Source: Actinophytocola algeriensis (GTDB lineage Bacteria; Actinomycetota; Actinomycetes; Mycobacteriales; Pseudonocardiaceae). From it: a DNA stretch of 64,000 bases. A model generated the notes under the pieces. That model was not told the DNA's origin and ran no database searches. It saw only the letters and a program-made list of their open reading frames with translations. The stretch lies in NCBI RefSeq assembly GCF_014203735.1, contig NZ_JACHJQ010000008.1, positions 186,001 through 250,000 on the forward strand, written 5' to 3'. Position numbers and translations under genes: made by a program. The stretch's first letter is position 1. Each line of letters begins with the position of its first letter. Positions 1 to 64,000 of this stretch are shown one piece after another.

Positions 1-2391
1 GTGAACGGCCGTGTGAACGATGCGGGCACCAGCTTGGAACGGAAGGTGTTCGACGCGGAGGTCATCGGCGACGCTTCCACCTACGGCCGGGCAGGTGCCG
101 GTCCTGGTGTGGACGGTCCGGTGTGGTCGGTGCTCTGGTCGGTGGCGCGTGTCGCTGGTCGGGCCTGCTGGGCGCGCGTGCGCGGGCTGGCAGGCCGGAT
201 GTGGCGGTCGGACCGGATGCGGCGGGCACGGTCGGTGACGGCCTACCGGGTGCGGAAGGCTCCGGCCGACCTGTTGCGGCTGGTGTGGTTCGTGGTTCGC
301 GGGCATTGGCGATGGCTGGTCAAGGCGTGGTGCTGGGCCACCTACGCCGATCTGCGGACCGATGTCCGCGCGGCGCGACTGGCTGGTGACGGGGACGCGC
401 GGCGCACCGCACAGGAACTGATCCGCGCGGACGCGAAAGCACGGTGGGCGCGTGTCGGGATCGTGCTACGGCGTGCCGTGATCGCTGTGCGGGTGGCTGG
501 GCCGGTAGCCGTGGCGCTGTGGCTGGTCGACGCGTTCCTAGACCGGGCGGACATGTGGCCGTGGCTGGCCGGGACCTACTCGGCTATTGGCGGGGTGTGG
601 ACGGTGCTGACTACCGCCGTTCCCGTGCTGTTGGTGTGCCTGCCGGTGGTGTGGGCGGTCGCGGCGGCGTTCGAGGGCCGCGACCGCGATCCCGGCGCGG
701 GCTGGCTGATTCAGCCAGACCGGGACGACGCGGATTCATGGGTGGACGAACGGATGATCTCCCGCGCGCTCGCACACCTCGGTATCTCGCCGCTGAACAA
801 GTTCTTCAAAGACGGCGGCGAACTGGTCTACACGGTACCGGCCAGAAAGGACGGAGATGGCACGTTTGCTCAGGTCAGACTGCCGTTAGGGGTCACCGCG
901 GACATGGTTGCCGGGCAGCGTCCGAAGCTGGCCGCGAACCTCAGGCGGTCCGCTCTGGAGACCTGGCCGACCCAAGGCGAGGAAGCCGGGATCTTGGATC
1001 TGTGGGTGGCCGACAAGGGCACCTTGTCCGGTGGCGCTGGACCGTGGCCGCTGCTCGACGAGACCGGGCCGGACGGCGGCCGGGTGGACGTGTTCGGTGG
1101 CGTCCCGTTCGGACTGTCCCAACGCGGCCTCGTGATCAACGCCCCGTTGATCGGCGCATCCTGGCTGATCGGCGGACGGCCGGGACAGGGCAAGACGTCC
1201 GCTCTGCGCACGCTGATGTTGGGTGCCGCGCTGGACCCGACAGCGGAGCTGTGGGTGTTCGTGCTCGGCGAGTCCCCCGACTTCGAGCCGTTCGCGCCAC
1301 GGCTGACCCGCTACCGCATGGGCATGGACGACGCGGTAGCCGAGGCCGCCTGTCAGGCGTTGGCCGACCTCGCCGACGAGATGGAACGGCGCGGGAAGAC
1401 TCTTGGCGCACAAACAGGGCAGCCACCCAAGGTGTCCCGCAGGCTGGCCGACCAACGCGGCCTTGGCCTACACCCGCTCGTGATCGGGATCGACGAGTGC
1501 CACGAACTGTTCCAACACCCCAAGTTCGGCAAGCGCGCCGCAGAGCTGGCCGTGCGTCTGGTTAAGCGAGGCCGTAAGTACGGCATCGTTCCGTTGTTCG
1601 CCACCCAGTCGCCCACGAAGGACAGCATTCCTCGGGAACTGACCCGCAACGTCGTGTGTGGCGTCGCGTTCTCCGTCGCCGACCACATCGCCAACGACGG
1701 ACTGTTGGGATCGGGCCGCTACGCCGCTGGCATCCGCGCCACCGAACTACGCACCCACACCGACCGGGGAACCTGCGTAGCGGTCGGCGTCAACGCCGAG
1801 ACGTTCGAACTGATCCGCACCTACTACGTGCCCTTCGAGGACGGGGCCGACGAGGTGACTCCCGTCATCGCGCGCGCCATGGCACTGATCGAGGAAGACG
1901 GCCGCGCGCTGCCCGCACCACCACGGGCCGAACTGGAACCAGCGCCGAACGCCGGACCGGATCACCTGACCGACATCGCGGCGGCCATGCAGGGAGAGCG
2001 CCGCGTCCGCACCCAAGTGGTTCTCGGCAGGCTCGCGGCGCAACACCCGACCTACGAAGAGTGGACCCTGACCGACCTGCGAGACGCACTCGCCGACATC
2101 GGGATCACGCCACAGAAGTCCGACGGCCGCATGGTCATCCGCGCCGAAGACATCACGGCCGCGCTCGACCACCGCACCACCGACCGCATCAGGGAGGAGC
2201 CAGGGAGTCAGGGAGTTCTCCCTACCTCCTCCCTCACCCCACCTCCCCGTCCTGACCAGCCCAAACGCACGTCAGGGAGGGCAGGGAGCACATCACGCGC
2301 AACACCTAAAACCTCCCGAAAACAGCGTCCCGGAACCGAGCATCGGGCCTCCCTTCCTGACGTGGACGGGGGTGACGACCACGGTCACTGA
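1..2391 (+). CDS. FtsK/SpoIIIE-type conjugative DNA translocase of an AICE (TraB/TraSA-like)
   Basis: Likely pumps the element's double-stranded DNA between hyphae during mating. The sequence shows two hydrophobic segments (about residues 161-179 and 191-223), a Walker A motif GRPGQGKTS with Lys398, and a Walker B stretch VIGIDECHELF with Asp498/Glu499, followed by the RecA-like core (FATQSP). The C-terminus (about 680-796) is a basic, Pro/Thr-rich tail after a possible winged-helix segment near 660-715, which in this family recognises clt repeats. The frame is open at the window's first base with GTG as the first codon, so the true start could lie further left. It is followed by an overlapping small gene and then, convergently, by a serine recombinase. 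That is a typical AICE order. Function is by family inference. Confidence 0.85.
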   Translation: MNGRVNDAGTSLERKVFDAEVIGDASTYGRAGAGPGVDGPVWSVLWSVARVAGRACWARVRGLAGRMWRSDRMRRARSVTAYRVRKAPADLLRLVWFVVRGHWRWLVKAWCWATYADLRTDVRAARLAGDGDARRTAQELIRADAKARWARVGIVLRRAVIAVRVAGPVAVALWLVDAFLDRADMWPWLAGTYSAIGGVWTVLTTAVPVLLVCLPVVWAVAAAFEGRDRDPGAGWLIQPDRDDADSWVDERMISRALAHLGISPLNKFFKDGGELVYTVPARKDGDGTFAQVRLPLGVTADMVAGQRPKLAANLRRSALETWPTQGEEAGILDLWVADKGTLSGGAGPWPLLDETGPDGGRVDVFGGVPFGLSQRGLVINAPLIGASWLIGGRPGQGKTSALRTLMLGAALDPTAELWVFVLGESPDFEPFAPRLTRYRMGMDDAVAEAACQALADLADEMERRGKTLGAQTGQPPKVSRRLADQRGLGLHPLVIGIDECHELFQHPKFGKRAAELAVRLVKRGRKYGIVPLFATQSPTKDSIPRELTRNVVCGVAFSVADHIANDGLLGSGRYAAGIRATELRTHTDRGTCVAVGVNAETFELIRTYYVPFEDGADEVTPVIARAMALIEEDGRALPAPPRAELEPAPNAGPDHLTDIAAAMQGERRVRTQVVLGRLAAQHPTYEEWTLTDLRDALADIGITPQKSDGRMVIRAEDITAALDHRTTDRIREEPGSQGVLPTSSLTPPPRPDQPKRTSGRAGSTSRATPKTSRKQRPGTEHRASLPDVDGGDDHGH

Positions 2392-2599
2392 CCCACAATC
2401 CAGCGCACTCAACGCGACACAGAAACCAGGAAGCGATGATGATCAGGAAGCACGGGACGCGGGTATCGATCCGGAGTCGTACCGATACTGGAAACGGGCG
2501 GTCTCCGCCCAACCGCCGATGACCCCGGAGGAGATCGCCGCCGTGGGAGCCGTGCTGCGCCGCATCGACGCACGGCGTGCCCGACGCGGCCAGCGGTGA
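2372..2599 (+). CDS. Small hypothetical protein of the integrative element
   Basis: A 75-residue protein starting at a GTG that overlaps the last 20 bases of the translocase gene, which suggests translational coupling. It is acidic in the first half and ends in a basic run (RRIDARRARRGQR). A short MTPEEIAAVGAVLRRI segment looks helical. I recognise no domain. Short proteins at this position are common in actinomycete conjugative elements, but that does not give a function. It is followed within 20 bases by a strong hairpin. Confidence 0.5.
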   Translation: MTTTVTDPQSSALNATQKPGSDDDQEARDAGIDPESYRYWKRAVSAQPPMTPEEIAAVGAVLRRIDARRARRGQR

Positions 2600-2618
2600 A
2601 CCTCCGGCCAACGCGAAC

Positions 2619-2649
2619 GGCGCACCTCTCGGATGCCGAGAGGTGCGCC
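2619..2649. terminator. Bidirectional intrinsic terminator hairpin
   Basis: A perfect 14-bp stem (arms 2619-2632 and 2636-2649) with a 3-base ATG loop. It lies between the rightward translocase/small-gene pair and the leftward recombinase, so it can stop transcription from both sides. There is no long T tract, as usual in actinomycetes. Confidence 0.75.
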
Positions 2650-2684
2650 GTTCGCTGTGTTCTGGGGACGGTGAGCGACCGGTC

Positions 2685-4466
2685 TCAGGTGAGATCACCG
2701 AACGTCACGGTGGTCCCGTCGGGGTAGACCAGACGCAGGCGGTTCCGGTCGAACACGCGCGGGCCGGGGCGTTTGACGTACCTGTCCAGGTACAGCGTGG
2801 AGCCGCCCAGTGCTTTGGTGAGCATGGACCGGCGTTCGGAGTTGTCGGCAGCGTCCCACTGGGCAGCAATCGCGGCAGCCGGTTGCGCCTTGGTCGGGCC
2901 CTCCGGTGAGCCCTCGGACAGCGCTTCCCGTTCGGTGTAAAGCCGGTCCAGAGCCTCAACGATGGGTTTGTTGGCCTTGTCGAACGCGGCCATGGTCTTG
3001 AACTCCCGACGCCCCAACCGCTCGGACACCGCTTCCTGGAGCTGTTCGTACTCGGCGATATCGGCGTTGATCGCCGACAACCGGTCCGCGACCTGCGCGC
3101 GTGCCGCCTCCACCGCTGCCGCGTACCGGTCATCCGACAGCCGCAGGATCACGTAGGTCCGTAGTTCCTGGTCCACAGAGCGGAGGTCGGCGTTGACCTT
3201 GCCGCATCCCCGGCGTTCCTTCTCGCACGTGTAGTACTTCTTCCGCACCGGAGTGTTCGCCGACTGCGCGAACCGCTTCTTCACACTGATCGATGCCTGC
3301 TGTGCTGCCGTCTCCAGGCTCGCGCGGATCGCGGTGTCATCGATTGTGGTGTCGGGCTGGTCCCATGAGGTGACCGTGCGCACCGTGGTGCCCAGATGCT
3401 CCGCGAACGCGGCGTCGGTCATCTCCAATGCGGCTTGAAGTGGGCGGGCAAGCTGCGGCGTCCACGTGAGGTCGCGGTAGAAGCCGTCACCGTTGCGGGC
3501 CGTGAGCCTCGCGCCGCAACCGGGCTCACCGCACCGGATGATCCCGGTGCCGACATACCCGGGACCGACCTCGCCCGCTACCCGTCCTTTGCGGCGGGCG
3601 GCGTACTTGGAGCGCAACAGGTCGAACTTGCGCGGGTCCACGATCGGCTCTCCCGGCATCGTCGCGACCAGTTCCCCGTCTGACTCGACCAGCCCGGCGT
3701 TCGTCGGACGGGACAGCACGGACTTGACCGTCAGCCGCACCCACCTACGGCCCTCAGCCGTGAACAAGCCCTGGTCGTTCCACTCCCGAGCGATGACCGC
3801 TTCGGAGATGCCGGACAACGCCGCGTCTGTCGCCTCAGCCAGCGCACGACGTTCCCGCGCCACCAGCGCGTCCGGCACCATCGGACGGTCGTCATCGGTC
3901 TCGCCCTCGCCGGGCGTCCACGTCAGGTCCCGCCCAGGCCACCCGAACCGGCGCGGTCCGCCGATGTGCCCCATGCCGTTCTCCCGGAACGTGCGGAACC
4001 GACGCTTGATCCGCCGCGACGTGTCGTCCGAGGACCGCGCCGCGTGCGCGACCTCAATCCGCAGGATGAACCGGTCATCCGGGTCCGCCAGATCACGCGA
4101 ACCGTGAGCACTGACGACAACAAAGCCCTTGTCCGCGAGATCGATCAACTTTTCCAGGTCGCGCGGCTGCCGGAACAGGCGGTCGGTGTGCCAGACCACG
4201 ATCCCATCCGACGCACCCGACGCCACCCGCTCCAGCAGCTTCGCCCAGCCGGGACGACGCACGTTCTTCTTCCACGCCGACAGACCGTCGTCCAACTCCT
4301 GGCCCAGCGTGCCGCCCAACCGCTCGATCACCCTCCGGTTGTCCGCCCACTGCGTCTCGATCTTCTCGAACTCACCCGTGTTCGGGTTCTTCGACAACCG
4401 CGCATACGAGTCGAACACCGGCACACTAGTGGCCTGACCTGCGCTAACGTTCTTCCGTGTCCCCAT
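2685..4466 (-). CDS. Large serine recombinase (element integrase) with an HTH-like insertion in its zinc ribbon
   Basis: Site-specific integrase/excisionase of the element. From ATG 4466 it has 593 residues; an upstream TTG at 4487 is possible but less likely. The N-terminal resolvase domain carries the nucleophile Ser25 in YARLS, followed by the DRLFRQPRDLEKLI helix. The recombinase domain follows at about 150-270. The zinc ribbon has Cys312/Cys317 and Cys414/Cys421. Between the two cysteine pairs is an insertion of about 97 residues holding a helix-turn-helix-like segment starting at Met349 (MTDAAFAEHLGTTVRTVTSW). A coiled coil at about 440-520 precedes the C-terminus. As with other phage and AICE integrases of this class, the attachment site should lie directly upstream of the gene, in the 4467-4772 interval. 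Confidence 0.88.
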   Translation of the reverse strand: MGTRKNVSAGQATSVPVFDSYARLSKNPNTGEFEKIETQWADNRRVIERLGGTLGQELDDGLSAWKKNVRRPGWAKLLERVASGASDGIVVWHTDRLFRQPRDLEKLIDLADKGFVVVSAHGSRDLADPDDRFILRIEVAHAARSSDDTSRRIKRRFRTFRENGMGHIGGPRRFGWPGRDLTWTPGEGETDDDRPMVPDALVARERRALAEATDAALSGISEAVIAREWNDQGLFTAEGRRWVRLTVKSVLSRPTNAGLVESDGELVATMPGEPIVDPRKFDLLRSKYAARRKGRVAGEVGPGYVGTGIIRCGEPGCGARLTARNGDGFYRDLTWTPQLARPLQAALEMTDAAFAEHLGTTVRTVTSWDQPDTTIDDTAIRASLETAAQQASISVKKRFAQSANTPVRKKYYTCEKERRGCGKVNADLRSVDQELRTYVILRLSDDRYAAAVEAARAQVADRLSAINADIAEYEQLQEAVSERLGRREFKTMAAFDKANKPIVEALDRLYTEREALSEGSPEGPTKAQPAAAIAAQWDAADNSERRSMLTKALGGSTLYLDRYVKRPGPRVFDRNRLRLVYPDGTTVTFGDLT

Positions 4467-4570
4467 GTACCGACTGTATGTCGACAAATGGGAGTTCGCC
4501 TAGCGGCGGGCACCGACAGTTCCGGGCGGCCGAGGCCGGGTTGTCCACAAGGGGTTGGTGGTGGGGCGGC

Positions 4571-4626
4571 CTGCCCGCGTTGTTCGGTGACGTTGTTCGG
4601 TGACGTTGTTCGGTGACGGCGGGCAG
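4571..4626. repeat. Three tandem 13-bp repeats flanked by an 8-bp inverted repeat
   Basis: The unit GTTGTTCGGTGAC occurs three times without a gap at 4579-4617. CTGCCCGC (4571-4578) and GCGGGCAG (4619-4626) flank the array as inverted repeats. It sits just upstream of the integrase start, where an attachment site, an accessory recombinase site or an integrase operator would be expected. Which of these it is cannot be told from sequence. Confidence 0.6.
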
Positions 4627-4667
4627 CCGCAGCCGGGAACGCACCTCACTCGATCGGATGTCGAGTG

Positions 4668-4707
4668 ACATCACATCGAAGGTCGAGGTCGACCTTCGAT
4701 GTGATGT
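4668..4707. repeat. 40-bp near-perfect palindrome at the element/chromosome boundary
   Basis: Two perfectly complementary 19-base arms (4668-4686 and 4689-4707) separated only by GG. A smaller inverted repeat, ACTCGA(7)TCGAGT, lies immediately to its left (about 4648-4666). It is 65 bp beyond the stop of the leftward FMN reductase gene and 200 bp upstream of the integrase. It may be the terminator of the flavin operon, or part of the element's attachment end. A stem this long with a 2-base loop is unusual for a terminator. Confidence 0.6.
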
Positions 4708-4772
4708 TGAGAGTCCCGGTCGCGGCTGAGATCGACACCGGAGGACGACCCCACCTGCCGAACCGTCGACCG

Positions 4773-5363
4773 TCAGGCGCCCGGTAGGAGTGTGTCGAAC
4801 GGGACCGGGGCGTACGGGTCCCTCGGCGGTGGGTCACCCCGCCGGGTCATGCGTGTCGCCAGTTCTTCTGCTGCCCTCGTGACGCGGTCGGCCAGCCGGG
4901 ACGGAGCCACCGCACCTCCCCAGTCCTCGGGGGACGCGAACACCGTGGTCGGGACGACCTCCGCGTGCAGGTACGCGAACAGGGGACGCACCGCGTGGTC
5001 CAGCACCAGGGAGTGGCGGGCCGTGCCGCCCGTCGCCGCGGCCAGGACCGGTGTGCCGCGCAGCGCGTCCTGCTCCAGTACGTCGAAGAACGCCTTGAAC
5101 AACGCGCTGTACGATGCGCTCACCGTCGGGGTCACCGCGATCAGGCCCGCGGCTCCCGCCACCGCGTCGATGGCTGGGGCCAGTGTGTCCGACGGGTAGC
5201 CGCTGACCATGTGGTTCACCAGGTCGTGTGCGTGGTCGCGGACCTCGATCACCTCCACGGTCGCCGTGCCGAGAGCGGCGACCGTCGCCTCGGTCAGGCG
5301 GTCGGCCAGCAGCCGGGTGGACGACGGGCGCCGCAGGCCCGCCGTCACCACCGCCAGCCTCAT
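4773..5363 (-). CDS. CE1759-type NAD(P)H-dependent FMN reductase
   Basis: Supplies reduced FMN to the flavin monooxygenase encoded just upstream. The 196-residue protein has a flavodoxin-like fold: MRLAVVTAGLRRPSSTRLLADRL is the phosphate-binding start, and TPTVSASYSALFKAFFDVL is typical of the SsuE/CE1759 group. Its ATG overlaps the TGA of the upstream monooxygenase gene (ATGA), so the two are translationally coupled. The pairing of these two families is established. The physiological substrate is not known from sequence. Confidence 0.85.
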   Translation of the reverse strand: MRLAVVTAGLRRPSSTRLLADRLTEATVAALGTATVEVIEVRDHAHDLVNHMVSGYPSDTLAPAIDAVAGAAGLIAVTPTVSASYSALFKAFFDVLEQDALRGTPVLAAATGGTARHSLVLDHAVRPLFAYLHAEVVPTTVFASPEDWGGAVAPSRLADRVTRAAEELATRMTRRGDPPPRDPYAPVPFDTLLPGA

Positions 5364-6433
5364 GGCCGCACCGCCGGATGGACCGGCGCGTCCGGGACGC
5401 CGGGGGCTCGCCGTGACTCGAACTCCTTGCGCAGCACCGGCACCACCTCCTCGCCGAGGAAGTCGATCTGGTCGAGCACCGCCTCGGGTGGCAGGCCCAT
5501 ACCGTCCACGTTGAACAGCTGGCGCTGGTAGTCGCCGAAGTCCTCGTGGAAGCGCATCGTCCGGTCGAGCACCTCCTGCGGGCTGCCCACCGACAGCGGC
5601 GTCGTCCGCATCGTCTCCGCCAGGGACGGGCCACCACCGTAGATCGGCGACCGGCGGAAGTACGGTTCGAACTCCCGCTTCGCGTCCTGCGAGTTGCGGC
5701 GCATGTACACCTGCCCGCCGAGGCCCACGATCGCGTGCGCCGCCGGGCCGTGACCGTGGTGCTCGAAGCGAGCGCGGTACAGGTCGATCAGGCGCCTGGT
5801 GTGGTCCACCGGCCAGAAGATGTTGTTCGCGAAGAACCCGTCGCCGTAGTAGGCGGCCTGCTCCGCGATCTCCGGGCTGCGGATCGCACCGTGCCACACG
5901 AACGGCGGCACCCCGTCCAGCGGCCGCGGCGTGGACGTGAAGCCCTGCAGCGGCGTGCGGAACCGGCCCTCCCAGTCGACGACGTCCTCGCGCCACAACC
6001 GGCGCAGCAGCGCGTAGTTCTCCACCGCCAGCGGGATCCCGTCCCGGATGTCCTTGCCGAACCACGGGTACACCGGGCCGGTGTTGCCCCTGCCCATCAT
6101 CAGGTCCACCCGGCCCTCGGCCAGGTGCTGGAGCATCGCGTAGTCCTCGGCGATCTTCACCGGGTCGTTCGTGGTGATCAACGTGGTCGACGTGGACAGG
6201 ACGATGCGGTGCGTCCGAGCGGCGACGAAACCGAGCAGGGTGGTCGGCGAGGACGGCACGAACGGCGGGTTGTGGTGCTCGCCGGTCGCGAACACGTCCA
6301 GCCCGGCCTCCTCCGCCCGCACCGCCGTCTCGACCATCCGTGTCAGGCGCTCGTGCTCGGTGGGCGCCCGCCCCGTCGCCGGGTCGGGCGCGATGTCCCC
6401 CACCGAGAAGATGCCGAACTGTGTGCCGGGCAT
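5360..6433 (-). CDS. CE1758-type LLM-class FMN-dependent monooxygenase
   Basis: A luciferase-like TIM-barrel monooxygenase of 357 residues, using reduced FMN from the coupled reductase. Visible family features are the N-terminal QFGIFSVGDIAPDP, the VETAVRAEEAGLDVFATGEHHNP helix/strand and ARTHRIVLSTSTTLITTNDP. It starts two bases after the stop of the upstream NmrA-like gene and overlaps the downstream reductase by four bases, forming a tight three-gene leftward operon. Substrate unknown. Confidence 0.87.
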   Translation of the reverse strand: MPGTQFGIFSVGDIAPDPATGRAPTEHERLTRMVETAVRAEEAGLDVFATGEHHNPPFVPSSPTTLLGFVAARTHRIVLSTSTTLITTNDPVKIAEDYAMLQHLAEGRVDLMMGRGNTGPVYPWFGKDIRDGIPLAVENYALLRRLWREDVVDWEGRFRTPLQGFTSTPRPLDGVPPFVWHGAIRSPEIAEQAAYYGDGFFANNIFWPVDHTRRLIDLYRARFEHHGHGPAAHAIVGLGGQVYMRRNSQDAKREFEPYFRRSPIYGGGPSLAETMRTTPLSVGSPQEVLDRTMRFHEDFGDYQRQLFNVDGMGLPPEAVLDQIDFLGEEVVPVLRKEFESRRAPGVPDAPVHPAVRP

Positions 6434-6435
6434 CG

Positions 6436-7377
6436 TCAGAACGTGAACTGGTCGCGGTGCGCGGCCAGCCAGGTCGCGAAGTCCTGCAGCCGCGGGTTGA
6501 GGGTGCGGACGAACTCCGGGTCGCGCGCACCGGCGAAGAACGCCTCGTGCTCGGCGTAGTAGAAGAACATGTTCGCCAGGTCGTCGGCACCGTCGGCCCC
6601 GGAAGCACGCAGCGCGTCGACGTCGAACGCCTGGTAGACGACCTCCTCGCCGAACTCCTTGCCGAACCGCTCCGCGTACTCGGCGCCGGTCAGGTTCTCG
6701 CCCGCGATGCTGATCGTCGCGCCCGCCAGCTCCGTGCCGCGCTGGAAGATCGCGTACGCGGTGCGTCCGATGTCGTCCACGGCGATGCCCGACAGCTTGC
6801 GGTCCCGCATCGGCAGCGCGAGCACCAGCCTGCCGTCCTCGCCACGCTTCGGCGAGAAGTACTCCAGGAACGACTCGAAGTAGAACGTCGTGGACAGGAA
6901 CGTCGTCGGGACCCCCGCCTCGGTGAAGAACCGGTCCGCCTCGGCCTTGCTGTCGAAGTGCGGCACCTTGTACGTGCCCTGCAGCGTCGGCACCCGCTCG
7001 TCGTCACCCAGGTGGTCGCGGGTGTCCGGCAGCGTCGACCACACCACGTGCGCGAGACCCGCCGCCTTCGCCGCGTTCGCCATGTTGCGGGCCTGCGCCT
7101 GCTCGCGGGCGGTGTCGTTGTACTCCCAGAACGCGGTCACGAAGTACGCGCCGTACGCGCCGTCGAGTGCCGCGCGCACGCTGGCCTCGTCGTCGAGGTC
7201 AGCGGCCACGACCTCCGCGCCGCGGGCCGCGAGGGCCTGCGCCGCGGCCGAGCCGGGGTCGCGGGTCAGCGCCCGGACGGCGAAACCGCCGTCCGGGTCG
7301 TCGAGGATGGCGCGCGCGACGCCGCCACCCTGCTGTCCGGTCGCGCCGACCACCGCGATGATCTTCTTGTCGCTCAT
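6436..7377 (-). CDS. NmrA/HSCARG-family NAD(P)-binding protein
   Basis: An atypical short-chain dehydrogenase/reductase-like protein of 313 residues. The N-terminus KKIIAVVGATGQQGGGVARA is the GxxGxxG dinucleotide-binding loop, followed by VRALTRDPGS (typical NADP-contacting Arg). Members act as redox sensors or quinone/isoflavone-type reductases. The start is ATG 7377, with GGAG seven bases upstream. It is the first gene of the flavin operon, so it may sense or reduce the same compound. The upstream interval contains two 19-bp inverted repeats. Confidence 0.83.
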   Translation of the reverse strand: MSDKKIIAVVGATGQQGGGVARAILDDPDGGFAVRALTRDPGSAAAQALAARGAEVVAADLDDEASVRAALDGAYGAYFVTAFWEYNDTAREQAQARNMANAAKAAGLAHVVWSTLPDTRDHLGDDERVPTLQGTYKVPHFDSKAEADRFFTEAGVPTTFLSTTFYFESFLEYFSPKRGEDGRLVLALPMRDRKLSGIAVDDIGRTAYAIFQRGTELAGATISIAGENLTGAEYAERFGKEFGEEVVYQAFDVDALRASGADGADDLANMFFYYAEHEAFFAGARDPEFVRTLNPRLQDFATWLAAHRDQFTF

Positions 7378-7393
7378 CGGGACTCCTTGCTTG

Positions 7394-7456
7394 TCGGGAT
7401 GTCTGGTCCCGATACAAGTCCCGCGACATTGGCGTCTCGTGCACGTCCGGTGCACG
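7394..7456 (-). promoter_or_regulatory. Two 19-bp inverted repeats upstream of the NmrA/monooxygenase operon
   Basis: TCGGGA(7)TCCCGA at 7394-7412 and CGTGCAC(5)GTGCACG at 7438-7456, both 19 bp overall with centres 44 bp apart. They occupy the 95-bp gap between the operon's first gene and the stop of the siderophore-interacting gene. Spacing and symmetry suit dimeric repressors (TetR, MarR or HxlR type). The tandem TetR protein encoded upstream is one candidate. No binding is proven. Confidence 0.45.
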
Positions 7457-7472
7457 TGCCGTCAACACGGGC

Positions 7473-8315
7473 CTACTCGCGCGCCGCGCCGACCTTCCAG
7501 TAGCCGGAGAACATGATCCGGCGGCGGTCCACGCCCCGTTCCCTGACCAGGTGGCGGCGCAGCCCGGTGGCGATCGCGGACTCACCGCACAGCCACGCGT
7601 ATCCCAGGTCAGCCGTATCGGCGTCGGCGATCGCGGGCAGCAGCCGCGACCCGGGCGCCTCGTCGCCGCGGACCAGCCACGTCACCTGGCGGTCGCAGTC
7701 GATCGGCAGCCGGTAGCCGTCGTCCGGGACCTCGACGAACGCGTGGATGTCCGTGTCCTGGTGCGCCTCGAGGATCGCCGACAGCGCGGGCAGCGCGGTC
7801 TCGTCGGCGGCCACCAGCCGAGGGCCGGCCTGCGCCGGCTGGTAGGTGGCGTTGCCCGCCCGGAACCCCACCACCTGACCGGGCTCGGCCCGCGACGCCC
7901 ACCGCGTGCCGGGCCCGGCGTCGCCGTGGAGGATGAAGTCGACGTCGATCTCCGCGTCGGCGGCGCGCAGCTTGCGGATCGTGTACCAGCGCAGGTCCGG
8001 CCGCTGGTCCTCCGGCATTCTCCGGATGGCCTGCCGCACGTTGATGCGGTCCTCGCTCGGCATGGTGACCGCGGCCGCGCCCGCCGGTGGCATGAGCAGC
8101 CCGAAGTACTCGTCCGCGCCGGTGAGCGTGTGGCCCGCGAACTCGTCCGCCCGGAACGTGATCCGCCGGACGTACGGTGCCAGGTCGACCGTATTGACGA
8201 CGGTCATCGTGAACTGGTCGTACACCGCGCGCTGCGCGGGCGCGGCCATCACCAGCGACACGGCCTTGTCGAGCACCTTCATCTGCAGCCGCTCGAGCGT
8301 GGAGTAGTTAGGCAT
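7473..8315 (-). CDS. Siderophore-interacting FAD protein (ViuB-like ferric-siderophore reductase)
   Basis: Releases iron from imported ferric siderophores by NAD(P)H-driven reduction in the cytoplasm. The protein has 280 residues. An FAD-binding domain carries VRRITFRADEFAGH and the RWYTIRKLR flavin motif. A C-terminal SIP domain follows (LPALSAILEAHQDTDIHAFVEV ... YAWLCGESAIATGLRRHL). The ATG at 8315 lies inside an iron box and eight bases after the stop of the tetR gene. The iron-box placement indicates repression when iron is plentiful, as expected for this family. Confidence 0.9.
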   Translation of the reverse strand: MPNYSTLERLQMKVLDKAVSLVMAAPAQRAVYDQFTMTVVNTVDLAPYVRRITFRADEFAGHTLTGADEYFGLLMPPAGAAAVTMPSEDRINVRQAIRRMPEDQRPDLRWYTIRKLRAADAEIDVDFILHGDAGPGTRWASRAEPGQVVGFRAGNATYQPAQAGPRLVAADETALPALSAILEAHQDTDIHAFVEVPDDGYRLPIDCDRQVTWLVRGDEAPGSRLLPAIADADTADLGYAWLCGESAIATGLRRHLVRERGVDRRRIMFSGYWKVGAARE

Positions 8316-8326
8316 GCCTAACCTTA
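8308..8326 (-). promoter_or_regulatory. DtxR/IdeR-type iron box over the siderophore-interacting gene start
   Basis: On the minus strand the 19 bases TAAGGTTAGGCATGCCTAA match 16 of 19 positions of the consensus TWAGGTTAGSCTAACCTWA. The core TTAGGCATGCCTAA (8308-8321) is a perfect palindrome containing the ATG of the SIP gene. It also overlaps the stop codon of the upstream tetR gene. A bound Fe-DtxR/IdeR dimer here would block initiation or transcript elongation. Confidence 0.75.
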
Positions 8327-9571
8327 GCCGAAGCGGGCGAGAAGTCCATCCACCACGATCTCCAGCCCCAGCACCGCGAGACCCGGACGGGCGGGCGGAA
8401 TCGGCAGGTCCGCGGCCGCCGCGGTGCGGTTGGCGAACGTCTCGCCGTCGAACTTCTCGAACCGGCCGAGCACCGCGCCGTACAGGTGCTCCCACACGAT
8501 CCGCGACACGTCCGGGACGTCCGCCTCCGGCACACCCGCGGCGTGGAACGCGTCGAGCAGCCGCCGCACCACCGGCATCACCCTCGGCCCAGCCAGCCCG
8601 TCCAACGTGATCGCGAGGACCGACCACGGATCCGCCGCCAGCACCTCGTACGCGGCGGACACCAGCCCGAGGATCTCGGCCCTCGGGTCGTCGACCTTGT
8701 CCGGCACCACCATGTCCGCCGCGACCGCGTCCAGCATCGCGACCACCACGCCGTCACGGTCCCCGGCCACCTGCCGCACGGCCGTCATCGACGTGCCCAG
8801 CTCCTCGGCCACCGACCCGACGGACACCGCGTGCAGCCCGGCGCGGCGCGCCACGGTCCGCCCCGCCGCGGCGATCGCGTCCCGGTTCGGCGCGGTCGCC
8901 GCGGCGGGGCGGACCGTCACCGGCCGGCCGTACGACACCGTGGGCACCGGCTGGCCCATCCTGGCCGCGAACCCGTCGAGCATGATCGCGACCTTGTCGT
9001 CGAGCCAGCCGCGCCGCTCGAACCGAGACGCGTCCGGCCCCTCGTACAGCTCGCGCAGGCTGCGTCTGCCGCGCGGGGTGTCGAACACCCGGCCCATCCG
9101 GCGCACCCCGATCTCCGCCGCGATCGTCACGTCCGCCGCGAAGTCGACGGCGATCACGGCGTCCCGCGCGGACAACCCCGCCTCCACCAGCCCGACGACG
9201 CACTGGTCCGCGATCCCCAGCGCCTTGCCCGGCATGCACGGCACCTGGAGGACCGTCTCCGCCATCCCCGGGTGCCGTTCCAGGAACCGCCAGACCGCGT
9301 CCACGAACGACGTCACGAGCTCCCGCCAGCCCATGTCCGAGGAATCCGGCCAGTCGAACTCGCGCAACGCCAGGTCGAAGGCCGCGAGCAGCAGGTCGTC
9401 ACGGTCGTGGACGTACCGGTACAGCGTCGAGTGGCTGACGCCCAGCCGTCGCGCGACCACCGGCATCGACAGGTGCGGCAGACCCTCGGCCAACGCGGCC
9501 CTCGCCACGTCGTCCCTGGTCAGCGACGGTGGCCTGCCGGGGCGGCGAACGGCCCGGGACTCCGTGTTCAC
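8324..9571 (-). CDS. Tandem TetR-family regulator (two TetR domains in one chain)
   Basis: A 415-residue protein, about twice the usual TetR length. The first domain has a clear HTH (MPVVARRLGVSHSTLYRYVHDRDDLL, about 36-60) and a ligand domain. A second TetR-like N-terminal segment appears at about 230-280 (SVGSVAEELGTSMTAVRQVAGDRDGVV), followed by a second C-terminal helical domain. The second HTH is more diverged. One chain could act as a pseudo-dimer on a single operator. It lies directly upstream of, and close to, the siderophore-interacting gene (8-base gap) and divergent from nothing: the SDR gene behind it is also leftward, 13 bases upstream. Confidence 0.82.
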   Translation of the reverse strand: MNTESRAVRRPGRPPSLTRDDVARAALAEGLPHLSMPVVARRLGVSHSTLYRYVHDRDDLLLAAFDLALREFDWPDSSDMGWRELVTSFVDAVWRFLERHPGMAETVLQVPCMPGKALGIADQCVVGLVEAGLSARDAVIAVDFAADVTIAAEIGVRRMGRVFDTPRGRRSLRELYEGPDASRFERRGWLDDKVAIMLDGFAARMGQPVPTVSYGRPVTVRPAAATAPNRDAIAAAGRTVARRAGLHAVSVGSVAEELGTSMTAVRQVAGDRDGVVVAMLDAVAADMVVPDKVDDPRAEILGLVSAAYEVLAADPWSVLAITLDGLAGPRVMPVVRRLLDAFHAAGVPEADVPDVSRIVWEHLYGAVLGRFEKFDGETFANRTAAAADLPIPPARPGLAVLGLEIVVDGLLARFG

Positions 9572-9584
9572 CGAAGTACAGTAC

Positions 9585-10421
9585 CTACTCCACCGCCACC
9601 CCGTACCCCGCCGGCGGCGGCACCGCCTGCTCCGCGGCCCGGCTCACGTGCTCCCATTCCGCCCACGTCGCGAGCTTGCGGTTCGTCGTGTCGACGGCCA
9701 GGTCGTAGACCATGTCGCCGAGCAGCAGCCGCAACGGCGGGTCGTCGCTGCGGACCAGTTCCAGCACCCCGCGCGCGGCCAGCTCCGGCATGCTGTCCTT
9801 CGACCCCGCCGAGAACTGCTTCTCCAGCTCGGCCCGCAGGTCCGCGTAGTCCGGGTGCGGAGTGGTGGCGCGCAGACCCGACAGGTACAGGTCCGTCCAG
9901 TACCCGCCCGGTTCGACGATCGTCGTCTTCACCCCGAACCCCGCCGCCTCCGCCGCCAGCGCCTCGCTCATGCCCTCCAGCGCGAACTTGCTCGCGCTGT
10001 ACAGGCCGGTGAGCGGGAAGCCGCCCAGCGCGCCGATGCTCGAGATCTGCACCAGGTGACCGCCACCCTGCCCCCGCAGGTGCGGCAGGACCGCCTGCGT
10101 GACCCACAGCGGGCCGAAGAAGTTCACGTCCAGCTGGGCGCGCGCCTCCTCCTCGGTGAACTCCTCCACCATGCCCATCGCCAGGTAGCCGGCGTTGTTC
10201 ACGACCACGTCCAGCCGCCCGAAGTGCGCGACCGCGCGATCGACCGCCGCGTGCACGGCGTCCCGGTCGGTGACGTCCAGCCGGAACGCCAGGACGCGGT
10301 CGTCCTCCCTCGGTTCGATCGTGCGGGACACCGCGACCACCCGGTCCCCCTCGGCCAGAGCCGCCTCGGTGAAGGCCTGCCCCAGGCCGCGGCTGGCGCC
10401 GGTGATGAACCACGTACGCAT
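9585..10421 (-). CDS. Short-chain dehydrogenase/reductase
   Basis: A classical SDR of 278 residues with an NADP-type Rossmann loop TGASRGLG, the NNAG motif (VVVNNAGYLAMG), an SSIGALGGFPLTGLYSASKFA stretch giving the catalytic Ser and YxxxK, and the PG loop VEPGGYWTD. It is divergent from a TetR gene across a 17-bp palindrome, the classic repressor/target arrangement, so the TetR probably controls it. Substrate not predictable; many relatives act on ketones or aldehydes. Confidence 0.9.
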   Translation of the reverse strand: MRTWFITGASRGLGQAFTEAALAEGDRVVAVSRTIEPREDDRVLAFRLDVTDRDAVHAAVDRAVAHFGRLDVVVNNAGYLAMGMVEEFTEEEARAQLDVNFFGPLWVTQAVLPHLRGQGGGHLVQISSIGALGGFPLTGLYSASKFALEGMSEALAAEAAGFGVKTTIVEPGGYWTDLYLSGLRATTPHPDYADLRAELEKQFSAGSKDSMPELAARGVLELVRSDDPPLRLLLGDMVYDLAVDTTNRKLATWAEWEHVSRAAEQAVPPPAGYGVAVE

Positions 10422-10440
10422 GTGTCTCCCCTGTGCCTAG

Positions 10441-10457
10441 CGAGACGGTCCGTCTCG
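10441..10457. promoter_or_regulatory. 17-bp palindromic operator between the SDR and TetR genes
   Basis: CGAGACGG-T-CCGTCTCG is a perfect palindrome with a single central base, located in the 61-bp divergent gap. An additional CGTCTCG-like half-site follows at 10451-10464. Position and symmetry fit autoregulation by the adjacent TetR protein together with control of the SDR. Confidence 0.7.
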
Positions 10458-10482
10458 TCTCGTCTGAGGTAGGGTGACACGT

Positions 10483-11115
10483 GTGCCGACCGACCGCAAG
10501 GCCCCCGACACCGCCCGCCGCAGCCAGCCCACCCGGCAGGCCATCCTCACCGCCGCGCTGGACCTGGCTGCCGAAGTCGGGTACCGGCGCCTGTCCATCG
10601 AGGCCATCGCCGCACGCGCGGGAGCGGGCAAACAGACGATCTACCGGTGGTGGCCGTCCAAGGGCGCCGTCCTGTTCGACGCGCTGCTCGCGCTGTCGGA
10701 GAACCCCGAGGGCTCCGACGGGGACGTCGAACTGCCGGACACCGGCGACCTGGCCGCCGACCTCAAGCTCGTGCTCGCCGCGACCGTCGACGAGCTGAAC
10801 AACCCCCGCTACAGCGAGCCGATGCGGGCGCTCACCGTCGAGATCCTGGAGAACGCCGAGCTGGCCGCCACCTACCGGGAACGGCTCGACCAGCCGATGC
10901 GCGAGATGAAGAAGCGGCGGCTGCGCAAGGCCCAGGACGCCGGGCAGCTCGACCCCGATGCGGACCTCGACGTCGCCGTCGACCTGATCTGGGGCCCCGT
11001 CCAGAACCGGTGGCTGTTCCGGGAGGGGCCCCTCACGGCCGCGTTCACCGACGCGCTCGTCGACACCGCGCTGCGCGGACTGGCTCAGGCGTCGCGGCGG
11101 CGCACCGACACGTAG
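10483..11115 (+). CDS. TetR/AcrR-family repressor
   Basis: The N-terminal HTH reads LSIEAIAARAGAGKQTIYRWWPSKGAVL, a textbook TetR signature, followed by a TetR_C-type ligand domain with LDVAVDLIWGPVQNRWLF. GTG 10483 is preferred because AGGG lies eight bases upstream; an in-frame GTG at 10474 would add three residues. Its 3' end overlaps the convergent ABC permease gene by 31 bp. It probably represses itself and the divergent SDR through the palindrome at 10441-10457. Confidence 0.88.
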   Translation: MPTDRKAPDTARRSQPTRQAILTAALDLAAEVGYRRLSIEAIAARAGAGKQTIYRWWPSKGAVLFDALLALSENPEGSDGDVELPDTGDLAADLKLVLAATVDELNNPRYSEPMRALTVEILENAELAATYRERLDQPMREMKKRRLRKAQDAGQLDPDADLDVAVDLIWGPVQNRWLFREGPLTAAFTDALVDTALRGLAQASRRRTDT

Positions 11116-11849
11116 GCACCCGCGAGCGCGGCCGCCACCCACGCCACCATGATCAGGAACGCGCCACCGGGGCCGAAGTCGCTGTGGCCCAGGATCGTCC
11201 TGCCCGGTTCGCCGATGTGCATCATCACCGCGCCGGCCTGATCGGGCAGGTACTGGGTCACCGGCCGGATCGCGGGCAGGCTCGCCAGGCCCTGCGAGTT
11301 CAGGAACAGCACCGGGATCATGATCCCCAGGGACAGCGCCGTGCTGCGCAGCACCGTCGCGACGCCCATCACGAACACGCACATCATCGTCAGGTACGCG
11401 CACGCACCCAGCACCGCCCGCAACACGCCGGGCTCGGCCAGCGTGGTGCCGTGCTCGCCGAGCCCCCACTGCGTGGCGAGGAACGCGCCGAACGAGACCA
11501 CCACCGCCAGGACACCGGCGATCCCGGCCGCGGTCAGGGCCTTCGCCGCCAGGAACACACCCCGGCGCGGCACCGCGGCGAGCGAGGCGCGGATCGTGCC
11601 CGTCGTGTACTCGGTGCTGACCAGCAGGACCCCGAACACCACCAACGCGATCTGGCCGATCAGCAACGGGTAGAACGCGAGCTGCGCCGACGAACCCACC
11701 ATGCGGTCGTACGAGTCCGCCATCTGCAGGCCCAGCAGCACCGCGATCCCCACGCACAGCACCGTGGCGACCGCGAGGCTCCACCACGTCGAACGCACGG
11801 TCCGCGCCTTGGTCCACTCCGCCCGCACCACCGAGAAGAACACGGTCAC
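11085..11849 (-). CDS. ABC-2-type transporter permease
   Basis: Membrane subunit of an exporter, 254 residues with about six hydrophobic segments. The opening VVRAEWTKARTVRSTWWSLAVA is typical of actinomycete ABC-2 permeases, and VVFGVLLVSTEYTTGTIRASLAAVPRRG is the conserved cytosolic coupling region. Its ATG overlaps the stop of the ATPase gene (ATGA), so the two are translated together. The divergent histidine kinase/response regulator pair suggests induction by a membrane-active compound such as an antibiotic, which is inference from context. Confidence 0.88.
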   Translation of the reverse strand: MTVFFSVVRAEWTKARTVRSTWWSLAVATVLCVGIAVLLGLQMADSYDRMVGSSAQLAFYPLLIGQIALVVFGVLLVSTEYTTGTIRASLAAVPRRGVFLAAKALTAAGIAGVLAVVVSFGAFLATQWGLGEHGTTLAEPGVLRAVLGACAYLTMMCVFVMGVATVLRSTALSLGIMIPVLFLNSQGLASLPAIRPVTQYLPDQAGAVMMHIGEPGRTILGHSDFGPGGAFLIMVAWVAAALAGAYVSVRRRDA

Positions 11850-12763
11850 ATCCCCTCCCGGAACTCGACGGCGGCCGCGGTCATCCGCACGAACGCCTCT
11901 TCGAGCGAGGCCTGCCGCAACCCGATCTCGTGCACCACCAGGCCGTGCGCCGCGACCAGCTCACTCGCCCGCCGCGCGTCCACGCCGTGCGCGGCCAGCG
12001 CACCGCCCTCCGCGCCGTCCTCCAGGTCGGTCACCTGTATTCCTTCCGCCGCGAAGACGCTCCGCAGCCGGGCCGGGTCCGGGGTGGTGATCCGGACGAA
12101 CGAGCGGGAGTTGTCGGCGATGAACCGCTCGACCGTGGTGTCCGCGAGCAGCCGGCCACGGCCGATCACCACCAGGTGCTCCGCGGTCAGCGCCATCTCG
12201 CTCATCAGGTGGCTCGACACGAACACCGTGCGGCCCTGTCCGGCGAGGTCCTTGAGCAGCGTGCGCAACCAGACGATGCCCTCCGGGTCGAGCCCGTTCA
12301 CCGGTTCGTCGAACAGCAGCACGCCGGGGTCGCCGAGCAGCGCGGCGGCGATGCCGAGGCGCTGGTTCATGCCGAGCGAGAAACCCTTGACCCGCTTGCG
12401 TTTCACCGCGGTCAGGCCGACCTGCTCCAGCACCTCGCCGACCCGGGACACCGGGATCCGGTTCGTCTGGGCCAGCCACAGCAGGTGGTGGTAGGCGCTT
12501 CTGCCGCCGTGCACGGCCCGCGCCTCCAGCAACGCGCCCACCCGGCGCAGCGGGTCGGTCAGCTCCGCGTACGGGCGGCCGTCGACCAGCACGCGGCCCG
12601 CCGACGGCCGGTCAAGGCCCAGCACCATCCGCATCGTCGTCGACTTGCCCGCACCGTTCGGGCCGAGGAAACCGGTCACCCGACCCGGTTCCACCGTGAA
12701 CGACAGGCCGTCGACCGCGAGGGTCCGCCCGTACCGCTTGGTGAGTCCTTCCACTTCGATCAC
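11846..12763 (-). CDS. ABC transporter ATP-binding protein
   Basis: ATPase partner of the downstream permease, 305 residues. Walker A is GPNGAGKST, the signature region FSLGMNQRLGIAAALLGDP has SLGMNQR in place of LSGGQ (usual for the bacitracin/multidrug export group), Walker B is GVLLFDEPVNGLDPEG, and the H-loop is VSSHL. The C-terminal part (about 215-305) is the accessory domain of this subfamily. It is first in a two-gene operon divergent from a two-component system, an arrangement known for resistance or stress exporters. Confidence 0.92.
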   Translation of the reverse strand: MIEVEGLTKRYGRTLAVDGLSFTVEPGRVTGFLGPNGAGKSTTMRMVLGLDRPSAGRVLVDGRPYAELTDPLRRVGALLEARAVHGGRSAYHHLLWLAQTNRIPVSRVGEVLEQVGLTAVKRKRVKGFSLGMNQRLGIAAALLGDPGVLLFDEPVNGLDPEGIVWLRTLLKDLAGQGRTVFVSSHLMSEMALTAEHLVVIGRGRLLADTTVERFIADNSRSFVRITTPDPARLRSVFAAEGIQVTDLEDGAEGGALAAHGVDARRASELVAAHGLVVHEIGLRQASLEEAFVRMTAAAVEFREGM

Positions 12764-12803
12764 ACCGGCACGCTAGAAGTGGCGGACCCCTCGCCGCTGT
12801 CGG

Positions 12804-12834
12804 CGAAAGTCGCGCGCACCGACGACGAAAGTCG
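12804..12834. promoter_or_regulatory. Direct repeat of CGAAAGTCG at 22-bp spacing
   Basis: CGAAAGTCG occurs at 12804-12812 and again at 12826-12834, exactly 22 bp apart (two helical turns), inside the 88-bp divergent gap between the ABC operon and the histidine kinase gene. A NarL/LuxR-type response regulator dimer commonly binds such phased repeats, so this is a candidate site for the regulator encoded at 13923. Confidence 0.5.
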
Positions 12835-12851
12835 ACCCGTAACCTGCTGCC

Positions 12852-13922
12852 ATGGGCCGATACCTCGCCGTGGGCGCCGTGCTCACCGCCGACGCCGCGG
12901 TGCTCACTGCCGTCCAGCACGGCAACCAGGGGATCTTCGGGTTGCTCGTCGTCGCCGCGTACGCGCTGACCGGGTGGACCGCCTACCTCGCCGGGCTGAC
13001 CCTGACCTCCCGCGCAGACACCGCGACGGTCGCGGGGACCGCGCTGGCCGCGGGCGCACTGCAGGTGGTGCTCGTCCCCGCCGCCACACCCCAGCACGTG
13101 TCCGGGTTCGTCGTGTTCTTCCTGCTGCCGCTGCTCGTCGGCCGCTACCTCGCGCAGCACCGCACGCTGGTCCGCACCCTCGACGCCCACAACCGGCAGC
13201 TGCGCACCGAACAGGCGCTGCTCGCCGAGCGGGAACAGCTCCGCGAGCGGCTGCGCATCGCCCGCGACATGCACGACTCGCTCGGCAGGCGGCTTGGCCT
13301 CGTGTCGGTGCAGGCCGCCGCGCTCGAGGTCGGTGACCTGCCACCGGAGCAGAAAGCGGCCGTGCACGCACTCGCGGGCAGCGCGCGGGACGCCGTGTCC
13401 GAGCTGTACCAGCTGATCGGGTCGCTACGCGGCGCGGCAGACGAGACCCCCGGCGCCGACGCGGTGCCCGCGCTGGTCGCCGAGTTCCGCGCCGCCGGTG
13501 TCGAGGTCGCCGTGACGGGCGTGTGCGGTCCGCTGCCGGAGTCCGCGTCCCGCGCGGTGTACCGGGTCGTGGAGGAAGGGCTCACCAACGCCGCCAAACA
13601 CGCACCGGGCCACCCTGTCGCGATACACCTGACCCGCGAAACCGACGCCCTCGTCGTGACCGTGTCCAACCCGCACACCGGGCACGCCGAGCCGGGCGGC
13701 GGGTTCGGGCTCGCCGGACTGGCCGAACGCGTCGCCGCAGCGGGCGGATTCCTCGACCACCGCGCCGACCCTGGCAGCTTCCGGCTCGTCGCCATGCTGC
13801 CCACCACGGCGTTCGAACCCCGGCCGGGAGCAGGACGGACCCGCGTGACGCTCGTCGGCGTCGGAACCGCCGTGCTGCTGTTCCTCCTGCTGCCCGCGAG
13901 CCTGATGACGGGGGTGAGCTAG
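12852..13922 (+). CDS. Sensor histidine kinase (HisKA_3 type)
   Basis: A 356-residue kinase with about five N-terminal membrane segments (residues 1-100), a coiled linker, the dimerisation/phosphoacceptor box ARDMHDSLGRRL with His141, and a HATPase domain (VVEEGLTNAAKHAPGHPV is the N box, GGGFGLAGLAERV the G box). A final hydrophobic stretch (VTLVGVGTAVLLFLLLPASLM) after the ATPase domain is unusual and would place the C-terminus back in the membrane. There is no large extracellular sensor, which suits intramembrane sensing. The response regulator gene starts immediately after its stop codon. Confidence 0.9.
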   Translation: MGRYLAVGAVLTADAAVLTAVQHGNQGIFGLLVVAAYALTGWTAYLAGLTLTSRADTATVAGTALAAGALQVVLVPAATPQHVSGFVVFFLLPLLVGRYLAQHRTLVRTLDAHNRQLRTEQALLAEREQLRERLRIARDMHDSLGRRLGLVSVQAAALEVGDLPPEQKAAVHALAGSARDAVSELYQLIGSLRGAADETPGADAVPALVAEFRAAGVEVAVTGVCGPLPESASRAVYRVVEEGLTNAAKHAPGHPVAIHLTRETDALVVTVSNPHTGHAEPGGGFGLAGLAERVAAAGGFLDHRADPGSFRLVAMLPTTAFEPRPGAGRTRVTLVGVGTAVLLFLLLPASLMTGVS

Positions 13923-14561
13923 GTGGTGCGCGTCCTGGTCGCCGACGACGAACGACTCATCACCGCCGGCATCCGCACCGTCCTCGAGTCAGGCGAGGGC
14001 ATCGAGGTCGTCGCGACCGCCGCCGACGGCAGTGCCGCGGTCCGCGAGGCCGTGCGGCACCGGCCGGACGTGGCGCTGCTCGACATCACCATGCCGGTGC
14101 TCGACGGCCTCGGCGCGCTCACCGAGCTGCGCAGACAGGCGCCGTCGGTGCGGGCGGTGATGCTCACGTCCTTCGGCACCGAGCCCAACGTGCTGCGGGC
14201 ACTGCGCGACGGCGCGGCCGGCTTCGTGCTCAAGCACTGCGCACCCGACGAGCTGATCCGCGCGGTCCGGGCAGCACACGACGGCGACGCCTACCTCTCC
14301 CCCGAGGTCACCAGGATGGTGCTCGGCATGGTCACCCCCGCCGCGGGCCGCCGCGCCGAGGCCACCACCCGGCTCACCGCACTCAGCCCACGCGAGATCG
14401 AAATCGCCGAACTGGTCGCCGAAGGCCTGTCCAACGCCGAGATCGGCCGCCGCGTCCACATGAGCGAACCCACCATCAAGACCTACATGAGCCGGGTACT
14501 CACCAAGCTCGGCTGCACCAACCGGGTCGAGGTCGCACTGCTGGTCCGCGACGCCCGTTAA
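13923..14561 (+). CDS. NarL/FixJ-family response regulator
   Basis: Partner of the preceding kinase, 212 residues. The receiver domain has the acidic pair in LVADDE, phosphoacceptor Asp54 in VALLDITMP, Thr/Ser in VMLTSFG and Lys in FVLKH. The C-terminal LuxR HTH reads LTALSPREIEIAELVAEGLSNAEIGRRVHMSEPTIKTYMSRVL. It begins with GTG directly after the kinase TAG, so the genes are one transcript. The likely target is the divergent ABC exporter through the 22-bp-spaced repeat. Confidence 0.93.
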   Translation: MVRVLVADDERLITAGIRTVLESGEGIEVVATAADGSAAVREAVRHRPDVALLDITMPVLDGLGALTELRRQAPSVRAVMLTSFGTEPNVLRALRDGAAGFVLKHCAPDELIRAVRAAHDGDAYLSPEVTRMVLGMVTPAAGRRAEATTRLTALSPREIEIAELVAEGLSNAEIGRRVHMSEPTIKTYMSRVLTKLGCTNRVEVALLVRDAR

Positions 14562-14569
14562 CACTCAAC

Positions 14570-14713
14570 GTTACGAAGGACCCCTTCGTAACGTCCGGTG
14601 CGATGAAGGACCCCTTCGTTGCGCTCACCGTGATGAAGGACCCCTTCGTAACGCGCGGTGTGATGAAGGGGCCCTTCATGCCATCGGGCCACGTCCTGAA
14701 AGTGCCTTTCAGG
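14570..14713. repeat. Array of GAAGG-N3-CCTTC palindromes with exact 30-bp period
   Basis: Four palindromes are centred at 14581, 14611, 14641 and 14671, exactly 30 bp apart. The first three share the core GAAGGACCCCTTC; the fourth is ATGAAGGGGCCCTTCAT (14663-14679). The first has 10-bp arms (14570-14592). A fifth hairpin, CCTGAAAG-TGC-CTTTCAGG, follows at 14695-14713. The array begins nine bases after the response regulator stop. Palindromes of this kind recur between genes in Pseudonocardiaceae, as I recall them. They could act together as a transcription stop or as a protein-binding array. Confidence 0.8.
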
Positions 14714-14761
14714 GCACGAAGGCCAACCGAGCACGGGCGGAAGCCCGCGCAAAGGGGCTCC

Positions 14762-14895
14762 CTGCCATCCCGTCGACCTGGCGAAGCCCGATCACACCGG
14801 ATCAAGGGGGCACAACCAACAAAACCGGCACCAAAACTCGGAACCGCCCCCTTGAGCCGGTGTGATAGCCCGGAGGGAGGTCGACGGGATGGCAG
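14762..14895. repeat. 134-bp imperfect inverted repeat (MITE-like or long hairpin)
   Basis: Two 50-base arms, 14762-14811 and 14846-14895, separated by a 34-base A-rich loop. The outer 18 positions (CTGCCATCCCGTCGACCT and its complement) match perfectly, a middle segment of about nine positions is mostly mismatched, and the inner 23 match except for two. No open reading frame of note lies inside and I see no clear target-site duplication. Candidates are a non-autonomous mobile element, a structured RNA or a very long terminator between converging genes. Confidence 0.75.
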
Positions 14896-14948
14896 GCAGA
14901 CCCGCACCCAACGCAACCAAACAACCCCAAGCCATCCCAGAGACCTGC

Positions 14949-14974
14949 CCCTCCGGCGAGGAGCCCCCGGAGGG
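14949..14974 (-). terminator. Hairpin downstream of the 15008 gene
   Basis: CCCTCCGG (14949-14956), a 10-base loop, then CCGGAGGG (14967-14974). It lies 34 bases beyond the stop of the leftward gene at 15008, so it can serve as that gene's terminator. Confidence 0.45.
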
Positions 14975-15007
14975 CACACCCAACCGTCGCCCGCAGCACG
15001 GCACCGG

Positions 15008-15301
15008 TCAGTACTCCAGGTCCGGATCGGCGACCGCCAGCTCACGCCACGACTCCTCGGTGCCCCGGCCGACCCGCAGCAGCACCAGATCGCCCGTCGC
15101 GACCGTGCCCGTCCGCAGCTCACGCCACAGCATCGGCCACACGTCCGACGCGACCGCACCGCAGAACACGTGCTGCACGCGCGCCAGCACCGGCAACGGC
15201 GGCGACCCCGCGCCTTCGCAAGTCACCCGTACCGGAACGGCGTCGCGGTGGCGGCGGGGCGTGGGCACCGCGGGCACGGCAAGGGTTCCGCTGTCGTCCA
15301 T
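15008..15301 (-). CDS. Small hypothetical protein
   Basis: A 97-residue protein with a well-placed AGGAG before ATG 15301, which supports translation. It starts ten bases after the stop of the gene at 15312, so the two are probably cotranscribed. The C-terminal half (LLRVGRGTEESWRELAVADPDLEY) looks structured and acidic; there is one cysteine in each half. No family recognised. It is the gene nearest to the repeat block, towards which it is transcribed. Confidence 0.55.
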   Translation of the reverse strand: MDDSGTLAVPAVPTPRRHRDAVPVRVTCEGAGSPPLPVLARVQHVFCGAVASDVWPMLWRELRTGTVATGDLVLLRVGRGTEESWRELAVADPDLEY

Positions 15302-15311
15302 GACGCTCCTG

Positions 15312-16211
15312 TCAGGCCCCTACCCACGTGTTCGCCACCAGTTCGGCGACGAACAACGCGCGGACCGGATGGTCGGCGAGGTCATCCTGCGGGCCGAACA
15401 GCTTCGCGACCTGCCAGTCCAGCCGGGTCAGCCGGTGGTGCACGTCGACGACGGCCCTACGCGACGGGTACCGCGCGGCGACCTCCAGGTACCCGCGCCG
15501 CGACGTGAGCGCCGCGACCACGTCGGCGATCGCGGCGAGCGTGAGCCGGTGGTGGAGCAGCGGCCGGCCGCTGGTGAGCGACCAAGAGCCGGTGGGAACC
15601 TCGCCGGCCACGACCCCGTACGCGGTCGTGGCGCCATGCCGGCCCGGTTCGCACAGCCCTCGCCCCAGCGCCTGGTCGAGCAGCTTCCGCGCCAGCCCGA
15701 TCCGCACCGCGGCCAGCCGCAGCCCGACCACCTCCGGACGATCCCCCGCGTGCCGCAGCCGCGCCAGCCCCGCGGGCAGCCGCACATCGAGGATCGCCAC
15801 CCCTTCGGAGGTGGCCATGCGGTGCTCGAGCACGCTCGCGCCCTCGAGCACTCGTTGCGTGGGGACCGCCGCCCATCCCGCGTGCGCGACGGCCATCAGA
15901 TCGGCGTCGTCCAGGTCGGCGAGCACCCGCGTGAGGCCCACTGACAGGCCGGACGTGTACCCCACCGACTCGAAGTCGGCGACGTCCAACCACCCGAACA
16001 CACCGGTCAACGCGAACGTCCTTTCGAAGAGTCGTAGCGGTGGCGGCACGGCTGCCGTGAGGGGGCCGGCCGGAGCCGCACCGCCACCACGCAAGAGGCC
16101 GTCCTGCCGGCGCTCCCGACATGACGAAACCCGATCAAGGGCGACCGGGCCAGGCACTTCCACCGGCACAAGTCCCGGCACAAGATGCGGAGCGTCCCGG
16201 CGGGCACACAC
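15312..16211 (-). CDS. Hypothetical protein, start uncertain
   Basis: The convincing part begins near PPPLRLFERTFALTGVFGWLD; the first ~54 residues from GTG 16211 are Arg/Pro-rich and may be untranslated, with an alternative GTG at 16049. The body is Ala/Leu-rich and helical. LRLAAVRIGLARKLLDQAL and LHHRLTLAAIADVVAAL faintly recall the C-terminal bundle of acyl-CoA dehydrogenases, but no catalytic base or FAD motif is visible, so I do not assign it. It is divergent from the XRE/NB-ARC-like regulator and precedes the small gene at 15008. Confidence 0.5.
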   Translation of the reverse strand: MCARRDAPHLVPGLVPVEVPGPVALDRVSSCRERRQDGLLRGGGAAPAGPLTAAVPPPLRLFERTFALTGVFGWLDVADFESVGYTSGLSVGLTRVLADLDDADLMAVAHAGWAAVPTQRVLEGASVLEHRMATSEGVAILDVRLPAGLARLRHAGDRPEVVGLRLAAVRIGLARKLLDQALGRGLCEPGRHGATTAYGVVAGEVPTGSWSLTSGRPLLHHRLTLAAIADVVAALTSRRGYLEVAARYPSRRAVVDVHHRLTRLDWQVAKLFGPQDDLADHPVRALFVAELVANTWVGA

Positions 16212-16244
16212 CGCGTGAGTACGTGTGCTGCCAGCAGAAATGTA

Positions 16245-16257
16245 GGTAGCGACTACC
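16245..16257. promoter_or_regulatory. Short inverted repeat in the divergent gap before the XRE/NB-ARC gene
   Basis: GGTAG-CGA-CTACC lies in the gap between the hypothetical gene at 15312 and the regulator at 16343, with a further GGGTAG about 15 bp to the right. Arms are only 5 bp, so this is a weak operator candidate. Confidence 0.3.
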
Positions 16258-16342
16258 CATGCGCGAGACCGGGTGGGTAGGCGACGGTGAGGTGGTCCAC
16301 CAGTCCCACCGCCATTCCACCGCCACGTGAGGAGGTCCCGGC

Positions 16343-17584
16343 ATGGCAGCGCGACCCGCGTTCGGTGCCGTCCTGCGGACCTACCGCAGGGGCGCCGGGC
16401 TCACCCAGGAGGAGCTCGCCGACCGGGCGGGGCTGTCGGTCCGCGCCATCCGCAACCTCGAGATCGGCCGCACCGAACGGCCCCAGCGACAGACGGTCAC
16501 GCTGCTCGGCCGCGCGCTGCGGCTCAGCGACACCGACCAGGCGGCCCTGCTCGCCGCGGCAGGGCGCGGCGAGCCAGCGCCACCGGCGCACGGGCGGTGT
16601 GAGCTGCCGCCCGACGTGCCGGACCTGTGTGGCCGGGACCAGCCGGTCGCCGCGCTCACCCGCGCGCTGACCACGCCCGGCACGAGGGCCGCGCTGGTCA
16701 GCGGCGGCCCTGGCGTTGGCCGCACCGCGGTGGTGGTGCACGTGGCACACCTCGTCCGCGACCGGTTCCCCGACGGCCAGCTCTACGCCGACCTCGACCA
16801 GCCCGACCGCACCCCCCTGTCCGTCGACGCCGTGCTCGCCCGGCTGCTGCGGTCCCTCGACGTCACCGACCCGCCCGCGACCAGGGACGAACGGGCCGCG
16901 CGGGTGCGGGCGGAGCTCGCTGCCCGGCGGGTGCTGCTGGTGCTCGAGAACGTGGCGCACGAGGGACAGGTGCGGCCCTTGCTGACCGGCGCCACCCCCA
17001 GCGCGGTGCTGATGACGAGCCGACGCGACCTGCTCGCGCTGCCCGGCGTCCAGCCCGTGCGGCTCGAACCGCTGGTCGAAGGCTGCGCCCGCCAGATCCT
17101 GGTGCGGCTGGTCGGTGACCGCGTCGCGGCCGAGCAAGCCGCGGCCCGCGCGATCGTCGACGCCTGCGCACGGCTGCCGGTCGCGCTGCACATCGCGGGC
17201 GCGTGGCTCGCGGCCCGGCCGCACCGGTCGCTCACCGACCTGGCCGACCTGCTCACCGACGACGACCTCGTGCTCGACCGGCTCACAGTGGCCGACCTGT
17301 CGGTCCGCGCCTGCATCGCCACCCACGTCGCCACGCTGCGCCCCGATGAACAGCGGCTGCTGCACCAGCTCGCGCACCTCGACACCGACACGATCACGTC
17401 CTCGACCCCGGCCGAGCTGTGCCACCCGCTCGCCACCGCGGAACCCGCGCTGCGTGACGGCCTCGACGCGCTCACGCACGCACACCTGCTCACCCCGGCC
17501 GGTCCGGGCTACCGGATGAACCCGCTGGTCAGGCGGTACGCACAGGAGGAAGCCGGCCTGCCCCGGCTGAGGGCGGCGCGATGA
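16343..17584 (+). CDS. XRE-HTH protein with an NB-ARC-like domain bearing altered Walker residues
   Basis: A 413-residue regulator. An N-terminal XRE HTH (LRTYRRGAGLTQEELADRAGLSVRAIRNLEIGR, about 10-43) is followed by an AfsR/NB-ARC-type STAND ATPase region. The Walker A loop reads GGPGVGRTA, with Arg127 where Lys is expected, and the Walker B strand VLLVLEN has Glu202 where Asp is expected. The motifs MTSRRDLLAL and ARLPVALHIAGAWLA keep the NB-ARC pattern, but the chain ends in a short winged-helix region without TPR or WD repeats. It is the nearest gene upstream of lanM (70 bp) and in the same direction, so it may control it. Confidence 0.82.
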   Translation: MAARPAFGAVLRTYRRGAGLTQEELADRAGLSVRAIRNLEIGRTERPQRQTVTLLGRALRLSDTDQAALLAAAGRGEPAPPAHGRCELPPDVPDLCGRDQPVAALTRALTTPGTRAALVSGGPGVGRTAVVVHVAHLVRDRFPDGQLYADLDQPDRTPLSVDAVLARLLRSLDVTDPPATRDERAARVRAELAARRVLLVLENVAHEGQVRPLLTGATPSAVLMTSRRDLLALPGVQPVRLEPLVEGCARQILVRLVGDRVAAEQAAARAIVDACARLPVALHIAGAWLAARPHRSLTDLADLLTDDDLVLDRLTVADLSVRACIATHVATLRPDEQRLLHQLAHLDTDTITSSTPAELCHPLATAEPALRDGLDALTHAHLLTPAGPGYRMNPLVRRYAQEEAGLPRLRAAR

Positions 17585-17654
17585 GCTGATGCAGATGCGA
17601 ACAAGTCCACACGAACGTAGCGCCGTGCGCGGGGAATATGCGTAGTTTCCACCC

Positions 17655-20600
17655 ATGACCCCGCCCCCACGGGCTGGCAACGTCCTGTCCATGACCGACA
17701 AGGGCGCGGCAGGCGCGTTCCCCGCCGCCTGGTGGGCGCCCGCCCTCGCGCTCGCGGAGCGGCCGGCCCCGGTGGGTGGCGCGGTGCCGAGCGCGGAGGC
17801 ACGGGACCGGGTCGCCCGCTGGCGCGCCGGGTTCGGCGCGGGCCACCGGTTCGACCAGCGCCTCGCCGCCGACGGCCTCGACGAGGTCGCCCTGCTCGGT
17901 CTGCTCACCGAAACGCCCGCCGCGCTCGCCGCACGCGTTTCCCGCCCCGCCTGGGCCGACACCGTCGAACGCGCGGTCCGCGGCGCGACGGCTCGCCAGG
18001 TCGACACCGACGACTGGCGCACCGCGCTCGCCGCCGTGCTGAAGCCCTTCGTCACCGGCGCCGCCGACGACCTCACCGACCGCATCGCCGCGTACGCCCA
18101 CCAGCTCGACCTCGCCGCGCTCGTCACCGCGTTCTCCGCACGGCTGTCCCGCCTGCTGGTGCCGGTCGCGGCCAGGACCTTCGCGCACGAGCTGAACACC
18201 GCGGTCGCAGGCGGTCACGCCACGGGCTTCGCAGGCTTCGCGGCCCGCCTGACCGAACCCGCCCGGTTCGCCGGGCTGCTCACCACGTACCCGGTGCTGG
18301 CCAGGCTGCTCGGGCAGGCCAGCACCTTCCACACCGACGCCTTCGCCGAACTGGTCACCCGGTTCGCGGCCGACCGGGACCGGATCGTCGCCACCCTGCT
18401 GGGCGGCACCGACCCCGGCCCGCTCGCCGAGGTCCGGACCGGTCTCGGCGACACGCACCGGCGCGGCCGGTCGGTCGCGATCCTCACCTTCGCCGACGGC
18501 TCCCGCACCGTCTACAAACCGAGGGACCTCACCGTGCACGACCGGTTCGGCGCCGCCGTGCGCTGGCTGGGCGAGGTGGTCCCGGACCTCGACCTGCGCA
18601 CGGCGGCCGCCGCGGCCAGCGACGGGTACGGCTGGGTCGAGTACGTGCCCGCCCGGCCGCTGCCCGACCACGCCGCCGCTGCCCGGTTCTACCGACGACA
18701 AGGCGCGCTGCTGGCCCTGCTGCACGCGCTGCACGCGGCGGACACGCACTTCGAGAACGTGATCGCCCACGGCGACCAGCCCGTGCTGGTGGACACCGAG
18801 GCGCTGTTCCACCCCGCGCTCGCCGCCCCCGTCGACAGCGTCGACCCGGCAGGCCGCATGCTCGCGGAGTCCGTGCAGCGCACCGGCCTGCTCCCGCTCG
18901 TCGCCGCGGGTGAAGGCGGCACCGCGGACGTGTCCGCGCTCGGCGGGACGACCGTGACCGACATCGTCGCGGACTGGGAGGCCGGCGCCCGCGGCACGCT
19001 GCGCGAGGTGCGGCGCACCGTCACCAGCGCGGCCGCGAGCAACCTGCCCCGCCTCGACGGTCACGTCGTCGAGGTGACCGGCCACGAGAAGGCGCTGCTG
19101 GACGGGTTCCGCACCGCCTACGACGCCATCACCCGGCACCGCGCCGAGTTCACCGACCTGCTCGGCGAGTGCGCGGACGACGAGGTGCGGGTCGCGGTCC
19201 GCCACTCCCGCGGCTACGCCCGCCTGCTCGCCGAGTCCACCCGCCCCGAACTGCTCCGCGACGGGCTCACCAGGGACAACGCGCTCGACGTGCTGTGGGT
19301 CGAGTCCGCGGGCGACCCGCTGCGGTGGCGGGTCTGCCGCCACGAGGTCGCCGACCTGTGGGCACTGGACGTGCCGATGTTCACCGCGCGCCCCGGGTCG
19401 GCCGACCTGTGGAGCGCGACCGGGCACCGGCTGCCCGGCGCGCTGGAGCGGCCCGGCCTCGCCAGCGCGCTCGCAAAGGTCAACGCGATGAGCGAGGTCG
19501 ACCTGCGCGACCAGGAGTGGATCATCGCGGCCGCCCTCGCCACCCGCACCGCGGCGGTCGCGCACCGCGCCGCCGCACCACTGCCCGGTCGCCTCGCGGG
19601 CACCGCCGCACCGCCGGAACGGCTGCTCGTGTCCGCCTGCGCGATCGCCGACCAGCTCGTGGCCCGCACCCACACGAGCGGCGACCGCGTCAACTGGCTC
19701 GGCCTCGAACTCGTCGACGACCAGCGCTGGCTCGTGCTGCCCATGGGTGCGAGCCTCGGCACCGGCCACCTCGGCGTCGCGCTGTTCCTCGCCCAGGTCG
19801 CCGACCTGTCCGGCGTCCCCCGCTACGCCGAGGCCGCCCGTCAGGCACTCGACGGCCTGCCCCGCCTGTTCGACCTGATGCGCGGCAGGCCCGACCTCGT
19901 CGGCGCCATCGGATGCGGCGGGTTCCACGGCTTCGGCGGCATCGCCTACGGCCTGGCCCGGCTCACCACGCTGCTCGGCGACGACGGCCTGGAGGGCGGC
20001 CTGCGCGACGCCACCCGCACCGCGGTCGAGCTGGCCGCAGCCGCCGCCAAGGCACCCGGGCCCGCCGGGGTCGCGAGCGGCGGCGCAGGCTGCCTCGCCG
20101 CCATGACCGCCGTGCACACCGAGCTCGGCCTGCGGGAAGCCGCCGACCTGGCCAAGGAGTGCGCGGAAGGGCTCGCCGAACTGGTGCGCCGCACCGGCGG
20201 GCACTGCGGCGCACCGCACGGTCCCTCGGGGTTCGCCGACGGCACCGCCGGTATCGCGTGGGCACTGGCCGGGCACGACCCCGAGGCAGCCGAACTCGCC
20301 GCCGCGCACGCCCGCGCCGAGGACGGCGAGCTCGGCTGGTGCACCGGCGCCGCCGGCCTCGCCATGGCGGGCGGCGCCCTCGACCCGCTGCTCGTCGACC
20401 GGCCCGTGCTGTCCGACCTCAGCCTCTGCCACGGCGAGCTGGGCATCGCCGAGGCACTCACGACCGAGCACCTCGCGGCGGAACGCCGCAAGCACGCCGG
20501 GCTGATCCTCGACGCCTACACCCGGTACGGCGCGGTCTGCGGCACCCCGGGCGGGGTGCCGACACCCGGCCTGCTCAACGGCGTCGCCGGCATCGGCTAC

Positions 20601-20693
20601 GGCCTGCTCCGCCTCGGCCACCCGGAGCGGGTTCCTTCCGTGCTGCTGCTCCAACCATCACGGCACGACGGCCAACCGCGACAACCACAATGA
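17655..20693 (+). CDS. lanM: Class II lanthipeptide synthetase LanM
   Basis: Bifunctional enzyme that phosphorylates and eliminates Ser/Thr of a precursor peptide and then adds Cys thiols to form (methyl)lanthionine rings. The 1012-residue chain has a DUF4135 dehydratase domain (about 130-600) with YKPRDL at 287-292 and HFENVIAHGDQPVLVDTEALFHP, and a LanC-like cyclase domain (about 640-1005) with zinc ligands Cys896 (GWCTG) and Cys925-His926 (LCHG). It ends with the usual NGVAGIGYGLLRLGHPE. ATG 17655 is taken; ATG 17691 is an alternative and neither has a strong ribosome site. No LanT transporter, protease or immunity gene is nearby. A small peptide gene follows 12 bases after its stop. Confidence 0.93.
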   Translation: MTPPPRAGNVLSMTDKGAAGAFPAAWWAPALALAERPAPVGGAVPSAEARDRVARWRAGFGAGHRFDQRLAADGLDEVALLGLLTETPAALAARVSRPAWADTVERAVRGATARQVDTDDWRTALAAVLKPFVTGAADDLTDRIAAYAHQLDLAALVTAFSARLSRLLVPVAARTFAHELNTAVAGGHATGFAGFAARLTEPARFAGLLTTYPVLARLLGQASTFHTDAFAELVTRFAADRDRIVATLLGGTDPGPLAEVRTGLGDTHRRGRSVAILTFADGSRTVYKPRDLTVHDRFGAAVRWLGEVVPDLDLRTAAAAASDGYGWVEYVPARPLPDHAAAARFYRRQGALLALLHALHAADTHFENVIAHGDQPVLVDTEALFHPALAAPVDSVDPAGRMLAESVQRTGLLPLVAAGEGGTADVSALGGTTVTDIVADWEAGARGTLREVRRTVTSAAASNLPRLDGHVVEVTGHEKALLDGFRTAYDAITRHRAEFTDLLGECADDEVRVAVRHSRGYARLLAESTRPELLRDGLTRDNALDVLWVESAGDPLRWRVCRHEVADLWALDVPMFTARPGSADLWSATGHRLPGALERPGLASALAKVNAMSEVDLRDQEWIIAAALATRTAAVAHRAAAPLPGRLAGTAAPPERLLVSACAIADQLVARTHTSGDRVNWLGLELVDDQRWLVLPMGASLGTGHLGVALFLAQVADLSGVPRYAEAARQALDGLPRLFDLMRGRPDLVGAIGCGGFHGFGGIAYGLARLTTLLGDDGLEGGLRDATRTAVELAAAAAKAPGPAGVASGGAGCLAAMTAVHTELGLREAADLAKECAEGLAELVRRTGGHCGAPHGPSGFADGTAGIAWALAGHDPEAAELAAAHARAEDGELGWCTGAAGLAMAGGALDPLLVDRPVLSDLSLCHGELGIAEALTTEHLAAERRKHAGLILDAYTRYGAVCGTPGGVPTPGLLNGVAGIGYGLLRLGHPERVPSVLLLQPSRHDGQPRQPQ

Positions 20694-20705
20694 AAGGAGC
20701 ACACC

Positions 20706-20951
20706 GTGTCCGAGGACCAGTTCACCACCGGCGCCACCGCCGAAACCCCTGAGGCCGTCACCGAGGAGGGCCGCGGCTACCCGACGCCGCTGCTGCGGTT
20801 CATGCCCGCGATCACCTTCGGGGTCCGGGCGGCCGCCCTCGCGGGCATGGCGGTGTCGGCAGGTGCCCTCGCCTTCGGTCTCGCAGGTGCCTTCGACGAC
20901 GTCACGGCCGGTGCGCACACCACGTGCTGCGGCCCTGAAGACCCCCGCTGA
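20706..20951 (+). CDS. Small membrane-spanning peptide, candidate LanM substrate
   Basis: An 81-residue peptide from GTG 20706, with a strong AAAGGAG site that starts directly after the lanM stop. Residues 1-24 are acidic (six Glu/Asp) and could be a leader. Residues 33-63 are a long Ala/Gly-rich hydrophobic helix. The tail after Asp64-Asp65 contains Thr67, Gly69-Ala70, then His-Thr72-Thr73-Cys74-Cys75-Gly and a polar PEDPR end. Two Thr beside two Cys suit (methyl)lanthionine formation, and Gly-Ala is an accepted class II cleavage site. The order (synthetase before precursor) and the transmembrane helix are unusual. It may instead be a membrane peptide that is not modified. Confidence 0.6.
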   Translation: MSEDQFTTGATAETPEAVTEEGRGYPTPLLRFMPAITFGVRAAALAGMAVSAGALAFGLAGAFDDVTAGAHTTCCGPEDPR

Positions 20952-20963
20952 CGTTGGGTGACG

Positions 20964-21002
20964 GTGGTGCGAGCCGGTATGAGCCTGTCCGGATCGCACC
21001 AC
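20964..21002. terminator. Hairpin between the peptide gene and the LAL regulator
   Basis: GTGGTGCGA (20964-20972) pairs perfectly with TCGCACCAC (20994-21002) across a 21-base loop, 13 bases after the peptide stop. It could terminate or attenuate the lanM transcript before the LuxR-type gene. Confidence 0.4.
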
Positions 21003-21042
21003 TCTGGATCACGCGGAGGACACCTCGGTAGTCTCGACAACC

Positions 21043-23982
21043 GTGCGGAACCGCTCGTCAACCGTGGTGGGCCGCGACCAGGAGCTTCGCACCGTCGAGA
21101 ACGCCCTGACCGCGGCGGCCTCCGGGTGGGGCGGCGCGGTGTTCCTCGTCGGCGAGAGCGGCATCGGGAAGTCCAGACTGGCAGCCGCCGCCGCTGACCA
21201 GGCCTTCCAGGCCGACATGGTGCTGATGCGGGGTCGTGGCAGCGCCATCGGGCCCATGGTGCCCTTCCGGTCCCTCACCGAAGCGCTGCTGTCGCTGCTG
21301 CGTGCGGGTGAACCGCTCGACATCGCCGCCCTCGGCCCCTACCGGCCGGTGCTCGCCCGGCTGATTCCCGACTGGGGCACCCCGGCCGCGCAGCAGGAAG
21401 GCGGCTCGCTCGTCATCCTCGCCGAGGCGGTACTGCGGCTCACCGGTCTCGCGGGCAAGGGCCGCGGCTGCCTGGTGTCCCTCGACGACCTGCAGGACGC
21501 CGACGCGGAAAGCCTCGCGGTCGTCGAGTACCTCACCGACAACCTCGACCGGCAGCCCACGCTGCTGCTCGGCGCCATCCGCAACGAGCCCTGCCCCGCG
21601 CTCGACCTCGCCCGCTCCGCCGCCCGCCGCGGCACCGCGGTCGTCGTCGAGCTGGACCGGCTCGACCGGACCGGTCTGCGGAACCTCGTCGGCGCGTGCC
21701 TGCCGATGCCCGCGGCGGACGTGCCGAAACAGGCGGTCGACCTGCTGTGGGCGGGCAGCGCGGGCAACCCGTTCCTGATCGAGGAACTGCTCGGCGGCAT
21801 CGTCGACGGCGGCCTGCTGGTGCCTGCCGGCACCGGCGCTGGCTCTGACACTGGCACCACGTGGCGCATGGCGGACCCGCCACCCGAGGACGTGCCCGCC
21901 ACGTTCGCCAGGACCGTCGCCCGTCGCATCGAAGCGCTCGGTCCCGCCGTGCAGCAACTGCTGTCGGTGGCCGCGGTCGTCGGCAGACGGTTCCCCATCG
22001 CCGTCGCCCAGGCCGTGACCGGGCTGCCCGACCGGGAACTGCTGTCCCACCTGCACGGTGAACCCGTCGCGCAACTGGTGCAGCCCGACGACCAGCTGCC
22101 CGACTGGTACACCTTCCAGCACCAGCTCATCCGCGAAGCTCTCCTGACGCTGCTGACCCCGGCCGAACGCGCCCGGCTCGCCGAACAGGTCGCCGACGCG
22201 CTCGAAGCCGTCTACCTCGGACTGCCCGGCGAGTGGTGCCAGACCGCCGCGACGCTGCGGCTCGAAGCGGGCAACACCACCGTCGCGGGCAGGCTGTTCG
22301 CGGAGGCGGGCCACCGCGCGATCACCCACGGCGCCGCGGGCTCGGCGGTCGGCCTGCTCGACCGCGCCTGGGACCTGCTCGCCGGTGACGAGGCCGCGGA
22401 ACGGGCCGACACGCTGGAGCACCTCGTGTACGCGCTCGCCGAGGCCGGGCTGGTGGAGCGGGCGGCCGCGTCGGTCGGGACCCTCGACCAGGTCGGTGGC
22501 CTCGACCCGCGCCGCAGGGCCCGGCTGCACACCCGCCTCGCGTGGGCCGCCCAGGTCGCGGGCTCCGGACCGGGCAACCTCGCGCAGATCACCTCGGCAC
22601 GCACCCTGCTCGGCCCGGACGCCGACGAGGCCGACACCGCGCAGATCGACGTCGTCGAGGCGCACATCGTGCTGGACGTCCCCGGTTCCGGTCAGATCGA
22701 GAAGGCCGAGGCGCTCGCCCGCCGCGCGGCGGAGGTGGCCGACCGGGTCCCGTTGCCCGCGGTCGCGTGCCAGGCGTGGCAACTGCTGGGCACCCTGCTC
22801 CGCTCCAAGGACCCCGCCGGTGCGACGGCCTGCCTGGAACGGGCCCGGTCCACCGCGGTCCGCCACGACCTCCCGATCTGGGAGATCCACGCCCTGGTGC
22901 GGCTCGGCAACGACGACGCACTGCGCGACGGCTACCTCGACCGGCTCGAACAGGCGCGGACACAGGCCACGCTGGTCGGTGCGGTCACGGCCCGCTACCA
23001 GGCCGAGCAGAGCATCGCGCTCTACACGGCCCTCGCAGGCGACTTCGCGGCCGCGGAGACGCTCACCGACCAGGTCCTCGCGGCGGCGAGCAGGCTCAAG
23101 CTCGTCGAATGCGTGCACTACGTGCTGATGGTGCGGGCGATCCTCGCCGGGCACCGCGGCCGCCGCAGGGAGATGGACGAGGCGCTCTCGGCCTTCCGGC
23201 GCTGGGAGGGCGAGGCGCAGCCGCTGTACGCGCCGAGGGTCCACGGACTGGCCAAGGCGTTCTGCGCGTTGCTGGAGGAGAACCGGCCCCGCGCGCTCGA
23301 GGAGCAGGCGCTCGCGCTGCGCGCCGAGGACACCACGCCGACCGTGTTCCACCTCGGCGGGCGGTACGGCGTGCACCTGTTGCTCGGCGCGGTCACCGGC
23401 ACCATGACCCGGGACGAGTTCGACACCGTCGCGTCCTCGCCCGCCGCCGGGTTCCGGTGGGACCGGATGTTCGCCCAGTTCGGGCGTGCGGTGCTCGCGG
23501 GCCGCGCGGGCGCGGTCGCCGAGGCCGACGCGGCGCTCGCCGACGCACTCACCGCGGGCGCCCCGTACGCCATGGGCAGGCACCTCGGGCTGCGGCTGGC
23601 CGCCGAGTGCGCGGTCACCGACAGGTGGGGCAACCCGGTCGAATGGCTGCGTGCCGCCGAGGACTACTTCCACTCGGCCGACATCCCGGCCGTCGCGAGC
23701 GCGTGCCGCGCGCTGCTGCGCAACAGCGGGGCGCGGGTCGGGCAACGGCGCACCGGGCTGTCGGCGATGCCGTCCGCGCTGCGATCCGCGGGGCTGACCG
23801 TCCGCGAGTACGAGGTGCTGCGGCTGCTCGCGGACCGGCTCGGCAACCGCGAGATCGCCAACCGCCTGCACCTGTCGCCGCGCACGGTCGAGAAGCACGT
23901 GTCGAGCCTGATCACCAAGACCGGCCTGCCCAACCGCATCGCGCTGTCCGAGTACGCGGTCACCACCGCCGACCCCGCCTGA
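21043..23982 (+). CDS. LuxR-family regulator with N-terminal AAA ATPase (LAL type)
   Basis: A 979-residue cluster-type activator. The N-terminal ATPase has Walker A GESGIGKSRLA and Walker B GCLVSLDDLQDADAE; a long TPR-like helical middle (about 400-880) follows; the C-terminal LuxR HTH is LTVREYEVLRLLADRLGNREIANRLHLSPRTVEKHVSSL. GTG 21043 is the chosen start; it precedes VVGRDQELRTVENAL, the usual opening of this family. Such proteins often activate natural-product genes. Here it lies immediately downstream of lanM and the peptide gene, in the same direction, so a link is plausible but not shown. Confidence 0.9.
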   Translation: MRNRSSTVVGRDQELRTVENALTAAASGWGGAVFLVGESGIGKSRLAAAAADQAFQADMVLMRGRGSAIGPMVPFRSLTEALLSLLRAGEPLDIAALGPYRPVLARLIPDWGTPAAQQEGGSLVILAEAVLRLTGLAGKGRGCLVSLDDLQDADAESLAVVEYLTDNLDRQPTLLLGAIRNEPCPALDLARSAARRGTAVVVELDRLDRTGLRNLVGACLPMPAADVPKQAVDLLWAGSAGNPFLIEELLGGIVDGGLLVPAGTGAGSDTGTTWRMADPPPEDVPATFARTVARRIEALGPAVQQLLSVAAVVGRRFPIAVAQAVTGLPDRELLSHLHGEPVAQLVQPDDQLPDWYTFQHQLIREALLTLLTPAERARLAEQVADALEAVYLGLPGEWCQTAATLRLEAGNTTVAGRLFAEAGHRAITHGAAGSAVGLLDRAWDLLAGDEAAERADTLEHLVYALAEAGLVERAAASVGTLDQVGGLDPRRRARLHTRLAWAAQVAGSGPGNLAQITSARTLLGPDADEADTAQIDVVEAHIVLDVPGSGQIEKAEALARRAAEVADRVPLPAVACQAWQLLGTLLRSKDPAGATACLERARSTAVRHDLPIWEIHALVRLGNDDALRDGYLDRLEQARTQATLVGAVTARYQAEQSIALYTALAGDFAAAETLTDQVLAAASRLKLVECVHYVLMVRAILAGHRGRRREMDEALSAFRRWEGEAQPLYAPRVHGLAKAFCALLEENRPRALEEQALALRAEDTTPTVFHLGGRYGVHLLLGAVTGTMTRDEFDTVASSPAAGFRWDRMFAQFGRAVLAGRAGAVAEADAALADALTAGAPYAMGRHLGLRLAAECAVTDRWGNPVEWLRAAEDYFHSADIPAVASACRALLRNSGARVGQRRTGLSAMPSALRSAGLTVREYEVLRLLADRLGNREIANRLHLSPRTVEKHVSSLITKTGLPNRIALSEYAVTTADPA

Positions 23983-24078
23983 GACACGCCGCCGCCACAT
24001 CCCGGCCGTGACCGGATCCTGCGCGAGAATCAAGTGGTACGGCGCGAAACGCGAGTGGCGGATCAAGCAGGGGGTCAT

Positions 24079-24726
24079 GTGGAACGGCTGGCGCGGCTGA
24101 TCGAACCCGTCCCCCTGCCCACGTTCGTGTCCGCTGTGTGCGAATGGCTGCAGGACGCGCACGACGCCGCGTCCGACCTCCAGCGCGTGCGGCGCAGTGG
24201 CCCGCGCGGCGACTGGCACAACCCCCACAGCTTCGGCACCGACCGCTACCAGTTCCTCGTCAGGACCGCGGGCTCGCTGACCGCCGTGCTGCCCGAACTG
24301 CAGGTCGAGACCGCGTTCCAGACCGTCGCGCTGAAACTCCCGAAGGTCGGCATCTACCAGATGCAGGTCCACGGCGGCCCGAACGGCTCGCTCGCCGACG
24401 CCAGCGACCTGCGGCGCGAACTGCTGAACAGCCGCGACCACCAGGCCCTGTTCAGCAGGCCAGACGCCCTGTTCGGCGACCGGGAGCGGCTCACCCTGCT
24501 GTGGACGGGCACGGAGAAGGACGGTCTCACCGGCGCGTGGATCGGCCAGGGCGAACTGCTCGAGAACCACATCGACTGGTTCTGGCGGGAAAGCCTGCAC
24601 GACATCACCGGCGCCGCGGGCATCCCGCGGCAGACCGGGCCGCTCGACCCGGCGATCTTCGACCTGCCAGAGCCGACGCTGGACCTGCGGCCGCGCGACA
24701 CCGACGAGGGCCGTCAGCCGGGCTGA
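24079..24726 (+). CDS. Conserved hypothetical partner of the XRE-ImmA protein
   Basis: A 215-residue protein starting at GTG 24079 with AGGGGG upstream. It shows DWHNPHSFGTDRYQFLVRTAGSL in the first third and a C-terminal region with many Trp/Asp residues (TLLWTGTEKDGLTGAWIGQGEL). No domain name comes to mind. Its placement 75 bases before an HTH/ImmA metalloprotease gene suggests that it is the protease's target or co-regulator, since ImmA/IrrE proteases usually cleave an adjacent partner. The pairing, rather than the sequence, is the evidence. Confidence 0.6.
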   Translation: MERLARLIEPVPLPTFVSAVCEWLQDAHDAASDLQRVRRSGPRGDWHNPHSFGTDRYQFLVRTAGSLTAVLPELQVETAFQTVALKLPKVGIYQMQVHGGPNGSLADASDLRRELLNSRDHQALFSRPDALFGDRERLTLLWTGTEKDGLTGAWIGQGELLENHIDWFWRESLHDITGAAGIPRQTGPLDPAIFDLPEPTLDLRPRDTDEGRQPG

Positions 24727-24801
24727 CCCGGATCGGCCCACTCTCCGCGCATGGACCATCATGCTCGGCACCACGACCACGCGTTCCCGAGGAGTTGTCC
24801 C

Positions 24802-25899
24802 GTGCACCCGGATGCCTTCGCCGTCGCGCAGGCATTCGCACCCGCCCGGCTCACGATGGCCCGCGAGCTGGCCGGCCTGCGCAAACGGGACCTCGCCGAG
24901 GCCATCGACCGCACCGCGGCCGCCGTGTCCCAGTACGAGCTGGGCCAGGCCCGGCCCAGCGGCGAGACCCTGCAACGCTGTGCCGCGGCACTGGACGTGC
25001 CCGTGTCGTTCTTCACCGCGGGCCGCCCGCACCTGCGCCTCGACACCGCGGGCGCGCACTTCCGGTCGCTGCGTTCCACCACCGCACACCAGCGGCAGCA
25101 GGCACTCGCCCACGTCGAGCTCCTGTGGGAGCTGATCGACCAGCTCGACAACGTCCTCGAACTGCCGTCGCTCGACCTCGGCCTCCCGCTCGGTCCGCGG
25201 CCCGGTGACCCGGCCGCGACCGCGGGCATGATCCGCAAGGCGTGGGCGGTCCCGGCCGGCCCGGTCGTGCACCTCGTCCGCACCCTCGAGACCCGCGGCA
25301 TCGTGCTCACCCAGCTGCCCGGGGTGGACGCCGAGGCCATCGACGCGTTCTCCGCCGCACTGCACGGCAGGCCGATCATCGTGTTGTCCCGCAAGGGAAA
25401 TCCGATGCGACAGCGGTTCTCCGTCGCCCACGAGCTCGGGCACCTGCTGCTGCACCCCGACCCCGTGCCCGGCGACAGCGGACACGAACGCGAGGCCAAC
25501 GCGTTCGCCGCCGAGCTGCTCATGCCTGCCGACGAGATCCGCGACCGCCTGCCGACCCCGGTCGACCTCACCGAGCTCAAGGAGACCGCCGACGGCTACG
25601 GCGTGTCGGTCGCCGCGCTCGTCTACCGCGGCAAGGACCTCGGCGTCTACAGCGAGTCGACCGTCCGCCGCGCCATGGCGACCCTCACCCGGCTCGGCTG
25701 GCGCACCGAGGAACCCGCTGCCTCCCGCTACCCGGGTGAGCGACCGGAACTGCTCGTCCGCGCCGCGGAGCTCGCCGAGCGCCACGGCCTGCCGCTGCCG
25801 CTGCTCGCGGACCGGCTGCACCTCCCCCTGCCCCGCCTGCGCGACCTGCTGGGCATGTCCGATCCCAGACCGAGGCTGCGGCTCATCCACGGCGGCTGA
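24802..25899 (+). CDS. XRE-HTH / ImmA-IrrE family metallo-endopeptidase
   Basis: A 365-residue fusion of an N-terminal XRE HTH (LTMARELAGLRKRDLAEAI ... VSQYELGQARPSGETLQRC, about 12-60) and a zinc protease domain with HELGHLLLHP (HExxH) and the third-ligand helix HEREANAFAAELLMP. GTG 24802 is chosen for its GAGGAG site ten bases upstream. Family members relieve repression by cutting a regulator, as in ICE induction (ImmA) or the radiation response (IrrE). Preceded by a small partner gene in the same direction. Trigger unknown. Confidence 0.9.
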   Translation: MHPDAFAVAQAFAPARLTMARELAGLRKRDLAEAIDRTAAAVSQYELGQARPSGETLQRCAAALDVPVSFFTAGRPHLRLDTAGAHFRSLRSTTAHQRQQALAHVELLWELIDQLDNVLELPSLDLGLPLGPRPGDPAATAGMIRKAWAVPAGPVVHLVRTLETRGIVLTQLPGVDAEAIDAFSAALHGRPIIVLSRKGNPMRQRFSVAHELGHLLLHPDPVPGDSGHEREANAFAAELLMPADEIRDRLPTPVDLTELKETADGYGVSVAALVYRGKDLGVYSESTVRRAMATLTRLGWRTEEPAASRYPGERPELLVRAAELAERHGLPLPLLADRLHLPLPRLRDLLGMSDPRPRLRLIHGG

Positions 25900-26004
25900 G
25901 AAGTCCCTTTTGCCTGGGTAGCGCCCATCGTCGGTGGTACCCCCCGCAACCGGCCGTTCATGAACCGTCAATACTCTGGCCATGATCGCGGAAGGGAGGG
26001 TCCG

Positions 26005-26625
26005 ATGCGCCTGCGTTTGAAGCCTCGGGACGACAGGTTCTTCGACCTGTTCAGCGTCGCCGGCACCAACATCGCCACGGCGACCAGTCTGCTGCGCGAG
26101 TTCGTCACCGTGCCCACCGAGGAACGCGGCGAGCTGGCCAAGAAGATGCGCGCCGCCGAGCACGCCGGTGACGACGCCACCCACGCGATCGTCGAGCAGC
26201 TGGACCGCTCGTTCATCACGCCGTTCGACCGCGAGGACATCTACCGGCTCGCCATCCGCCTCGACGACGTCGTCGACTACATGGACGCGGCCGTCGACCT
26301 CACCACCCTCTACAACCCCGAGGCGCTGCCCGACAACGTGCGGCTGCAGGTCGAGGTGCTCGACAAGTGCGCGAAGCTGACCGCGGACGCCATGCCGCGC
26401 CTCGCGACGCTGCGGAACCTCACCGACTTCTGGGTGCAGATCAACGAGCTGGAGAACGAGGCCGACCAGATCTACCGGCGCCTGCTGCAGTTCCTGTTCA
26501 ACGGCAGCCACGACCCGCTCACCGTGATGAAGCTCAAGGAGATCGTCGACCAGCTCGAGTTCGCGGCCGACGCCTTCGAGCACGTCGCCGACGTGGTCCA
26601 CAGCATCGCGGTGAAAGAGTCCTGA
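26005..26625 (+). CDS. DUF47/PhoU-like protein accompanying a PiT phosphate transporter
   Basis: A 206-residue all-helical protein resembling PhoU. MRAAEHAGDDATHAIVEQLDRSFITPFDREDIYRLA is the strongly conserved DUF47 segment with the E-x-x-x-D metal-binding pattern, and INELENEADQIYRRLL is the second. ATG 26005 is preceded by GGAGGG. It ends four bases before the PiT transporter gene. Such proteins are thought to gate or assist low-affinity phosphate uptake. Confidence 0.9.
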   Translation: MRLRLKPRDDRFFDLFSVAGTNIATATSLLREFVTVPTEERGELAKKMRAAEHAGDDATHAIVEQLDRSFITPFDREDIYRLAIRLDDVVDYMDAAVDLTTLYNPEALPDNVRLQVEVLDKCAKLTADAMPRLATLRNLTDFWVQINELENEADQIYRRLLQFLFNGSHDPLTVMKLKEIVDQLEFAADAFEHVADVVHSIAVKES

Positions 26626-26629
26626 CCCG

Positions 26630-27625
26630 GTGAACTGGGACTGGATCGCGCTGATCACCGTCATCGTGCTGGTGGTGATCTTCGACTACACGAACGGCTT
26701 CCACGACGCGGCCAACGCGATCGCGAGCGCGGTGTCCACCAGGGCGCTCTCGCTGCGCGGCGCGCTCGGGCTCGCCGCGGTGATGAACCTGATCGGCGCC
26801 CTCGCGGGCACCGGCGTCGCCGTCACCGTCGCGAAGGGCATCATCGACACACCGCACTCCTCGCACGGCATGGAGGTGGTCGGCGCCGCGCTCGTCGGCG
26901 CCATCCTGTGGAACCTCACCACCTGGTACTTCGGGCTGCCGTCCTCCTCGTCGCACGCGCTGATCGGCGGCATGGTCGGCGCCGCGCTCGCGTCCGCGAC
27001 GACCGTGCACTGGTCCGGGGTGCTGGTCAAGGTCGTTATCCCGATGATCGTGTCGCCGCTCGTCGGAATGACGCTCGGCTACTTCGTGATGATCGGGCTG
27101 ATGTGGGCGTTCCACCGGGCCAACCCGCACCGCGCCGGGCGGCTGCTGCGGCGCGCGCAGATCGCGTCCGCGTCCAGCCTCGCGCTCGGCCACGGCCTGC
27201 AGGACGCGCAGAAGAGCATGGGCGTCATCGTGCTCGCGCTCGTCGTGACCGGCCACCAGGACGACTACCACGTGCCGTTCTGGGTGATCCTGCTGTGCGC
27301 GACCGCCCTCGCGGCAGGCACCTGGTCGGGTGGGCTGCGGATCATGCGCACCCTCGGCAGGCGGATCTTCCACCTCACGCCCGCGCACGGCTTCGCCGCC
27401 GAGGTCTCCGCGTCGTCCGTGCTGTACCTGACGGCGTTCGTGTTCGCGGCGCCGGTGTCGACCACGCACGTCATGACCTCGTCGGTCATGGGCGTCGGCG
27501 CGACCCAGCGCCGCAAGGCGGTCCGCTGGTCGGTGGCCGGTGACATCGCGATCGGCTGGGTGCTGACGTTCCCGGGCGCCGCGTCGATCGCCGCGGTCAC
27601 GTTCGGCCTGCTTAGCCTGTTGTGA
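26630..27625 (+). CDS. pit: Low-affinity inorganic phosphate transporter, PiT family
   Basis: A 331-residue membrane protein with about ten hydrophobic segments that co-transports metal-phosphate with protons. The PiT signatures are visible twice: FDYTNGFHDAANAIASAVST near residues 15-35 and its inverted copy around ASSLALGHGLQDAQKSMGVIVLAL. GTG 26630 follows the DUF47 gene by four bases. A strong terminator lies six bases after the stop, so the pair forms a complete two-gene unit. Confidence 0.93.
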   Translation: MNWDWIALITVIVLVVIFDYTNGFHDAANAIASAVSTRALSLRGALGLAAVMNLIGALAGTGVAVTVAKGIIDTPHSSHGMEVVGAALVGAILWNLTTWYFGLPSSSSHALIGGMVGAALASATTVHWSGVLVKVVIPMIVSPLVGMTLGYFVMIGLMWAFHRANPHRAGRLLRRAQIASASSLALGHGLQDAQKSMGVIVLALVVTGHQDDYHVPFWVILLCATALAAGTWSGGLRIMRTLGRRIFHLTPAHGFAAEVSASSVLYLTAFVFAAPVSTTHVMTSSVMGVGATQRRKAVRWSVAGDIAIGWVLTFPGAASIAAVTFGLLSLL

Positions 27626-27630
27626 ACACA

Positions 27631-27667
27631 GGGTGGAGGGGCACCGCGCCGCGGTGCCCCTCCACCC
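27631..27667. terminator. Strong bidirectional terminator
   Basis: Perfect 17-bp stem (27631-27647 with 27651-27667) and GCC loop, lying between the converging pit gene and the secreted-protein gene. Confidence 0.85.
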
Positions 27668-27676
27668 TCGTGGTGG

Positions 27677-28075
27677 CTAGCAGTTGACGTCGACGATCCA
27701 CACCCACGGCGTGACCCCGTGGACGTGCGCCCACTCGCCGTCGTCGTACCAGCCCAGCTGGACGAACACGTCGCAGCCGGGCACGCGGAGCTGGTCGACG
27801 TCGTCGATGCGCGTGGCCTCGTCGGACCACTCACCCGGGTACAACGTCTCGGTGTTGTCCGGGTTCGGCGTGCTGTTGTGGCCCGCCGAACTGACGTACA
27901 TCTTCCGGCTGGTCCCGTTGTAGACGGCCACGTCGAAGCCCTTGTCCATCGGCTCGACGGCGGCCGGCTCGGCAGCCGGTGCCGCTGTGGCCGCTGTGGC
28001 CGACGCCGTGCCGGGCAGCAGCACCACCACGAGCGCCGCGAACAACGCCAGTACCGCGGTCAACCTCGTCCTCAT
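27677..28075 (-). CDS. Small secreted protein
   Basis: A 132-residue protein from ATG 28075 with GGGGGAA upstream. Residues 1-27 form a Sec signal peptide (MRTRLTAVLALFAALVVVLLPGTASA) with an AxA-like cleavage site. After a Pro/Ala-rich linker, the mature part (about 45-132) reads as a compact beta domain with VAVYNGTSRKMYVSSAGHNS and two cysteines, one in the middle (VPGCDVF) and one at the end (VDVNC), suited to a disulfide. No enzyme motif. Divergent from the SARP/glycosidase-like regulator with a shared 204-bp gap, so it could be one of that regulator's targets. Confidence 0.75.
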   Translation of the reverse strand: MRTRLTAVLALFAALVVVLLPGTASATAATAAPAAEPAAVEPMDKGFDVAVYNGTSRKMYVSSAGHNSTPNPDNTETLYPGEWSDEATRIDDVDQLRVPGCDVFVQLGWYDDGEWAHVHGVTPWVWIVDVNC

Positions 28076-28102
28076 CGTTCTTCCCCCTTCGATCGGATGT
28101 GC

Positions 28103-28119
28103 CCGGACCCCCTGTCCGG
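28103..28119. promoter_or_regulatory. 17-bp palindrome in the secreted protein/SARP divergent gap
   Basis: CCGGAC-N5-GTCCGG lies in the gap between the two divergent genes, about 30 bp from the secreted-protein start. A looser TGACA-N14-TGTCA pair follows at about 28127-28150. These are operator candidates only. Confidence 0.35.
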
Positions 28120-28279
28120 ACGGCTCTGACACTGCCCTCGACCGCTGTCAATCGGCTGCCAAACGAATGACTGAGCGTCATGTCCGCAGGTCACGGCGGG
28201 GTTGCGGAACGCGGGACGGGCGTTGATCCTGGAGGGCGCGCGCCGGCGGGGGGCCGGCGCAGGTCGGGGGGAGCGTCCC

Positions 28280-30415
28280 GTGGTGGACGACGCACGTGTC
28301 AGGTTCGAGGTTCTCGGCCCGGTCCGGGCCACGGTGGCAGGAGAGCCGATCCCGCTCGGCGGGCCCAAACGCACCGCGCTGCTGGCGGCACTGTTGCTCG
28401 ACGCGGGCCGGGTGGTGTCGACCGACCGGCTGATCGCGGCGGTGTGGGAAGGCGACCCGCCCGCGTCGGCCCGGTCGGTGGTGCACGGCATCGTCCGGGA
28501 CCTGCGCCGGGCGGTGGCCGCCGCCGGGGTCGGCACCGAGGTGATCGCCACCCAGCGCCCCGGCTACCTGCTGCGGCCCGACGCGTGCACCACCGACGTC
28601 GGTGACTTCGAGCGGCTGCTCGCGCGAGCACGCGAACCGGGCGACACCGCCCGGCGGGCACGGCTGCTGCGCGACGCGCTCGCCCTGTGGGCAGGCCCAG
28701 CGCTCGACGGGATCGACGCCCCGATCGCGGCCACGGCCGCCACGGCACTGGAGGAACAGCGGCTCGCCGCCCTCGAGGAGCGGATCGACGGGGACCTCGA
28801 ACTCGGCAGGCACGCGACGGTGGTCGCCGAACTGACCAGGCTCGTCGAGGACTTCCCGCTGCGCGAACGGTTCCGCGGCCAGCTGATGCTGGCGCTCTAC
28901 CGGTCGGGCAGGCAGGCCGAGGCACTGGAGGAGTTCCGCCGCTGCAGGCGGTCCCTGGTGGCCGAGCTGGGCATCGAACCAGGTCACCGGCTGCGCGAGC
29001 TGGAACGCGCGATCCTCGCCGAGGACCCCCGGCTCGGCCGCGCGGAACCGCTCACCGCCCTACCCCGCCCGCGGGCCGCGGTGCGCGCACGAGTCACCGG
29101 GCCCCGGGTGAAGGGCGCGGTACCGGCACTCGCGCTCGTCGCCGGTGCGCTGCTAGCCGTACCCGCGTCCACGACCGACCCGGTACCCGCCGAGGACGTG
29201 GTCGCGGCCGCGCCGCAGCAGGTGGTCGGGCCGGCCTGGCAGCAGGAGCCGCCCGCCCGGCTGGACGACGCGTTGTTCGGCGTGACCATGAACAGCGACA
29301 GCGGGGCGATGCCGGACTTCCGGGTCGGCGCGGTGCGGCTGTGGGACAGCGCCACCCGCTGGGCGAACGTCGAACCCGAGCCCGGCCGGTACCGGTGGAA
29401 CCGGCTCGACCGGCTCGTCGCGGGCGCCGAGGCCGCCGGTCACCCGGTGCTCTACACGATGGGACTCGGTGCGGCGTGGACGAACCCGGCCGGTGCGCAC
29501 AGCCCGTACACGGACTCGTCGACCACCGCGGCGCCGGCCGACCGGTCCGCCTGGGACCGCTACGTCGGCCAGGTCGCACGTCGGTACGCGGGCCGCGTCG
29601 AGGCCTACGAGCTGTGGAATCTGGCCAACTCGCCGCGCTACTACACCGGCACGGTCGACGAGCTGGTCGAGCTGACCCGCCGTGCCGCCGCGATCATCCG
29701 GGCGGCCGACCCCGCCGCGACGGTGGTGTGCCCGTCGATGGGCGAGCTGTGGCAGGCGTCGTCGCGGGAGTACCTGCACCGGTTCGCGCTCGCGGGCGGC
29801 TACCGGCACTGCGACGTCGCGGCGGTGAAGCTGCACCAGCGGCACGCCGAGGACACCCCGGAGTCGATGGCCGAGCTGGCCGAGGAGATCGACCGGGTCT
29901 TCCACCGCGCGGGCGTCCACAAACCGCTGTGGAACACCGGGAGCACCTACAACATCGCCCTCGAACCGCCCTTGTCGCAGGCCGACGCGGACAACTACGG
30001 CGTGCGTTTCTACCTCGTCGGCATCCACGCGCGGTACGACCGGATGTACTTCTACAACTGGGGGAGCCGCGGCATCCCGCTCGTGCTGCAGCCCGAGGGC
30101 GGTGAACCGACCCGCGCCGCCCGCAACATCGGGACGTTCGCCGGGTGGCTCTCCGGTGCCCGGGTCCGGTCGTGTTCGCACGGACGCGACGCCGGGCTGC
30201 CGCCGCGAGTCTGGGAGTGCCGGTTCGTGCTCGCCGGCGCCGAGCAGGCACGCGTGCTGTGGACCGACGACGGCGAGGCGGAGCTGCCGACGTGGCCCAC
30301 GGCCGCGCGGGTGCACGACCTGAGCGGTGCGCGGACCTCGCTCGACGGGCGGCCCACCGTGCGGGTCGGCGAGAGCCCGGTCATGGTGGTCGACAGGCCT
30401 GGGCACACCGACTGA
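28280..30415 (+). CDS. Membrane-anchored SARP regulator fused to a glycosidase-like (GH39-type) domain without catalytic Glu
   Basis: A 711-residue chain from GTG 28280 (GGGGGGAG seven bases upstream). Residues about 5-95 are the SARP winged helix (FEVLGPVRATVAGEPIPLGG) and 100-245 the BTAD domain. A hydrophobic helix at about 280-296 is followed by a signal-like PAS linker and then a (beta/alpha)8 glycosidase-like region (about 330-640) with VEPEPGRYRWNRLDRLV and VARRYAGRVEAYELWN. In clan GH-A enzymes the acid/base Glu follows ELWN; here it is Leu448 (ELWNLANS). The nucleophile in PLWxTE is replaced by Gly554 (PLWNTGST). I infer a cytoplasmic DNA-binding half and an external sugar-sensing half. 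It precedes the molybdenum hydroxylase genes by 46 bp. Confidence 0.85.
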   Translation: MVDDARVRFEVLGPVRATVAGEPIPLGGPKRTALLAALLLDAGRVVSTDRLIAAVWEGDPPASARSVVHGIVRDLRRAVAAAGVGTEVIATQRPGYLLRPDACTTDVGDFERLLARAREPGDTARRARLLRDALALWAGPALDGIDAPIAATAATALEEQRLAALEERIDGDLELGRHATVVAELTRLVEDFPLRERFRGQLMLALYRSGRQAEALEEFRRCRRSLVAELGIEPGHRLRELERAILAEDPRLGRAEPLTALPRPRAAVRARVTGPRVKGAVPALALVAGALLAVPASTTDPVPAEDVVAAAPQQVVGPAWQQEPPARLDDALFGVTMNSDSGAMPDFRVGAVRLWDSATRWANVEPEPGRYRWNRLDRLVAGAEAAGHPVLYTMGLGAAWTNPAGAHSPYTDSSTTAAPADRSAWDRYVGQVARRYAGRVEAYELWNLANSPRYYTGTVDELVELTRRAAAIIRAADPAATVVCPSMGELWQASSREYLHRFALAGGYRHCDVAAVKLHQRHAEDTPESMAELAEEIDRVFHRAGVHKPLWNTGSTYNIALEPPLSQADADNYGVRFYLVGIHARYDRMYFYNWGSRGIPLVLQPEGGEPTRAARNIGTFAGWLSGARVRSCSHGRDAGLPPRVWECRFVLAGAEQARVLWTDDGEAELPTWPTAARVHDLSGARTSLDGRPTVRVGESPVMVVDRPGHTD

Positions 30416-30461
30416 ACCACGCCGACGTTTCCGCCTGCCGTGCCGCGGTAACCCGGTCCGC

Positions 30462-30944
30462 GTGGAAGCCACGATCACGATCACGGTGGACGGCCGGCAG
30501 CGCACGGTCGCGGTCGACACCCGCACCACGCTGCTCGACGCGCTGCGGGACCGGTTGGCGGTGACGGCACCCAAGAAAGGCTGTGACCACGGGCAGTGCG
30601 GCTCGTGCACGGTCCTGCTCGACGGGCGGCGGGTCCTGTCGTGCCTCGCGCTCGCGGTCGCGCACGACGGGGCCGAGGTGGTGACCGCCGCCGGGCTCGA
30701 CAACGACCGGCTGCGGGAGACGTTCCTCGACAACGACGCGTTCCAGTGCGGGTACTGCACTCCCGGCCAGCTGTGCTCCGCCGCCGGCATGCTCGACGAG
30801 CTGAAGGCCGGGTGGCCCAGCGCCGTCACCGACGGCGAACCCACCCTGTCCGCGTCGGAGATCCGGGAGCGGATGGCGGGCAACCTGTGCCGCTGCGGTG
30901 CCTACGTCGGCATCGTCGCCGCCATCCAGGAGGCCGGCCGGTGA
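30462..30944 (+). CDS. Molybdenum hydroxylase small subunit, two [2Fe-2S] clusters
   Basis: Electron-transfer subunit of a xanthine-dehydrogenase/aldehyde-oxidase-type enzyme, 160 residues. The first cluster is held by CDHGQCGSC plus a later Cys (VLSC), the second by CGYCTPGQ and CRCGAY. GTG 30462 is used; there is no Tat signal peptide, unlike PaoA of E. coli, so the complex should be cytoplasmic. Its TGA overlaps the GTG of the FAD subunit (GTGA). Confidence 0.92.
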   Translation: MEATITITVDGRQRTVAVDTRTTLLDALRDRLAVTAPKKGCDHGQCGSCTVLLDGRRVLSCLALAVAHDGAEVVTAAGLDNDRLRETFLDNDAFQCGYCTPGQLCSAAGMLDELKAGWPSAVTDGEPTLSASEIRERMAGNLCRCGAYVGIVAAIQEAGR

Positions 30945-31930
30945 TCCCCTTCGACTACCGCCGTGCCGAGAACCCCGCCGGGGCGGTCGCCACCGTGGCC
31001 GGCGCGCCGGGTGCCGTGTACCTCGCCGGTGGCACCAACCTCGTGGACCACCTCAAGCTCGACGTCGCCCGGCCCGACCTGGTCGTCGACGTCACCGGGC
31101 TGCCCTTCGACCGGGTCGAGCCGCGCGCCGACGGCGGGCTGCGGGTCGGCGCGACCGTCCGCAACAGCGACCTCGCCGCCCACCCCGTGGTGCGCGAGCG
31201 CTACCCGGTCCTGTCGCAGGCGCTGCTCGCCGGCGCCTCCGGCCAGCTCCGCAACATGGCCACCACCGGCGGCAACCTGCTGCAACGCACCCGCTGCCCG
31301 TACTTCCAGGACGTCACCACCGCCTGCAACAAACGCGACCCCGGCAGCGGCTGCTCCGCGATCGAGGGCTACCACCGCTACCACGCGATCCTCGGTGCCT
31401 CCCCGGACTGCGTCGCCGTGCACCCGTCCGACATGGCCGTCGCGCTCGTCGCGCTGGACGCCACCGTGCGGGTGCTCGGCCGCCACGGCGAGCGGGACAT
31501 CCCCGTCGACGCGCTGCACCGGCTGCCCGGCGACCGGCCCGACCGCGACACCATCCTCGAGCACGGCGACCTCATCACCGCGGTCGACCTGCCCGCGCCG
31601 CTGTCGGTCCGGTCCGCCTACCGGAAGGTGCGCGAGCGGTCGTCGTTCGCGTTCGCGCTGGTGTCCGTCGCGGCCGTGGCCGACCTGCGGGACGGCCGGG
31701 TCCAGGACTGCCGTATCGCCTTGGGCGGGGTCGCGCACAAACCGTGGCGCGCGCACGCCGCCGAGGACGTGCTGCGCGCCGGGGAACCGTCCGAGCAGCT
31801 GTTCACCAGGGCCGCCGACGCCGAGCTGGCTGGTGCGAAACCCTTGCCCGACAACGGGTTCAAGGTCGCGATGGCGCGCGGCGCGCTTGTCGCCACACTG
31901 CGCGGGCTCACCACGGAGGGCACGGCATGA
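30941..31930 (+). CDS. Molybdenum hydroxylase FAD subunit with an extra Fe-S motif (PaoB-like)
   Basis: A 329-residue FAD-binding subunit. The pyrophosphate-binding loop is VYLAGGTNLVDHLKLDV, and the isoalloxazine region includes GQLRNMATTGGNLLQ. Directly after it lies TRCPYFQDVTTACNKRDPGSGC, a cysteine-rich insertion that holds a [4Fe-4S] cluster in PaoB-type and 4-hydroxybenzoyl-CoA-reductase-like subunits. It starts on the stop of the small subunit and its own stop overlaps the large-subunit ATG, so all three are translationally coupled. Confidence 0.92.
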   Translation: MIPFDYRRAENPAGAVATVAGAPGAVYLAGGTNLVDHLKLDVARPDLVVDVTGLPFDRVEPRADGGLRVGATVRNSDLAAHPVVRERYPVLSQALLAGASGQLRNMATTGGNLLQRTRCPYFQDVTTACNKRDPGSGCSAIEGYHRYHAILGASPDCVAVHPSDMAVALVALDATVRVLGRHGERDIPVDALHRLPGDRPDRDTILEHGDLITAVDLPAPLSVRSAYRKVRERSSFAFALVSVAAVADLRDGRVQDCRIALGGVAHKPWRAHAAEDVLRAGEPSEQLFTRAADAELAGAKPLPDNGFKVAMARGALVATLRGLTTEGTA

Positions 31931-33987
31931 CCGGCATGATCGGCACCGCACTGCCCCGCCGCGACGGCCCGGCCAAGCTGCACGGCACGGCGCCCTACGC
32001 CTACGAACACGACGTCGAGCACCCCGCGTACGCGCACCTCGTGCAGGCCACGATCGCCCGCGGCCGGGTCACCGGCTTCGACCTGTCGGCCGCGAACGCG
32101 CTCGACGACGTCCTCGCGATCCTCACCCACGAGAACGCACCCCGCCTCGAGGACACCGGCAACGCCGAACTGGCCGTGCTGCAGGACGACGCGGTCGCCT
32201 TCCGCGGGCAGGTGGTCGCGGTGGTCGTCGCCGAGACACCGGAGACCGCGCGCCAGGCAGCCAACGCGATACAGGTGACCTACGACAGCGAACCCCACGA
32301 GACGCGGCTGCGTGCCGACGACGCCGGGCTGTACACGCCGGAGAAGGTCAACCCGGCGCTGCCCACCGAAAGCTCCCAGGGTGACGTCGAGTCCGCGCTC
32401 GCCTCGGCCGACGTGACGGTCGACGAGGTCTACACGACGCCGATGGAACACAACAACCCGATGGAGCCGCACACGACCGTGGCGCACTGGGACGGCGACC
32501 GGCTCACCCTGTACGACTCGACGCAGGGCGTGCACCCGCTGCGTTCGGCGGTCGCGTCGCTGTTCGGCCTCGACGAGGACCGCGTCCGCGTGGTGGCCCC
32601 GTACGTCGGCGGCGGGTTCGGCAGCAAGGGCCAGCCGCACGCACCCGTCGCGCTGGCGGTGCTGTGCGCGCGGCACCTCACCGGCAGGCCGGTGAAGCTC
32701 GCGATCACCCGTCAGCAGATGTTCTCCCTGGTCGGCTACCGCACCCCGACGATCCAGCGGATCCGGCTCGCGGCCGACCACACCGGCGCCCTGACCGGCA
32801 TCGCCGTGGACGTCGTCGAACAGACCGCGCGCGTCAAGGAGTTCGCCGAGCAGACCGCGACACCGAGCCGGTCGATGTACGCCGCACCGCACCGCCGCAC
32901 CGGGCACCGGCTGGCCGAACTGGACGTGCCGGTGCCGTCGTGGATGCGCGCACCGGGCGAGTGCCCTGGCATGTTCGGGCCCGAGGTCGCGATGGACGAG
33001 CTGGCGCAGCGGTGCGAGGTCGACCCGATCGCGCTGCGGATCCGCAACGAGCCGGAGCTCGACCCGGACAGCGGCAAGCCGTTCTCCAGCCGCAACCTGA
33101 TCGGGTGCCTCGAGGACGGCGCCCGCCGGTTCGGCTGGGACGCCCGCGACCCGCGACCCCGCACCCGGCTGGAAGACGGCTGGTGGATCGGCACGGGGGT
33201 CGCGTCGTCGACCTACCCGGTGCACATGTCACCCGGCTCGGTCGCGGAGATCCGGTACACCGCCGACGGCCGCTACGAGGTGGCGATCGGTGCGGCGGAC
33301 CTCGGCACCGGCACGTGGACGGTGCTCGCGCAGGTCGCGGCGGACCGGCTCGACGTGCCGGTCGACCGGGTCGAGCTGCGCATCGGCGACACCGACCTGC
33401 CGAACGCGACGGTCGCGGGCGGGTCGTCCGGTGTCGCGTCGTGGGGCTCGGCGATCGCCGACGCGGCAGGCGCGTTCCGCGACAAGTTCGGCACCGACCC
33501 GGCGGCGGGCGACGAGGCGTCCGGGCGGACGCCCGACCTGTCGGAGACGTTCGCGATGCGGGCGTTCGGTGCGCAGTTCGCCGAGGTGGCGGTGCACGCC
33601 GACACCGGTGAGGTCGAGGTGCGCAGGCTGCTGGGCGTGTTCGCCGCCGGCCGCATCGTCAACCCGCGCACGGCCCGGTCCCAGTTCCTCGGCGGCATGA
33701 CCATGGGCCTGTCGATGGCGCTGCACGAACAGTCGGTGATGGACCACCGCTACGGCCACGTGGTGAACCACGACCTGGCCGAGTACCACATCGCGACGTG
33801 CGCGGACGTCCGCTCGCTGGAGGCGCACTGGCTCGACGAGACCGACGAGCACGTCAACCCGCTGGGCACCAAGGGGATCGGTGAGATCGGCATCGTCGGC
33901 ACGGCCGCCGCGGTGGCGAACGCCGCCTGGCACGCGACCGGGGTCCGGGTCCGCGACCTGCCGATCACCCCGGACCGGTTCCTGTGA
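31927..33987 (+). CDS. Molybdenum hydroxylase large subunit (molybdopterin cytosine dinucleotide type)
   Basis: Catalytic subunit of 686 residues. YVGGGFGSKGQPHAPVALAVL is the conserved Moco-binding loop, and the base-catalytic Glu is present near the C-terminus in GTKGIGEIGIVG. The compact length and subunit order (2Fe-2S, FAD, Moco) match PaoABC/YagTSR aldehyde oxidoreductases. The substrate is probably an aromatic aldehyde or N-heterocycle; this is family inference. No maturation factor (PaoD/XdhC) is seen nearby. The 3' end overlaps the converging PrnB-like gene by 23 bp. Confidence 0.92.
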   Translation: MTGMIGTALPRRDGPAKLHGTAPYAYEHDVEHPAYAHLVQATIARGRVTGFDLSAANALDDVLAILTHENAPRLEDTGNAELAVLQDDAVAFRGQVVAVVVAETPETARQAANAIQVTYDSEPHETRLRADDAGLYTPEKVNPALPTESSQGDVESALASADVTVDEVYTTPMEHNNPMEPHTTVAHWDGDRLTLYDSTQGVHPLRSAVASLFGLDEDRVRVVAPYVGGGFGSKGQPHAPVALAVLCARHLTGRPVKLAITRQQMFSLVGYRTPTIQRIRLAADHTGALTGIAVDVVEQTARVKEFAEQTATPSRSMYAAPHRRTGHRLAELDVPVPSWMRAPGECPGMFGPEVAMDELAQRCEVDPIALRIRNEPELDPDSGKPFSSRNLIGCLEDGARRFGWDARDPRPRTRLEDGWWIGTGVASSTYPVHMSPGSVAEIRYTADGRYEVAIGAADLGTGTWTVLAQVAADRLDVPVDRVELRIGDTDLPNATVAGGSSGVASWGSAIADAAGAFRDKFGTDPAAGDEASGRTPDLSETFAMRAFGAQFAEVAVHADTGEVEVRRLLGVFAAGRIVNPRTARSQFLGGMTMGLSMALHEQSVMDHRYGHVVNHDLAEYHIATCADVRSLEAHWLDETDEHVNPLGTKGIGEIGIVGTAAAVANAAWHATGVRVRDLPITPDRFL

Positions 33988-35041
33988 CCGCGCGTACCCG
34001 TTCGCTCGCGGTGCCCGGCCGGTCGCGGGCGGCACGGAGGTCGACCAGGCGGGACAGGGTCGCCAGGACGACGTCGAGTGGCGGGCCGCTGGCGGTGAGC
34101 CGGGCGCGGCGGTCGGGTGGCATGGACTCGGCGGGCCGCGCGAGGAACGGCACCACGAGCCGGTGGTGGTGGAAGGCGTAGGCGGCGCCGTGGGCACGGC
34201 AGACGGCGAGGTACCGCTCGGCGTGGGTGCCGTCGCGTTCGACGAGCGCGAGCAGGTCGGCGGGTGGCGTGCGTAGCCGCGGCTGGTCCTCCGGCGGCAC
34301 GTACGGGTACTTCTCCGCGAGGATCCGCTGGTAGAACGGGTCGCCGAGGTCGCAGAGGCCCAGCGCCAGGTCGATCTCGTTGACGGCGGCGAAGTCACCC
34401 GCGTTCGCGCCCCGGTACTCGGTGCCGACGACGACGTGTGGTTTGAAGTACGGGCGGACGTTGAGGAAGAACCGGTCCGGGTCGAGCGACTCGGCCAGGG
34501 CGCGGTTGGCCGCCAGCACCGCGTCGAGCGCGGCGAGTGCCTCGTCGTACAGGGCGGCCGCGAGCGCGGTCGTGACGGACGGGATGCGGCGCAGTGCCGC
34601 GGCGGCGCGCTGGTAGGCGAGCACGCCGAGGCCGTTGTGGTCGATGAACAGCTGCTCGTCGGGAAGGTCGGTGAACGTGCGCGCGGCCGGGTTGTGGGTC
34701 GACAGGTGCGCGAACACGAACCGGGGCGCGACACCGAGCGCCAGGCCGAGCCGGCCGGCCACGGCCTGCGCCGCTTCGGGCGCGTCGACCTCGTGGCGCC
34801 GGCAGGCGGCGAGGTAGAGGCCGACGGCGCCGAGCAGGTCGTACGGGTTGTCGGTGCTGGTGGTGCCGATGCGGGTCACGAGGGTCGCGCCGTCGTCGCG
34901 GAGGGCACGTTTCCGCTGGTCGAGGTCGTGGTCGTCGTAGACGATCTCTTGGCCGGCGGCGAAGTACGCCCCTTCGAGGCCGGTGTTGGCCGCGGTGAAC
35001 TCGGTGGACAACCAGCGCGTGAAGTCGGTGACGGCGGACAT
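33965..35041 (-). CDS. PrnB/DUF1864-like protein (heme dioxygenase-superfamily relative)
   Basis: A 358-residue helical protein. The stretch FFLNVRPYFKPHVVVGTEYRG followed by GANAGDFAAVNEIDLALGLC and DPFYQRILAEKYPYVPPEDQ fits the monodechloroaminopyrrolnitrin synthase (PrnB) family, relatives of indoleamine/tryptophan 2,3-dioxygenase. PrnB rearranges 7-chlorotryptophan in pyrrolnitrin synthesis, but no halogenase (PrnA/PrnC) or oxygenase (PrnD) is nearby, so it is an orphan with unknown substrate. It converges on the molybdenum hydroxylase genes, not within their operon. ATG 35041. Confidence 0.65.
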   Translation of the reverse strand: MSAVTDFTRWLSTEFTAANTGLEGAYFAAGQEIVYDDHDLDQRKRALRDDGATLVTRIGTTSTDNPYDLLGAVGLYLAACRRHEVDAPEAAQAVAGRLGLALGVAPRFVFAHLSTHNPAARTFTDLPDEQLFIDHNGLGVLAYQRAAAALRRIPSVTTALAAALYDEALAALDAVLAANRALAESLDPDRFFLNVRPYFKPHVVVGTEYRGANAGDFAAVNEIDLALGLCDLGDPFYQRILAEKYPYVPPEDQPRLRTPPADLLALVERDGTHAERYLAVCRAHGAAYAFHHHRLVVPFLARPAESMPPDRRARLTASGPPLDVVLATLSRLVDLRAARDRPGTASERVRAVTGTGPG

Positions 35042-35095
35042 GCCGCCATGGTCGGCCCGGCCACCGGCGCGCGAACAGGTCCACCTCCGGCCCGG

Positions 35096-36166
35096 CTAAC
35101 TGGTCCGGTCGGTCAACAGCTCCGCCAGGAGGCGGGTCCGCAGTTCGTCGGCGGCCAGGTCCGGGGTCAGCAGCACGTCGCGGAGCGCGGTGGTCCTGGC
35201 GCGTAGCTCGGTCGCCTGGTGGGCGGCGGCGGTGACGTTCGTGAGCTGGGCGGTGAGGTCGTCGGCCCTGGCCCTGGCCCTGGTCAGTTCCGCGGCGGTC
35301 TCGTCGAGGCGGGTGCGGGCGCGGGTCAGTTCCTCCCCCAGCTCGTCTCCCCTGCCGCGTGCACGGGCGAGTTCGCTCGACAGGTCGTCGACCCGCGCCA
35401 TCGTGCGGGCCAGTTCCTCGTCGACGGTTCTGCGCAGGTCGGTGAGCGCGGTCCGGGCCGCGTCCCGTTCCGCTCGGGTGGCCGCCAGCTTCTCCGTGGC
35501 ACCGGCCAGAGCTTTCGCGGCGGCGTCGGCGTGGGCGCGTTCCTCACGGACGAGTGCCTCCGCGCGTTCTCGTTCTGTGGTCGCGACGCCCTCTGCGCGG
35601 GCCTGGGCGCGTTCTGCCTCGGCGCGGGCCTCGTCGGCGGAAGCCGCGGCTGCCAGCGCGTGGTCCCGTTCCCGGCGCGCCTGCTCGACCTCGGCGGTTG
35701 CGGTGCGGACAACCTCGGCCGCGTTCTCGGTCGCGCGCTGCGCTTCGGTGGTCGCGGCGGTGGCGGCGTCCTCCGCGGTCTGGCGGAGTCCGCGTTCGTG
35801 GGCGACGGTCTCCTCCGCCTCGGCGACCCGCGCGGCGGCCGCGTCCAGTTCGGCACCCAGGGTGTCCCGCAGGGCGGTCGCCGCGGTGAGCACCTCCTTC
35901 AGCGGGTCGGCGATCCGGTCGGCCGCCGCCGTGAACGTGCTGGTGGCGGCCGTGATGCCGGTGTCAGCGGTGGTGCCGAGTGCCTCGGCGAGCGCGTCCT
36001 GCGCGGCCGCGAGCTGCTTGCAGGTCTTGCCGCCCGGCCACGTCCGGTCCGGGCAGTACGCGTACGGCCGCCCGCCCCTCGGACCCGGCGGCGGCAGCGG
36101 CGCCCGGCAGCGGCTGAAGCCGCAGAGGGAGTCCGTTTCGAGGGTTTCGACCACGACATCGACCAT
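35096..36166 (-). CDS. Zinc-ribbon/coiled-coil protein
   Basis: A 356-residue protein. Residues 1-52 contain a Cys cluster (CGFSRC ... YCPDRTWPGGKTC) likely to bind zinc. From about residue 75 to 350 it is an almost unbroken Ala/Glu/Arg-rich coiled coil with repeats such as ELARARGRGDELGEELTRAR, resembling SMC or KfrA-like proteins without an ATPase head. It is divergent from a tyrosine recombinase over a 108-bp symmetric region, and a TAGACT -10 box seven bases before the ATG implies a leaderless mRNA. A DNA-organising accessory factor for the recombinase is plausible but unproven. Confidence 0.75.
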   Translation of the reverse strand: MVDVVVETLETDSLCGFSRCRAPLPPPGPRGGRPYAYCPDRTWPGGKTCKQLAAAQDALAEALGTTADTGITAATSTFTAAADRIADPLKEVLTAATALRDTLGAELDAAAARVAEAEETVAHERGLRQTAEDAATAATTEAQRATENAAEVVRTATAEVEQARRERDHALAAAASADEARAEAERAQARAEGVATTERERAEALVREERAHADAAAKALAGATEKLAATRAERDAARTALTDLRRTVDEELARTMARVDDLSSELARARGRGDELGEELTRARTRLDETAAELTRARARADDLTAQLTNVTAAAHQATELRARTTALRDVLLTPDLAADELRTRLLAELLTDRTS

Positions 36167-36274
36167 GTTCTACAGTCTAGTATCAACTCTCATTACCTAT
36201 AGACCGGGTTACAGATAACGTAACTACAACATGGGTCAGCTACAGAACCGAGCTTTTGTAGCTAAGATGGTGGC
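36167..36274. promoter_or_regulatory. AT-rich divergent promoter region with nested inverted repeats
   Basis: This 108-bp gap is visibly richer in A/T than its surroundings. It contains GTTAC-N7-GTAAC (36208-36224) and AGCTACA-N12-TGTAGCT (36238-36263), with further CTACA copies near 36170 and 36223. On each side a -10-like hexamer stands exactly seven bases from the start codon: TAAGAT (36263-36268) before GTG 36275, and TAGACT (complement of 36174-36179) before ATG 36166. Both genes may be leaderless and autoregulated from here. A recombinase core site is an alternative reading. Confidence 0.6.
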
Positions 36275-37471
36275 GTGACCACAGGGGAGTTGACGAAGGC
36301 GCCTGACGGGCCGTGGCCAGGCGTCGAGAGGCCAGCGGAGCTACTGGCTCAGATCGCGGAGTGGCTCGGCGGCTACGGGAACCGCGCCACGAGGCGCACG
36401 TACGCGGAAGGGCTTGGACTGCCCACAACCGAGACCGATCTCCGCGACTGGATCACCGACCCCGAAAACGACGACTGGGCTGTGTCGATCACCCGGTACG
36501 CCGCCGTCATCGGCGCCACCCCCGCCGCGGCCCCCGCCCGCCGCACCCCGCCCCCGGCACCCCGCGGCAGGTTCCGCCACCTGCACTGGTTCCGCTGGTG
36601 CGCCACCCGCGGCGTGGACCCGCTCGCCGCGACCGCCACCCACGTCAAGGCCTGGCTCGACGCGCTCGCCACCGCCGACGCCGCGCCTGCCACCCGCGAC
36701 CGGATGCTCGCGACCGTCAAAGCCCTCTACACCCACCTCGCCGACACCGGTCTCGCCGCGGGCAACCCGGCCGCGCTCAACCGCCGCCGCCTCGGGCTCG
36801 CCGCCCCGTCCACGAGCGCCACCGTCGTCCTCACCACCGACCAGGTCCGCGCGCTGTACACGGCGGCGCGGACCCCCCGACGGGGCGCGGGCGCGCTCGA
36901 CACGGCCCGCGCGGCCGCCGTCGTCGCCCTGTTCACCCTGGGGCTCCGCGTGAGCGAACTGTGCGCGCTGGACCGCGGCGACCTGCACGTGACCCGCGGC
37001 CGTCGCGCCCTGCGCGTCCACGGCAAGGGCGGCAAGACCCGCGTCGTCTACCTGCACACCGCGGCCGAGGAGGCCCTGACCGGCTACCTGCGGGAACGGG
37101 ACGCCGACGCGGGCACCACCCTCACCCGCCGCCGCGTGCCCGTCGACACGCCGTTGCTGGTCACCCGCACAGGGAACCGGTTCCGGCGCCAGGCCGTGTG
37201 GCAGCTCCTGCGCCGCCTGTCCGCCGACACCCCACTGCACCCGCACGCCCTGCGCCACTTCTACGTGACCACCGCGGTCGAGGCGGGCGCCCAGCTCGTC
37301 CACGTCCAGGCCGACGTGGGCCACACCAGCATCGACACGACCGAACAGGTGTACAACAACGCGGCCCGCGACCCGTCCCGCAGCGCCGTCGACCTGGTCG
37401 GCGACGCGCTGGCACTCGGCTCACCGCAGCCCGACGATCAGCGAGGCCCCCTGGACGAGGCGTCGGGCTGA
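36275..37471 (+). CDS. Tyrosine recombinase (XerC/D-like site-specific integrase)
   Basis: A 398-residue recombinase with all catalytic residues: Arg225 (LGLRVSELCALDRGD), the beta-hairpin Lys in HGKGGKTRVVY, His324-x-x-Arg327 (HPHALRHF), His350 (VGHTSID) and the nucleophile Tyr360 (EQVYNN). The N-terminal core-binding SAM-like domain (about 95-165) is preceded by an extra ~90 residues with a Pro-rich linker. GTG 36275 gives a leaderless transcript. No phage or plasmid genes flank it, only the divergent coiled-coil gene, so it may act on a chromosomal or replicon-resolution site. Confidence 0.9.
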   Translation: MTTGELTKAPDGPWPGVERPAELLAQIAEWLGGYGNRATRRTYAEGLGLPTTETDLRDWITDPENDDWAVSITRYAAVIGATPAAAPARRTPPPAPRGRFRHLHWFRWCATRGVDPLAATATHVKAWLDALATADAAPATRDRMLATVKALYTHLADTGLAAGNPAALNRRRLGLAAPSTSATVVLTTDQVRALYTAARTPRRGAGALDTARAAAVVALFTLGLRVSELCALDRGDLHVTRGRRALRVHGKGGKTRVVYLHTAAEEALTGYLRERDADAGTTLTRRRVPVDTPLLVTRTGNRFRRQAVWQLLRRLSADTPLHPHALRHFYVTTAVEAGAQLVHVQADVGHTSIDTTEQVYNNAARDPSRSAVDLVGDALALGSPQPDDQRGPLDEASG

Positions 37472-37475
37472 GCCC

Positions 37476-38879
37476 TCAGCCCGGGAGGCTGTCGCGGAGG
37501 AGCGCGACCGCACTCGGGATCTCCGTGTCACCGATGTTGCCGTACCCGAGGACGAGCGCGCGGCCCGCGTCCGCTGACCGCTCCGTGCGGTAGTCGTCGA
37601 GGTCGGACACGCTCAGCCCGGCGGCGGCCGCGGCGCGGACCACCGCGCGGGTGTCGGTGCCGTCGGGCAGGTGCAGCAGGATGTGCAGGCCGGCCGCGGT
37701 GCCTGCGGCCCTGCCGTCCGGGATCAGCTCAGTGAGGGTGCGGACCAGCAGGTCGCGGCGGGTGCGGTACCGCCGCCGCGCCGCACGCAGGTGGGCGTCG
37801 TACCACCCGCGGTCGATGAACGTGGCGAGCGCGAGCTGGTCCAGCACCGGCGGTGCCGCGGCGACGGGGTTGGCCGCCCGCAGCGCCGCTGCCATCGCGC
37901 CGGGTGCGACCAGCCAGCCCACCCCGAGCGCGGGTGAGAGTGTCTTGCTGACCGAGCCGAGCAGGAACACCCGGCCGGGCGCCATCCCCTGCATGACGGC
38001 GACCGGGTGGTGGTCGTAGCGGAACTCGGCGTCGTAGTCGTCCTCGACGACGAAGCCGTCGACGTCCTGTGCCCAGCGCACCAGCCGCGCACGGCGGGCC
38101 GGGGACAGCACGGTGCCGGTCGGGAACTGGTGCGCCGCACCGACCACGACGGCGCGGGCCGGGGTGCGGGCGAGGTCGTCGACGCACAGCCCGTTCTCGT
38201 CCACCGGCACCGGGTGCACGCGCAGGCCCGCGCTCGTGGCCGCGTCCCGCAGCCGCGGCCAGCCAGGGTGCTCGACCGCCACGTCCGTGATCCCCTCGGC
38301 ACGCAGCGCGCGGCACGAGCGGTCCAGGCCGTCGGTGATGCCCGCGCAGATGATCACCGAGGAGGGGTGCGCGGCCGCGCCACGCGAGCGCCGCAGGTAC
38401 TGCGCGACGGTCGTCCTCGCCGCCGCGTGCCCCGCCGGGTCGGGCAGGCCGAGGTCGTGGTGCACGGCCGAGTCGACGACCGCCCGGACCGCCTCCGCCC
38501 ACCGGCGGCGCGGGAACGCCCGCAGGTCGGGCAGGCCAGGAGAGAGGTCGTACCGGACCGGCGGCGTGGCCGGGCCCCGCGGTGGCTCGGGGTGTGGCGC
38601 GACGTCCGGGACCCACGAGACCCGCGTCGCGGAACCGACCCGTGCCGCGAGGTAGCCCTCCGCCGTGAGCCGGCCGTACGCCTCCGTCACGACCCAGCGG
38701 GAACAGCCGAGCTCCTCGGCGAGCGCGCGGCTCGGCGGCAGCGCGGCACCCTCCGCCAGCCTGCCGTCGCGGATCACCGTGCGCAGCGCCTGCGCGAGGC
38801 GGTCGTGCAGCCGGCCACTGGCCGGGGGACCCACGTCCAGCAGCGTCGCCCACGCGAAATTGGTCTGGGAAACCACCAC
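37476..38879 (-). CDS. MocR-type GntR/aminotransferase transcriptional regulator
   Basis: A 467-residue fusion of an N-terminal GntR winged helix (GRLHDRLAQALRTVIRDGRLAEGAALPPSRALAEELGCSRW) and a fold-type I aminotransferase-like domain with the PLP Lys in LGSVSKTLSPALGVG and the Asp in VVEDDYDAEFRYDHHP. I prefer GTG 38879, because the ATG at 38927 would run into the divergent aldo/keto reductase start and leave no promoter. The relatives sense pyridoxal phosphate or amino compounds. The divergent reductase gene is its likely target. Confidence 0.88.
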   Translation of the reverse strand: MVVSQTNFAWATLLDVGPPASGRLHDRLAQALRTVIRDGRLAEGAALPPSRALAEELGCSRWVVTEAYGRLTAEGYLAARVGSATRVSWVPDVAPHPEPPRGPATPPVRYDLSPGLPDLRAFPRRRWAEAVRAVVDSAVHHDLGLPDPAGHAAARTTVAQYLRRSRGAAAHPSSVIICAGITDGLDRSCRALRAEGITDVAVEHPGWPRLRDAATSAGLRVHPVPVDENGLCVDDLARTPARAVVVGAAHQFPTGTVLSPARRARLVRWAQDVDGFVVEDDYDAEFRYDHHPVAVMQGMAPGRVFLLGSVSKTLSPALGVGWLVAPGAMAAALRAANPVAAAPPVLDQLALATFIDRGWYDAHLRAARRRYRTRRDLLVRTLTELIPDGRAAGTAAGLHILLHLPDGTDTRAVVRAAAAAGLSVSDLDDYRTERSADAGRALVLGYGNIGDTEIPSAVALLRDSLPG

Positions 38880-38889
38880 AGGATTGGAG

Positions 38890-38903
38890 GGTACTGCCGT
38901 ACC
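38890..38903. promoter_or_regulatory. Operator candidate between MocR and aldo/keto reductase genes
   Basis: GGTAC-TGCC-GTACC in the 46-bp divergent gap, overlapped by a second pair CCGTA-N11-TACGG. It sits where both promoters must be, so control of both genes by the MocR protein is expected. Confidence 0.45.
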
Positions 38904-38925
38904 GAAGTTGCCTACGGTGGCGGAC

Positions 38926-39855
38926 ATGATGGAGAACCTCGCTCTGGGCGCCATGTGGTTCGGTACGTGGACCGACGAACGGACGTCGTTCGAGATCCTC
39001 GACCGCTTCGTGGACGCGGGCGGCGTCTGGATCGACACCTCGAACTCCTACGCGTTCTGGGTGCACGAGTCCGGCTTCGGCGGGCAGAGCGAGACGGTGC
39101 TCGGCCGCTGGCTGGCGAGCCGCCCCGGTGTGCGGGACCGCGTCCGGCTCAGCACCAAGGTCGGTGCCGAACCCGCCGAGACGGGACCGTGGCCGGAGAC
39201 CGCGGAGGGGCTGTCGGCGGCGGTCGTCAAGAAGGCGATCGAGGGCAGTTTCGGCAGGCTCGGCACCGACCGCGTCGAGCTGTACTGGGCGCACATGCCC
39301 GACCGGTCGACCCCGCTGGAGGAAACGGTCGGCGCGTTCGACGACCTGGTCGAGGCCGGGACGGTCGCCCGCGTCGGCTGCTCCAACTACCCGGTCTGGC
39401 AGCTCGAGCGGTCGCGGCAGCTCTCCAGGACCGGCGGGTTCACCGCGGTGCAGCAGCTGCACACCTACCTGCGGCCGCGCCCCGGGATCCGGCCGTCCGG
39501 CCTGCGGTTCGGCGCGCTCAGCGACGAGGTGCTGCACTACCTGGAGCACCACCCGGACGTGGCGCTGTGGGCGTACACGCCACTGCTGAGCGGCGGCTAC
39601 ACCCGCGCGGACAAACCGCTGGCCGAGGGGTACGACCACCCCGGCACCACCCGCCGCCTCGCGGCGCTCGACGAGGTCGTCGCGGAGACGGGGACCAACC
39701 GGAACCGGGTGGTGCTGGGGTGGTTGTCCGGCGGGCACCCGGCGGCCACGCCGATCGTGGGCGTCAGCTCGGTCGAACAGCTGGCCGAGGCGATCGCGGG
39801 CGTGTCACTGGCGTTGACCGCGTCGCAGCGCGAACGCCTCGACGCCGCGATGTGA
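38926..39855 (+). CDS. Aldo/keto reductase
   Basis: A 309-residue NADPH-dependent TIM-barrel oxidoreductase. The catalytic tetrad is visible: Asp in VWIDTSNSYAFW with Tyr four residues on, Lys in RLSTKVGAEP and His in YWAHMPDRSTP. The NADP-binding C-terminal loop (TPIVGVSSVEQLAEAIAG) is intact. ATG 38926 (ATGATG, either may serve). Relatives (YajO/Tas-like group) reduce aldehydes and ketones; the divergent MocR gene suggests inducible expression. Confidence 0.9.
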   Translation: MMENLALGAMWFGTWTDERTSFEILDRFVDAGGVWIDTSNSYAFWVHESGFGGQSETVLGRWLASRPGVRDRVRLSTKVGAEPAETGPWPETAEGLSAAVVKKAIEGSFGRLGTDRVELYWAHMPDRSTPLEETVGAFDDLVEAGTVARVGCSNYPVWQLERSRQLSRTGGFTAVQQLHTYLRPRPGIRPSGLRFGALSDEVLHYLEHHPDVALWAYTPLLSGGYTRADKPLAEGYDHPGTTRRLAALDEVVAETGTNRNRVVLGWLSGGHPAATPIVGVSSVEQLAEAIAGVSLALTASQRERLDAAM

Positions 39856-40878
39856 TCATGCGGGCGGTGTGGTCGCGGGGCCGTCCCCGGCGCCGCGGCG
39901 GACGTTGCGGAACAGGCCGCGGTTCAGCAGCCGGTACGGTTCGAGCGCCAGCACCGCGTCCGAGAGCTGGGTGGCGGCGCGCTGCAGGGACCGCTGCGCC
40001 GCGTCCCGCTCGCTGGTGATCGCGGCGAGCAGCAGCGCGGTGAGCGTGGCGGAGCCGTTGAACGCCTGCAGGGTGATCATCGTGGTCAGCAGGTCGAGGT
40101 CACCGAACGGCCCGTTCCGGTCCGCGGCGGCGAGGACGATCGTGACGGTGACGATCAGGTTGCACGGCGCCGCGCCCGCCTGCCGGAACCGCAGCGCCGC
40201 CCAGATCAGCACGGGGAAGATCAGGAACAGCATGGTGATCGGCAACCGGGTCACCGCGTAGGTGACGGCGACGACGCCGAGCACGAGCCCCGCCGCCTCC
40301 AGCCACCGCACGAGCGGGACGCGCCACTGCCACCGCCTGCCCGCCGCGACGAGCAGCACGGGTGCGATCACCAGCACACCCATCGCGTCGCCGGTCCACC
40401 ACACCGACCAGGTGGCCCAGAAGTCCCCTGGCTCCAGTGCGCCGACGGCGGCGAGGGTGCCGGTGCCGATCGTGGCGCTGATCAGCATGCCGCCGAGGGC
40501 CGCGACGAAGACGAGGGCGAGCACGTCCTTGAGGCGCAGGAAGTCCGGCCGGAACCCGGCCTTCGCGAGCAGCAGGCAGGCGCACACGGGGGCGATCGTG
40601 TTCCCTGCGGAGATCGCGACGACCGCCGGGAACGTGGGCCCGACGAACACGTTGGCGAGAAAGGCCCCGATCGTGATGCCGGGCCAGCACCGCATGCCGA
40701 ACAGCAGCAGGCACGCCAGCGCGATCCCGGTCGGCGGCCACAGGGGCGTCACCTGTCCGCGCACGAGCGCGAGCTGCAACCCGACCCTGGCGGCGAGGAA
40801 GTAGACGACGGCGACGCCCAGCACCTGCGCACCGACGACGAGACATCGACGCGACTGGGGCGAAGCCGTCCATGGCAC
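39856..40878 (-). CDS. Stand-alone MASE1-domain membrane protein
   Basis: A 340-residue protein of about eight to nine transmembrane segments. QVTPLWPPTGIALACLLLFGMRCWPGITIGAF and NTIAPVCACLLL are MASE1 hallmarks. MASE1 normally forms the input of histidine kinases or diguanylate cyclases; here the chain ends after a short helical tail (LALEPYRLLNRGLFRNV) without any output domain. It may act with a partner in trans or be a transporter-like relic. Its stop directly abuts the converging aldo/keto reductase stop. GTG 40878, no clear ribosome site. Confidence 0.82.
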   Translation of the reverse strand: MPWTASPQSRRCLVVGAQVLGVAVVYFLAARVGLQLALVRGQVTPLWPPTGIALACLLLFGMRCWPGITIGAFLANVFVGPTFPAVVAISAGNTIAPVCACLLLAKAGFRPDFLRLKDVLALVFVAALGGMLISATIGTGTLAAVGALEPGDFWATWSVWWTGDAMGVLVIAPVLLVAAGRRWQWRVPLVRWLEAAGLVLGVVAVTYAVTRLPITMLFLIFPVLIWAALRFRQAGAAPCNLIVTVTIVLAAADRNGPFGDLDLLTTMITLQAFNGSATLTALLLAAITSERDAAQRSLQRAATQLSDAVLALEPYRLLNRGLFRNVRRGAGDGPATTPPA

Positions 40879-40983
40879 GGCGCAAGTGTGCGCGGCCGGA
40901 CGCGGTCAGGCAACGCGTGTCCCACCTCTGTCACCTGGGGAATTCCCTGCGTGGTGGGTGCGCGTCCGGTGACTTTCCCGCGG

Positions 40984-42462
40984 TCAGGGTTTGCAGAGCG
41001 GGGGCTGGCACAGCATGCTGCTCAGCGCGGTGTAGAAGATCGTCGGCAGGGCGGTCGGGTCCGGGGCCGTGAACGCACGGCCGCCGGTGGCCGTCGCCAT
41101 CGTGGTCAGTTCGTCCAGGGAGGCGTCCGGGCCGATGCCGATCGCGATCAGCGGCAGCGGGCGGCGCGGGTCCTGGAGTGCGCGCAGGTCGGCGAGCAGG
41201 GTGTCCAGGTCGATGCCGTCGCTGTCCTCGTTGCGGCCGTCGGTCATCACCACGACCACGTTGAGCCTGCCCGGTTCCCACTGTTCGCGGGCGGTTCGGT
41301 AGGTGACCGCCGTGCTGTCGTACAGGCCGGTGGCGCCGTTCGGGATGGCGCTGACCGCGCGCAGGCGGTCCAGGGCACCCTGCTCACGGTGTTCCGCGAC
41401 CGTCCGCATCGGCAGCAGGTCCTCGTAGTCGCGGTCGCCGTCGAGGGTGGTGGAGAAGAGGGTCAGTCCCACCTTCGTCGTGGGTTTGACCATGCCGAAG
41501 CCCGCCTCGGTGGCGGCGAGCGTGACGCCCATCCGGTCCAGGCCCGTGCCCGGTACCGACTGCGCCATCGAGCCGGACACGTCCATCAGGATGCTGAGCC
41601 TGCCGCTGAGGTTGATGGCCGCCCACTGGTTCAGCATCTCGTCGGCCACGTCGGTGTCCGGCACGGGAACCGCGGTGTCCGGTGGGTGGAGGTGGTGCGC
41701 GGTCAGGGTCGCCGTCGCGCCGGTGTCGAGGAGCTCCGCCAGCAGGCGCTGCGCCAGGGCGCGTTCCGTCGACCTCGGCAACACCGTGTACGGGTAGTCC
41801 AGCGACGGCACCGGCGGGTCGGCCGCCACCGCCACCAGGTCGCCGGCGTGGACCAGGACGTCGTGCTCCGACATCGGGTATGCCGCCACGTGCTCGTACA
41901 CGTCGGCGCCCGGCCGCACGACGTGCTGGGACAGCCCGCGCAACACCATCGTCGCCGCTGGCAGGGTCCGGACGCCGAGCAGTGTGGACAGGCCGACCGG
42001 GTCCTGTACCGGATCGGGCAGTCCCGCGACCACGTCCCCGAGCACCCTGCCCCACGTCAGGGGTGTGCCGACCCGGTCGGCGGCCACCTTCGTCACGCCG
42101 AGCACCACCGGCGACGACGCGACCGACGTACCGCCGACCGGCAGGTCCCACGCCCGCCGCGCCTGTGTCCGCTGCAGCCACACCGTCGACTCGGGTATCC
42201 ACACGTCCGGCTGCCGGGCCTGTGGTCCGGCCAGCACGTCGGCCGTGGCCGCCGACTCCTGGGGCGTCACCAGGACGCGGGCGCACGCGTCGCCGAGGCG
42301 GTCGGCCGCGGCCTCGACCACCGGGGCGATCTCCGGTGTCGCGGTGACCCGCAGCGTCCTGGTGCAGTCGGCGCTGGAGAACTGGAGGTGCGGGTAGCCG
42401 ACCCACAGCGCGACGGCGAGCACGAGCAGTGTGCCGAGCACAACCGGTGGCCGGCGGAGCAT
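40984..42462 (-). CDS. Substrate-binding-protein/VWA fusion, probably membrane anchored
   Basis: A 492-residue protein. An uncleaved N-terminal hydrophobic helix (VVLGTLLVLAVALWVGYP, about 6-24) precedes an extracytoplasmic solute-binding-like region (LRVTATPEIAPVVEAAADRLG, about 35-250), then a von Willebrand A domain (about 290-480) with the MIDAS motif DVSGSM and the Thr/Asp positions ATGLYDS and MTDGRNEDSDG. Such proteins are found in actinobacterial envelopes; the VWA domain suggests metal-dependent protein contact. Divergent from the methyltransferase that opens the glycan locus. Confidence 0.82.
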   Translation of the reverse strand: MLRRPPVVLGTLLVLAVALWVGYPHLQFSSADCTRTLRVTATPEIAPVVEAAADRLGDACARVLVTPQESAATADVLAGPQARQPDVWIPESTVWLQRTQARRAWDLPVGGTSVASSPVVLGVTKVAADRVGTPLTWGRVLGDVVAGLPDPVQDPVGLSTLLGVRTLPAATMVLRGLSQHVVRPGADVYEHVAAYPMSEHDVLVHAGDLVAVAADPPVPSLDYPYTVLPRSTERALAQRLLAELLDTGATATLTAHHLHPPDTAVPVPDTDVADEMLNQWAAINLSGRLSILMDVSGSMAQSVPGTGLDRMGVTLAATEAGFGMVKPTTKVGLTLFSTTLDGDRDYEDLLPMRTVAEHREQGALDRLRAVSAIPNGATGLYDSTAVTYRTAREQWEPGRLNVVVVMTDGRNEDSDGIDLDTLLADLRALQDPRRPLPLIAIGIGPDASLDELTTMATATGGRAFTAPDPTALPTIFYTALSSMLCQPPLCKP

Positions 42463-42570
42463 GCGACGACGCTAGCCGCCCGCCCTTTGTTCCGTGGCAC
42501 AAAACCTTCTGTGCCCAGTGCCAAAGCCTCCCCGGCTATCGTCGCGCCACGACCTTCGCAGGAGAGCCGA

Positions 42571-43317
42571 GTGGACTTCGACCAGGTGCGCCGGGACTGG
42601 ACCACGCTCGGCGAGCGGGACCCGTTGTGGGCGGTGAGCGTCGCCGCGGGCAAACGCGGTGGCCGCTGGGAGGTCGACGAGTTCCTCGCGCTGGGCCGCC
42701 GGGACGTCGGCCGGGCCCGGGCATGGTTCGCCGAGCTCGGTCTGCCGACCACCTGGGAACGCGTGCTCGACTTCGGCTGCGGTGCCGGCCGGTTGTCGCA
42801 GGCGCTCGCCGAGCACGCCGACGAGGTGGTCGGTGTGGACGTGTCCGCGCCGATGCTCGACACGGCGCGCGCGCTCGACCGCAGCGGCGGGCGGTGCCGG
42901 TTCGTGCTGAACGAGGCACCCGACCTGCACGTGTTCCCGAGCGGCAGCTTCGACCTCGTGTACTCCGAGCTGGTGCTGCAACACCTGCCCCGGCGGGTGG
43001 TGGCCCATTACCTCGCCGAGTTCGTGCGGGTGCTGCGGCCCGGCGCGGTGGCGCTCGTGCAGTGCACCATCCGTCCTCTGTGGACGATGAAGGGCGTGGT
43101 GTGGCGGCTCGCGCCGACGCGGCTCGTCCGCCTCGCGCAGCGCGTGGTGCTCGGTTATCCGGCGCCGATGCTGATGACGCCGGTGTCCCCGGCGTGGCTG
43201 ACGGCGGTCGTCGAGGCGCACGGCGGGGTCGTGGTCGGTTGCGCCACCGCACCGGAACCGGACACGCACTGGGCGTCCGCCCGCTACGTGATCCACAAAC
43301 CGGCCGGGGAGAGCTGA
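42571..43317 (+). CDS. Class I SAM-dependent methyltransferase
   Basis: A 248-residue methyltransferase with motif I VLDFGCGAGRLSQALAEH, the acidic SAM contact VVGVDVS, and motif IV FDLVYSELVLQHLP. GTG 42571 has AGGAGAG upstream. It lies directly before the aftD-like gene in the same direction (stop 43317, next start about 43319), so the two share an mRNA and it may modify an envelope glycan or lipid carrier. Substrate unknown. Confidence 0.85.
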   Translation: MDFDQVRRDWTTLGERDPLWAVSVAAGKRGGRWEVDEFLALGRRDVGRARAWFAELGLPTTWERVLDFGCGAGRLSQALAEHADEVVGVDVSAPMLDTARALDRSGGRCRFVLNEAPDLHVFPSGSFDLVYSELVLQHLPRRVVAHYLAEFVRVLRPGAVALVQCTIRPLWTMKGVVWRLAPTRLVRLAQRVVLGYPAPMLMTPVSPAWLTAVVEAHGGVVVGCATAPEPDTHWASARYVIHKPAGES

Positions 43318-43318
43318 C

Positions 43319-46300
43319 ATCAGGGTCCTCCGCTCCCCCACCACGTGGATCGCCGCCGGGCTGGCACTGTTGTCGTTCCTCCAACTGCCCGGCCGCACCA
43401 CCTTCGACACCAAGCTGGACCTGGTCGTCGACCCGGTCGCGTTCCTCGGCCGCGCGCTGCACCTGTGGAACCCGGCCGCGAACGGCGGCGAACTGCAGAA
43501 CCAGGCGTACGGCTACCTGTTCCCGATGGGCCCGTTCTTCGTCGCGGGCGACGTCGCGGGGTTGCCGCCGTGGGTGACGCAGCGGCTGTGGTGCGCGCTC
43601 CTGCTGGTGCTCGCCTACACGGGTGCGCTGCTGCTGGCGCGCGCACTGCGGATCGGGTCCGAGCCCGCGCGGCACGTCAGTGCGCTCGCGTACGCGCTCG
43701 CGCCGAGGATGCTCACCGAGATCGGCCCGCTGTCCGCCGAGGTGCTGGCCGCGGTGATGCTGCCGTGGGTGCTGCTCCCGCTGGTGCGGGCGAGGGAGCT
43801 GGGGGCGCGGCGGGCCGCGGCGCTGTCCGGCGTGGCGGTGCTGTGCATGGGCGGGGTCAACGGCGCCGTGGTCGTGATGGCCATGGTCCTGCCGGTGCTG
43901 TGGCTGCTCACCCGGCAGTGGACGTGGCCGCACGTGCGGCTGGTCGCGTGGTGGTCCGGGGCGGTCGCCGCCGCCGTGCTGTGGTGGGTGCTGCCGCTGG
44001 TGCTGCTCGGCCGGTACAGCCTGCCGTTCGTCGACTACGTCGAGTCGGCCACCAACACCACCTCGCCGACCTCCCTGTTCCAGGTGCTGCGCGGCACGAA
44101 CCAGTGGGTCGCCTACGTCGTGCAGGGCACGCCGTGGTGGCCGTCCGGGTTCCTGCTGGTGGACAACCCCGTGCTGATGGTCGCGACCGGGCTTCTCGCG
44201 GCGGTGGCGCTCGCCGGGCTCGCCCGCAGCGGTCTGCCGGAGCGGCTGTTCCTCACCCTCGGCGTAATCACCGGCGCCGTGCTGCTGACGATCGGGTACG
44301 TCGGCGCCCTCGACAGCCCGCTGTCCGAGGTCGTGCGCGGGCTGCTGGATGGACCGCTCGCACCGCTGCGCAACGTGCACAAACTCGAACCGGGGCTGCG
44401 GCTGCCGCTCGCGCTGGCCCTGACCTACGCGATCACCGCGCGGAAGCGGGCACCGGCGCCCGCACGGTCGTTCCCCGCGCTGAACCGGCGCCTCGCGGCC
44501 GGGACGCTGCTGGTGCTCGTCGCCGCAGCGCCCGCGTGGCTGCTGACGCTGCGCCCGGGACCGGGCTGGGACGAGATCCCCGGCTACTGGCGTGAGGCGA
44601 GCGCGTGGCTGGCGCGCCAGGACCCGGCGGCACGCACGTTGCTGGTGCCGGGCACCGGGTTCGCCGAGTACACGTGGGGCCGCCCGGTCGACGAGCCCAT
44701 GCAGGCGCTGGCGGACGCGCCGTGGGCGATCCGCAGCCAGATCCCGCTCGGCTCCGAGGGCAACACCCGGCTGATGGACGCGGTCGAGGACGCGCTCGCC
44801 GACGGGCGCGGCGCACCCGGCCTCGCCGACTTCCTGGCCCGCTCCGGACACCGGTTCCTGTTGCTGCGCAACGACATCGACCGCGCCGACGCGCCGCCCG
44901 CCGCGGTGCTGCGCGCGGCCATGGCCCGGTCCCCCGGGCTGACCAGGGTGGCCGGGTTCGGGCCGGACGTGCGGCTGCCCGGTGCGGTCGACGCGGCGCT
45001 CGGCCCGGTGGCGTCGCTCGAGGTGTACCGGGCCGACCGGGACGTGCCAAGAGCGGTGGCCGTCGCGACCGCCGACCTCGCCACGGTGAGCGGCGGGCCG
45101 GAGTCGCTGCTGCCGCTGCTGGACGCAGGCCTGCTCGACCCGGGCCGCCCGGCGGTGCTGGCCGGGGACGGCGGCGCACCCGGCGCGCGGGACTGGTACG
45201 TCACCGACGGGCTGCGGAACCGGGAACGCAACGTGGGCCGGATGCGCGACAACCTGGGCCAGACCCTCACGGCCGGCGAGCGGCCGAGGCAGAACCGGCC
45301 CGCGCTCGACGTCCTGCCGTTCGACGACCCCGTGCACCGCACGGTCGCCGCCTACCAGGGGGTCCGGGAGGTCACCGCGTCGTCGTCCGCGAGCTTCGCC
45401 GACTCGGTGCGCGGCACGGACCTGACCGCGATGCCCTACGCCGCCCTCGACGGCGACCCGTACACCGCGTGGCAGTCCTCGTCGCTGCGCGACCCGGCCG
45501 GGCAGTGGCTGGAGGTCACGCTCGACACGCCCCGCGTCCTGACCGAGGTGCGCCTGCGGGTGGTGGACGACCGGCGGGTCGGCTGGCCGGTCACCCGCGT
45601 GCGGCTCACCACCGACGCGGGTTCGGTCGAGCACGAGGTGGCCAGGGGCGCGCAGGAACAGCGGTTCACCGTCGCCACCGGGCTCACCGGGCGGCTGCGG
45701 GTGACCGTGGTGGCGATGGCGGCGAACCGCGACACCGGCAACGTGGGCATCGCGGAGCTCGCGATCCCGGGCGTCGAGGCACAGCGCGCGATGCGGGTGC
45801 CCACGGACGTCCGACCTGATGACCGGCAGCGCACCGCGTTCAGCTTCACGAGGGGACCGCAGCCCCGGTACGCGTGCCTGCGCCTCACCGACGTCGTGCG
45901 CTGCGATGCGAGCCTGACCCGGTTCGGTGAGGAACCCGCGGGCGTGCACCGCCTGTTCACCACCACCGCGCGGACCACCTACGACGTGGGCGGCACCGTC
46001 CTGCCCGCTGGTGGCGCCACGCCGCCGCTGATCCTGCCGGGGATGGGGGTGTCCGCGTCCACCCAGCTCGCTGGTGATCCCGGCGCCGCGGCGCTCGGTG
46101 CGGTCGACGGCGACCCGGCCACCACGTGGATCGCCGACCACACCGACCAGCGGCCCGTGCTGCGGCTGGCGTGGGACGGGCCACGCGACATCCGCGGCCT
46201 GCGCCTGGTGACGACCGAGGGCGCAGGCGCGAGCGCACCCGCCGAGGTGCTGATCACCTCGGCGGCGGGCACGGTCCGGCGCGCCGTCGGCCCGGCCGGC

Positions 46301-47317
46301 TCGGTCGACTTCTCCGGGCGCACCGACCAGGTGGAGATCGAGGTGATCCGCGTCGCGCCCGGCGTGGCGGGGCCACCGGGGATCAGCACCGTCGAGGTCG
46401 ACGGCGTGCCGTTCCCCGAGATCCGGCCGGACACGCCGGTGCGGATGCCGTGTGGTGCGGGTCCGGTGCTGCGGGTCGACGGCCGCGAGTACGACACCGC
46501 GGTGTCCGGCACGGTCGCGGACGTCCGGGAGCACCGGCCTCTGCCGCTGGTCCCGTGCCCCGACCTGGCCGAGGGGCTGGACCTGACCGCGGGCGACCAC
46601 GAGCTGCGCACGACGCGCACGGCCGACTTCGTGGTGCAGGACGTGTGGCTGCGGCCCTCGGGCACCGCCCCGGTGGAACCGAGGGCGCGGACGGTCACGG
46701 AGGTGTCCTGGGACGCGGCGCACCGCGAGCTGCGGATCGCCGACGGACCGGCCGCCGTGCTCGCGGTGCGGGAGAACGCCAACGACGGCTGGGTCGCGAA
46801 GGCCGACGGGAAGGTGCTCGCCGGCACGAGGATCGACGGCTGGCAGCAGGCGTGGCTCGTGCCGGCCGGCGCGACGACGGTGGTCCTCGAGTTCACGCCG
46901 GACGGGTCGTACCGGACCAGGCTGCTTGCCGGCGCGGTGGCGGCGCTGGCGCTGCTCGTCGTGGCCGTCGTGCCGGGACGGCGCGGGCAGGGACCGCGCG
47001 GTCCATCGACGCGGCCCGCGCGGGGTGCGTGGGTGCCGTGGGCGCTGGCCGTGCTGCTGGTGGTGCTGGGCGGGATGGCGGGGCTGGTCGCGCTGCTGGC
47101 GTGCCTGTTCGTGCGCAGCGTCGTGCCGAGGTACCGGCGGGCGGTGTCGATGGGGCTGGCGTTCGGCGGGATGGCCTGCGCGACGCTGATCAGCGTGGCG
47201 GGCCGGCTGCTCGAGCACGGGCAGGACTGGGCGTACGGCACGGCCGCGCAGGCGTCGGTGCTGGTCGCGCTCGCCGCCGTGGTGTCGGTGCGGGTCAGGT
47301 GGTTCGACCGTGCCTGA
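43319..47317 (+). CDS. aftD: Alpha-(1->3)-arabinofuranosyltransferase, AftD-like; apparent ATC start
   Basis: Membrane GT-C glycosyltransferase adding arabinofuranose branches to arabinogalactan/lipoarabinomannan on the outer face. The N-terminal half has about ten helices and the DUF3367 features TFDTKLDLVVDPVAFLGRAL and QNQAYGYLFPMGPFF. The soluble half carries at least two discoidin-like (F5/8 type C) modules, with ALDGDPYTAWQSSS and AVDGDPATTWIADH; final helices are at about 1200-1330. The first helix and the conserved opening require a start near 43319. No ATG, GTG or TTG exists in frame between the upstream stop (43289) and TTG 43370, but ATC 43319 has GGGGAGAG at proper distance. TTG 43370 would cut off half of the first helix. 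Confidence 0.88.
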   Translation: MRVLRSPTTWIAAGLALLSFLQLPGRTTFDTKLDLVVDPVAFLGRALHLWNPAANGGELQNQAYGYLFPMGPFFVAGDVAGLPPWVTQRLWCALLLVLAYTGALLLARALRIGSEPARHVSALAYALAPRMLTEIGPLSAEVLAAVMLPWVLLPLVRARELGARRAAALSGVAVLCMGGVNGAVVVMAMVLPVLWLLTRQWTWPHVRLVAWWSGAVAAAVLWWVLPLVLLGRYSLPFVDYVESATNTTSPTSLFQVLRGTNQWVAYVVQGTPWWPSGFLLVDNPVLMVATGLLAAVALAGLARSGLPERLFLTLGVITGAVLLTIGYVGALDSPLSEVVRGLLDGPLAPLRNVHKLEPGLRLPLALALTYAITARKRAPAPARSFPALNRRLAAGTLLVLVAAAPAWLLTLRPGPGWDEIPGYWREASAWLARQDPAARTLLVPGTGFAEYTWGRPVDEPMQALADAPWAIRSQIPLGSEGNTRLMDAVEDALADGRGAPGLADFLARSGHRFLLLRNDIDRADAPPAAVLRAAMARSPGLTRVAGFGPDVRLPGAVDAALGPVASLEVYRADRDVPRAVAVATADLATVSGGPESLLPLLDAGLLDPGRPAVLAGDGGAPGARDWYVTDGLRNRERNVGRMRDNLGQTLTAGERPRQNRPALDVLPFDDPVHRTVAAYQGVREVTASSSASFADSVRGTDLTAMPYAALDGDPYTAWQSSSLRDPAGQWLEVTLDTPRVLTEVRLRVVDDRRVGWPVTRVRLTTDAGSVEHEVARGAQEQRFTVATGLTGRLRVTVVAMAANRDTGNVGIAELAIPGVEAQRAMRVPTDVRPDDRQRTAFSFTRGPQPRYACLRLTDVVRCDASLTRFGEEPAGVHRLFTTTARTTYDVGGTVLPAGGATPPLILPGMGVSASTQLAGDPGAAALGAVDGDPATTWIADHTDQRPVLRLAWDGPRDIRGLRLVTTEGAGASAPAEVLITSAAGTVRRAVGPAGSVDFSGRTDQVEIEVIRVAPGVAGPPGISTVEVDGVPFPEIRPDTPVRMPCGAGPVLRVDGREYDTAVSGTVADVREHRPLPLVPCPDLAEGLDLTAGDHELRTTRTADFVVQDVWLRPSGTAPVEPRARTVTEVSWDAAHRELRIADGPAAVLAVRENANDGWVAKADGKVLAGTRIDGWQQAWLVPAGATTVVLEFTPDGSYRTRLLAGAVAALALLVVAVVPGRRGQGPRGPSTRPARGAWVPWALAVLLVVLGGMAGLVALLACLFVRSVVPRYRRAVSMGLAFGGMACATLISVAGRLLEHGQDWAYGTAAQASVLVALAAVVSVRVRWFDRA

Positions 47318-48476
47318 CCTCCACGAGCACGCCCGCCACGACGAGCAGCCCCGTGGCGGCCACGGCCGCGCCGACCACCTGTGCCGGCGAGTCGTTCAGC
47401 CACCCCATTACGAGACCGGTCTCGACGGCGACCGCCAGCCAGGTCAGCACGCTCGCCCGCCGGTCGCCGTCGGCGATCCGGGCGAACAGCAGGATCTGCG
47501 CCGCCGCGAGGAACGAACCCGTGACCGCGAAGGGCCACAACGGCAGCGCGCTATCCACATAGGACTGTCCACCGACGAGCGCGGTCAGCTCCGGTCCGAA
47601 CAGGACGGACGCGAGCACGACCACGCCGTCGAGCGCCGCGCACACCGCGAGACCGGCCGCCACCGCCTTCGTGCGGCCTGCGCCGGTGAGCCTCGGCAGC
47701 ACCAGCACGGCGACCGCGTGGGGCAGCCAGTAGGCGATCTTCGCCAGTACCGCGCCGACCGCGTACTCCCCCGACGCGGCGGGCAGGACGTGCCGCGCGA
47801 GCACCAGGTCCAGGTTGACCAGCACGACGACGGCCAGCAGCGCCTGCGCCGCGTGCGCGACCTCGGCCAGCCGGGCAGTGCCGAACCGCGCGGGCACCGG
47901 GCGCCCGCAGACCACCCAGCCCGCGCACGTGGACACCGTCACCCCGACCGCGATCCCCGCCATCGCACCGCCGCTCGTGCCGGTCACGGCCAGGCCGACG
48001 AGCGCGCCGCCCACCCGCCCCGCCGCCTCACCGGCCACCAGCACGCCGTACCGCGCGAACCGCTGCCGCCCCTGCGACAGGCCGAGCCACAGGCCGTTGA
48101 CGGTGAGCGGCGCGACCGACACCGCGAGCCACACGACCGCGCCGACGTCGGACACGTGCAGCACGTGCGCGACGAGCGGCATGGCGGCGCCGAACACCAC
48201 GGTCATGCCCGCGGCGACCGCGATACCGAGACCGGTGAGCGGTCCGCGTGGCTCGCCGGGGTGCGCGGCCACCCGCAGCGCCACCGCGGTCTGCACGCCC
48301 ATCGCGGGGACGGCGCCGATCAGCAGCACCGCGAGCAGGGCGCTCAGCTCGCCGAACGCCACCGGGGCGAGCACCCGCGCCGCGATGACCGTCAGCAGGT
48401 AGCCCGAGGCGTTGGACGCCATGACCCCGGCCGTCACCGCCAGCGCGTGCCACCCCGTGCGCTGCTGGACCGGCAT
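47295..48476 (-). CDS. Polysaccharide flippase/exporter, MATE/MVF superfamily-like
   Basis: A 393-residue membrane protein with about 12 helices. GVMASNASGYLLTVIAARVLAPVAFGELSALLAV is the typical opening of lipid-linked saccharide flippases (PST/Wzx type). ATG 48476 is chosen for its GGAGGAG site. It converges on the aftD-like gene with a 23-bp overlap. In this locus it would move a lipid-linked sugar intermediate outward for the GT-C enzymes; substrate is inference. Confidence 0.82.
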   Translation of the reverse strand: MPVQQRTGWHALAVTAGVMASNASGYLLTVIAARVLAPVAFGELSALLAVLLIGAVPAMGVQTAVALRVAAHPGEPRGPLTGLGIAVAAGMTVVFGAAMPLVAHVLHVSDVGAVVWLAVSVAPLTVNGLWLGLSQGRQRFARYGVLVAGEAAGRVGGALVGLAVTGTSGGAMAGIAVGVTVSTCAGWVVCGRPVPARFGTARLAEVAHAAQALLAVVVLVNLDLVLARHVLPAASGEYAVGAVLAKIAYWLPHAVAVLVLPRLTGAGRTKAVAAGLAVCAALDGVVVLASVLFGPELTALVGGQSYVDSALPLWPFAVTGSFLAAAQILLFARIADGDRRASVLTWLAVAVETGLVMGWLNDSPAQVVGAAVAATGLLVVAGVLVEVRHGRTT

Positions 48477-48529
48477 CGGGCTCCTCCACAGGACGAGAGT
48501 CCCCGCACTGTAACCGGACCACCGCACTG

Positions 48530-50188
48530 ATGAAACCCTTGAACGCCAAGGTTTTCGCGCTCCCCGCACTGTCCGCCGCGCTCGCGCTGGCGGTGCTCGC
48601 GCCTGTCCTGACGCCAGGTTTCACGCTGGTCGGCGACATGGTGTTCTCGCCGGACCAGCCGCTGCTGCCCGCCGCCGTGGGACTGGGCACCACGCCGCCG
48701 CGCTCGGTACCCGCGGACGCGGTCGTCGCCGTCCTCACGTGGCTGCTGCCGGGTGACCTGGTGCAGAAACTCCTGTTGCTGGCCGCGCTTTCGCTGGGTG
48801 CGTGGGGCGCGGGGCGGCTCGCGCCCGCACGGTCGCTCGGCCCTCGGCTGGTGGCGGCGACCGCGTACGGGTGGACACCGTTCGTCGCCGAGCGGTTGTT
48901 CATGGGCCACTGGCCGTACCTGCTCGCGTACGCGTGCCTGCCGTGGGTCGCGGCGGCCGGTCTCGCGCACCGGCGCGGTGAGCCGAAGTCGTTGGCACGT
49001 CTGGTGTTGTGGTCGCTGCCTGCCGCGCTGACCCCGACCGGCGGGCTGCTCGCGGCCGGTACCGCGCTGGCGACGGCGGGGTGGCGGGCGCTGCCGGCGC
49101 TCGCGCTGCTCAACGCGCCGTGGTGGGTGCCGTCGGTGTTGCGGCCGGGGTCCGTCCTGTCCGCACCGGAGGCCGTCGACTGGTTCTCCGCGCGGGCGGA
49201 GAACTGGGGCGGCACCGTGGTTTCCGTGCTGGGCACTGGCGGGTTCTGGAACTCCTCGGTGACCCCGGTGAGCCGGGAGCTGCCGGTCACGCCGGTGCTG
49301 ACGCTGCTCGTCGTCGCGGTCGCCGCGGCCGGGTGGCCGGTGCTGGTGCGCCGCCTGCCGGAGGCGACCCGCCTGTTGTGGCTCGGTGCGGCCGGGTTGC
49401 TGCTCGCGCTGGCGGCGCACCTGCCGTTCGGTGCGGCCGCGATGCGGTGGCTGGTGAGCGAGGTGCCGGGGGCCGCGCTGCTGCGGGACGCGCAGAAATG
49501 GGTGGCGTGGTGGGCGTTGCCGCTCGCACTGGGGTTCGCGCTCGCGGTGGAGGCGGCACGCAGGCGGGCCGTCGTGGCCGTGGCGGTGTTGCTGCCGCTC
49601 GTGGTGACACCCGACCTCGCGTGGGGCGGCATGGGCAGGCTGGACACCGTTCAGTACCCGGCGGACTGGGCCGTCGTGCGGGACGTCCTCGCCCGTGACG
49701 AGCACCCCGGCGACGTGGTGTCCCTGCCGTTGGGCGCTTTCCGCCGGTTCGGGTGGAACGAGAACCGGACACAGCTCGACCCCGCGCCGCGCTTCCTCCC
49801 GCGCACGACCGTCGTCGACGACACCGTCCACGTCGACGGGCGACCGCTGCCTGGCGAGGACACCCGGCTCCCGGCGATCCGGGAGGCGTTGCGCCACAAC
49901 GCGGACCTGGGCCCGCTGGGCATCGGCTGGGTCCTGGTCGAGCACGGCACCCCCGGCCGGGTCGACCCGCGCACCCTCGAAGGCCTCGTGCCGGTGCACC
50001 GCGGGGAGTGGCTCGACCTGTACCGCGTCCCTGGCCGGATCACTCCACCGCGTGACACCGGACCACCCCGCGTGCCCGTACTCGCCGCCGACGCGGCGGC
50101 CGCCCTTTTCGTGGCCGGATGCCTGTTGTGGCAAGTGATACCGGCCGGTAGATTCACCCGCAACCGACGTCGAGGAGTCACACCGTGA
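48530..50188 (+). CDS. Polytopic membrane protein, GT-C-like, of the aftD neighbourhood
   Basis: A 552-residue protein with about 11-12 hydrophobic segments in the first 370 residues and a soluble C-terminal part (about 375-525: VVRDVLARDEHPGDVVSLPLGAFRRF), then a last helix (AADAAAALFVAGCLLWQVI). The TM1 exit contains the GDM pair (FTLVGDMVFSPDQPLLP), in the place where GT-C enzymes keep their catalytic acid. It resembles the mycobacterial membrane protein encoded beside the Rv0227c/aftD region. Donor and acceptor unknown. Its stop overlaps the start of the DUF2613 gene (GTGA). Confidence 0.72.
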   Translation: MKPLNAKVFALPALSAALALAVLAPVLTPGFTLVGDMVFSPDQPLLPAAVGLGTTPPRSVPADAVVAVLTWLLPGDLVQKLLLLAALSLGAWGAGRLAPARSLGPRLVAATAYGWTPFVAERLFMGHWPYLLAYACLPWVAAAGLAHRRGEPKSLARLVLWSLPAALTPTGGLLAAGTALATAGWRALPALALLNAPWWVPSVLRPGSVLSAPEAVDWFSARAENWGGTVVSVLGTGGFWNSSVTPVSRELPVTPVLTLLVVAVAAAGWPVLVRRLPEATRLLWLGAAGLLLALAAHLPFGAAAMRWLVSEVPGAALLRDAQKWVAWWALPLALGFALAVEAARRRAVVAVAVLLPLVVTPDLAWGGMGRLDTVQYPADWAVVRDVLARDEHPGDVVSLPLGAFRRFGWNENRTQLDPAPRFLPRTTVVDDTVHVDGRPLPGEDTRLPAIREALRHNADLGPLGIGWVLVEHGTPGRVDPRTLEGLVPVHRGEWLDLYRVPGRITPPRDTGPPRVPVLAADAAAALFVAGCLLWQVIPAGRFTRNRRRGVTP

Positions 50189-50358
50189 GCAGCAGGATCA
50201 TCGCCGCCGCAGTCGCCGTGGCGGCGGGTCTCGCCCTGGCCGTCGGCGGCGCGGCCACCCTGGTCAGCCTCGCGCGGCCCGACCGCGGCATCGACCTCCA
50301 GAACGCCCCGGCAGGCAACGGCGTCGACGGCGGCGTCGTCGACTACGGCACCAAGTAA
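50185..50358 (+). CDS. DUF2613 small membrane/secreted peptide
   Basis: A 57-residue peptide: an N-terminal hydrophobic helix (about 4-27, IIAAAVAVAAGLALAVGGAA) followed by a polar tail with NAPAGNGVDGG and ending VDYGTK. It corresponds to the short DUF2613 protein found next to aftD in mycobacteria (Rv0236A). GTG 50185 overlaps the stop of the upstream GT-C-like gene, with GAGGAG ahead. Function unknown; the conserved neighbourhood suggests a subunit or stabiliser of the arabinosyltransferase machinery. Confidence 0.75.
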   Translation: MSSRIIAAAVAVAAGLALAVGGAATLVSLARPDRGIDLQNAPAGNGVDGGVVDYGTK

Positions 50359-50376
50359 CGCCCAGCGTCGTTCACC

Positions 50377-51108
50377 GTGCACACAGCGACACTGTCGCGT
50401 TCGGTGCGGCTGTTCCGCGCGTTCCGCCACGAACAGACCGACCGGGACACCTTCTACCGCGTGCTGGCCGCGGATTCCGCCGAACAGGTCGCGGCGTCCA
50501 CACCGCTGCGGGACCGGGTGCTGCTCGACGTCGGCGGCGGCCCCGGCTACTTCTCCGACGCCTTCGAGGCCAGGGGCGCGACGTACGTCGGCGTCGACCC
50601 GGATGTCGGCGAGCTGTCCGCGCGCGGTGAACCGGGCCGGAACATGGTGCGCGCCAACGGAACCCGGCTCCCCGTCCGCACCGGCTCGGTCGACGTCTGC
50701 TACTCGTCGAACGTCCTCGAGCACGTGTCCGCGCCGCACGCGATGCTGGCGGAGATGGTGCGGGTGACCAAGCCCGGTGGCACGGTGTTCGTGTCGTTCA
50801 CACCGTGGTGGTCACCGTGGGGCGGGCACGAAACCTCGCCGTGGCACTACCTCGGCGGGCACTACGCCGCCCGCCGGTACACCGGGCGCCACGGTCACGA
50901 ACCCAAGAACCGTTACGGCAGCAGCCTTTTTTCCTTCTCGGTCGGCGCCGCGCTGCGGTGGGCCGCCGCGTGCGAGGACGCCACGCTCGTGCGCGCGTTC
51001 CCGCGTTACCACCCGTGGTGGGCGAACTGGGTGGTGCGGGTGCCCGCGCTGCGCGAAGTGGTGTCGTGGAACGCGGTTCTGGTGCTGCGCAAGGACGGGG
51101 ACGCCTGA
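50377..51108 (+). CDS. Class I SAM-dependent methyltransferase (Rv0224c-like)
   Basis: A 243-residue methyltransferase. Motif I is VLLDVGGGPGYFSDAF, followed by YVGVDPD (acidic SAM contact), VDVCYSSNVLEHV (motif IV) and MVRVTKPGGTVFVSF. GTG 50377 lies 18 bases after the DUF2613 stop. The middle (WWSPWGGHETSPWHYLGG) is aromatic-rich. The same family member sits in the mycobacterial envelope locus, so it may methylate a sugar or lipid intermediate. Confidence 0.83.
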   Translation: MHTATLSRSVRLFRAFRHEQTDRDTFYRVLAADSAEQVAASTPLRDRVLLDVGGGPGYFSDAFEARGATYVGVDPDVGELSARGEPGRNMVRANGTRLPVRTGSVDVCYSSNVLEHVSAPHAMLAEMVRVTKPGGTVFVSFTPWWSPWGGHETSPWHYLGGHYAARRYTGRHGHEPKNRYGSSLFSFSVGAALRWAAACEDATLVRAFPRYHPWWANWVVRVPALREVVSWNAVLVLRKDGDA

Positions 51109-51126
51109 GGCGGGGCGTCCCCGTCC
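51093..51126. terminator. Terminator overlapping the end of the methyltransferase gene
   Basis: A perfect 13-bp stem (51093-51105 with 51114-51126) and 8-base loop. It includes the last codons and the stop of the rightward gene and lies just outside the stop of the converging DUF3068 gene. Confidence 0.8.
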
Positions 51127-51133
51127 TGTGTGG

Positions 51134-52153
51134 TCACACTGGTTGCTTCACCCGCGTGGGTGCCTGCGCGGACGCGTTGTGCCTGCCGCGACCGCCCGCC
51201 ATCATCATCACGACGGACACCACGATCAGGACACCGCCCACGACGTACAGGATCACCGGCAGCACGGTGATGACCCACAGGCTGCCGATGTTCTCCTCCG
51301 CGGCCTGGACGTTCGCGGTGACCGTCTCGTCGGTGATGCTGAGATCGCCCTCGAACACCGTCGTCGCCTGCCCGTCGGCACGCAGTTCCTGTTTGCCGTC
51401 CTCGCCACCCCTGATCACCGCACCGGTGAGTGGCTCGACGTACAGCGTCCGGGTCGCCTCGTAGTACAGCTCGGCGCGGACCGTCGGCACGTCCGGCTGT
51501 CCCACCAGCGCACCAGGGACGTCCCGCTCCTCCACCTTGGTCGGCGAGATCACCTGCGTGAACTTGTAGGTCGTGAGGCCCTGGATCTCCTCCTCGCCGG
51601 AGTACTTGACCGGCAGTGCCTTCTTCAGGTTCGTGTCGAACCAGCGGTAGTCGCGCTGCTCGGTGTCGAACGGGAACTTGAAGTTCAGTCCCGGCTGCAG
51701 CAGCGAGCCGCGCACTCCGGTGATGCGCTCACCCTCGGCGTCCTCGTAGAACTGGTTCTCGCACGGCGTGACGGCCTCGCCGGTGTGGCGGTCGAGGCAC
51801 AGTGAGCGCAGGCTGCCGTTCACGGTGGTGTCGGGCTCGCCGTCGACGGTGACGATGGACGCCTCGACCCAGACGGTCACGTCACCGTCCTCGGTGACCT
51901 CCTCGGCCCGCATGTTGCCGGTGACGTGCGTGGTGGAGGTGAGGCTCAGGTCCTCGCGGATCTCCGGGGTGTAGGTGTCCCCGTTCTTCATGTACACCAG
52001 CGCCGTGATGCCGTCCCCGTGCGCCACCGACACTTCGTCGACGTTGTGCGGGATCTTGGCCAGCCTTGGGTAGGCGAACAGCTGCAGCATCAGACCGGCG
52101 ACCACCGCGAACACCCCCAGCCCGAGGATGATGAACGTGACGTAGCGATGCAA
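51134..52153 (-). CDS. DUF3068 protein (Rv0227c-like)
   Basis: A 339-residue protein with one N-terminal helix (FIILGLGVFAVVAGLMLQLF, about 7-26) and one near the C-terminus (VITVLPVILYVVGGVLIVVSVVMMM, about 292-316); the ~260 residues between are predicted outside. DGITALVYMKNGD, LSLTSTTHV and a Cys pair (SLCLDRHTG ... TPCENQFY) mark the family, found in mycolata and relatives. It is the last gene of a leftward operon with two glycosyltransferases. Molecular role unknown. Confidence 0.85.
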   Translation of the reverse strand: MHRYVTFIILGLGVFAVVAGLMLQLFAYPRLAKIPHNVDEVSVAHGDGITALVYMKNGDTYTPEIREDLSLTSTTHVTGNMRAEEVTEDGDVTVWVEASIVTVDGEPDTTVNGSLRSLCLDRHTGEAVTPCENQFYEDAEGERITGVRGSLLQPGLNFKFPFDTEQRDYRWFDTNLKKALPVKYSGEEEIQGLTTYKFTQVISPTKVEERDVPGALVGQPDVPTVRAELYYEATRTLYVEPLTGAVIRGGEDGKQELRADGQATTVFEGDLSITDETVTANVQAAEENIGSLWVITVLPVILYVVGGVLIVVSVVMMMAGGRGRHNASAQAPTRVKQPV

Positions 52154-52171
52154 GGGTTTCTCCTCAGAGGG

Positions 52172-53491
52172 TCACGGCCGCGCGTGCGGCCGGGCGGGGG
52201 TGTCGGCCGGGATGGCTCGACCCAGCAGGCGTTCGGTCGCGCTCGCGGCGCGGACTTCTGCGTGCCGCGAGCCCGCGGCACGCAGTTCGGTGAGCAGGTC
52301 GGCGGGCGCGCACTGTTCGACGAGGAGCGGCCCGCCGGGGACGTGCTCGGCGACGGTCGCCTCCGGCATGCCGGGGAGCCACCCCGGTTGCCCGCCCTCG
52401 GCGAGGTGGCGCTCGAGCACGGCGGCGAACCGCGCACCCGTGGCCTCCCAGTCGAAGCACGCCCCCCACGCGCGGCAGTCCCGCGCGACCCGCGCGGCGA
52501 GTTCTGCGTCGGTCAGGTCCTTCAGCGCCCGGTGCAGGGCGTCGGCCATCGGCAGGTCCGGCGGCACGTGCCATCCCGTCTCACCGTGCCGCACCGAATC
52601 CCGCAGGCCGGGCACGTCCCGGCACAGGGTCGGCACACCGTGCGCCGCCGCCTCCAGCACGGCGAGGCCCCAGCCCTCGCCGTCGGACAGCGTGACGTTG
52701 AGCCACGCCCGGCCCAGCAGCCGCGACTTCTCCGTCTCGCTCACACGTCCGTGTACGACGACCGCGCCGCCAGCGCGTGCCGCGAGCGCGCGCAGCGCGG
52801 TCTCCTCCGGTCCGCCGCCGATGACGTCCAGCCTCAGGTCCGGGACGCGGTCCAGCAGTTCGGTGACCGTCTCGATCAGCCGGTCGACGCGTTTCTGCGG
52901 CACCAGCCTGCCCAGGCACACGATCGTGGGAGTGGCGGCGCGGGGCGGGAGGTCGTCCGGTGCCACCGTGTTGCCGTTGGGCACGACGTGGACGGCACCC
53001 CGCCAGCGCAGCCGGTGCCGCATCGCTTCCACAGTGGACGGTGACACCGCCACCGTGGCCGCGCCGCGGTAGACGCGGCGCGCGGCCGGTCCCTCCAGCC
53101 AGCGGCCGAGCGCGGCGAGCCACGCCGGGAAGTGCACGCCGAACTGGTCGGTGTGCACGTGGTGCACCACCTGCACGACACGGGCGCCGCCCACGGCGAG
53201 CGGGGTGAAGAACGGGATGCCGTTCTGGCAGTCCACGACGGCGCCGATCCGCCGCCTGCGGGCCAGCAACCACAGCAGCGCCAACGGGTACACCGTCCAG
53301 CGGCCGCCAAGGCGGCGCACCGCCACCGTGGCGTCGAGGTCCCTGGCGCGCTGCCCGGCGTCGCGCGCGGTCAGATAGGTGACCTCGTGGCCGCGCGCGG
53401 CCATGGCGTTGGCGACCCGGGTCGCGTAGGTCTCCGCCCCGCCGGCGTACCGGTGCCCGAGGTCGCGCCAGTTCACCACCACCACGCGCAT
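52172..53491 (-). CDS. GT4-family glycosyltransferase (Rv0225-like)
   Basis: A 439-residue GT-B enzyme. The acceptor domain opens with VVNWRDLGHRYAGGAETYATRVANAMAARGHEVTYLT; the donor domain includes IVCLGRLVPQKRVDRLIE and the EX7E region DGEGWGLAVLEAAAHGVPTL. A C-terminal extension of about 60 residues follows. Its ATG directly follows the TAG of the GT2 gene, and DUF3068 follows after 18 bases. It should transfer a sugar from a nucleotide donor to an envelope glycolipid in the cytoplasm. Confidence 0.88.
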   Translation of the reverse strand: MRVVVVNWRDLGHRYAGGAETYATRVANAMAARGHEVTYLTARDAGQRARDLDATVAVRRLGGRWTVYPLALLWLLARRRRIGAVVDCQNGIPFFTPLAVGGARVVQVVHHVHTDQFGVHFPAWLAALGRWLEGPAARRVYRGAATVAVSPSTVEAMRHRLRWRGAVHVVPNGNTVAPDDLPPRAATPTIVCLGRLVPQKRVDRLIETVTELLDRVPDLRLDVIGGGPEETALRALAARAGGAVVVHGRVSETEKSRLLGRAWLNVTLSDGEGWGLAVLEAAAHGVPTLCRDVPGLRDSVRHGETGWHVPPDLPMADALHRALKDLTDAELAARVARDCRAWGACFDWEATGARFAAVLERHLAEGGQPGWLPGMPEATVAEHVPGGPLLVEQCAPADLLTELRAAGSRHAEVRAASATERLLGRAIPADTPARPHARP

Positions 53492-54235
53492 CTACGCGGC
53501 CTCCGGCACGAGCAGGGCCGCCCGCCGCGGCTCGGCGTCGAGGACGGCGCGGATGCGGTTCAGGTCGGTGAAGCTGCGCAGGCCGTGGCGCCACAGGGCG
53601 AACGTGGAGCCCGCGACGTCGATCCACCGCACGGGCACCTCCTCGATGACCGCGCCGAGCCGCTGCACCCTGGCCAGCACCTCCACGTCGAAGGTGAACC
53701 CGGTGGTCTGGAGCGGTTCGAACGCCGCCACCGCGACGTCGTGGGTGAAGAACTTGAAGCCGCACTGGGTGTCGCCGACCCCGGGCACGAGCGAGCGGAC
53801 GGAGCGGCGGAACGCCCACGCGCCCAGTTCCCGCAGCACGCTGTGCCTGGCCCGCACCTGTGAGCCGGGGTGGGCGCGGGAGCCGACCACGACGTCCGTG
53901 CCGTGCCGCAGCCGCCGCAGCACGGCGGGCAGCGCGTCGACGCTCGCCGCGAGGTCCGCGTCGCAGAACCCGACGAACCTGCCGTGCGCGGCGAGCACAC
54001 CCGCGCGGACGGCGGCTCCCTTGCCCCGGTCCTGGCAGTCCAGGAGCCGGACCGGAAAACCCTGGTCGCGTATGACGTCCGCGGTGCGGTCGGTGCTGCC
54101 GTTGTCCACGACGATGACCTCGGCGGCCAGTCCGCGCAGCGCGAGACCCAGGCCGACGAGGCTGCCGGGCAGGCGCCGCTCCTCGTTGTAGACAGGCACC
54201 ACCACGGACAGCTCCACACCCGCACGGCGCATCAA
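53492..54235 (-). CDS. GT2-family polyprenyl-phosphate sugar synthase-like glycosyltransferase
   Basis: A 247-residue GT-A enzyme resembling dolichyl-phosphate beta-glucosyl/mannosyltransferases. Features are LSVVVPVYNEERRLPGSL, VIVVDNGSTDRTADVI, the DxD-type FVGFCDADLAASVD and GDTQCGFKFFTHDVA. It probably makes a polyprenyl-phosphate-linked sugar, the donor type used by GT-C enzymes such as those in this locus. First gene of the leftward three-gene operon; about 200 bp of upstream sequence may hold the promoter. Confidence 0.88.
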   Translation of the reverse strand: MMRRAGVELSVVVPVYNEERRLPGSLVGLGLALRGLAAEVIVVDNGSTDRTADVIRDQGFPVRLLDCQDRGKGAAVRAGVLAAHGRFVGFCDADLAASVDALPAVLRRLRHGTDVVVGSRAHPGSQVRARHSVLRELGAWAFRRSVRSLVPGVGDTQCGFKFFTHDVAVAAFEPLQTTGFTFDVEVLARVQRLGAVIEEVPVRWIDVAGSTFALWRHGLRSFTDLNRIRAVLDAEPRRAALLVPEAA

Positions 54236-54439
54236 CGAGCCTCCAACGCTGAGACACAGGTCACACGGGCCTGAAGGCGCTTACCGTAGAGGAAAGATGT
54301 GCCGCCACACGGCACACCTCCGACCCGGACTCCGAATTGCCGGTGTGAGGCCTAGTCCGTGCACCTGCTTGGCCTAGTCGCCGTGCATATCCCCGGCGCA
54401 CCGGCACAACCAACATTGTCCGCGAGCACAAACCGGTCC

Positions 54440-55615
54440 TCAGCCGCCGAGCCGCACGCTTTCGACCGCGAGGTACAGCTCGGCGATTCCCCTGGGATCG
54501 CCGAGGTCGCGCCCGGTCAGCTCCTGCACCCGGCGAATGCGGTACCGGACCGTGTTGGGGTGCACGAAAAGGCGCTCGGCCGCGTCGCGGGCCGAGCCGT
54601 GCTCGGTGAACCACGCCCGCAGGGTGGCGAGCAGGACGTCGCGTTCCGCGGCGGGCAGGGCGAGCAGGTCGGTGAGCACGTCTCTGGCCAGTTCCCGCGC
54701 GAGTTTCGGCGCGCCGGCGACGAGGGTGCTCACGGGCCGTTCACCGAACCCGATCACGCCGGTCTCCCCTGCGGCGAGGCAGGCGCGGGCGATGCGTGCC
54801 CTGCTCAGCGCGGCCGGGATCAGCGGCAGGCCGGACACCGGCGGGCTGACGCCGACCGCGGACGCGGTGCCTTCCAGGGATTTCCGGAGTGCGCGCAGGT
54901 CGGCGGTGCGCCCGACGGCGACCACTCCCACCTCGCCGTCGGGCAGCCGCCGCCACACCGCGCGCAGGTCGCCGACCATGCGGGACAGCCCGGGCGCGGC
55001 GTCCGAGTCGCCGTAGACCACGACGAACGGGCCCGCGACCGGGAGCCGCAGCACCCGCGCGGCGTCCTCGAACTCCTCCGGCTTGGTGTACCGGCCCTCG
55101 ATCAGGCTGTCGACGACCGCGAGCCGCGCCTTCTCGTCGTACCGCGCCGACTCCGTGGCCACCTCGGTGTAGGCGTCGGCGATCACGTCGGAGAACGAGT
55201 CGATGATCTGCCACACCATGGCGTTCACCGGGATCAGCTGTTCCGGTGTGAGCACCCGGGGCGGTGCGACGCGGTCGATGATGCCCTCGTAGGCGAACGT
55301 GCCCGCGATCCGGAACGCGCGCAGCACCGCGGAAAGCGGGATGCCGAGCCGGGCCTGCGCGCGCCCGGTCTTGCGGACCATCTCCAGGTCCACGGCGCGG
55401 GCCTCGATGAACGCGTCGAACGCGCGGCTGAGGTTCACCTCGCACACTTTGCGCAGCTCCCGGGGCGACGACGCGTCCAGCCTCCGGTAGAACTCGTCCT
55501 TCTCACCGAGGAGGCTGGCCAGTTGGTCGGCGAGCTCGGGCAGCCGGTGCAGTTGGCCGCGCACGATCTCGACCAGCTCGGCGGGGAGTGGCACCGTCGC
55601 CACGGGGGTGACCAT
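54440..55615 (-). CDS. PucR/CdaR-family transcriptional regulator
   Basis: A 391-residue regulator. The N-terminal ~170 residues are helical and contain a RsbRD-like segment (ELVEIVRGQLHRLPELADQLASLL), followed by a GGDEF-like CdaR core (about 180-290). The C-terminal PucR HTH is HGSARDAAERLFVHPNTVRYRIRRVQELTGRDL. Transcribed alone; none of its neighbours is an obvious purine-, sugar- or fatty-acid-utilisation gene, so the target is unclear. Confidence 0.87.
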   Translation of the reverse strand: MVTPVATVPLPAELVEIVRGQLHRLPELADQLASLLGEKDEFYRRLDASSPRELRKVCEVNLSRAFDAFIEARAVDLEMVRKTGRAQARLGIPLSAVLRAFRIAGTFAYEGIIDRVAPPRVLTPEQLIPVNAMVWQIIDSFSDVIADAYTEVATESARYDEKARLAVVDSLIEGRYTKPEEFEDAARVLRLPVAGPFVVVYGDSDAAPGLSRMVGDLRAVWRRLPDGEVGVVAVGRTADLRALRKSLEGTASAVGVSPPVSGLPLIPAALSRARIARACLAAGETGVIGFGERPVSTLVAGAPKLARELARDVLTDLLALPAAERDVLLATLRAWFTEHGSARDAAERLFVHPNTVRYRIRRVQELTGRDLGDPRGIAELYLAVESVRLGG

Positions 55616-55698
55616 CCGAGCAAGTTAGCTCTCGCGGCCGCCCCCGCGTGCCGCGACGCGGTCTGGACCGATGTAGAGAACGCGCAGCGCGGGTTTGA

Positions 55699-56556
55699 TC
55701 ACCAGTCGCTGTCGCGGTCCAGCGCGTTGTGGGCCGTCTCCAGCGGCGCCCAGCCGTTCACGGTGTCGTGCGACTCGCCCTCACTGGCGTGCCAGTACCG
55801 CAGGTTGAACTTCGCGCGGCCGGGGCCGAACAGGCGGATGTTCGTGTGGGAGATGTCGTAGTCCGCGTCGGGCAGGTAACCGAACTTGTGGTCGGCGTGG
55901 TGGACCTTGTCGATCCCGGAGTCGTAGTCGACGGTCTTGTCCTCCTTCGAGCCGACGAAGCTCCAGTCCGTGCTCGCGGCCCAGTCCTGGTCCAGGCGGT
56001 TCTCCGGTTCGTGGAGCACGTCCATGAACGTGGAGCCGGGGACCATCGAGTCCCACTGGGTGCTGTCGTACTTGTCTTCGTCGACGATCCCCTTGTGCGG
56101 CGTCGAGAGCGTGACGATGTCGCTGACTTTCAGCTTGCCTTTGGGGAAGCCCTCCCACCCCTTGGCCGAGCCGAGCATCGCGACCCGCGTCACCAGCCCG
56201 CCCATAGAGTGCGCGACGATCTCGATGGACTCGCCCTTGCTGGTGTGGTGGTCGTACACGTAGTTCGCGAACGCGGCCGCCACGTGCTTGATGCGCGTGT
56301 CGGTGGTGGCGTTCGCGACGTCGACGTCGCAGTTCTCGTCACCCTTGTAGTAGGCGACGGTCCTGAGCGACTCGCGGCCCTGCCGCGTGAAGTAGTCGAC
56401 CGCGTTCGCCCAGATCGACTCGCAGTCCGAGCCCCCGCTGTCGTTGTACCCGTGCACGAAGTACACGGTCGGCGCGGCCGCCGCACTCGCCTGCGCGGGC
56501 ACGACCAGGCCCGCGGCCACGAGTGCTGTGGTGAGCAGTGCTGTGCGCAGCTTCAT
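55699..56556 (-). CDS. Secreted alpha/beta-hydrolase (lipase/esterase-like)
   Basis: A 285-residue secreted hydrolase from ATG 56556 with GGAGG upstream. Signal peptide MKLRTALLTTALVAAGLVVPAQASA, then VYFVHGYNDSGGSDC (oxyanion-type HG motif) and the nucleophile elbow AHSMGG. A His near ASEGESHDTVNG could complete the triad. Two early cysteines (GSDCESIW and DENCDVD) may form a disulfide. Lipase class 2-like; substrate unknown. Divergent from the GH67-like membrane protein. Confidence 0.83.
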   Translation of the reverse strand: MKLRTALLTTALVAAGLVVPAQASAAAAPTVYFVHGYNDSGGSDCESIWANAVDYFTRQGRESLRTVAYYKGDENCDVDVANATTDTRIKHVAAAFANYVYDHHTSKGESIEIVAHSMGGLVTRVAMLGSAKGWEGFPKGKLKVSDIVTLSTPHKGIVDEDKYDSTQWDSMVPGSTFMDVLHEPENRLDQDWAASTDWSFVGSKEDKTVDYDSGIDKVHHADHKFGYLPDADYDISHTNIRLFGPGRAKFNLRYWHASEGESHDTVNGWAPLETAHNALDRDSDW

Positions 56557-56860
56557 GTCCCCTCCTGGAGGACGGGCGCATGGCTGCCACGAACCGACCG
56601 GCTCTGCCGTTGATGGCGAACACTGACGCAGACACTGCCGTTGACACCGACACACATCAGCCGCGGCAGGACTCCACACGGAACCCGTCCTCGGTCTTCG
56701 GTTGTCAAGGCGATCGTCTACGCCGCCTCCGATGATGGCACAGCCCACGCACGCCTCGTGCCACAACGACGAAGGTCGCCACCGCGCCCCCTCCCGAAGG
56801 TTCATCGACCCGACGGTGCGGGACTCGCTCACGACCGGGACCGGATGTCAGGATGATCGC
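56557..56860. other. Intergenic region, divergent promoters
   Basis: 304 bp between the secreted hydrolase and the GH67-like gene. An in-frame extension of the rightward gene to 56702 is possible but its composition is not protein-like. There are several ACAC/GACA-rich stretches near 56625-56660. I see no convincing operator, RNA or repeat. Confidence 0.5.
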
Positions 56861-59854
56861 GTGCGTGCTGATCACCGCGGGTGGTGGCGGGTGCCGGTCG
56901 TGGTGGCCGTGCTGCTCGGGTTGGGCGGTGTGGTCGCCTGGCAGGTGAACGACGCGCTCGGACTGTCGGTGCGGGACGTCGACGTGCCGGCCGAGCACCT
57001 GACCGCCGCGCCGCCACGGGCCATGGCGCCGCCGCCCGCCGTGACGGGCATCGTCGTGCCCGAAGACCGGCGGGCGCGGAAGGCGGCCGAGGCGGTGGCG
57101 GACGCGTACGTCACCCGTGGTGTGCCCGCGCCCGCGATCGGCACGGCCACCGGAGCGGTGCTGCGGGTGCGGATCGAGCCCGGTCTCACCGGGGAGGCGT
57201 ACCGGATCGAACCCGCCGGCGCCGGGTTGGACGTCGTCGCGGGGACCGGGGGTGGCGCGGCCGCGGGGCTGTACGCGATCGCCGACCGCGTGCGCTCCGG
57301 CGGCGCGGTGGTGGCGGACGGCCGGACCACCGCGCCGAGGCTGGGCCTGCGGCTGACCGACCTCGGCGGTGTCGGCCTGTCCGACGACCCGGCGCGCTAC
57401 CGCACCGACGACTACTCGCTGAACTCCGACGTCGTCGGCGACGCGATCCTGCCCGGCGCGCCCTACGTCGACGCGGCCGCGGTGGGGCGGATCGCGGAGC
57501 AGTTCCGCGCGCACGTCGACCACTCGCTCGCCCTCGGCTACAACGCGGTCGTCATTCCCGGTTTCCTGGAGTACGTCACGTTCCGCGGCCTCGACGTCTA
57601 CCCGGACGGCGACCGGCACGTCGCGCGCGCGGAGGCGATGGCGGCCGCGTTCGGCCCGGTGTGGCGCTATGCCGACGATCTGGGCATGCGGGTGTTCCTG
57701 TCCACCGACATGCTCGCGCTCTCACCGCCGCTGCGGTCCTATGTGGAACGCACGGTCGGCGGTCTCGACACCGAGGACCCCCGGCTGTGGCAGGTCTACC
57801 AGGCGGGGCTCGCGGAGCTGTTCGACCGCATGCCGTTCGTGGCCGGGCTCATGGTCCGGATCGGCGAGGGCGGCGCGGTGTACCAGCTCCCCGGCTGGGA
57901 CTACACGTCGGAGATCGCCGTCACCACACCCGCCGCCGTGCGGGCGATGCTGCGGGCGTTCCTGGCGGTCGCGCGGGACACCGGGACCGAGGTGATCTTC
58001 CGCAGCTGGAGCGTGGGCATCGGCGCCGTCGGCGCGTTGCACACCAGCCGCGACGCCTACCTGGAGGTGCTCGGGGACCTGCGCGACGACCGGCTGATCG
58101 TGTCCACGAAGTACTCGCTCGGCGACTTCTACAGCCACCTGCCGCTCAACGACACGCTGCTGGTCGGCGACCACCGGCGGATCGTGGAGTTCCAGTCCCG
58201 CAGGGAGTTCGAGGGCCTCGGCGCGCTGCCCAACGACCTCGGCGTGCTCCACCAGCTCGCCCTGCGGCGGTTCCTGGCGGGCAACCCGCACGTCGCGGGT
58301 GTGTGGACGTGGGCGCAGGGCGGCGGTCCCCTGCTCGCGGGCCCGCGTTCCCTCACGCTGCGGGTGGGGTTCTGGGAGCTGTACGACCTCAACACCTACG
58401 TCACCGGGCGGCTCGCGTGGGACCCGGACCTCGACCCGGCGCTGGCGACCGCGGACTGGGCGCGGCGTACGTTCTCCGACGACCCGGCCACCGTCGCGGC
58501 GATCGGCGAGGCGATGGCGCTGTCGCGGGAGGCGGTCACCACCGGGCTCTACATCGGACCGTACGCGGACAAGGCCGTGCGGGCGCTGGGACTCGAGCCA
58601 CCGCCGATGATGTGGATCTTCGAGTGGGACATCCCGACCGGCGACAGCGCCGCACTCGGCACGATCTACCAGGTCGGCCGGGACCGGGTCGACGAGGCGG
58701 TCCGCGAGGGCGACACCGCGGTCCGCGACGCGCGCCGGATGCGGGACCTGGTGGCGGGCACCGACCCGGCGACGTGGCGGGATCCCTTGCTGCACAGGCG
58801 GTTCCTGGACACGCTGGACTACCAGGTCGACCTGTTCACCACGCTCGGCGCCTACCGCACCACGGTGCTGCGGCACGCGCAGTGGCTCGACACGGGTTCG
58901 GCGGCCGCCCGCGACGCGTGGCACGCCGCCGCGGACCGCTACGCCGAGGCGAGCGCCGGCCACGTCCGCCGCTACGGCGACGACCTGGACCTGCCCGCGT
59001 TCAACCTGACCGCCGCGGACCTCGGCCTCGAACGCGCGGACCGGGACGAGGCGATGGCGTGGCTGGCGCGGGGTCTGCTCGCCGCGATCCTGGCCATCTT
59101 CGCCGTTGGCGCGCTGTCACGCGAAGTCCGGCGGCCGGTCGCCCTGCGGGCGTTGTGGCTCGGCGCCACCCGGCCCTGGCGGCTCGCGACCGCCGGCCTC
59201 GTCCCGACGCGCCTGGACCGCGTGCTGGTGTGGGTGGTCCCGGCGGTCGCGGTCGTGCTCAGCCGCTCGGTGCTCACGTGGTTCGCCGCGCCCGCCCACC
59301 TCGTCGTCGTGCTCGGTGCGTGGCTGCTGTTCAGCCTCGTCCTGCGGTCGCTGGTCCGGCCGGCCGACCCGTTCGTCCTCGCCGCGGCCGTCGGCGGGCT
59401 CGCGCTGCTGCGCACGGTGCTGCTGCTCGCCGCGCTCGCGCTGCGCGGCCCGGGCCACTACTGGTTCGACTTCTGGACCGACCCCACGGCCAGGAGCCTG
59501 TACGTCACCGTGGCGTTCGCGGCGTTCCTCGGGGTGTTCGTCGTCGCCTACCGCGCCCTGCGCACCGGCATGGGCGGTCGCGCGGCGGCGGGGCGGGTGC
59601 TGATCGCGGCGGGCGCGCCGCCGCTGGTGCTCGGCGGACTGGTCGCGGTGCTCGGCCTCGAACGCGCGCTGACCATGTGGAACGACCAGCTGGCGCTCCT
59701 GCCGTGGGGCCTGTCGCGGATCCTCGGCATCACCGTCCACCTGGAGATCCCTGCCGTGCTGCCGGCCGTCGTGACCGCCGCGGGGGCCGCCTTCGTGCTG
59801 GCCGGGGTGCTCATCCGCTTCCGAAGCACACCAGCGGTGTCAGCGGCTCGATGA
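56861..59854 (+). CDS. GH67-like domain fused to a polytopic membrane domain
   Basis: A 997-residue protein from GTG 56861. One signal-anchor helix (about 8-30) is followed by an N-terminal GH20b/alpha-glucuronidase-type beta domain (GEAYRIEPAGAGLDVVAG ... GLYAIADRV, about 85-150). A TIM-barrel-like region (about 165-560) follows, with FDRMPFVAGLMVRIGEGG and VEFQSRREFEGLGALPNDLG, the latter typical of GH67. A helical domain comes next (about 560-725). From about residue 730 onward there are six to seven transmembrane helices. I infer an envelope-facing enzyme or polysaccharide receptor tethered by its own membrane module. Its 3' end overlaps the converging CHAT gene by 44 bp. Confidence 0.7.
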   Translation: MRADHRGWWRVPVVVAVLLGLGGVVAWQVNDALGLSVRDVDVPAEHLTAAPPRAMAPPPAVTGIVVPEDRRARKAAEAVADAYVTRGVPAPAIGTATGAVLRVRIEPGLTGEAYRIEPAGAGLDVVAGTGGGAAAGLYAIADRVRSGGAVVADGRTTAPRLGLRLTDLGGVGLSDDPARYRTDDYSLNSDVVGDAILPGAPYVDAAAVGRIAEQFRAHVDHSLALGYNAVVIPGFLEYVTFRGLDVYPDGDRHVARAEAMAAAFGPVWRYADDLGMRVFLSTDMLALSPPLRSYVERTVGGLDTEDPRLWQVYQAGLAELFDRMPFVAGLMVRIGEGGAVYQLPGWDYTSEIAVTTPAAVRAMLRAFLAVARDTGTEVIFRSWSVGIGAVGALHTSRDAYLEVLGDLRDDRLIVSTKYSLGDFYSHLPLNDTLLVGDHRRIVEFQSRREFEGLGALPNDLGVLHQLALRRFLAGNPHVAGVWTWAQGGGPLLAGPRSLTLRVGFWELYDLNTYVTGRLAWDPDLDPALATADWARRTFSDDPATVAAIGEAMALSREAVTTGLYIGPYADKAVRALGLEPPPMMWIFEWDIPTGDSAALGTIYQVGRDRVDEAVREGDTAVRDARRMRDLVAGTDPATWRDPLLHRRFLDTLDYQVDLFTTLGAYRTTVLRHAQWLDTGSAAARDAWHAAADRYAEASAGHVRRYGDDLDLPAFNLTAADLGLERADRDEAMAWLARGLLAAILAIFAVGALSREVRRPVALRALWLGATRPWRLATAGLVPTRLDRVLVWVVPAVAVVLSRSVLTWFAAPAHLVVVLGAWLLFSLVLRSLVRPADPFVLAAAVGGLALLRTVLLLAALALRGPGHYWFDFWTDPTARSLYVTVAFAAFLGVFVVAYRALRTGMGGRAAAGRVLIAAGAPPLVLGGLVAVLGLERALTMWNDQLALLPWGLSRILGITVHLEIPAVLPAVVTAAGAAFVLAGVLIRFRSTPAVSAAR

Positions 59855-62360
59855 CAGCGGCGTCGGCCAGTGCCCGTGCCGGCGGAAGGCCGCGGGACAG
59901 GCCGCGGTGGTAGGCGGTCATGACACCGACCGCCGCGTGGTCGTCCATGCGTGCCACGCTCGACACGACGGTCCGGGTGCCGCTGTACAGCAGCGCCGCG
60001 GTGAAGCCGAGGATCTCGTCACCCGCCCGCACGACCACCCGGCCGACGTCGCAGGAAGCGAGGATCACGTGGTTCGGCGCCGCGCCGAGCTGGTGGATGT
60101 CGTAGGCCATGAGCGGGCCGTCGGCGAGGTCGAGCCGGGAGAACAGCACGCTGTCCTGTTCGTGGTGGCCGTGCGCGGCGAAGTGCGCGACACCGCAGCC
60201 GTCGAGTGCCTTCATCGTCGACTCGACGGTGGCGTCCGCGCCGGACAGGGTCTCGCTGTCCGGGTAGATCGCGGCCAGCTGCTCGACCTCGTCGGCCGCG
60301 TAGTCGAGGTTCGGGCCCGCGACCAGCAGCGTGCCCGCGGCCGTGGGCCGGGGTGCGCGCCTGCCGGACAGCCACACCGTCGCGGACGGCGACACGGTCA
60401 CCGGGCGGCCGCGCAGGTCCGGGATCAGTCCCCACGGCACGCCGGACAGCGGCCCGGTCGGCACCACGACCAGGTCCTCGTCGCCGAGGTGGGGGCGCAG
60501 CGGGGCGACGAGATGGTCGGTCAGGACGGCGAGCTGGCGCCGCGCGGAGGTGCGGACCGCGGTGTCGAGCGGGGCGGGCAGGGCGCGGCCGGACAGGACG
60601 TCCATGTCGCCGCGCAGCCGGGTGCTGGTCTCCGTGGTGGTCGGCAGGTCGCCGAGCTCGACGATCCGGGCCGTGCGTCCCGCGACCAGGAACGCGTGGA
60701 TCCGCGTTCCCACGGTGAAGTAGCTGACCAGCGCGGCTCCCGCGGCGCGCAGCTCTGCCCGGACCTCCGCGAGCGAGGCCTGGGCGTGGTGCTCGCCGGT
60801 GCCGCTGGTCCGCCAGCTGTGTGCGCGGATCTGCCGTTCCAGTTCGGCGCAGCGCCGCGCGGCCGCCGTGTCACGGTGGCCCTCCAGCTCGCTCGCCCGC
60901 GCCACCCGGGACCGCTGGCGCAGCTCGGCGAGCGCGTCGGCGGTGACCGGGTCGTCGAGGGGGTGCACCGCCCTGGAGCGGAACGCCTGCGCGCGTGAGT
61001 GCTCCAGCCAGCGGAACACCGTCGCGGGCCTGCCTTCGGCGAGTGCGGCGTCGAGCCCGGCCCGTGCCAGCTCGGCGCCGAGCGTCGCGACGCCGGTCTG
61101 CAGGTCGATGCTGCCGAACAGGCCGCGGTGTGCGGCGAGCCGGGCCAGGCCGGTGCGTGCGTGCCGGAAGGTCGCGGCGTGGTCGTCGCGTGCGGCCGCG
61201 AGCCGCGCCCGGACGACCTGCCGCTGCAGCCGGGTGTCCAAGGTGGACCGTCGGCCGGGCCGGTCGCGGACGTGCGCGGCCGCCTGGTCGACCTCGCCCC
61301 GGCCGAGGTGCGCGCCGGCGGCCAGCAGTTCGGCGGCCTCCGCGTCGTTGTCCAGTCCCAGCTCACGCAGCCGCCCGGCGAGGACGGCCGCGGTCGTCGC
61401 GACCTTGACCGGTCGGTGCCCTCGGGACTGCCCGGCGGCGAACTCGGCTCGCAGCCCGGTGAGCGCGGCGACCGCGGCCCACGTCTCGTTGCGCCTGCGG
61501 CGGAAGCGGCGCTCCGCCTGGACCGCCCACCGGCGGGCGGTCTCGTGGTCCCCGACCGACAGCGCGATCTGCGCGCGGGTCAGCTCGGCCTCGGCGTGTT
61601 CCTGGTTCATCCCGAGCCCGGCGAACCGCGGCATGGCGGCGTCGAGCACGCCGGCGGCGTCCGCGCCGAGGCCGGCCGCGAGCATGGCCCGTGCCTTCTC
61701 CACGGCGAGGACGACGAGCATGCCGTCCGCGTCCGCCGCGTATCCCTCTTCTGCCTGGTCGAAGGCGCGCAGCGCGCCGGGGATGTCACCGGCGAGCAGC
61801 AGGCAGGAGCCCCGGCCGTGGAAGGACTTCGCCAGCTGGACGGACATGCCGAGCTCGCGGCTGATCTCCTCGCTGCGGGCCAGGTCGGCGAGCGCCGGGC
61901 GCACCTCGCCCGCGATCTGGTGGATGAACGCCCGGTTCAGCAGGGTCCTGGCTAGTGCGACCCGTTCGTCCGCGCGTTCGAGCAGCGGCACGGCCGCGTC
62001 GAAGCTGCGGACCGCGTCGTCGACGCGGCCGATCATGGTCAGGAGCAGCCCGCGCTGGAGCAGCAGCACGCCCCGGTTGTCGTCGGTGATCAGCGTGTCC
62101 ATGCTGTCCAGCAGCCCGAAGCCCCGATCGCTGTTGCCGCGCGCGACCTCGGCGGCGGCCAGCGTGCCGAGGAGGCGGAACGTCAGCTCGCGGTGCGCCT
62201 GCCAGGACCCCGTGGCGCCCGGCCAGCCGAGCAGCCGCAGGCCCGCCCGCAGCGACCGGGCCCCGAGCAGCGGCCGGCCCCGGTTGAGCGCCTCGAGGCC
62301 ACGCGCGTGCAGCTCGCGCGCGCGAGCACCACGGGCCTCCTCGGCCTCGACACGGGGCAT
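59811..62360 (-). CDS. TPR-CHAT caspase-like protease
   Basis: An 849-residue protein. The first ~470 residues are TPR-like helical repeats (for example RARELHARGLEALNRGRPLLGA and AKSFHGRGSCLLLAGDIPGALRAFDQAEEGYAAD broken by short turns), a linker, then a CHAT domain (about 560-849) with the caspase dyad His730 (HFAAHGHH) and Cys770 (ILASCDVG). CHAT proteases are used in separase-like and conflict systems and are often switched on by partner proteins binding the TPR part. Downstream of an S8 protease and a small gene in the same direction. Confidence 0.88.
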   Translation of the reverse strand: MPRVEAEEARGARARELHARGLEALNRGRPLLGARSLRAGLRLLGWPGATGSWQAHRELTFRLLGTLAAAEVARGNSDRGFGLLDSMDTLITDDNRGVLLLQRGLLLTMIGRVDDAVRSFDAAVPLLERADERVALARTLLNRAFIHQIAGEVRPALADLARSEEISRELGMSVQLAKSFHGRGSCLLLAGDIPGALRAFDQAEEGYAADADGMLVVLAVEKARAMLAAGLGADAAGVLDAAMPRFAGLGMNQEHAEAELTRAQIALSVGDHETARRWAVQAERRFRRRRNETWAAVAALTGLRAEFAAGQSRGHRPVKVATTAAVLAGRLRELGLDNDAEAAELLAAGAHLGRGEVDQAAAHVRDRPGRRSTLDTRLQRQVVRARLAAARDDHAATFRHARTGLARLAAHRGLFGSIDLQTGVATLGAELARAGLDAALAEGRPATVFRWLEHSRAQAFRSRAVHPLDDPVTADALAELRQRSRVARASELEGHRDTAAARRCAELERQIRAHSWRTSGTGEHHAQASLAEVRAELRAAGAALVSYFTVGTRIHAFLVAGRTARIVELGDLPTTTETSTRLRGDMDVLSGRALPAPLDTAVRTSARRQLAVLTDHLVAPLRPHLGDEDLVVVPTGPLSGVPWGLIPDLRGRPVTVSPSATVWLSGRRAPRPTAAGTLLVAGPNLDYAADEVEQLAAIYPDSETLSGADATVESTMKALDGCGVAHFAAHGHHEQDSVLFSRLDLADGPLMAYDIHQLGAAPNHVILASCDVGRVVVRAGDEILGFTAALLYSGTRTVVSSVARMDDHAAVGVMTAYHRGLSRGLPPARALADAAVIEPLTPLVCFGSG

Positions 62361-62473
62361 CTGGCCAGTATCGGGGCCACCTGGCCGTCGTGACAGTGGT
62401 TTATGACCACTGGTTCATGGTCATTTGTTCATGGTCACCGGTCACTTGTCCTGTTTCGGGCATCGCGGGGTCG

Positions 62474-62962
62474 TCACAGCTCGATCGTCGGTGTGATGAC
62501 CCGGTGGGCGCCGTCGGGGTCGTGCACGACGAGCCGCACGGTCCCGGCGGGCACCGCGTCGAGCGAGAACCGGCCGGTGTCGTCGGACTCGGTCGATCGC
62601 GGGCCTGCCGGGCAGCGCACCTCGATCCGGCGGCACGCGGCGGGCGTGAGCCACCCGTCGATGCGCGTGGTGCCGTCGACGCCCTGCTCGAGGGTGATCA
62701 TGATCGTCAGGCTGTCGCCCTGGAACGTGACGAGCCGGGTGAACTCGTCGGAGCGGGCGCCGGCCAGCGACGACATCTCGACCAGCCGCGACAGCTCCAC
62801 GTCGACGTCGTCCAGCTCGATCGCGAACCGCACGCGGTCGACGAGGCCGGGCGGCACCGGGTCGGCGGCGTCCAGCATCGCCGCCACGGCGGCGAGCAGG
62901 GCGACGTCGTCCTCGGGCAGACCCTGGGTCTCTGCCCGGTCGTCGGCGCGGTCCTGGCTCAC
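62474..62962 (-). CDS. Small protein with a CarboxypepD-like C-terminal domain, CHAT/S8-associated
   Basis: A 162-residue protein from GTG 62962. The N-terminal half is acidic and helical (LPEDDVALLAAVAAMLDAA and VRFAIELDDVDVELSRLVE). The C-terminal ~80 residues are beta-rich and end with DTGRFSLDAVPAGTVRLVV, the pattern of carboxypeptidase regulatory-like folds. It has no protease motif. Placed between S8 protease and CHAT protease genes (gaps 92 and 113 bp), it may be the substrate, an inhibitor or an adaptor. Confidence 0.7.
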   Translation of the reverse strand: MSQDRADDRAETQGLPEDDVALLAAVAAMLDAADPVPPGLVDRVRFAIELDDVDVELSRLVEMSSLAGARSDEFTRLVTFQGDSLTIMITLEQGVDGTTRIDGWLTPAACRRIEVRCPAGPRSTESDDTGRFSLDAVPAGTVRLVVHDPDGAHRVITPTIEL

Positions 62963-63054
62963 CGCCGGTTCCCCGTCCTGCCGGCCGTCAGCGACCGGCG
63001 CACCTTGGCGAGCAACGGCGCGTCGACCTCCTTCCAGATCGTGGTGTGCACCTG

Positions 63055-64000
63055 TCAGCACTCCGTGCAGGTGTCGACCGCGCGGCGTGCGCGTTCCCGC
63101 ATCGCGTCCTGGCTGACCAGCCCCATCCGTAGTCGCCCGGAGTCGGCGTCGGCCTGTTCGACCAGCTTGTTGGCGAGCGCGGCCGCGGCGTGGGGCCCGG
63201 CGAACGACGTGCCGTGCCACATGGCGAATCCGCTGGTGAAGTCGTCCGGGTCCAGCGACTCGCGGTCCAGCTCGCGGATCACGTTCGCGGGCCCGGTGCT
63301 CCCGCGCAGCCTCGGGAACGTGCTCACGACCGCCGCGCCCGTCGCCCACGCGTGCACCCAGGGCGCCTGGTTGGAGAAGAACGCCTTGGTGCCGTTGGGG
63401 TTGAGCGCGCCGACGCTGAGCACCGGCTGGCCACCGCCGGACGGTGGGGTGATGGCGAGCGCGGCCGGGAAGAACGGGCGGGTCGTGGCGTCGTTGCCCG
63501 CGGCCGCGACGACCAGCACGCCGAGGTCGCTGAGCTCGCCGAGCAGCCGGGCGAACTCGGTCGTCTCGGCCTCGTCCTGGACTGTCTCGACGTAGTAGCC
63601 GATGGAGATCGACAGGATGTCGACCATGTCGGCGGGGTTGCCGCCGGGGGCCTGCGCTGCCCGGACCTGCTCGACGAGCCGCTCCAGCGCGGCCAGCACG
63701 TCGCTCTCGTAGGCGACGCCGTCCCCGGCCATCACCCTGGCGACCGCGACCTCGGAGTCGGGCGCGACCTGCCGGATGATGCCCGCGATGAACGTGCCGT
63801 GCCCGACGTGCCGGTCCAGTTCGCCGGTCAGCGGGTTGGCGGGCACGTCGGCGTCCCAGTGGTCCTCGATCAGGCGTGCCGCGGTGCCTGCCTCCCGGCT
63901 GCTCGCGGTGATGGCGTCCTGGACCTCCTTGAGGACGCGGATGAAGCCGCCCGGGGGGATGTCGGTGTCGCGGTCGGTGATGCCGAACCACTCGTGCGGC
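63055..64000 (-). CDS. S8 (subtilisin-like) serine protease, N-terminus outside the window
   Basis: The readable C-terminal 314 residues include the catalytic His in DRHVGHGTFIAGII, the oxyanion Asn in VAAAGNDAT and the catalytic Ser in HGTSFAGPHAAA. The catalytic Asp should lie just beyond the right edge, because the frame is still open there (PHEWFGITDRDTD). The chain ends RAVDTCTEC. There is no C-terminal extension or anchor. It is upstream of the small gene and the CHAT protease in the same direction, suggesting joint work. Confidence 0.88.
   Translation of the reverse strand, partial: PHEWFGITDRDTDIPPGGFIRVLKEVQDAITASSREAGTAARLIEDHWDADVPANPLTGELDRHVGHGTFIAGIIRQVAPDSEVAVARVMAGDGVAYESDVLAALERLVEQVRAAQAPGGNPADMVDILSISIGYYVETVQDEAETTEFARLLGELSDLGVLVVAAAGNDATTRPFFPAALAITPPSGGGQPVLSVGALNPNGTKAFFSNQAPWVHAWATGAAVVSTFPRLRGSTGPANVIRELDRESLDPDDFTSGFAMWHGTSFAGPHAAAALANKLVEQADADSGRLRMGLVSQDAMRERARRAVDTCTEC

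Follow-up and report, generated by a model that had tools for sequence, protein, structure and literature searches.

The gene at 28280–30415 (plus strand) of the 64,000-nucleotide stretch of Actinophytocola algeriensis DNA analyzed here (the window) codes for a 711-aa protein in which a SARP activator is joined, through a predicted transmembrane segment, to a GH39-like domain lacking both catalytic glutamates. We consider it probable that this protein is a one-component transmembrane regulator, the dead barrel of which binds a ligand outside the cell, and that it activates the divergently oriented gene for a small secreted protein. Sequence comparisons establish the order of the domains, the loss of the glutamates, the occurrence of two alternative heads on one sensor, the linkage to secreted-protein genes, and the presence of a live-type twin in three SARP-headed loci.

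The SARP head

The ORF starts with a GTG codon at 28280, with GGGGGGAG a short way upstream. Its N-terminus carries a winged-helix DNA-binding domain (Trans_reg_C, residues 28–97, 28361–28570, plus strand; Pfam E 9e-10, 39 bits against a cut-off of 26.2) followed by a BTAD domain (residues 105–246, 28592–29017, plus strand; E 3e-44, 151 bits against a cut-off of 22.1), which is the succession found in the AfsR/SARP family, and both scores bear out the N-terminal SARP/BTAD assignment made in an earlier reading of the same DNA (the sequence-only reading). Activators of this family bind direct heptamer repeats and activate transcription; to our knowledge, they are otherwise soluble. The best NCBIfam models for the protein, AfsR and BagI/FevR, score far below their own cut-offs, and all glycosidase matches of its C-terminal half stay below the Pfam threshold. 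The whole 9.7-Mb genome yields 48 BTAD matches, amounting to a large SARP set.

A GH39-like barrel without catalytic glutamates

Residues 313–703 (29216–30388, plus strand) correspond to a predicted pseudo-GH39 barrel with a C-terminal beta domain, and include the conserved Cys484, Cys511, Cys632 and Cys647. An AlphaFold2 model (mean pLDDT 73.5, pTM 0.77) was made for the C-terminal part from ten input rows, of which three were short fragments; some of its loops have pLDDT <50. Foldseek ranked PslG (5bx9; E 9e-21, TM-score 0.72) as its best PDB match, ahead of other clan GH-A enzymes (GH39/GH30/GH51/GH44). The clan GH-A-type barrel proposed earlier was thus recovered by structure prediction; given the few rows and the low-pLDDT loops, both substitutions in its active site are supported by the sequence alignment more than by the model. 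The GH39 family model PF01229 reaches 11.8 bits, below its cut-off of 26, and phmmer matched PslG at E 5e-4, with its WNEPN motif opposite WNLAN in the A. algeriensis protein. Leu448 occupies the position of the acid/base glutamate (29621–29623, plus strand, codon CTG; WNLAN for WNEPN), and Gly554 that of the nucleophile (29939–29941, plus strand, codon GGG; NTG for NTE/DTE), exactly as had been read from the sequence. Fold and motif positions are those of PslG/GH39-type hydrolases, whereas the sensor domain is devoid of both catalytic glutamates, of which PslG, according to extracts of PMC9075953, needs its E165 and E276.

In the alignment, glutamate is found at both positions in all 27 active-type rows, comprising 24 distant relatives from a class-wide search (L081–L104, 27–34% identity) and three tandem copies described below. 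The close set consists of 82 distinct rows, including the A. algeriensis protein, mostly at 42–54% identity; position 448 is taken there by Leu (28 rows), Met (19), Phe (11), Tyr and His (5 each), Ser (4), Ile (3), Gln, Val and Ala (2 each) and Thr (1), with no Glu, and position 554 by Gly in 81 rows and Ser in one. Fragments and broken copies (L040–L042, L075, L080, L168, L197–L201) were removed before the alignment of both positions, and broken L169 and distant L170–L175 before the 82-row count; among those excluded, L080, a fragment with an internal stop, has Asp at position 554, and L169 has Gln there, downstream of its break. Two trees set the close rows apart from the active-type ones as a single clade (100/100; 100/99). 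Judged by alignment and phylogeny, the loss of the active site is genuine and ancient.

The same alignments indicate that the sensor domain is under constraint, not decaying, since 47 columns are invariant across the 42 family proteins, and many of the expected core and pocket positions (R353, W355, W361, W400, W446, W551, R576, Y592 and W594) are common to close and active-type rows. Cys632 and Cys647 are also common to both (27/27 active-type rows), and Cys484 and Cys511 are present in 82/82 close rows and 0/27 active-type rows. Several active-type relatives have a signal-peptide-like N-terminal stretch.

Membrane segment and topology

The most hydrophobic 19-residue stretch of the protein covers residues 279–297 (29114–29170, plus strand; mean Kyte-Doolittle 1.87), in close agreement with the helix of about 17 residues placed earlier at 280–296. 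The 15 residues preceding it are basic, with a net charge of +5, the 15 following it acidic, at −3, and a DNA-binding domain and a transmembrane segment, as predicted by hydropathy, are thereby combined in one protein. Hydropathy alone was rejected as proof of a membrane helix: a 19-residue stretch scoring at least 1.6 is present somewhere in 12 of 20 other SARP ORFs of the A. algeriensis genome, several such stretches falling mid-way in a long C-terminal part. Both this result and the shortness of the segment in the 711-aa protein count against our reading. Since the Kyte-Doolittle score is unspecific by itself, the argument for a membrane helix was built on the family instead. Of 41 relatives, 39 carry a hydrophobic segment (1.55–3.06) that sits between head and sensor, in the corresponding position with respect to the latter, and the 15 residues preceding it carry a positive net charge in 36 of those 39. 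The putative disulfide pairing of the conserved cysteines would indicate an extracytoplasmic domain. We infer that the SARP head is cytoplasmic and that the sensor domain lies outside the membrane. The one-component, membrane-spanning layout with a dead GH39-like outer domain, which the sequence-only reading had put forward for a single protein, gains support from a family of the same architecture with four conserved cysteines.

One sensor, two DNA-binding heads

The close domain was found in 48 of the 390 genomes of A. algeriensis's family, its own genome included, and in none of five other genomes of its genus. In f31, a family that putatively contains Streptosporangiaceae, judging by L077, which agrees with L038 from Microbispora in match and open-frame length, 32 of 279 genomes yielded matches, in a few cases solely of the distant kind, and a scan of named genomes returned six close loci, in Pseudofrankia, Rhizohabitans, Sinosporangium, Dactylosporangium (two) and Microbispora; the pseudoenzyme sensor is found across several actinomycete families. 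HTH_31 was matched at E 0.1 or better in 39 of the 42 family proteins scanned and BTAD in one, that of A. algeriensis; the other two proteins are in all likelihood L038 and L077, which lack an HTH. Together with the hydrophobic segment in 39/41, this makes the succession of XRE head, membrane helix and dead GH39-like sensor the usual form. The 711-aa protein has the Gly554 and Cys484/511/632/647 of that form, with BTAD instead of the XRE-type head, and is therefore classed as a SARP-headed variant. A sensor domain without a recognizable head is present in L038 and in L164/L208; in L208, a small-protein gene is located immediately upstream of the headless sensor, on the same strand.

The search of genomes for the same fusion, suggested by the sequence-only reading, was productive. 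Five SARP heads, none of them accompanied by an XRE head, were found among 57 further loci (L145–L201), and the SARP-headed loci beyond A. algeriensis, three intact and two broken, belong to Streptosporangiaceae-type genomes. In the intact genes (L203, L204 and L205; 743–756 aa), SARP head and sensor are read in a single open frame and are in each case separated by a hydrophobic segment (1.6–2.25); in L202 they occupy separate frames, and L206 has a fragmented gene. In both trees the A. algeriensis protein is the first of the close rows to branch off (99/91; 83/81), but an arrangement with all six SARP rows as a single clade was not rejected (p-AU 0.53); either head, SARP or XRE, may have come first.

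Live-type twins of the pseudoenzyme

The SARP-headed sensor of L202, L203 and L205 is directly followed, on the same strand and after a gap of 96–146 bp, by the gene for an HTH-less GH39-like paralogue with both catalytic glutamates (L202 4459–5772, L203 8023–9417 and L205 8444–9757, all minus strand). These live-type twins are 437–464 aa long, have a signal-peptide-like start and the motifs ELWNEATHP and WDTETTEE, each with its Glu, and are 40–41% identical to the A. algeriensis sensor domain; the three form the sister group to the entire close set (100/100). Dead sensor and live-type copy lie in tandem at these three loci. It may be that a secreted hydrolase was duplicated, that one copy lost both glutamates and became tethered through the membrane to an activator, so as to report on the polymer cleaved by the live copy, that both copies have stayed together in some genomes, and that the head was exchanged between XRE and SARP types over an unchanged sensor; we hold this scenario tentatively, at slightly less than an even chance. 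The A. algeriensis genome itself contains no live sensor paralogue (its next-best match is partial, E 0.002), which counts against our reading. At the position of the live copy, L204 has a lipoprotein-like gene (7526–8524, minus strand), the start of which resembles, by eye only, that of the live-type copy, as if the latter had been deleted.

A small secreted protein as recurrent partner

The gene divergent from the regulator (27677–28075, minus strand) codes for a small secreted protein of 132 aa with a signal-peptide-like N-terminus and a D-x-D motif, and the region between the two genes (28076–28279) is the likely site of action of the regulator. No direct repeat of at least 7 bases was found in 28070–28285, which counts against our reading and is weak evidence either way. 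The 132-aa protein is single-copy in the A. algeriensis genome (next match E 0.14), has no relative in Pfam or the PDB and no convincing one in PHROG, and yielded an unusable model (mean pLDDT 54, pTM 0.48); one Asn and the D-x-D are invariant over 22 small-protein rows.

In the strictest test of linkage, the single mature sequence was used in phmmer against 33 large sensor loci and retrieved five relatives, 5/5 of them no farther than 2.5 kb from the sensor (Fisher p 0.013). Leave-one-out profiles gave a match at E <1e-3 in 18 of the 33 loci and one more at 0.01, the training set coming from an iterated search seeded with the A. algeriensis protein, and the exclusion extending only to hand-listed near-duplicates, so that one near-identical row remained for L128. 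All 18 matches adjoin the sensor gene, 13 divergently, two upstream on the same strand, two downstream and one convergently. The 14 loci without a recognizable small protein, which include every one of the five SARP loci from the other family, count against our reading. A profile lacking the A. algeriensis row, its rows having been chosen by similarity to the A. algeriensis protein and its training set originally found from it, produced one match in 3,198 ORFs of 51 control sources, namely A. algeriensis's own gene. Over the 390 genomes, the profile marked 59 places in 48 genomes, 17 of them, mostly training rows, no farther than 3 kb from a sensor; sensor and small protein are both present in 25 genomes (chance p 1e-13, uncorrected for kinship). 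The 42 places away from a sensor also count against our reading, and indicate that the small-protein family is broader than the pair. The idea that these far copies lie beside some other XRE membrane regulator was rejected: 20 of the 42 far places contained just two XRE-like ORFs, both in L211 and differently built. Ordinary neighborhood clustering of 27 loci left four clusters present in at least three loci, the sensor and three seemingly incidental ones, and missed the small partner, which came to light only with a profile.

The secreted-type genes at these loci vary in build. In L130, the small-protein domain is followed by a ricin-B lectin domain (8767–10008, plus strand; E 5e-16), an arrangement that L067 resembles by eye. 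The gene divergent from the XRE-headed sensor in L138 (1283–7195, minus strand) codes for a very long RHS-type protein with a C-terminal tail matching the small-protein profile, and the adjacent secreted-type gene of L144 is likewise very long and RHS-like. In L137 (5629–6750, minus strand) and L140 (8734–9762, plus strand), a PLD-like gene is divergent from the sensor, and the small protein is absent there.

Of the two candidate targets named in the sequence-only reading, linkage to the sensor in 18/33 loci speaks for the divergent secreted protein. The other, the PaoABC-like operon for a molybdenum hydroxylase that lies downstream (30462–33987, plus strand), was rejected as a conserved partner, as it had no match at E 1e-5 near sensor relatives in the 33 loci (532 kb). 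The XRE-headed relatives, the live-type tandem twin and the role of the divergent gene as a recurrent partner all go beyond that reading.

Proposed mechanism and alternatives

In the mechanism that we propose, the SARP head (winged helix plus BTAD) would lie in the cytoplasm, followed by one membrane helix and, on the outside, by the GH39-like barrel, catalytically dead and stabilized by one or two disulfides. The barrel would bind, without cutting it, a ligand outside the cell, for which a glycan or its cleavage product is the likeliest candidate, and binding would alter the oligomeric state or the geometry of the SARP head, which would then activate 27677–28075, its presumed target, across 28076–28279, and perhaps its own gene too. 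Glycan sensing by the outer domain, as proposed in the sequence-only reading, is plausible.

The same anatomy could operate through ligand-triggered cleavage in or near the membrane, releasing the SARP head in the manner of RsgI. Extracts of PMC12203970 describe for RsgI of Clostridium thermocellum the same order of inner regulatory domain, one helix and outer carbohydrate-binding, sensing domain, with signaling through proteolysis by RseP and ClpXP; RsgI, as presented in those extracts, is an anti-sigma factor, whereas the 711-aa protein is of the DNA-binding activator type, and the two are likened by layout, not by sequence. We regard such cleavage as possible, if rather doubtful. It is unlikely that the outer domain reads a protein, with the small secreted protein, or its complex with a wall polymer, serving as ligand or co-sensor and the barrel as a protein-binding scaffold. 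ToxS and VtrC, which play this part for their partners, offer a model; the linkage of the small protein is conserved, some small proteins have acquired a ricin-B lectin domain (L130), and a dead enzyme is not required to bind substrate. Against this, no small protein is found beside 14/33 sensor genes, the neighbor may instead be PLD-like (L137, L140) or very long and RHS-like (L138, L144), and the core pocket residues are retained; because the adjacent secreted-type gene varies, a regulated target fits better than a fixed partner.

Two other explanations concern the membrane and the head. If the hydrophobic segment were not inserted, the protein would be a soluble cytoplasmic SARP with the dead barrel as an intracellular ligand-binding domain, which would agree with a segment of just 17–19 residues, with the comparable hydrophobicity of soluble SARPs of the A. 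algeriensis genome, and with the description of PslG as intracellular in extracts of PMC9075953. We find this highly improbable, as the segment recurs at the same place in 39/41 relatives, with a basic head side in 36/39, under unrelated heads; moreover, two of the four conserved cysteines are common to secreted-looking relatives, and the live-type twins start with a signal-peptide-like stretch. The XRE-type head with one helix also resembles RodZ in layout, and the membrane-bound head could be a scaffold and not a transcription factor. This is hardly credible when a BTAD/winged-helix activator replaces that head in six genes, a swap that is sensible only with DNA binding as the output, and when secreted-protein genes are divergently linked. 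The one-component regulator with a ligand-binding dead barrel is the reading that we retain.

Relation to known regulators and significance

Transmembrane transcription regulators are a known and widespread kind, most of them using a few common heads, as set out in extracts of Demey et al. 2023 (PMC10269533), the main text of which contains none of the terms BTAD, XRE and “glyco”. Like the 711-aa protein, one-component regulators of the ToxR-CadC type combine a cytoplasmic DNA-binding head, one helix and an outer sensor; in contrast to that type (PMC10269533), the head of the present family is SARP/BTAD or XRE, and the sensor is a dead glycoside hydrolase. With the AfsR/SARP family the protein has the winged helix and BTAD in common, whereas the predicted membrane helix and outer pseudoenzyme stand where AfsR/SARP proteins have nothing or NB-ARC/TPR. 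In the largely open-access literature searched, no account of a membrane SARP or of an HTH-glycosidase sensor was found. The membrane-bound SARP/XRE proteins with a dead glycoside hydrolase sensor are thus likely to constitute an apparently undescribed family of surface sensors, within the established kind of transmembrane regulators.

SARPs activate many antibiotic pathways in actinomycetes, and the route by which an outside signal reaches them is mostly obscure. A SARP anchored in the membrane and equipped with an outer sensor of its own would provide a direct path from a surface polymer to gene activation. The scenario of a duplicated hydrolase, if true, would represent a new class of membrane-bound SARP together with a direct sensing pair of enzyme and pseudoenzyme. 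The family offers a natural experiment, in which one sensor carries two swapped heads and, in three loci, a live-type enzyme lies beside the dead copy; the substrate of that enzyme, when identified, would predict the ligand of the sensor.
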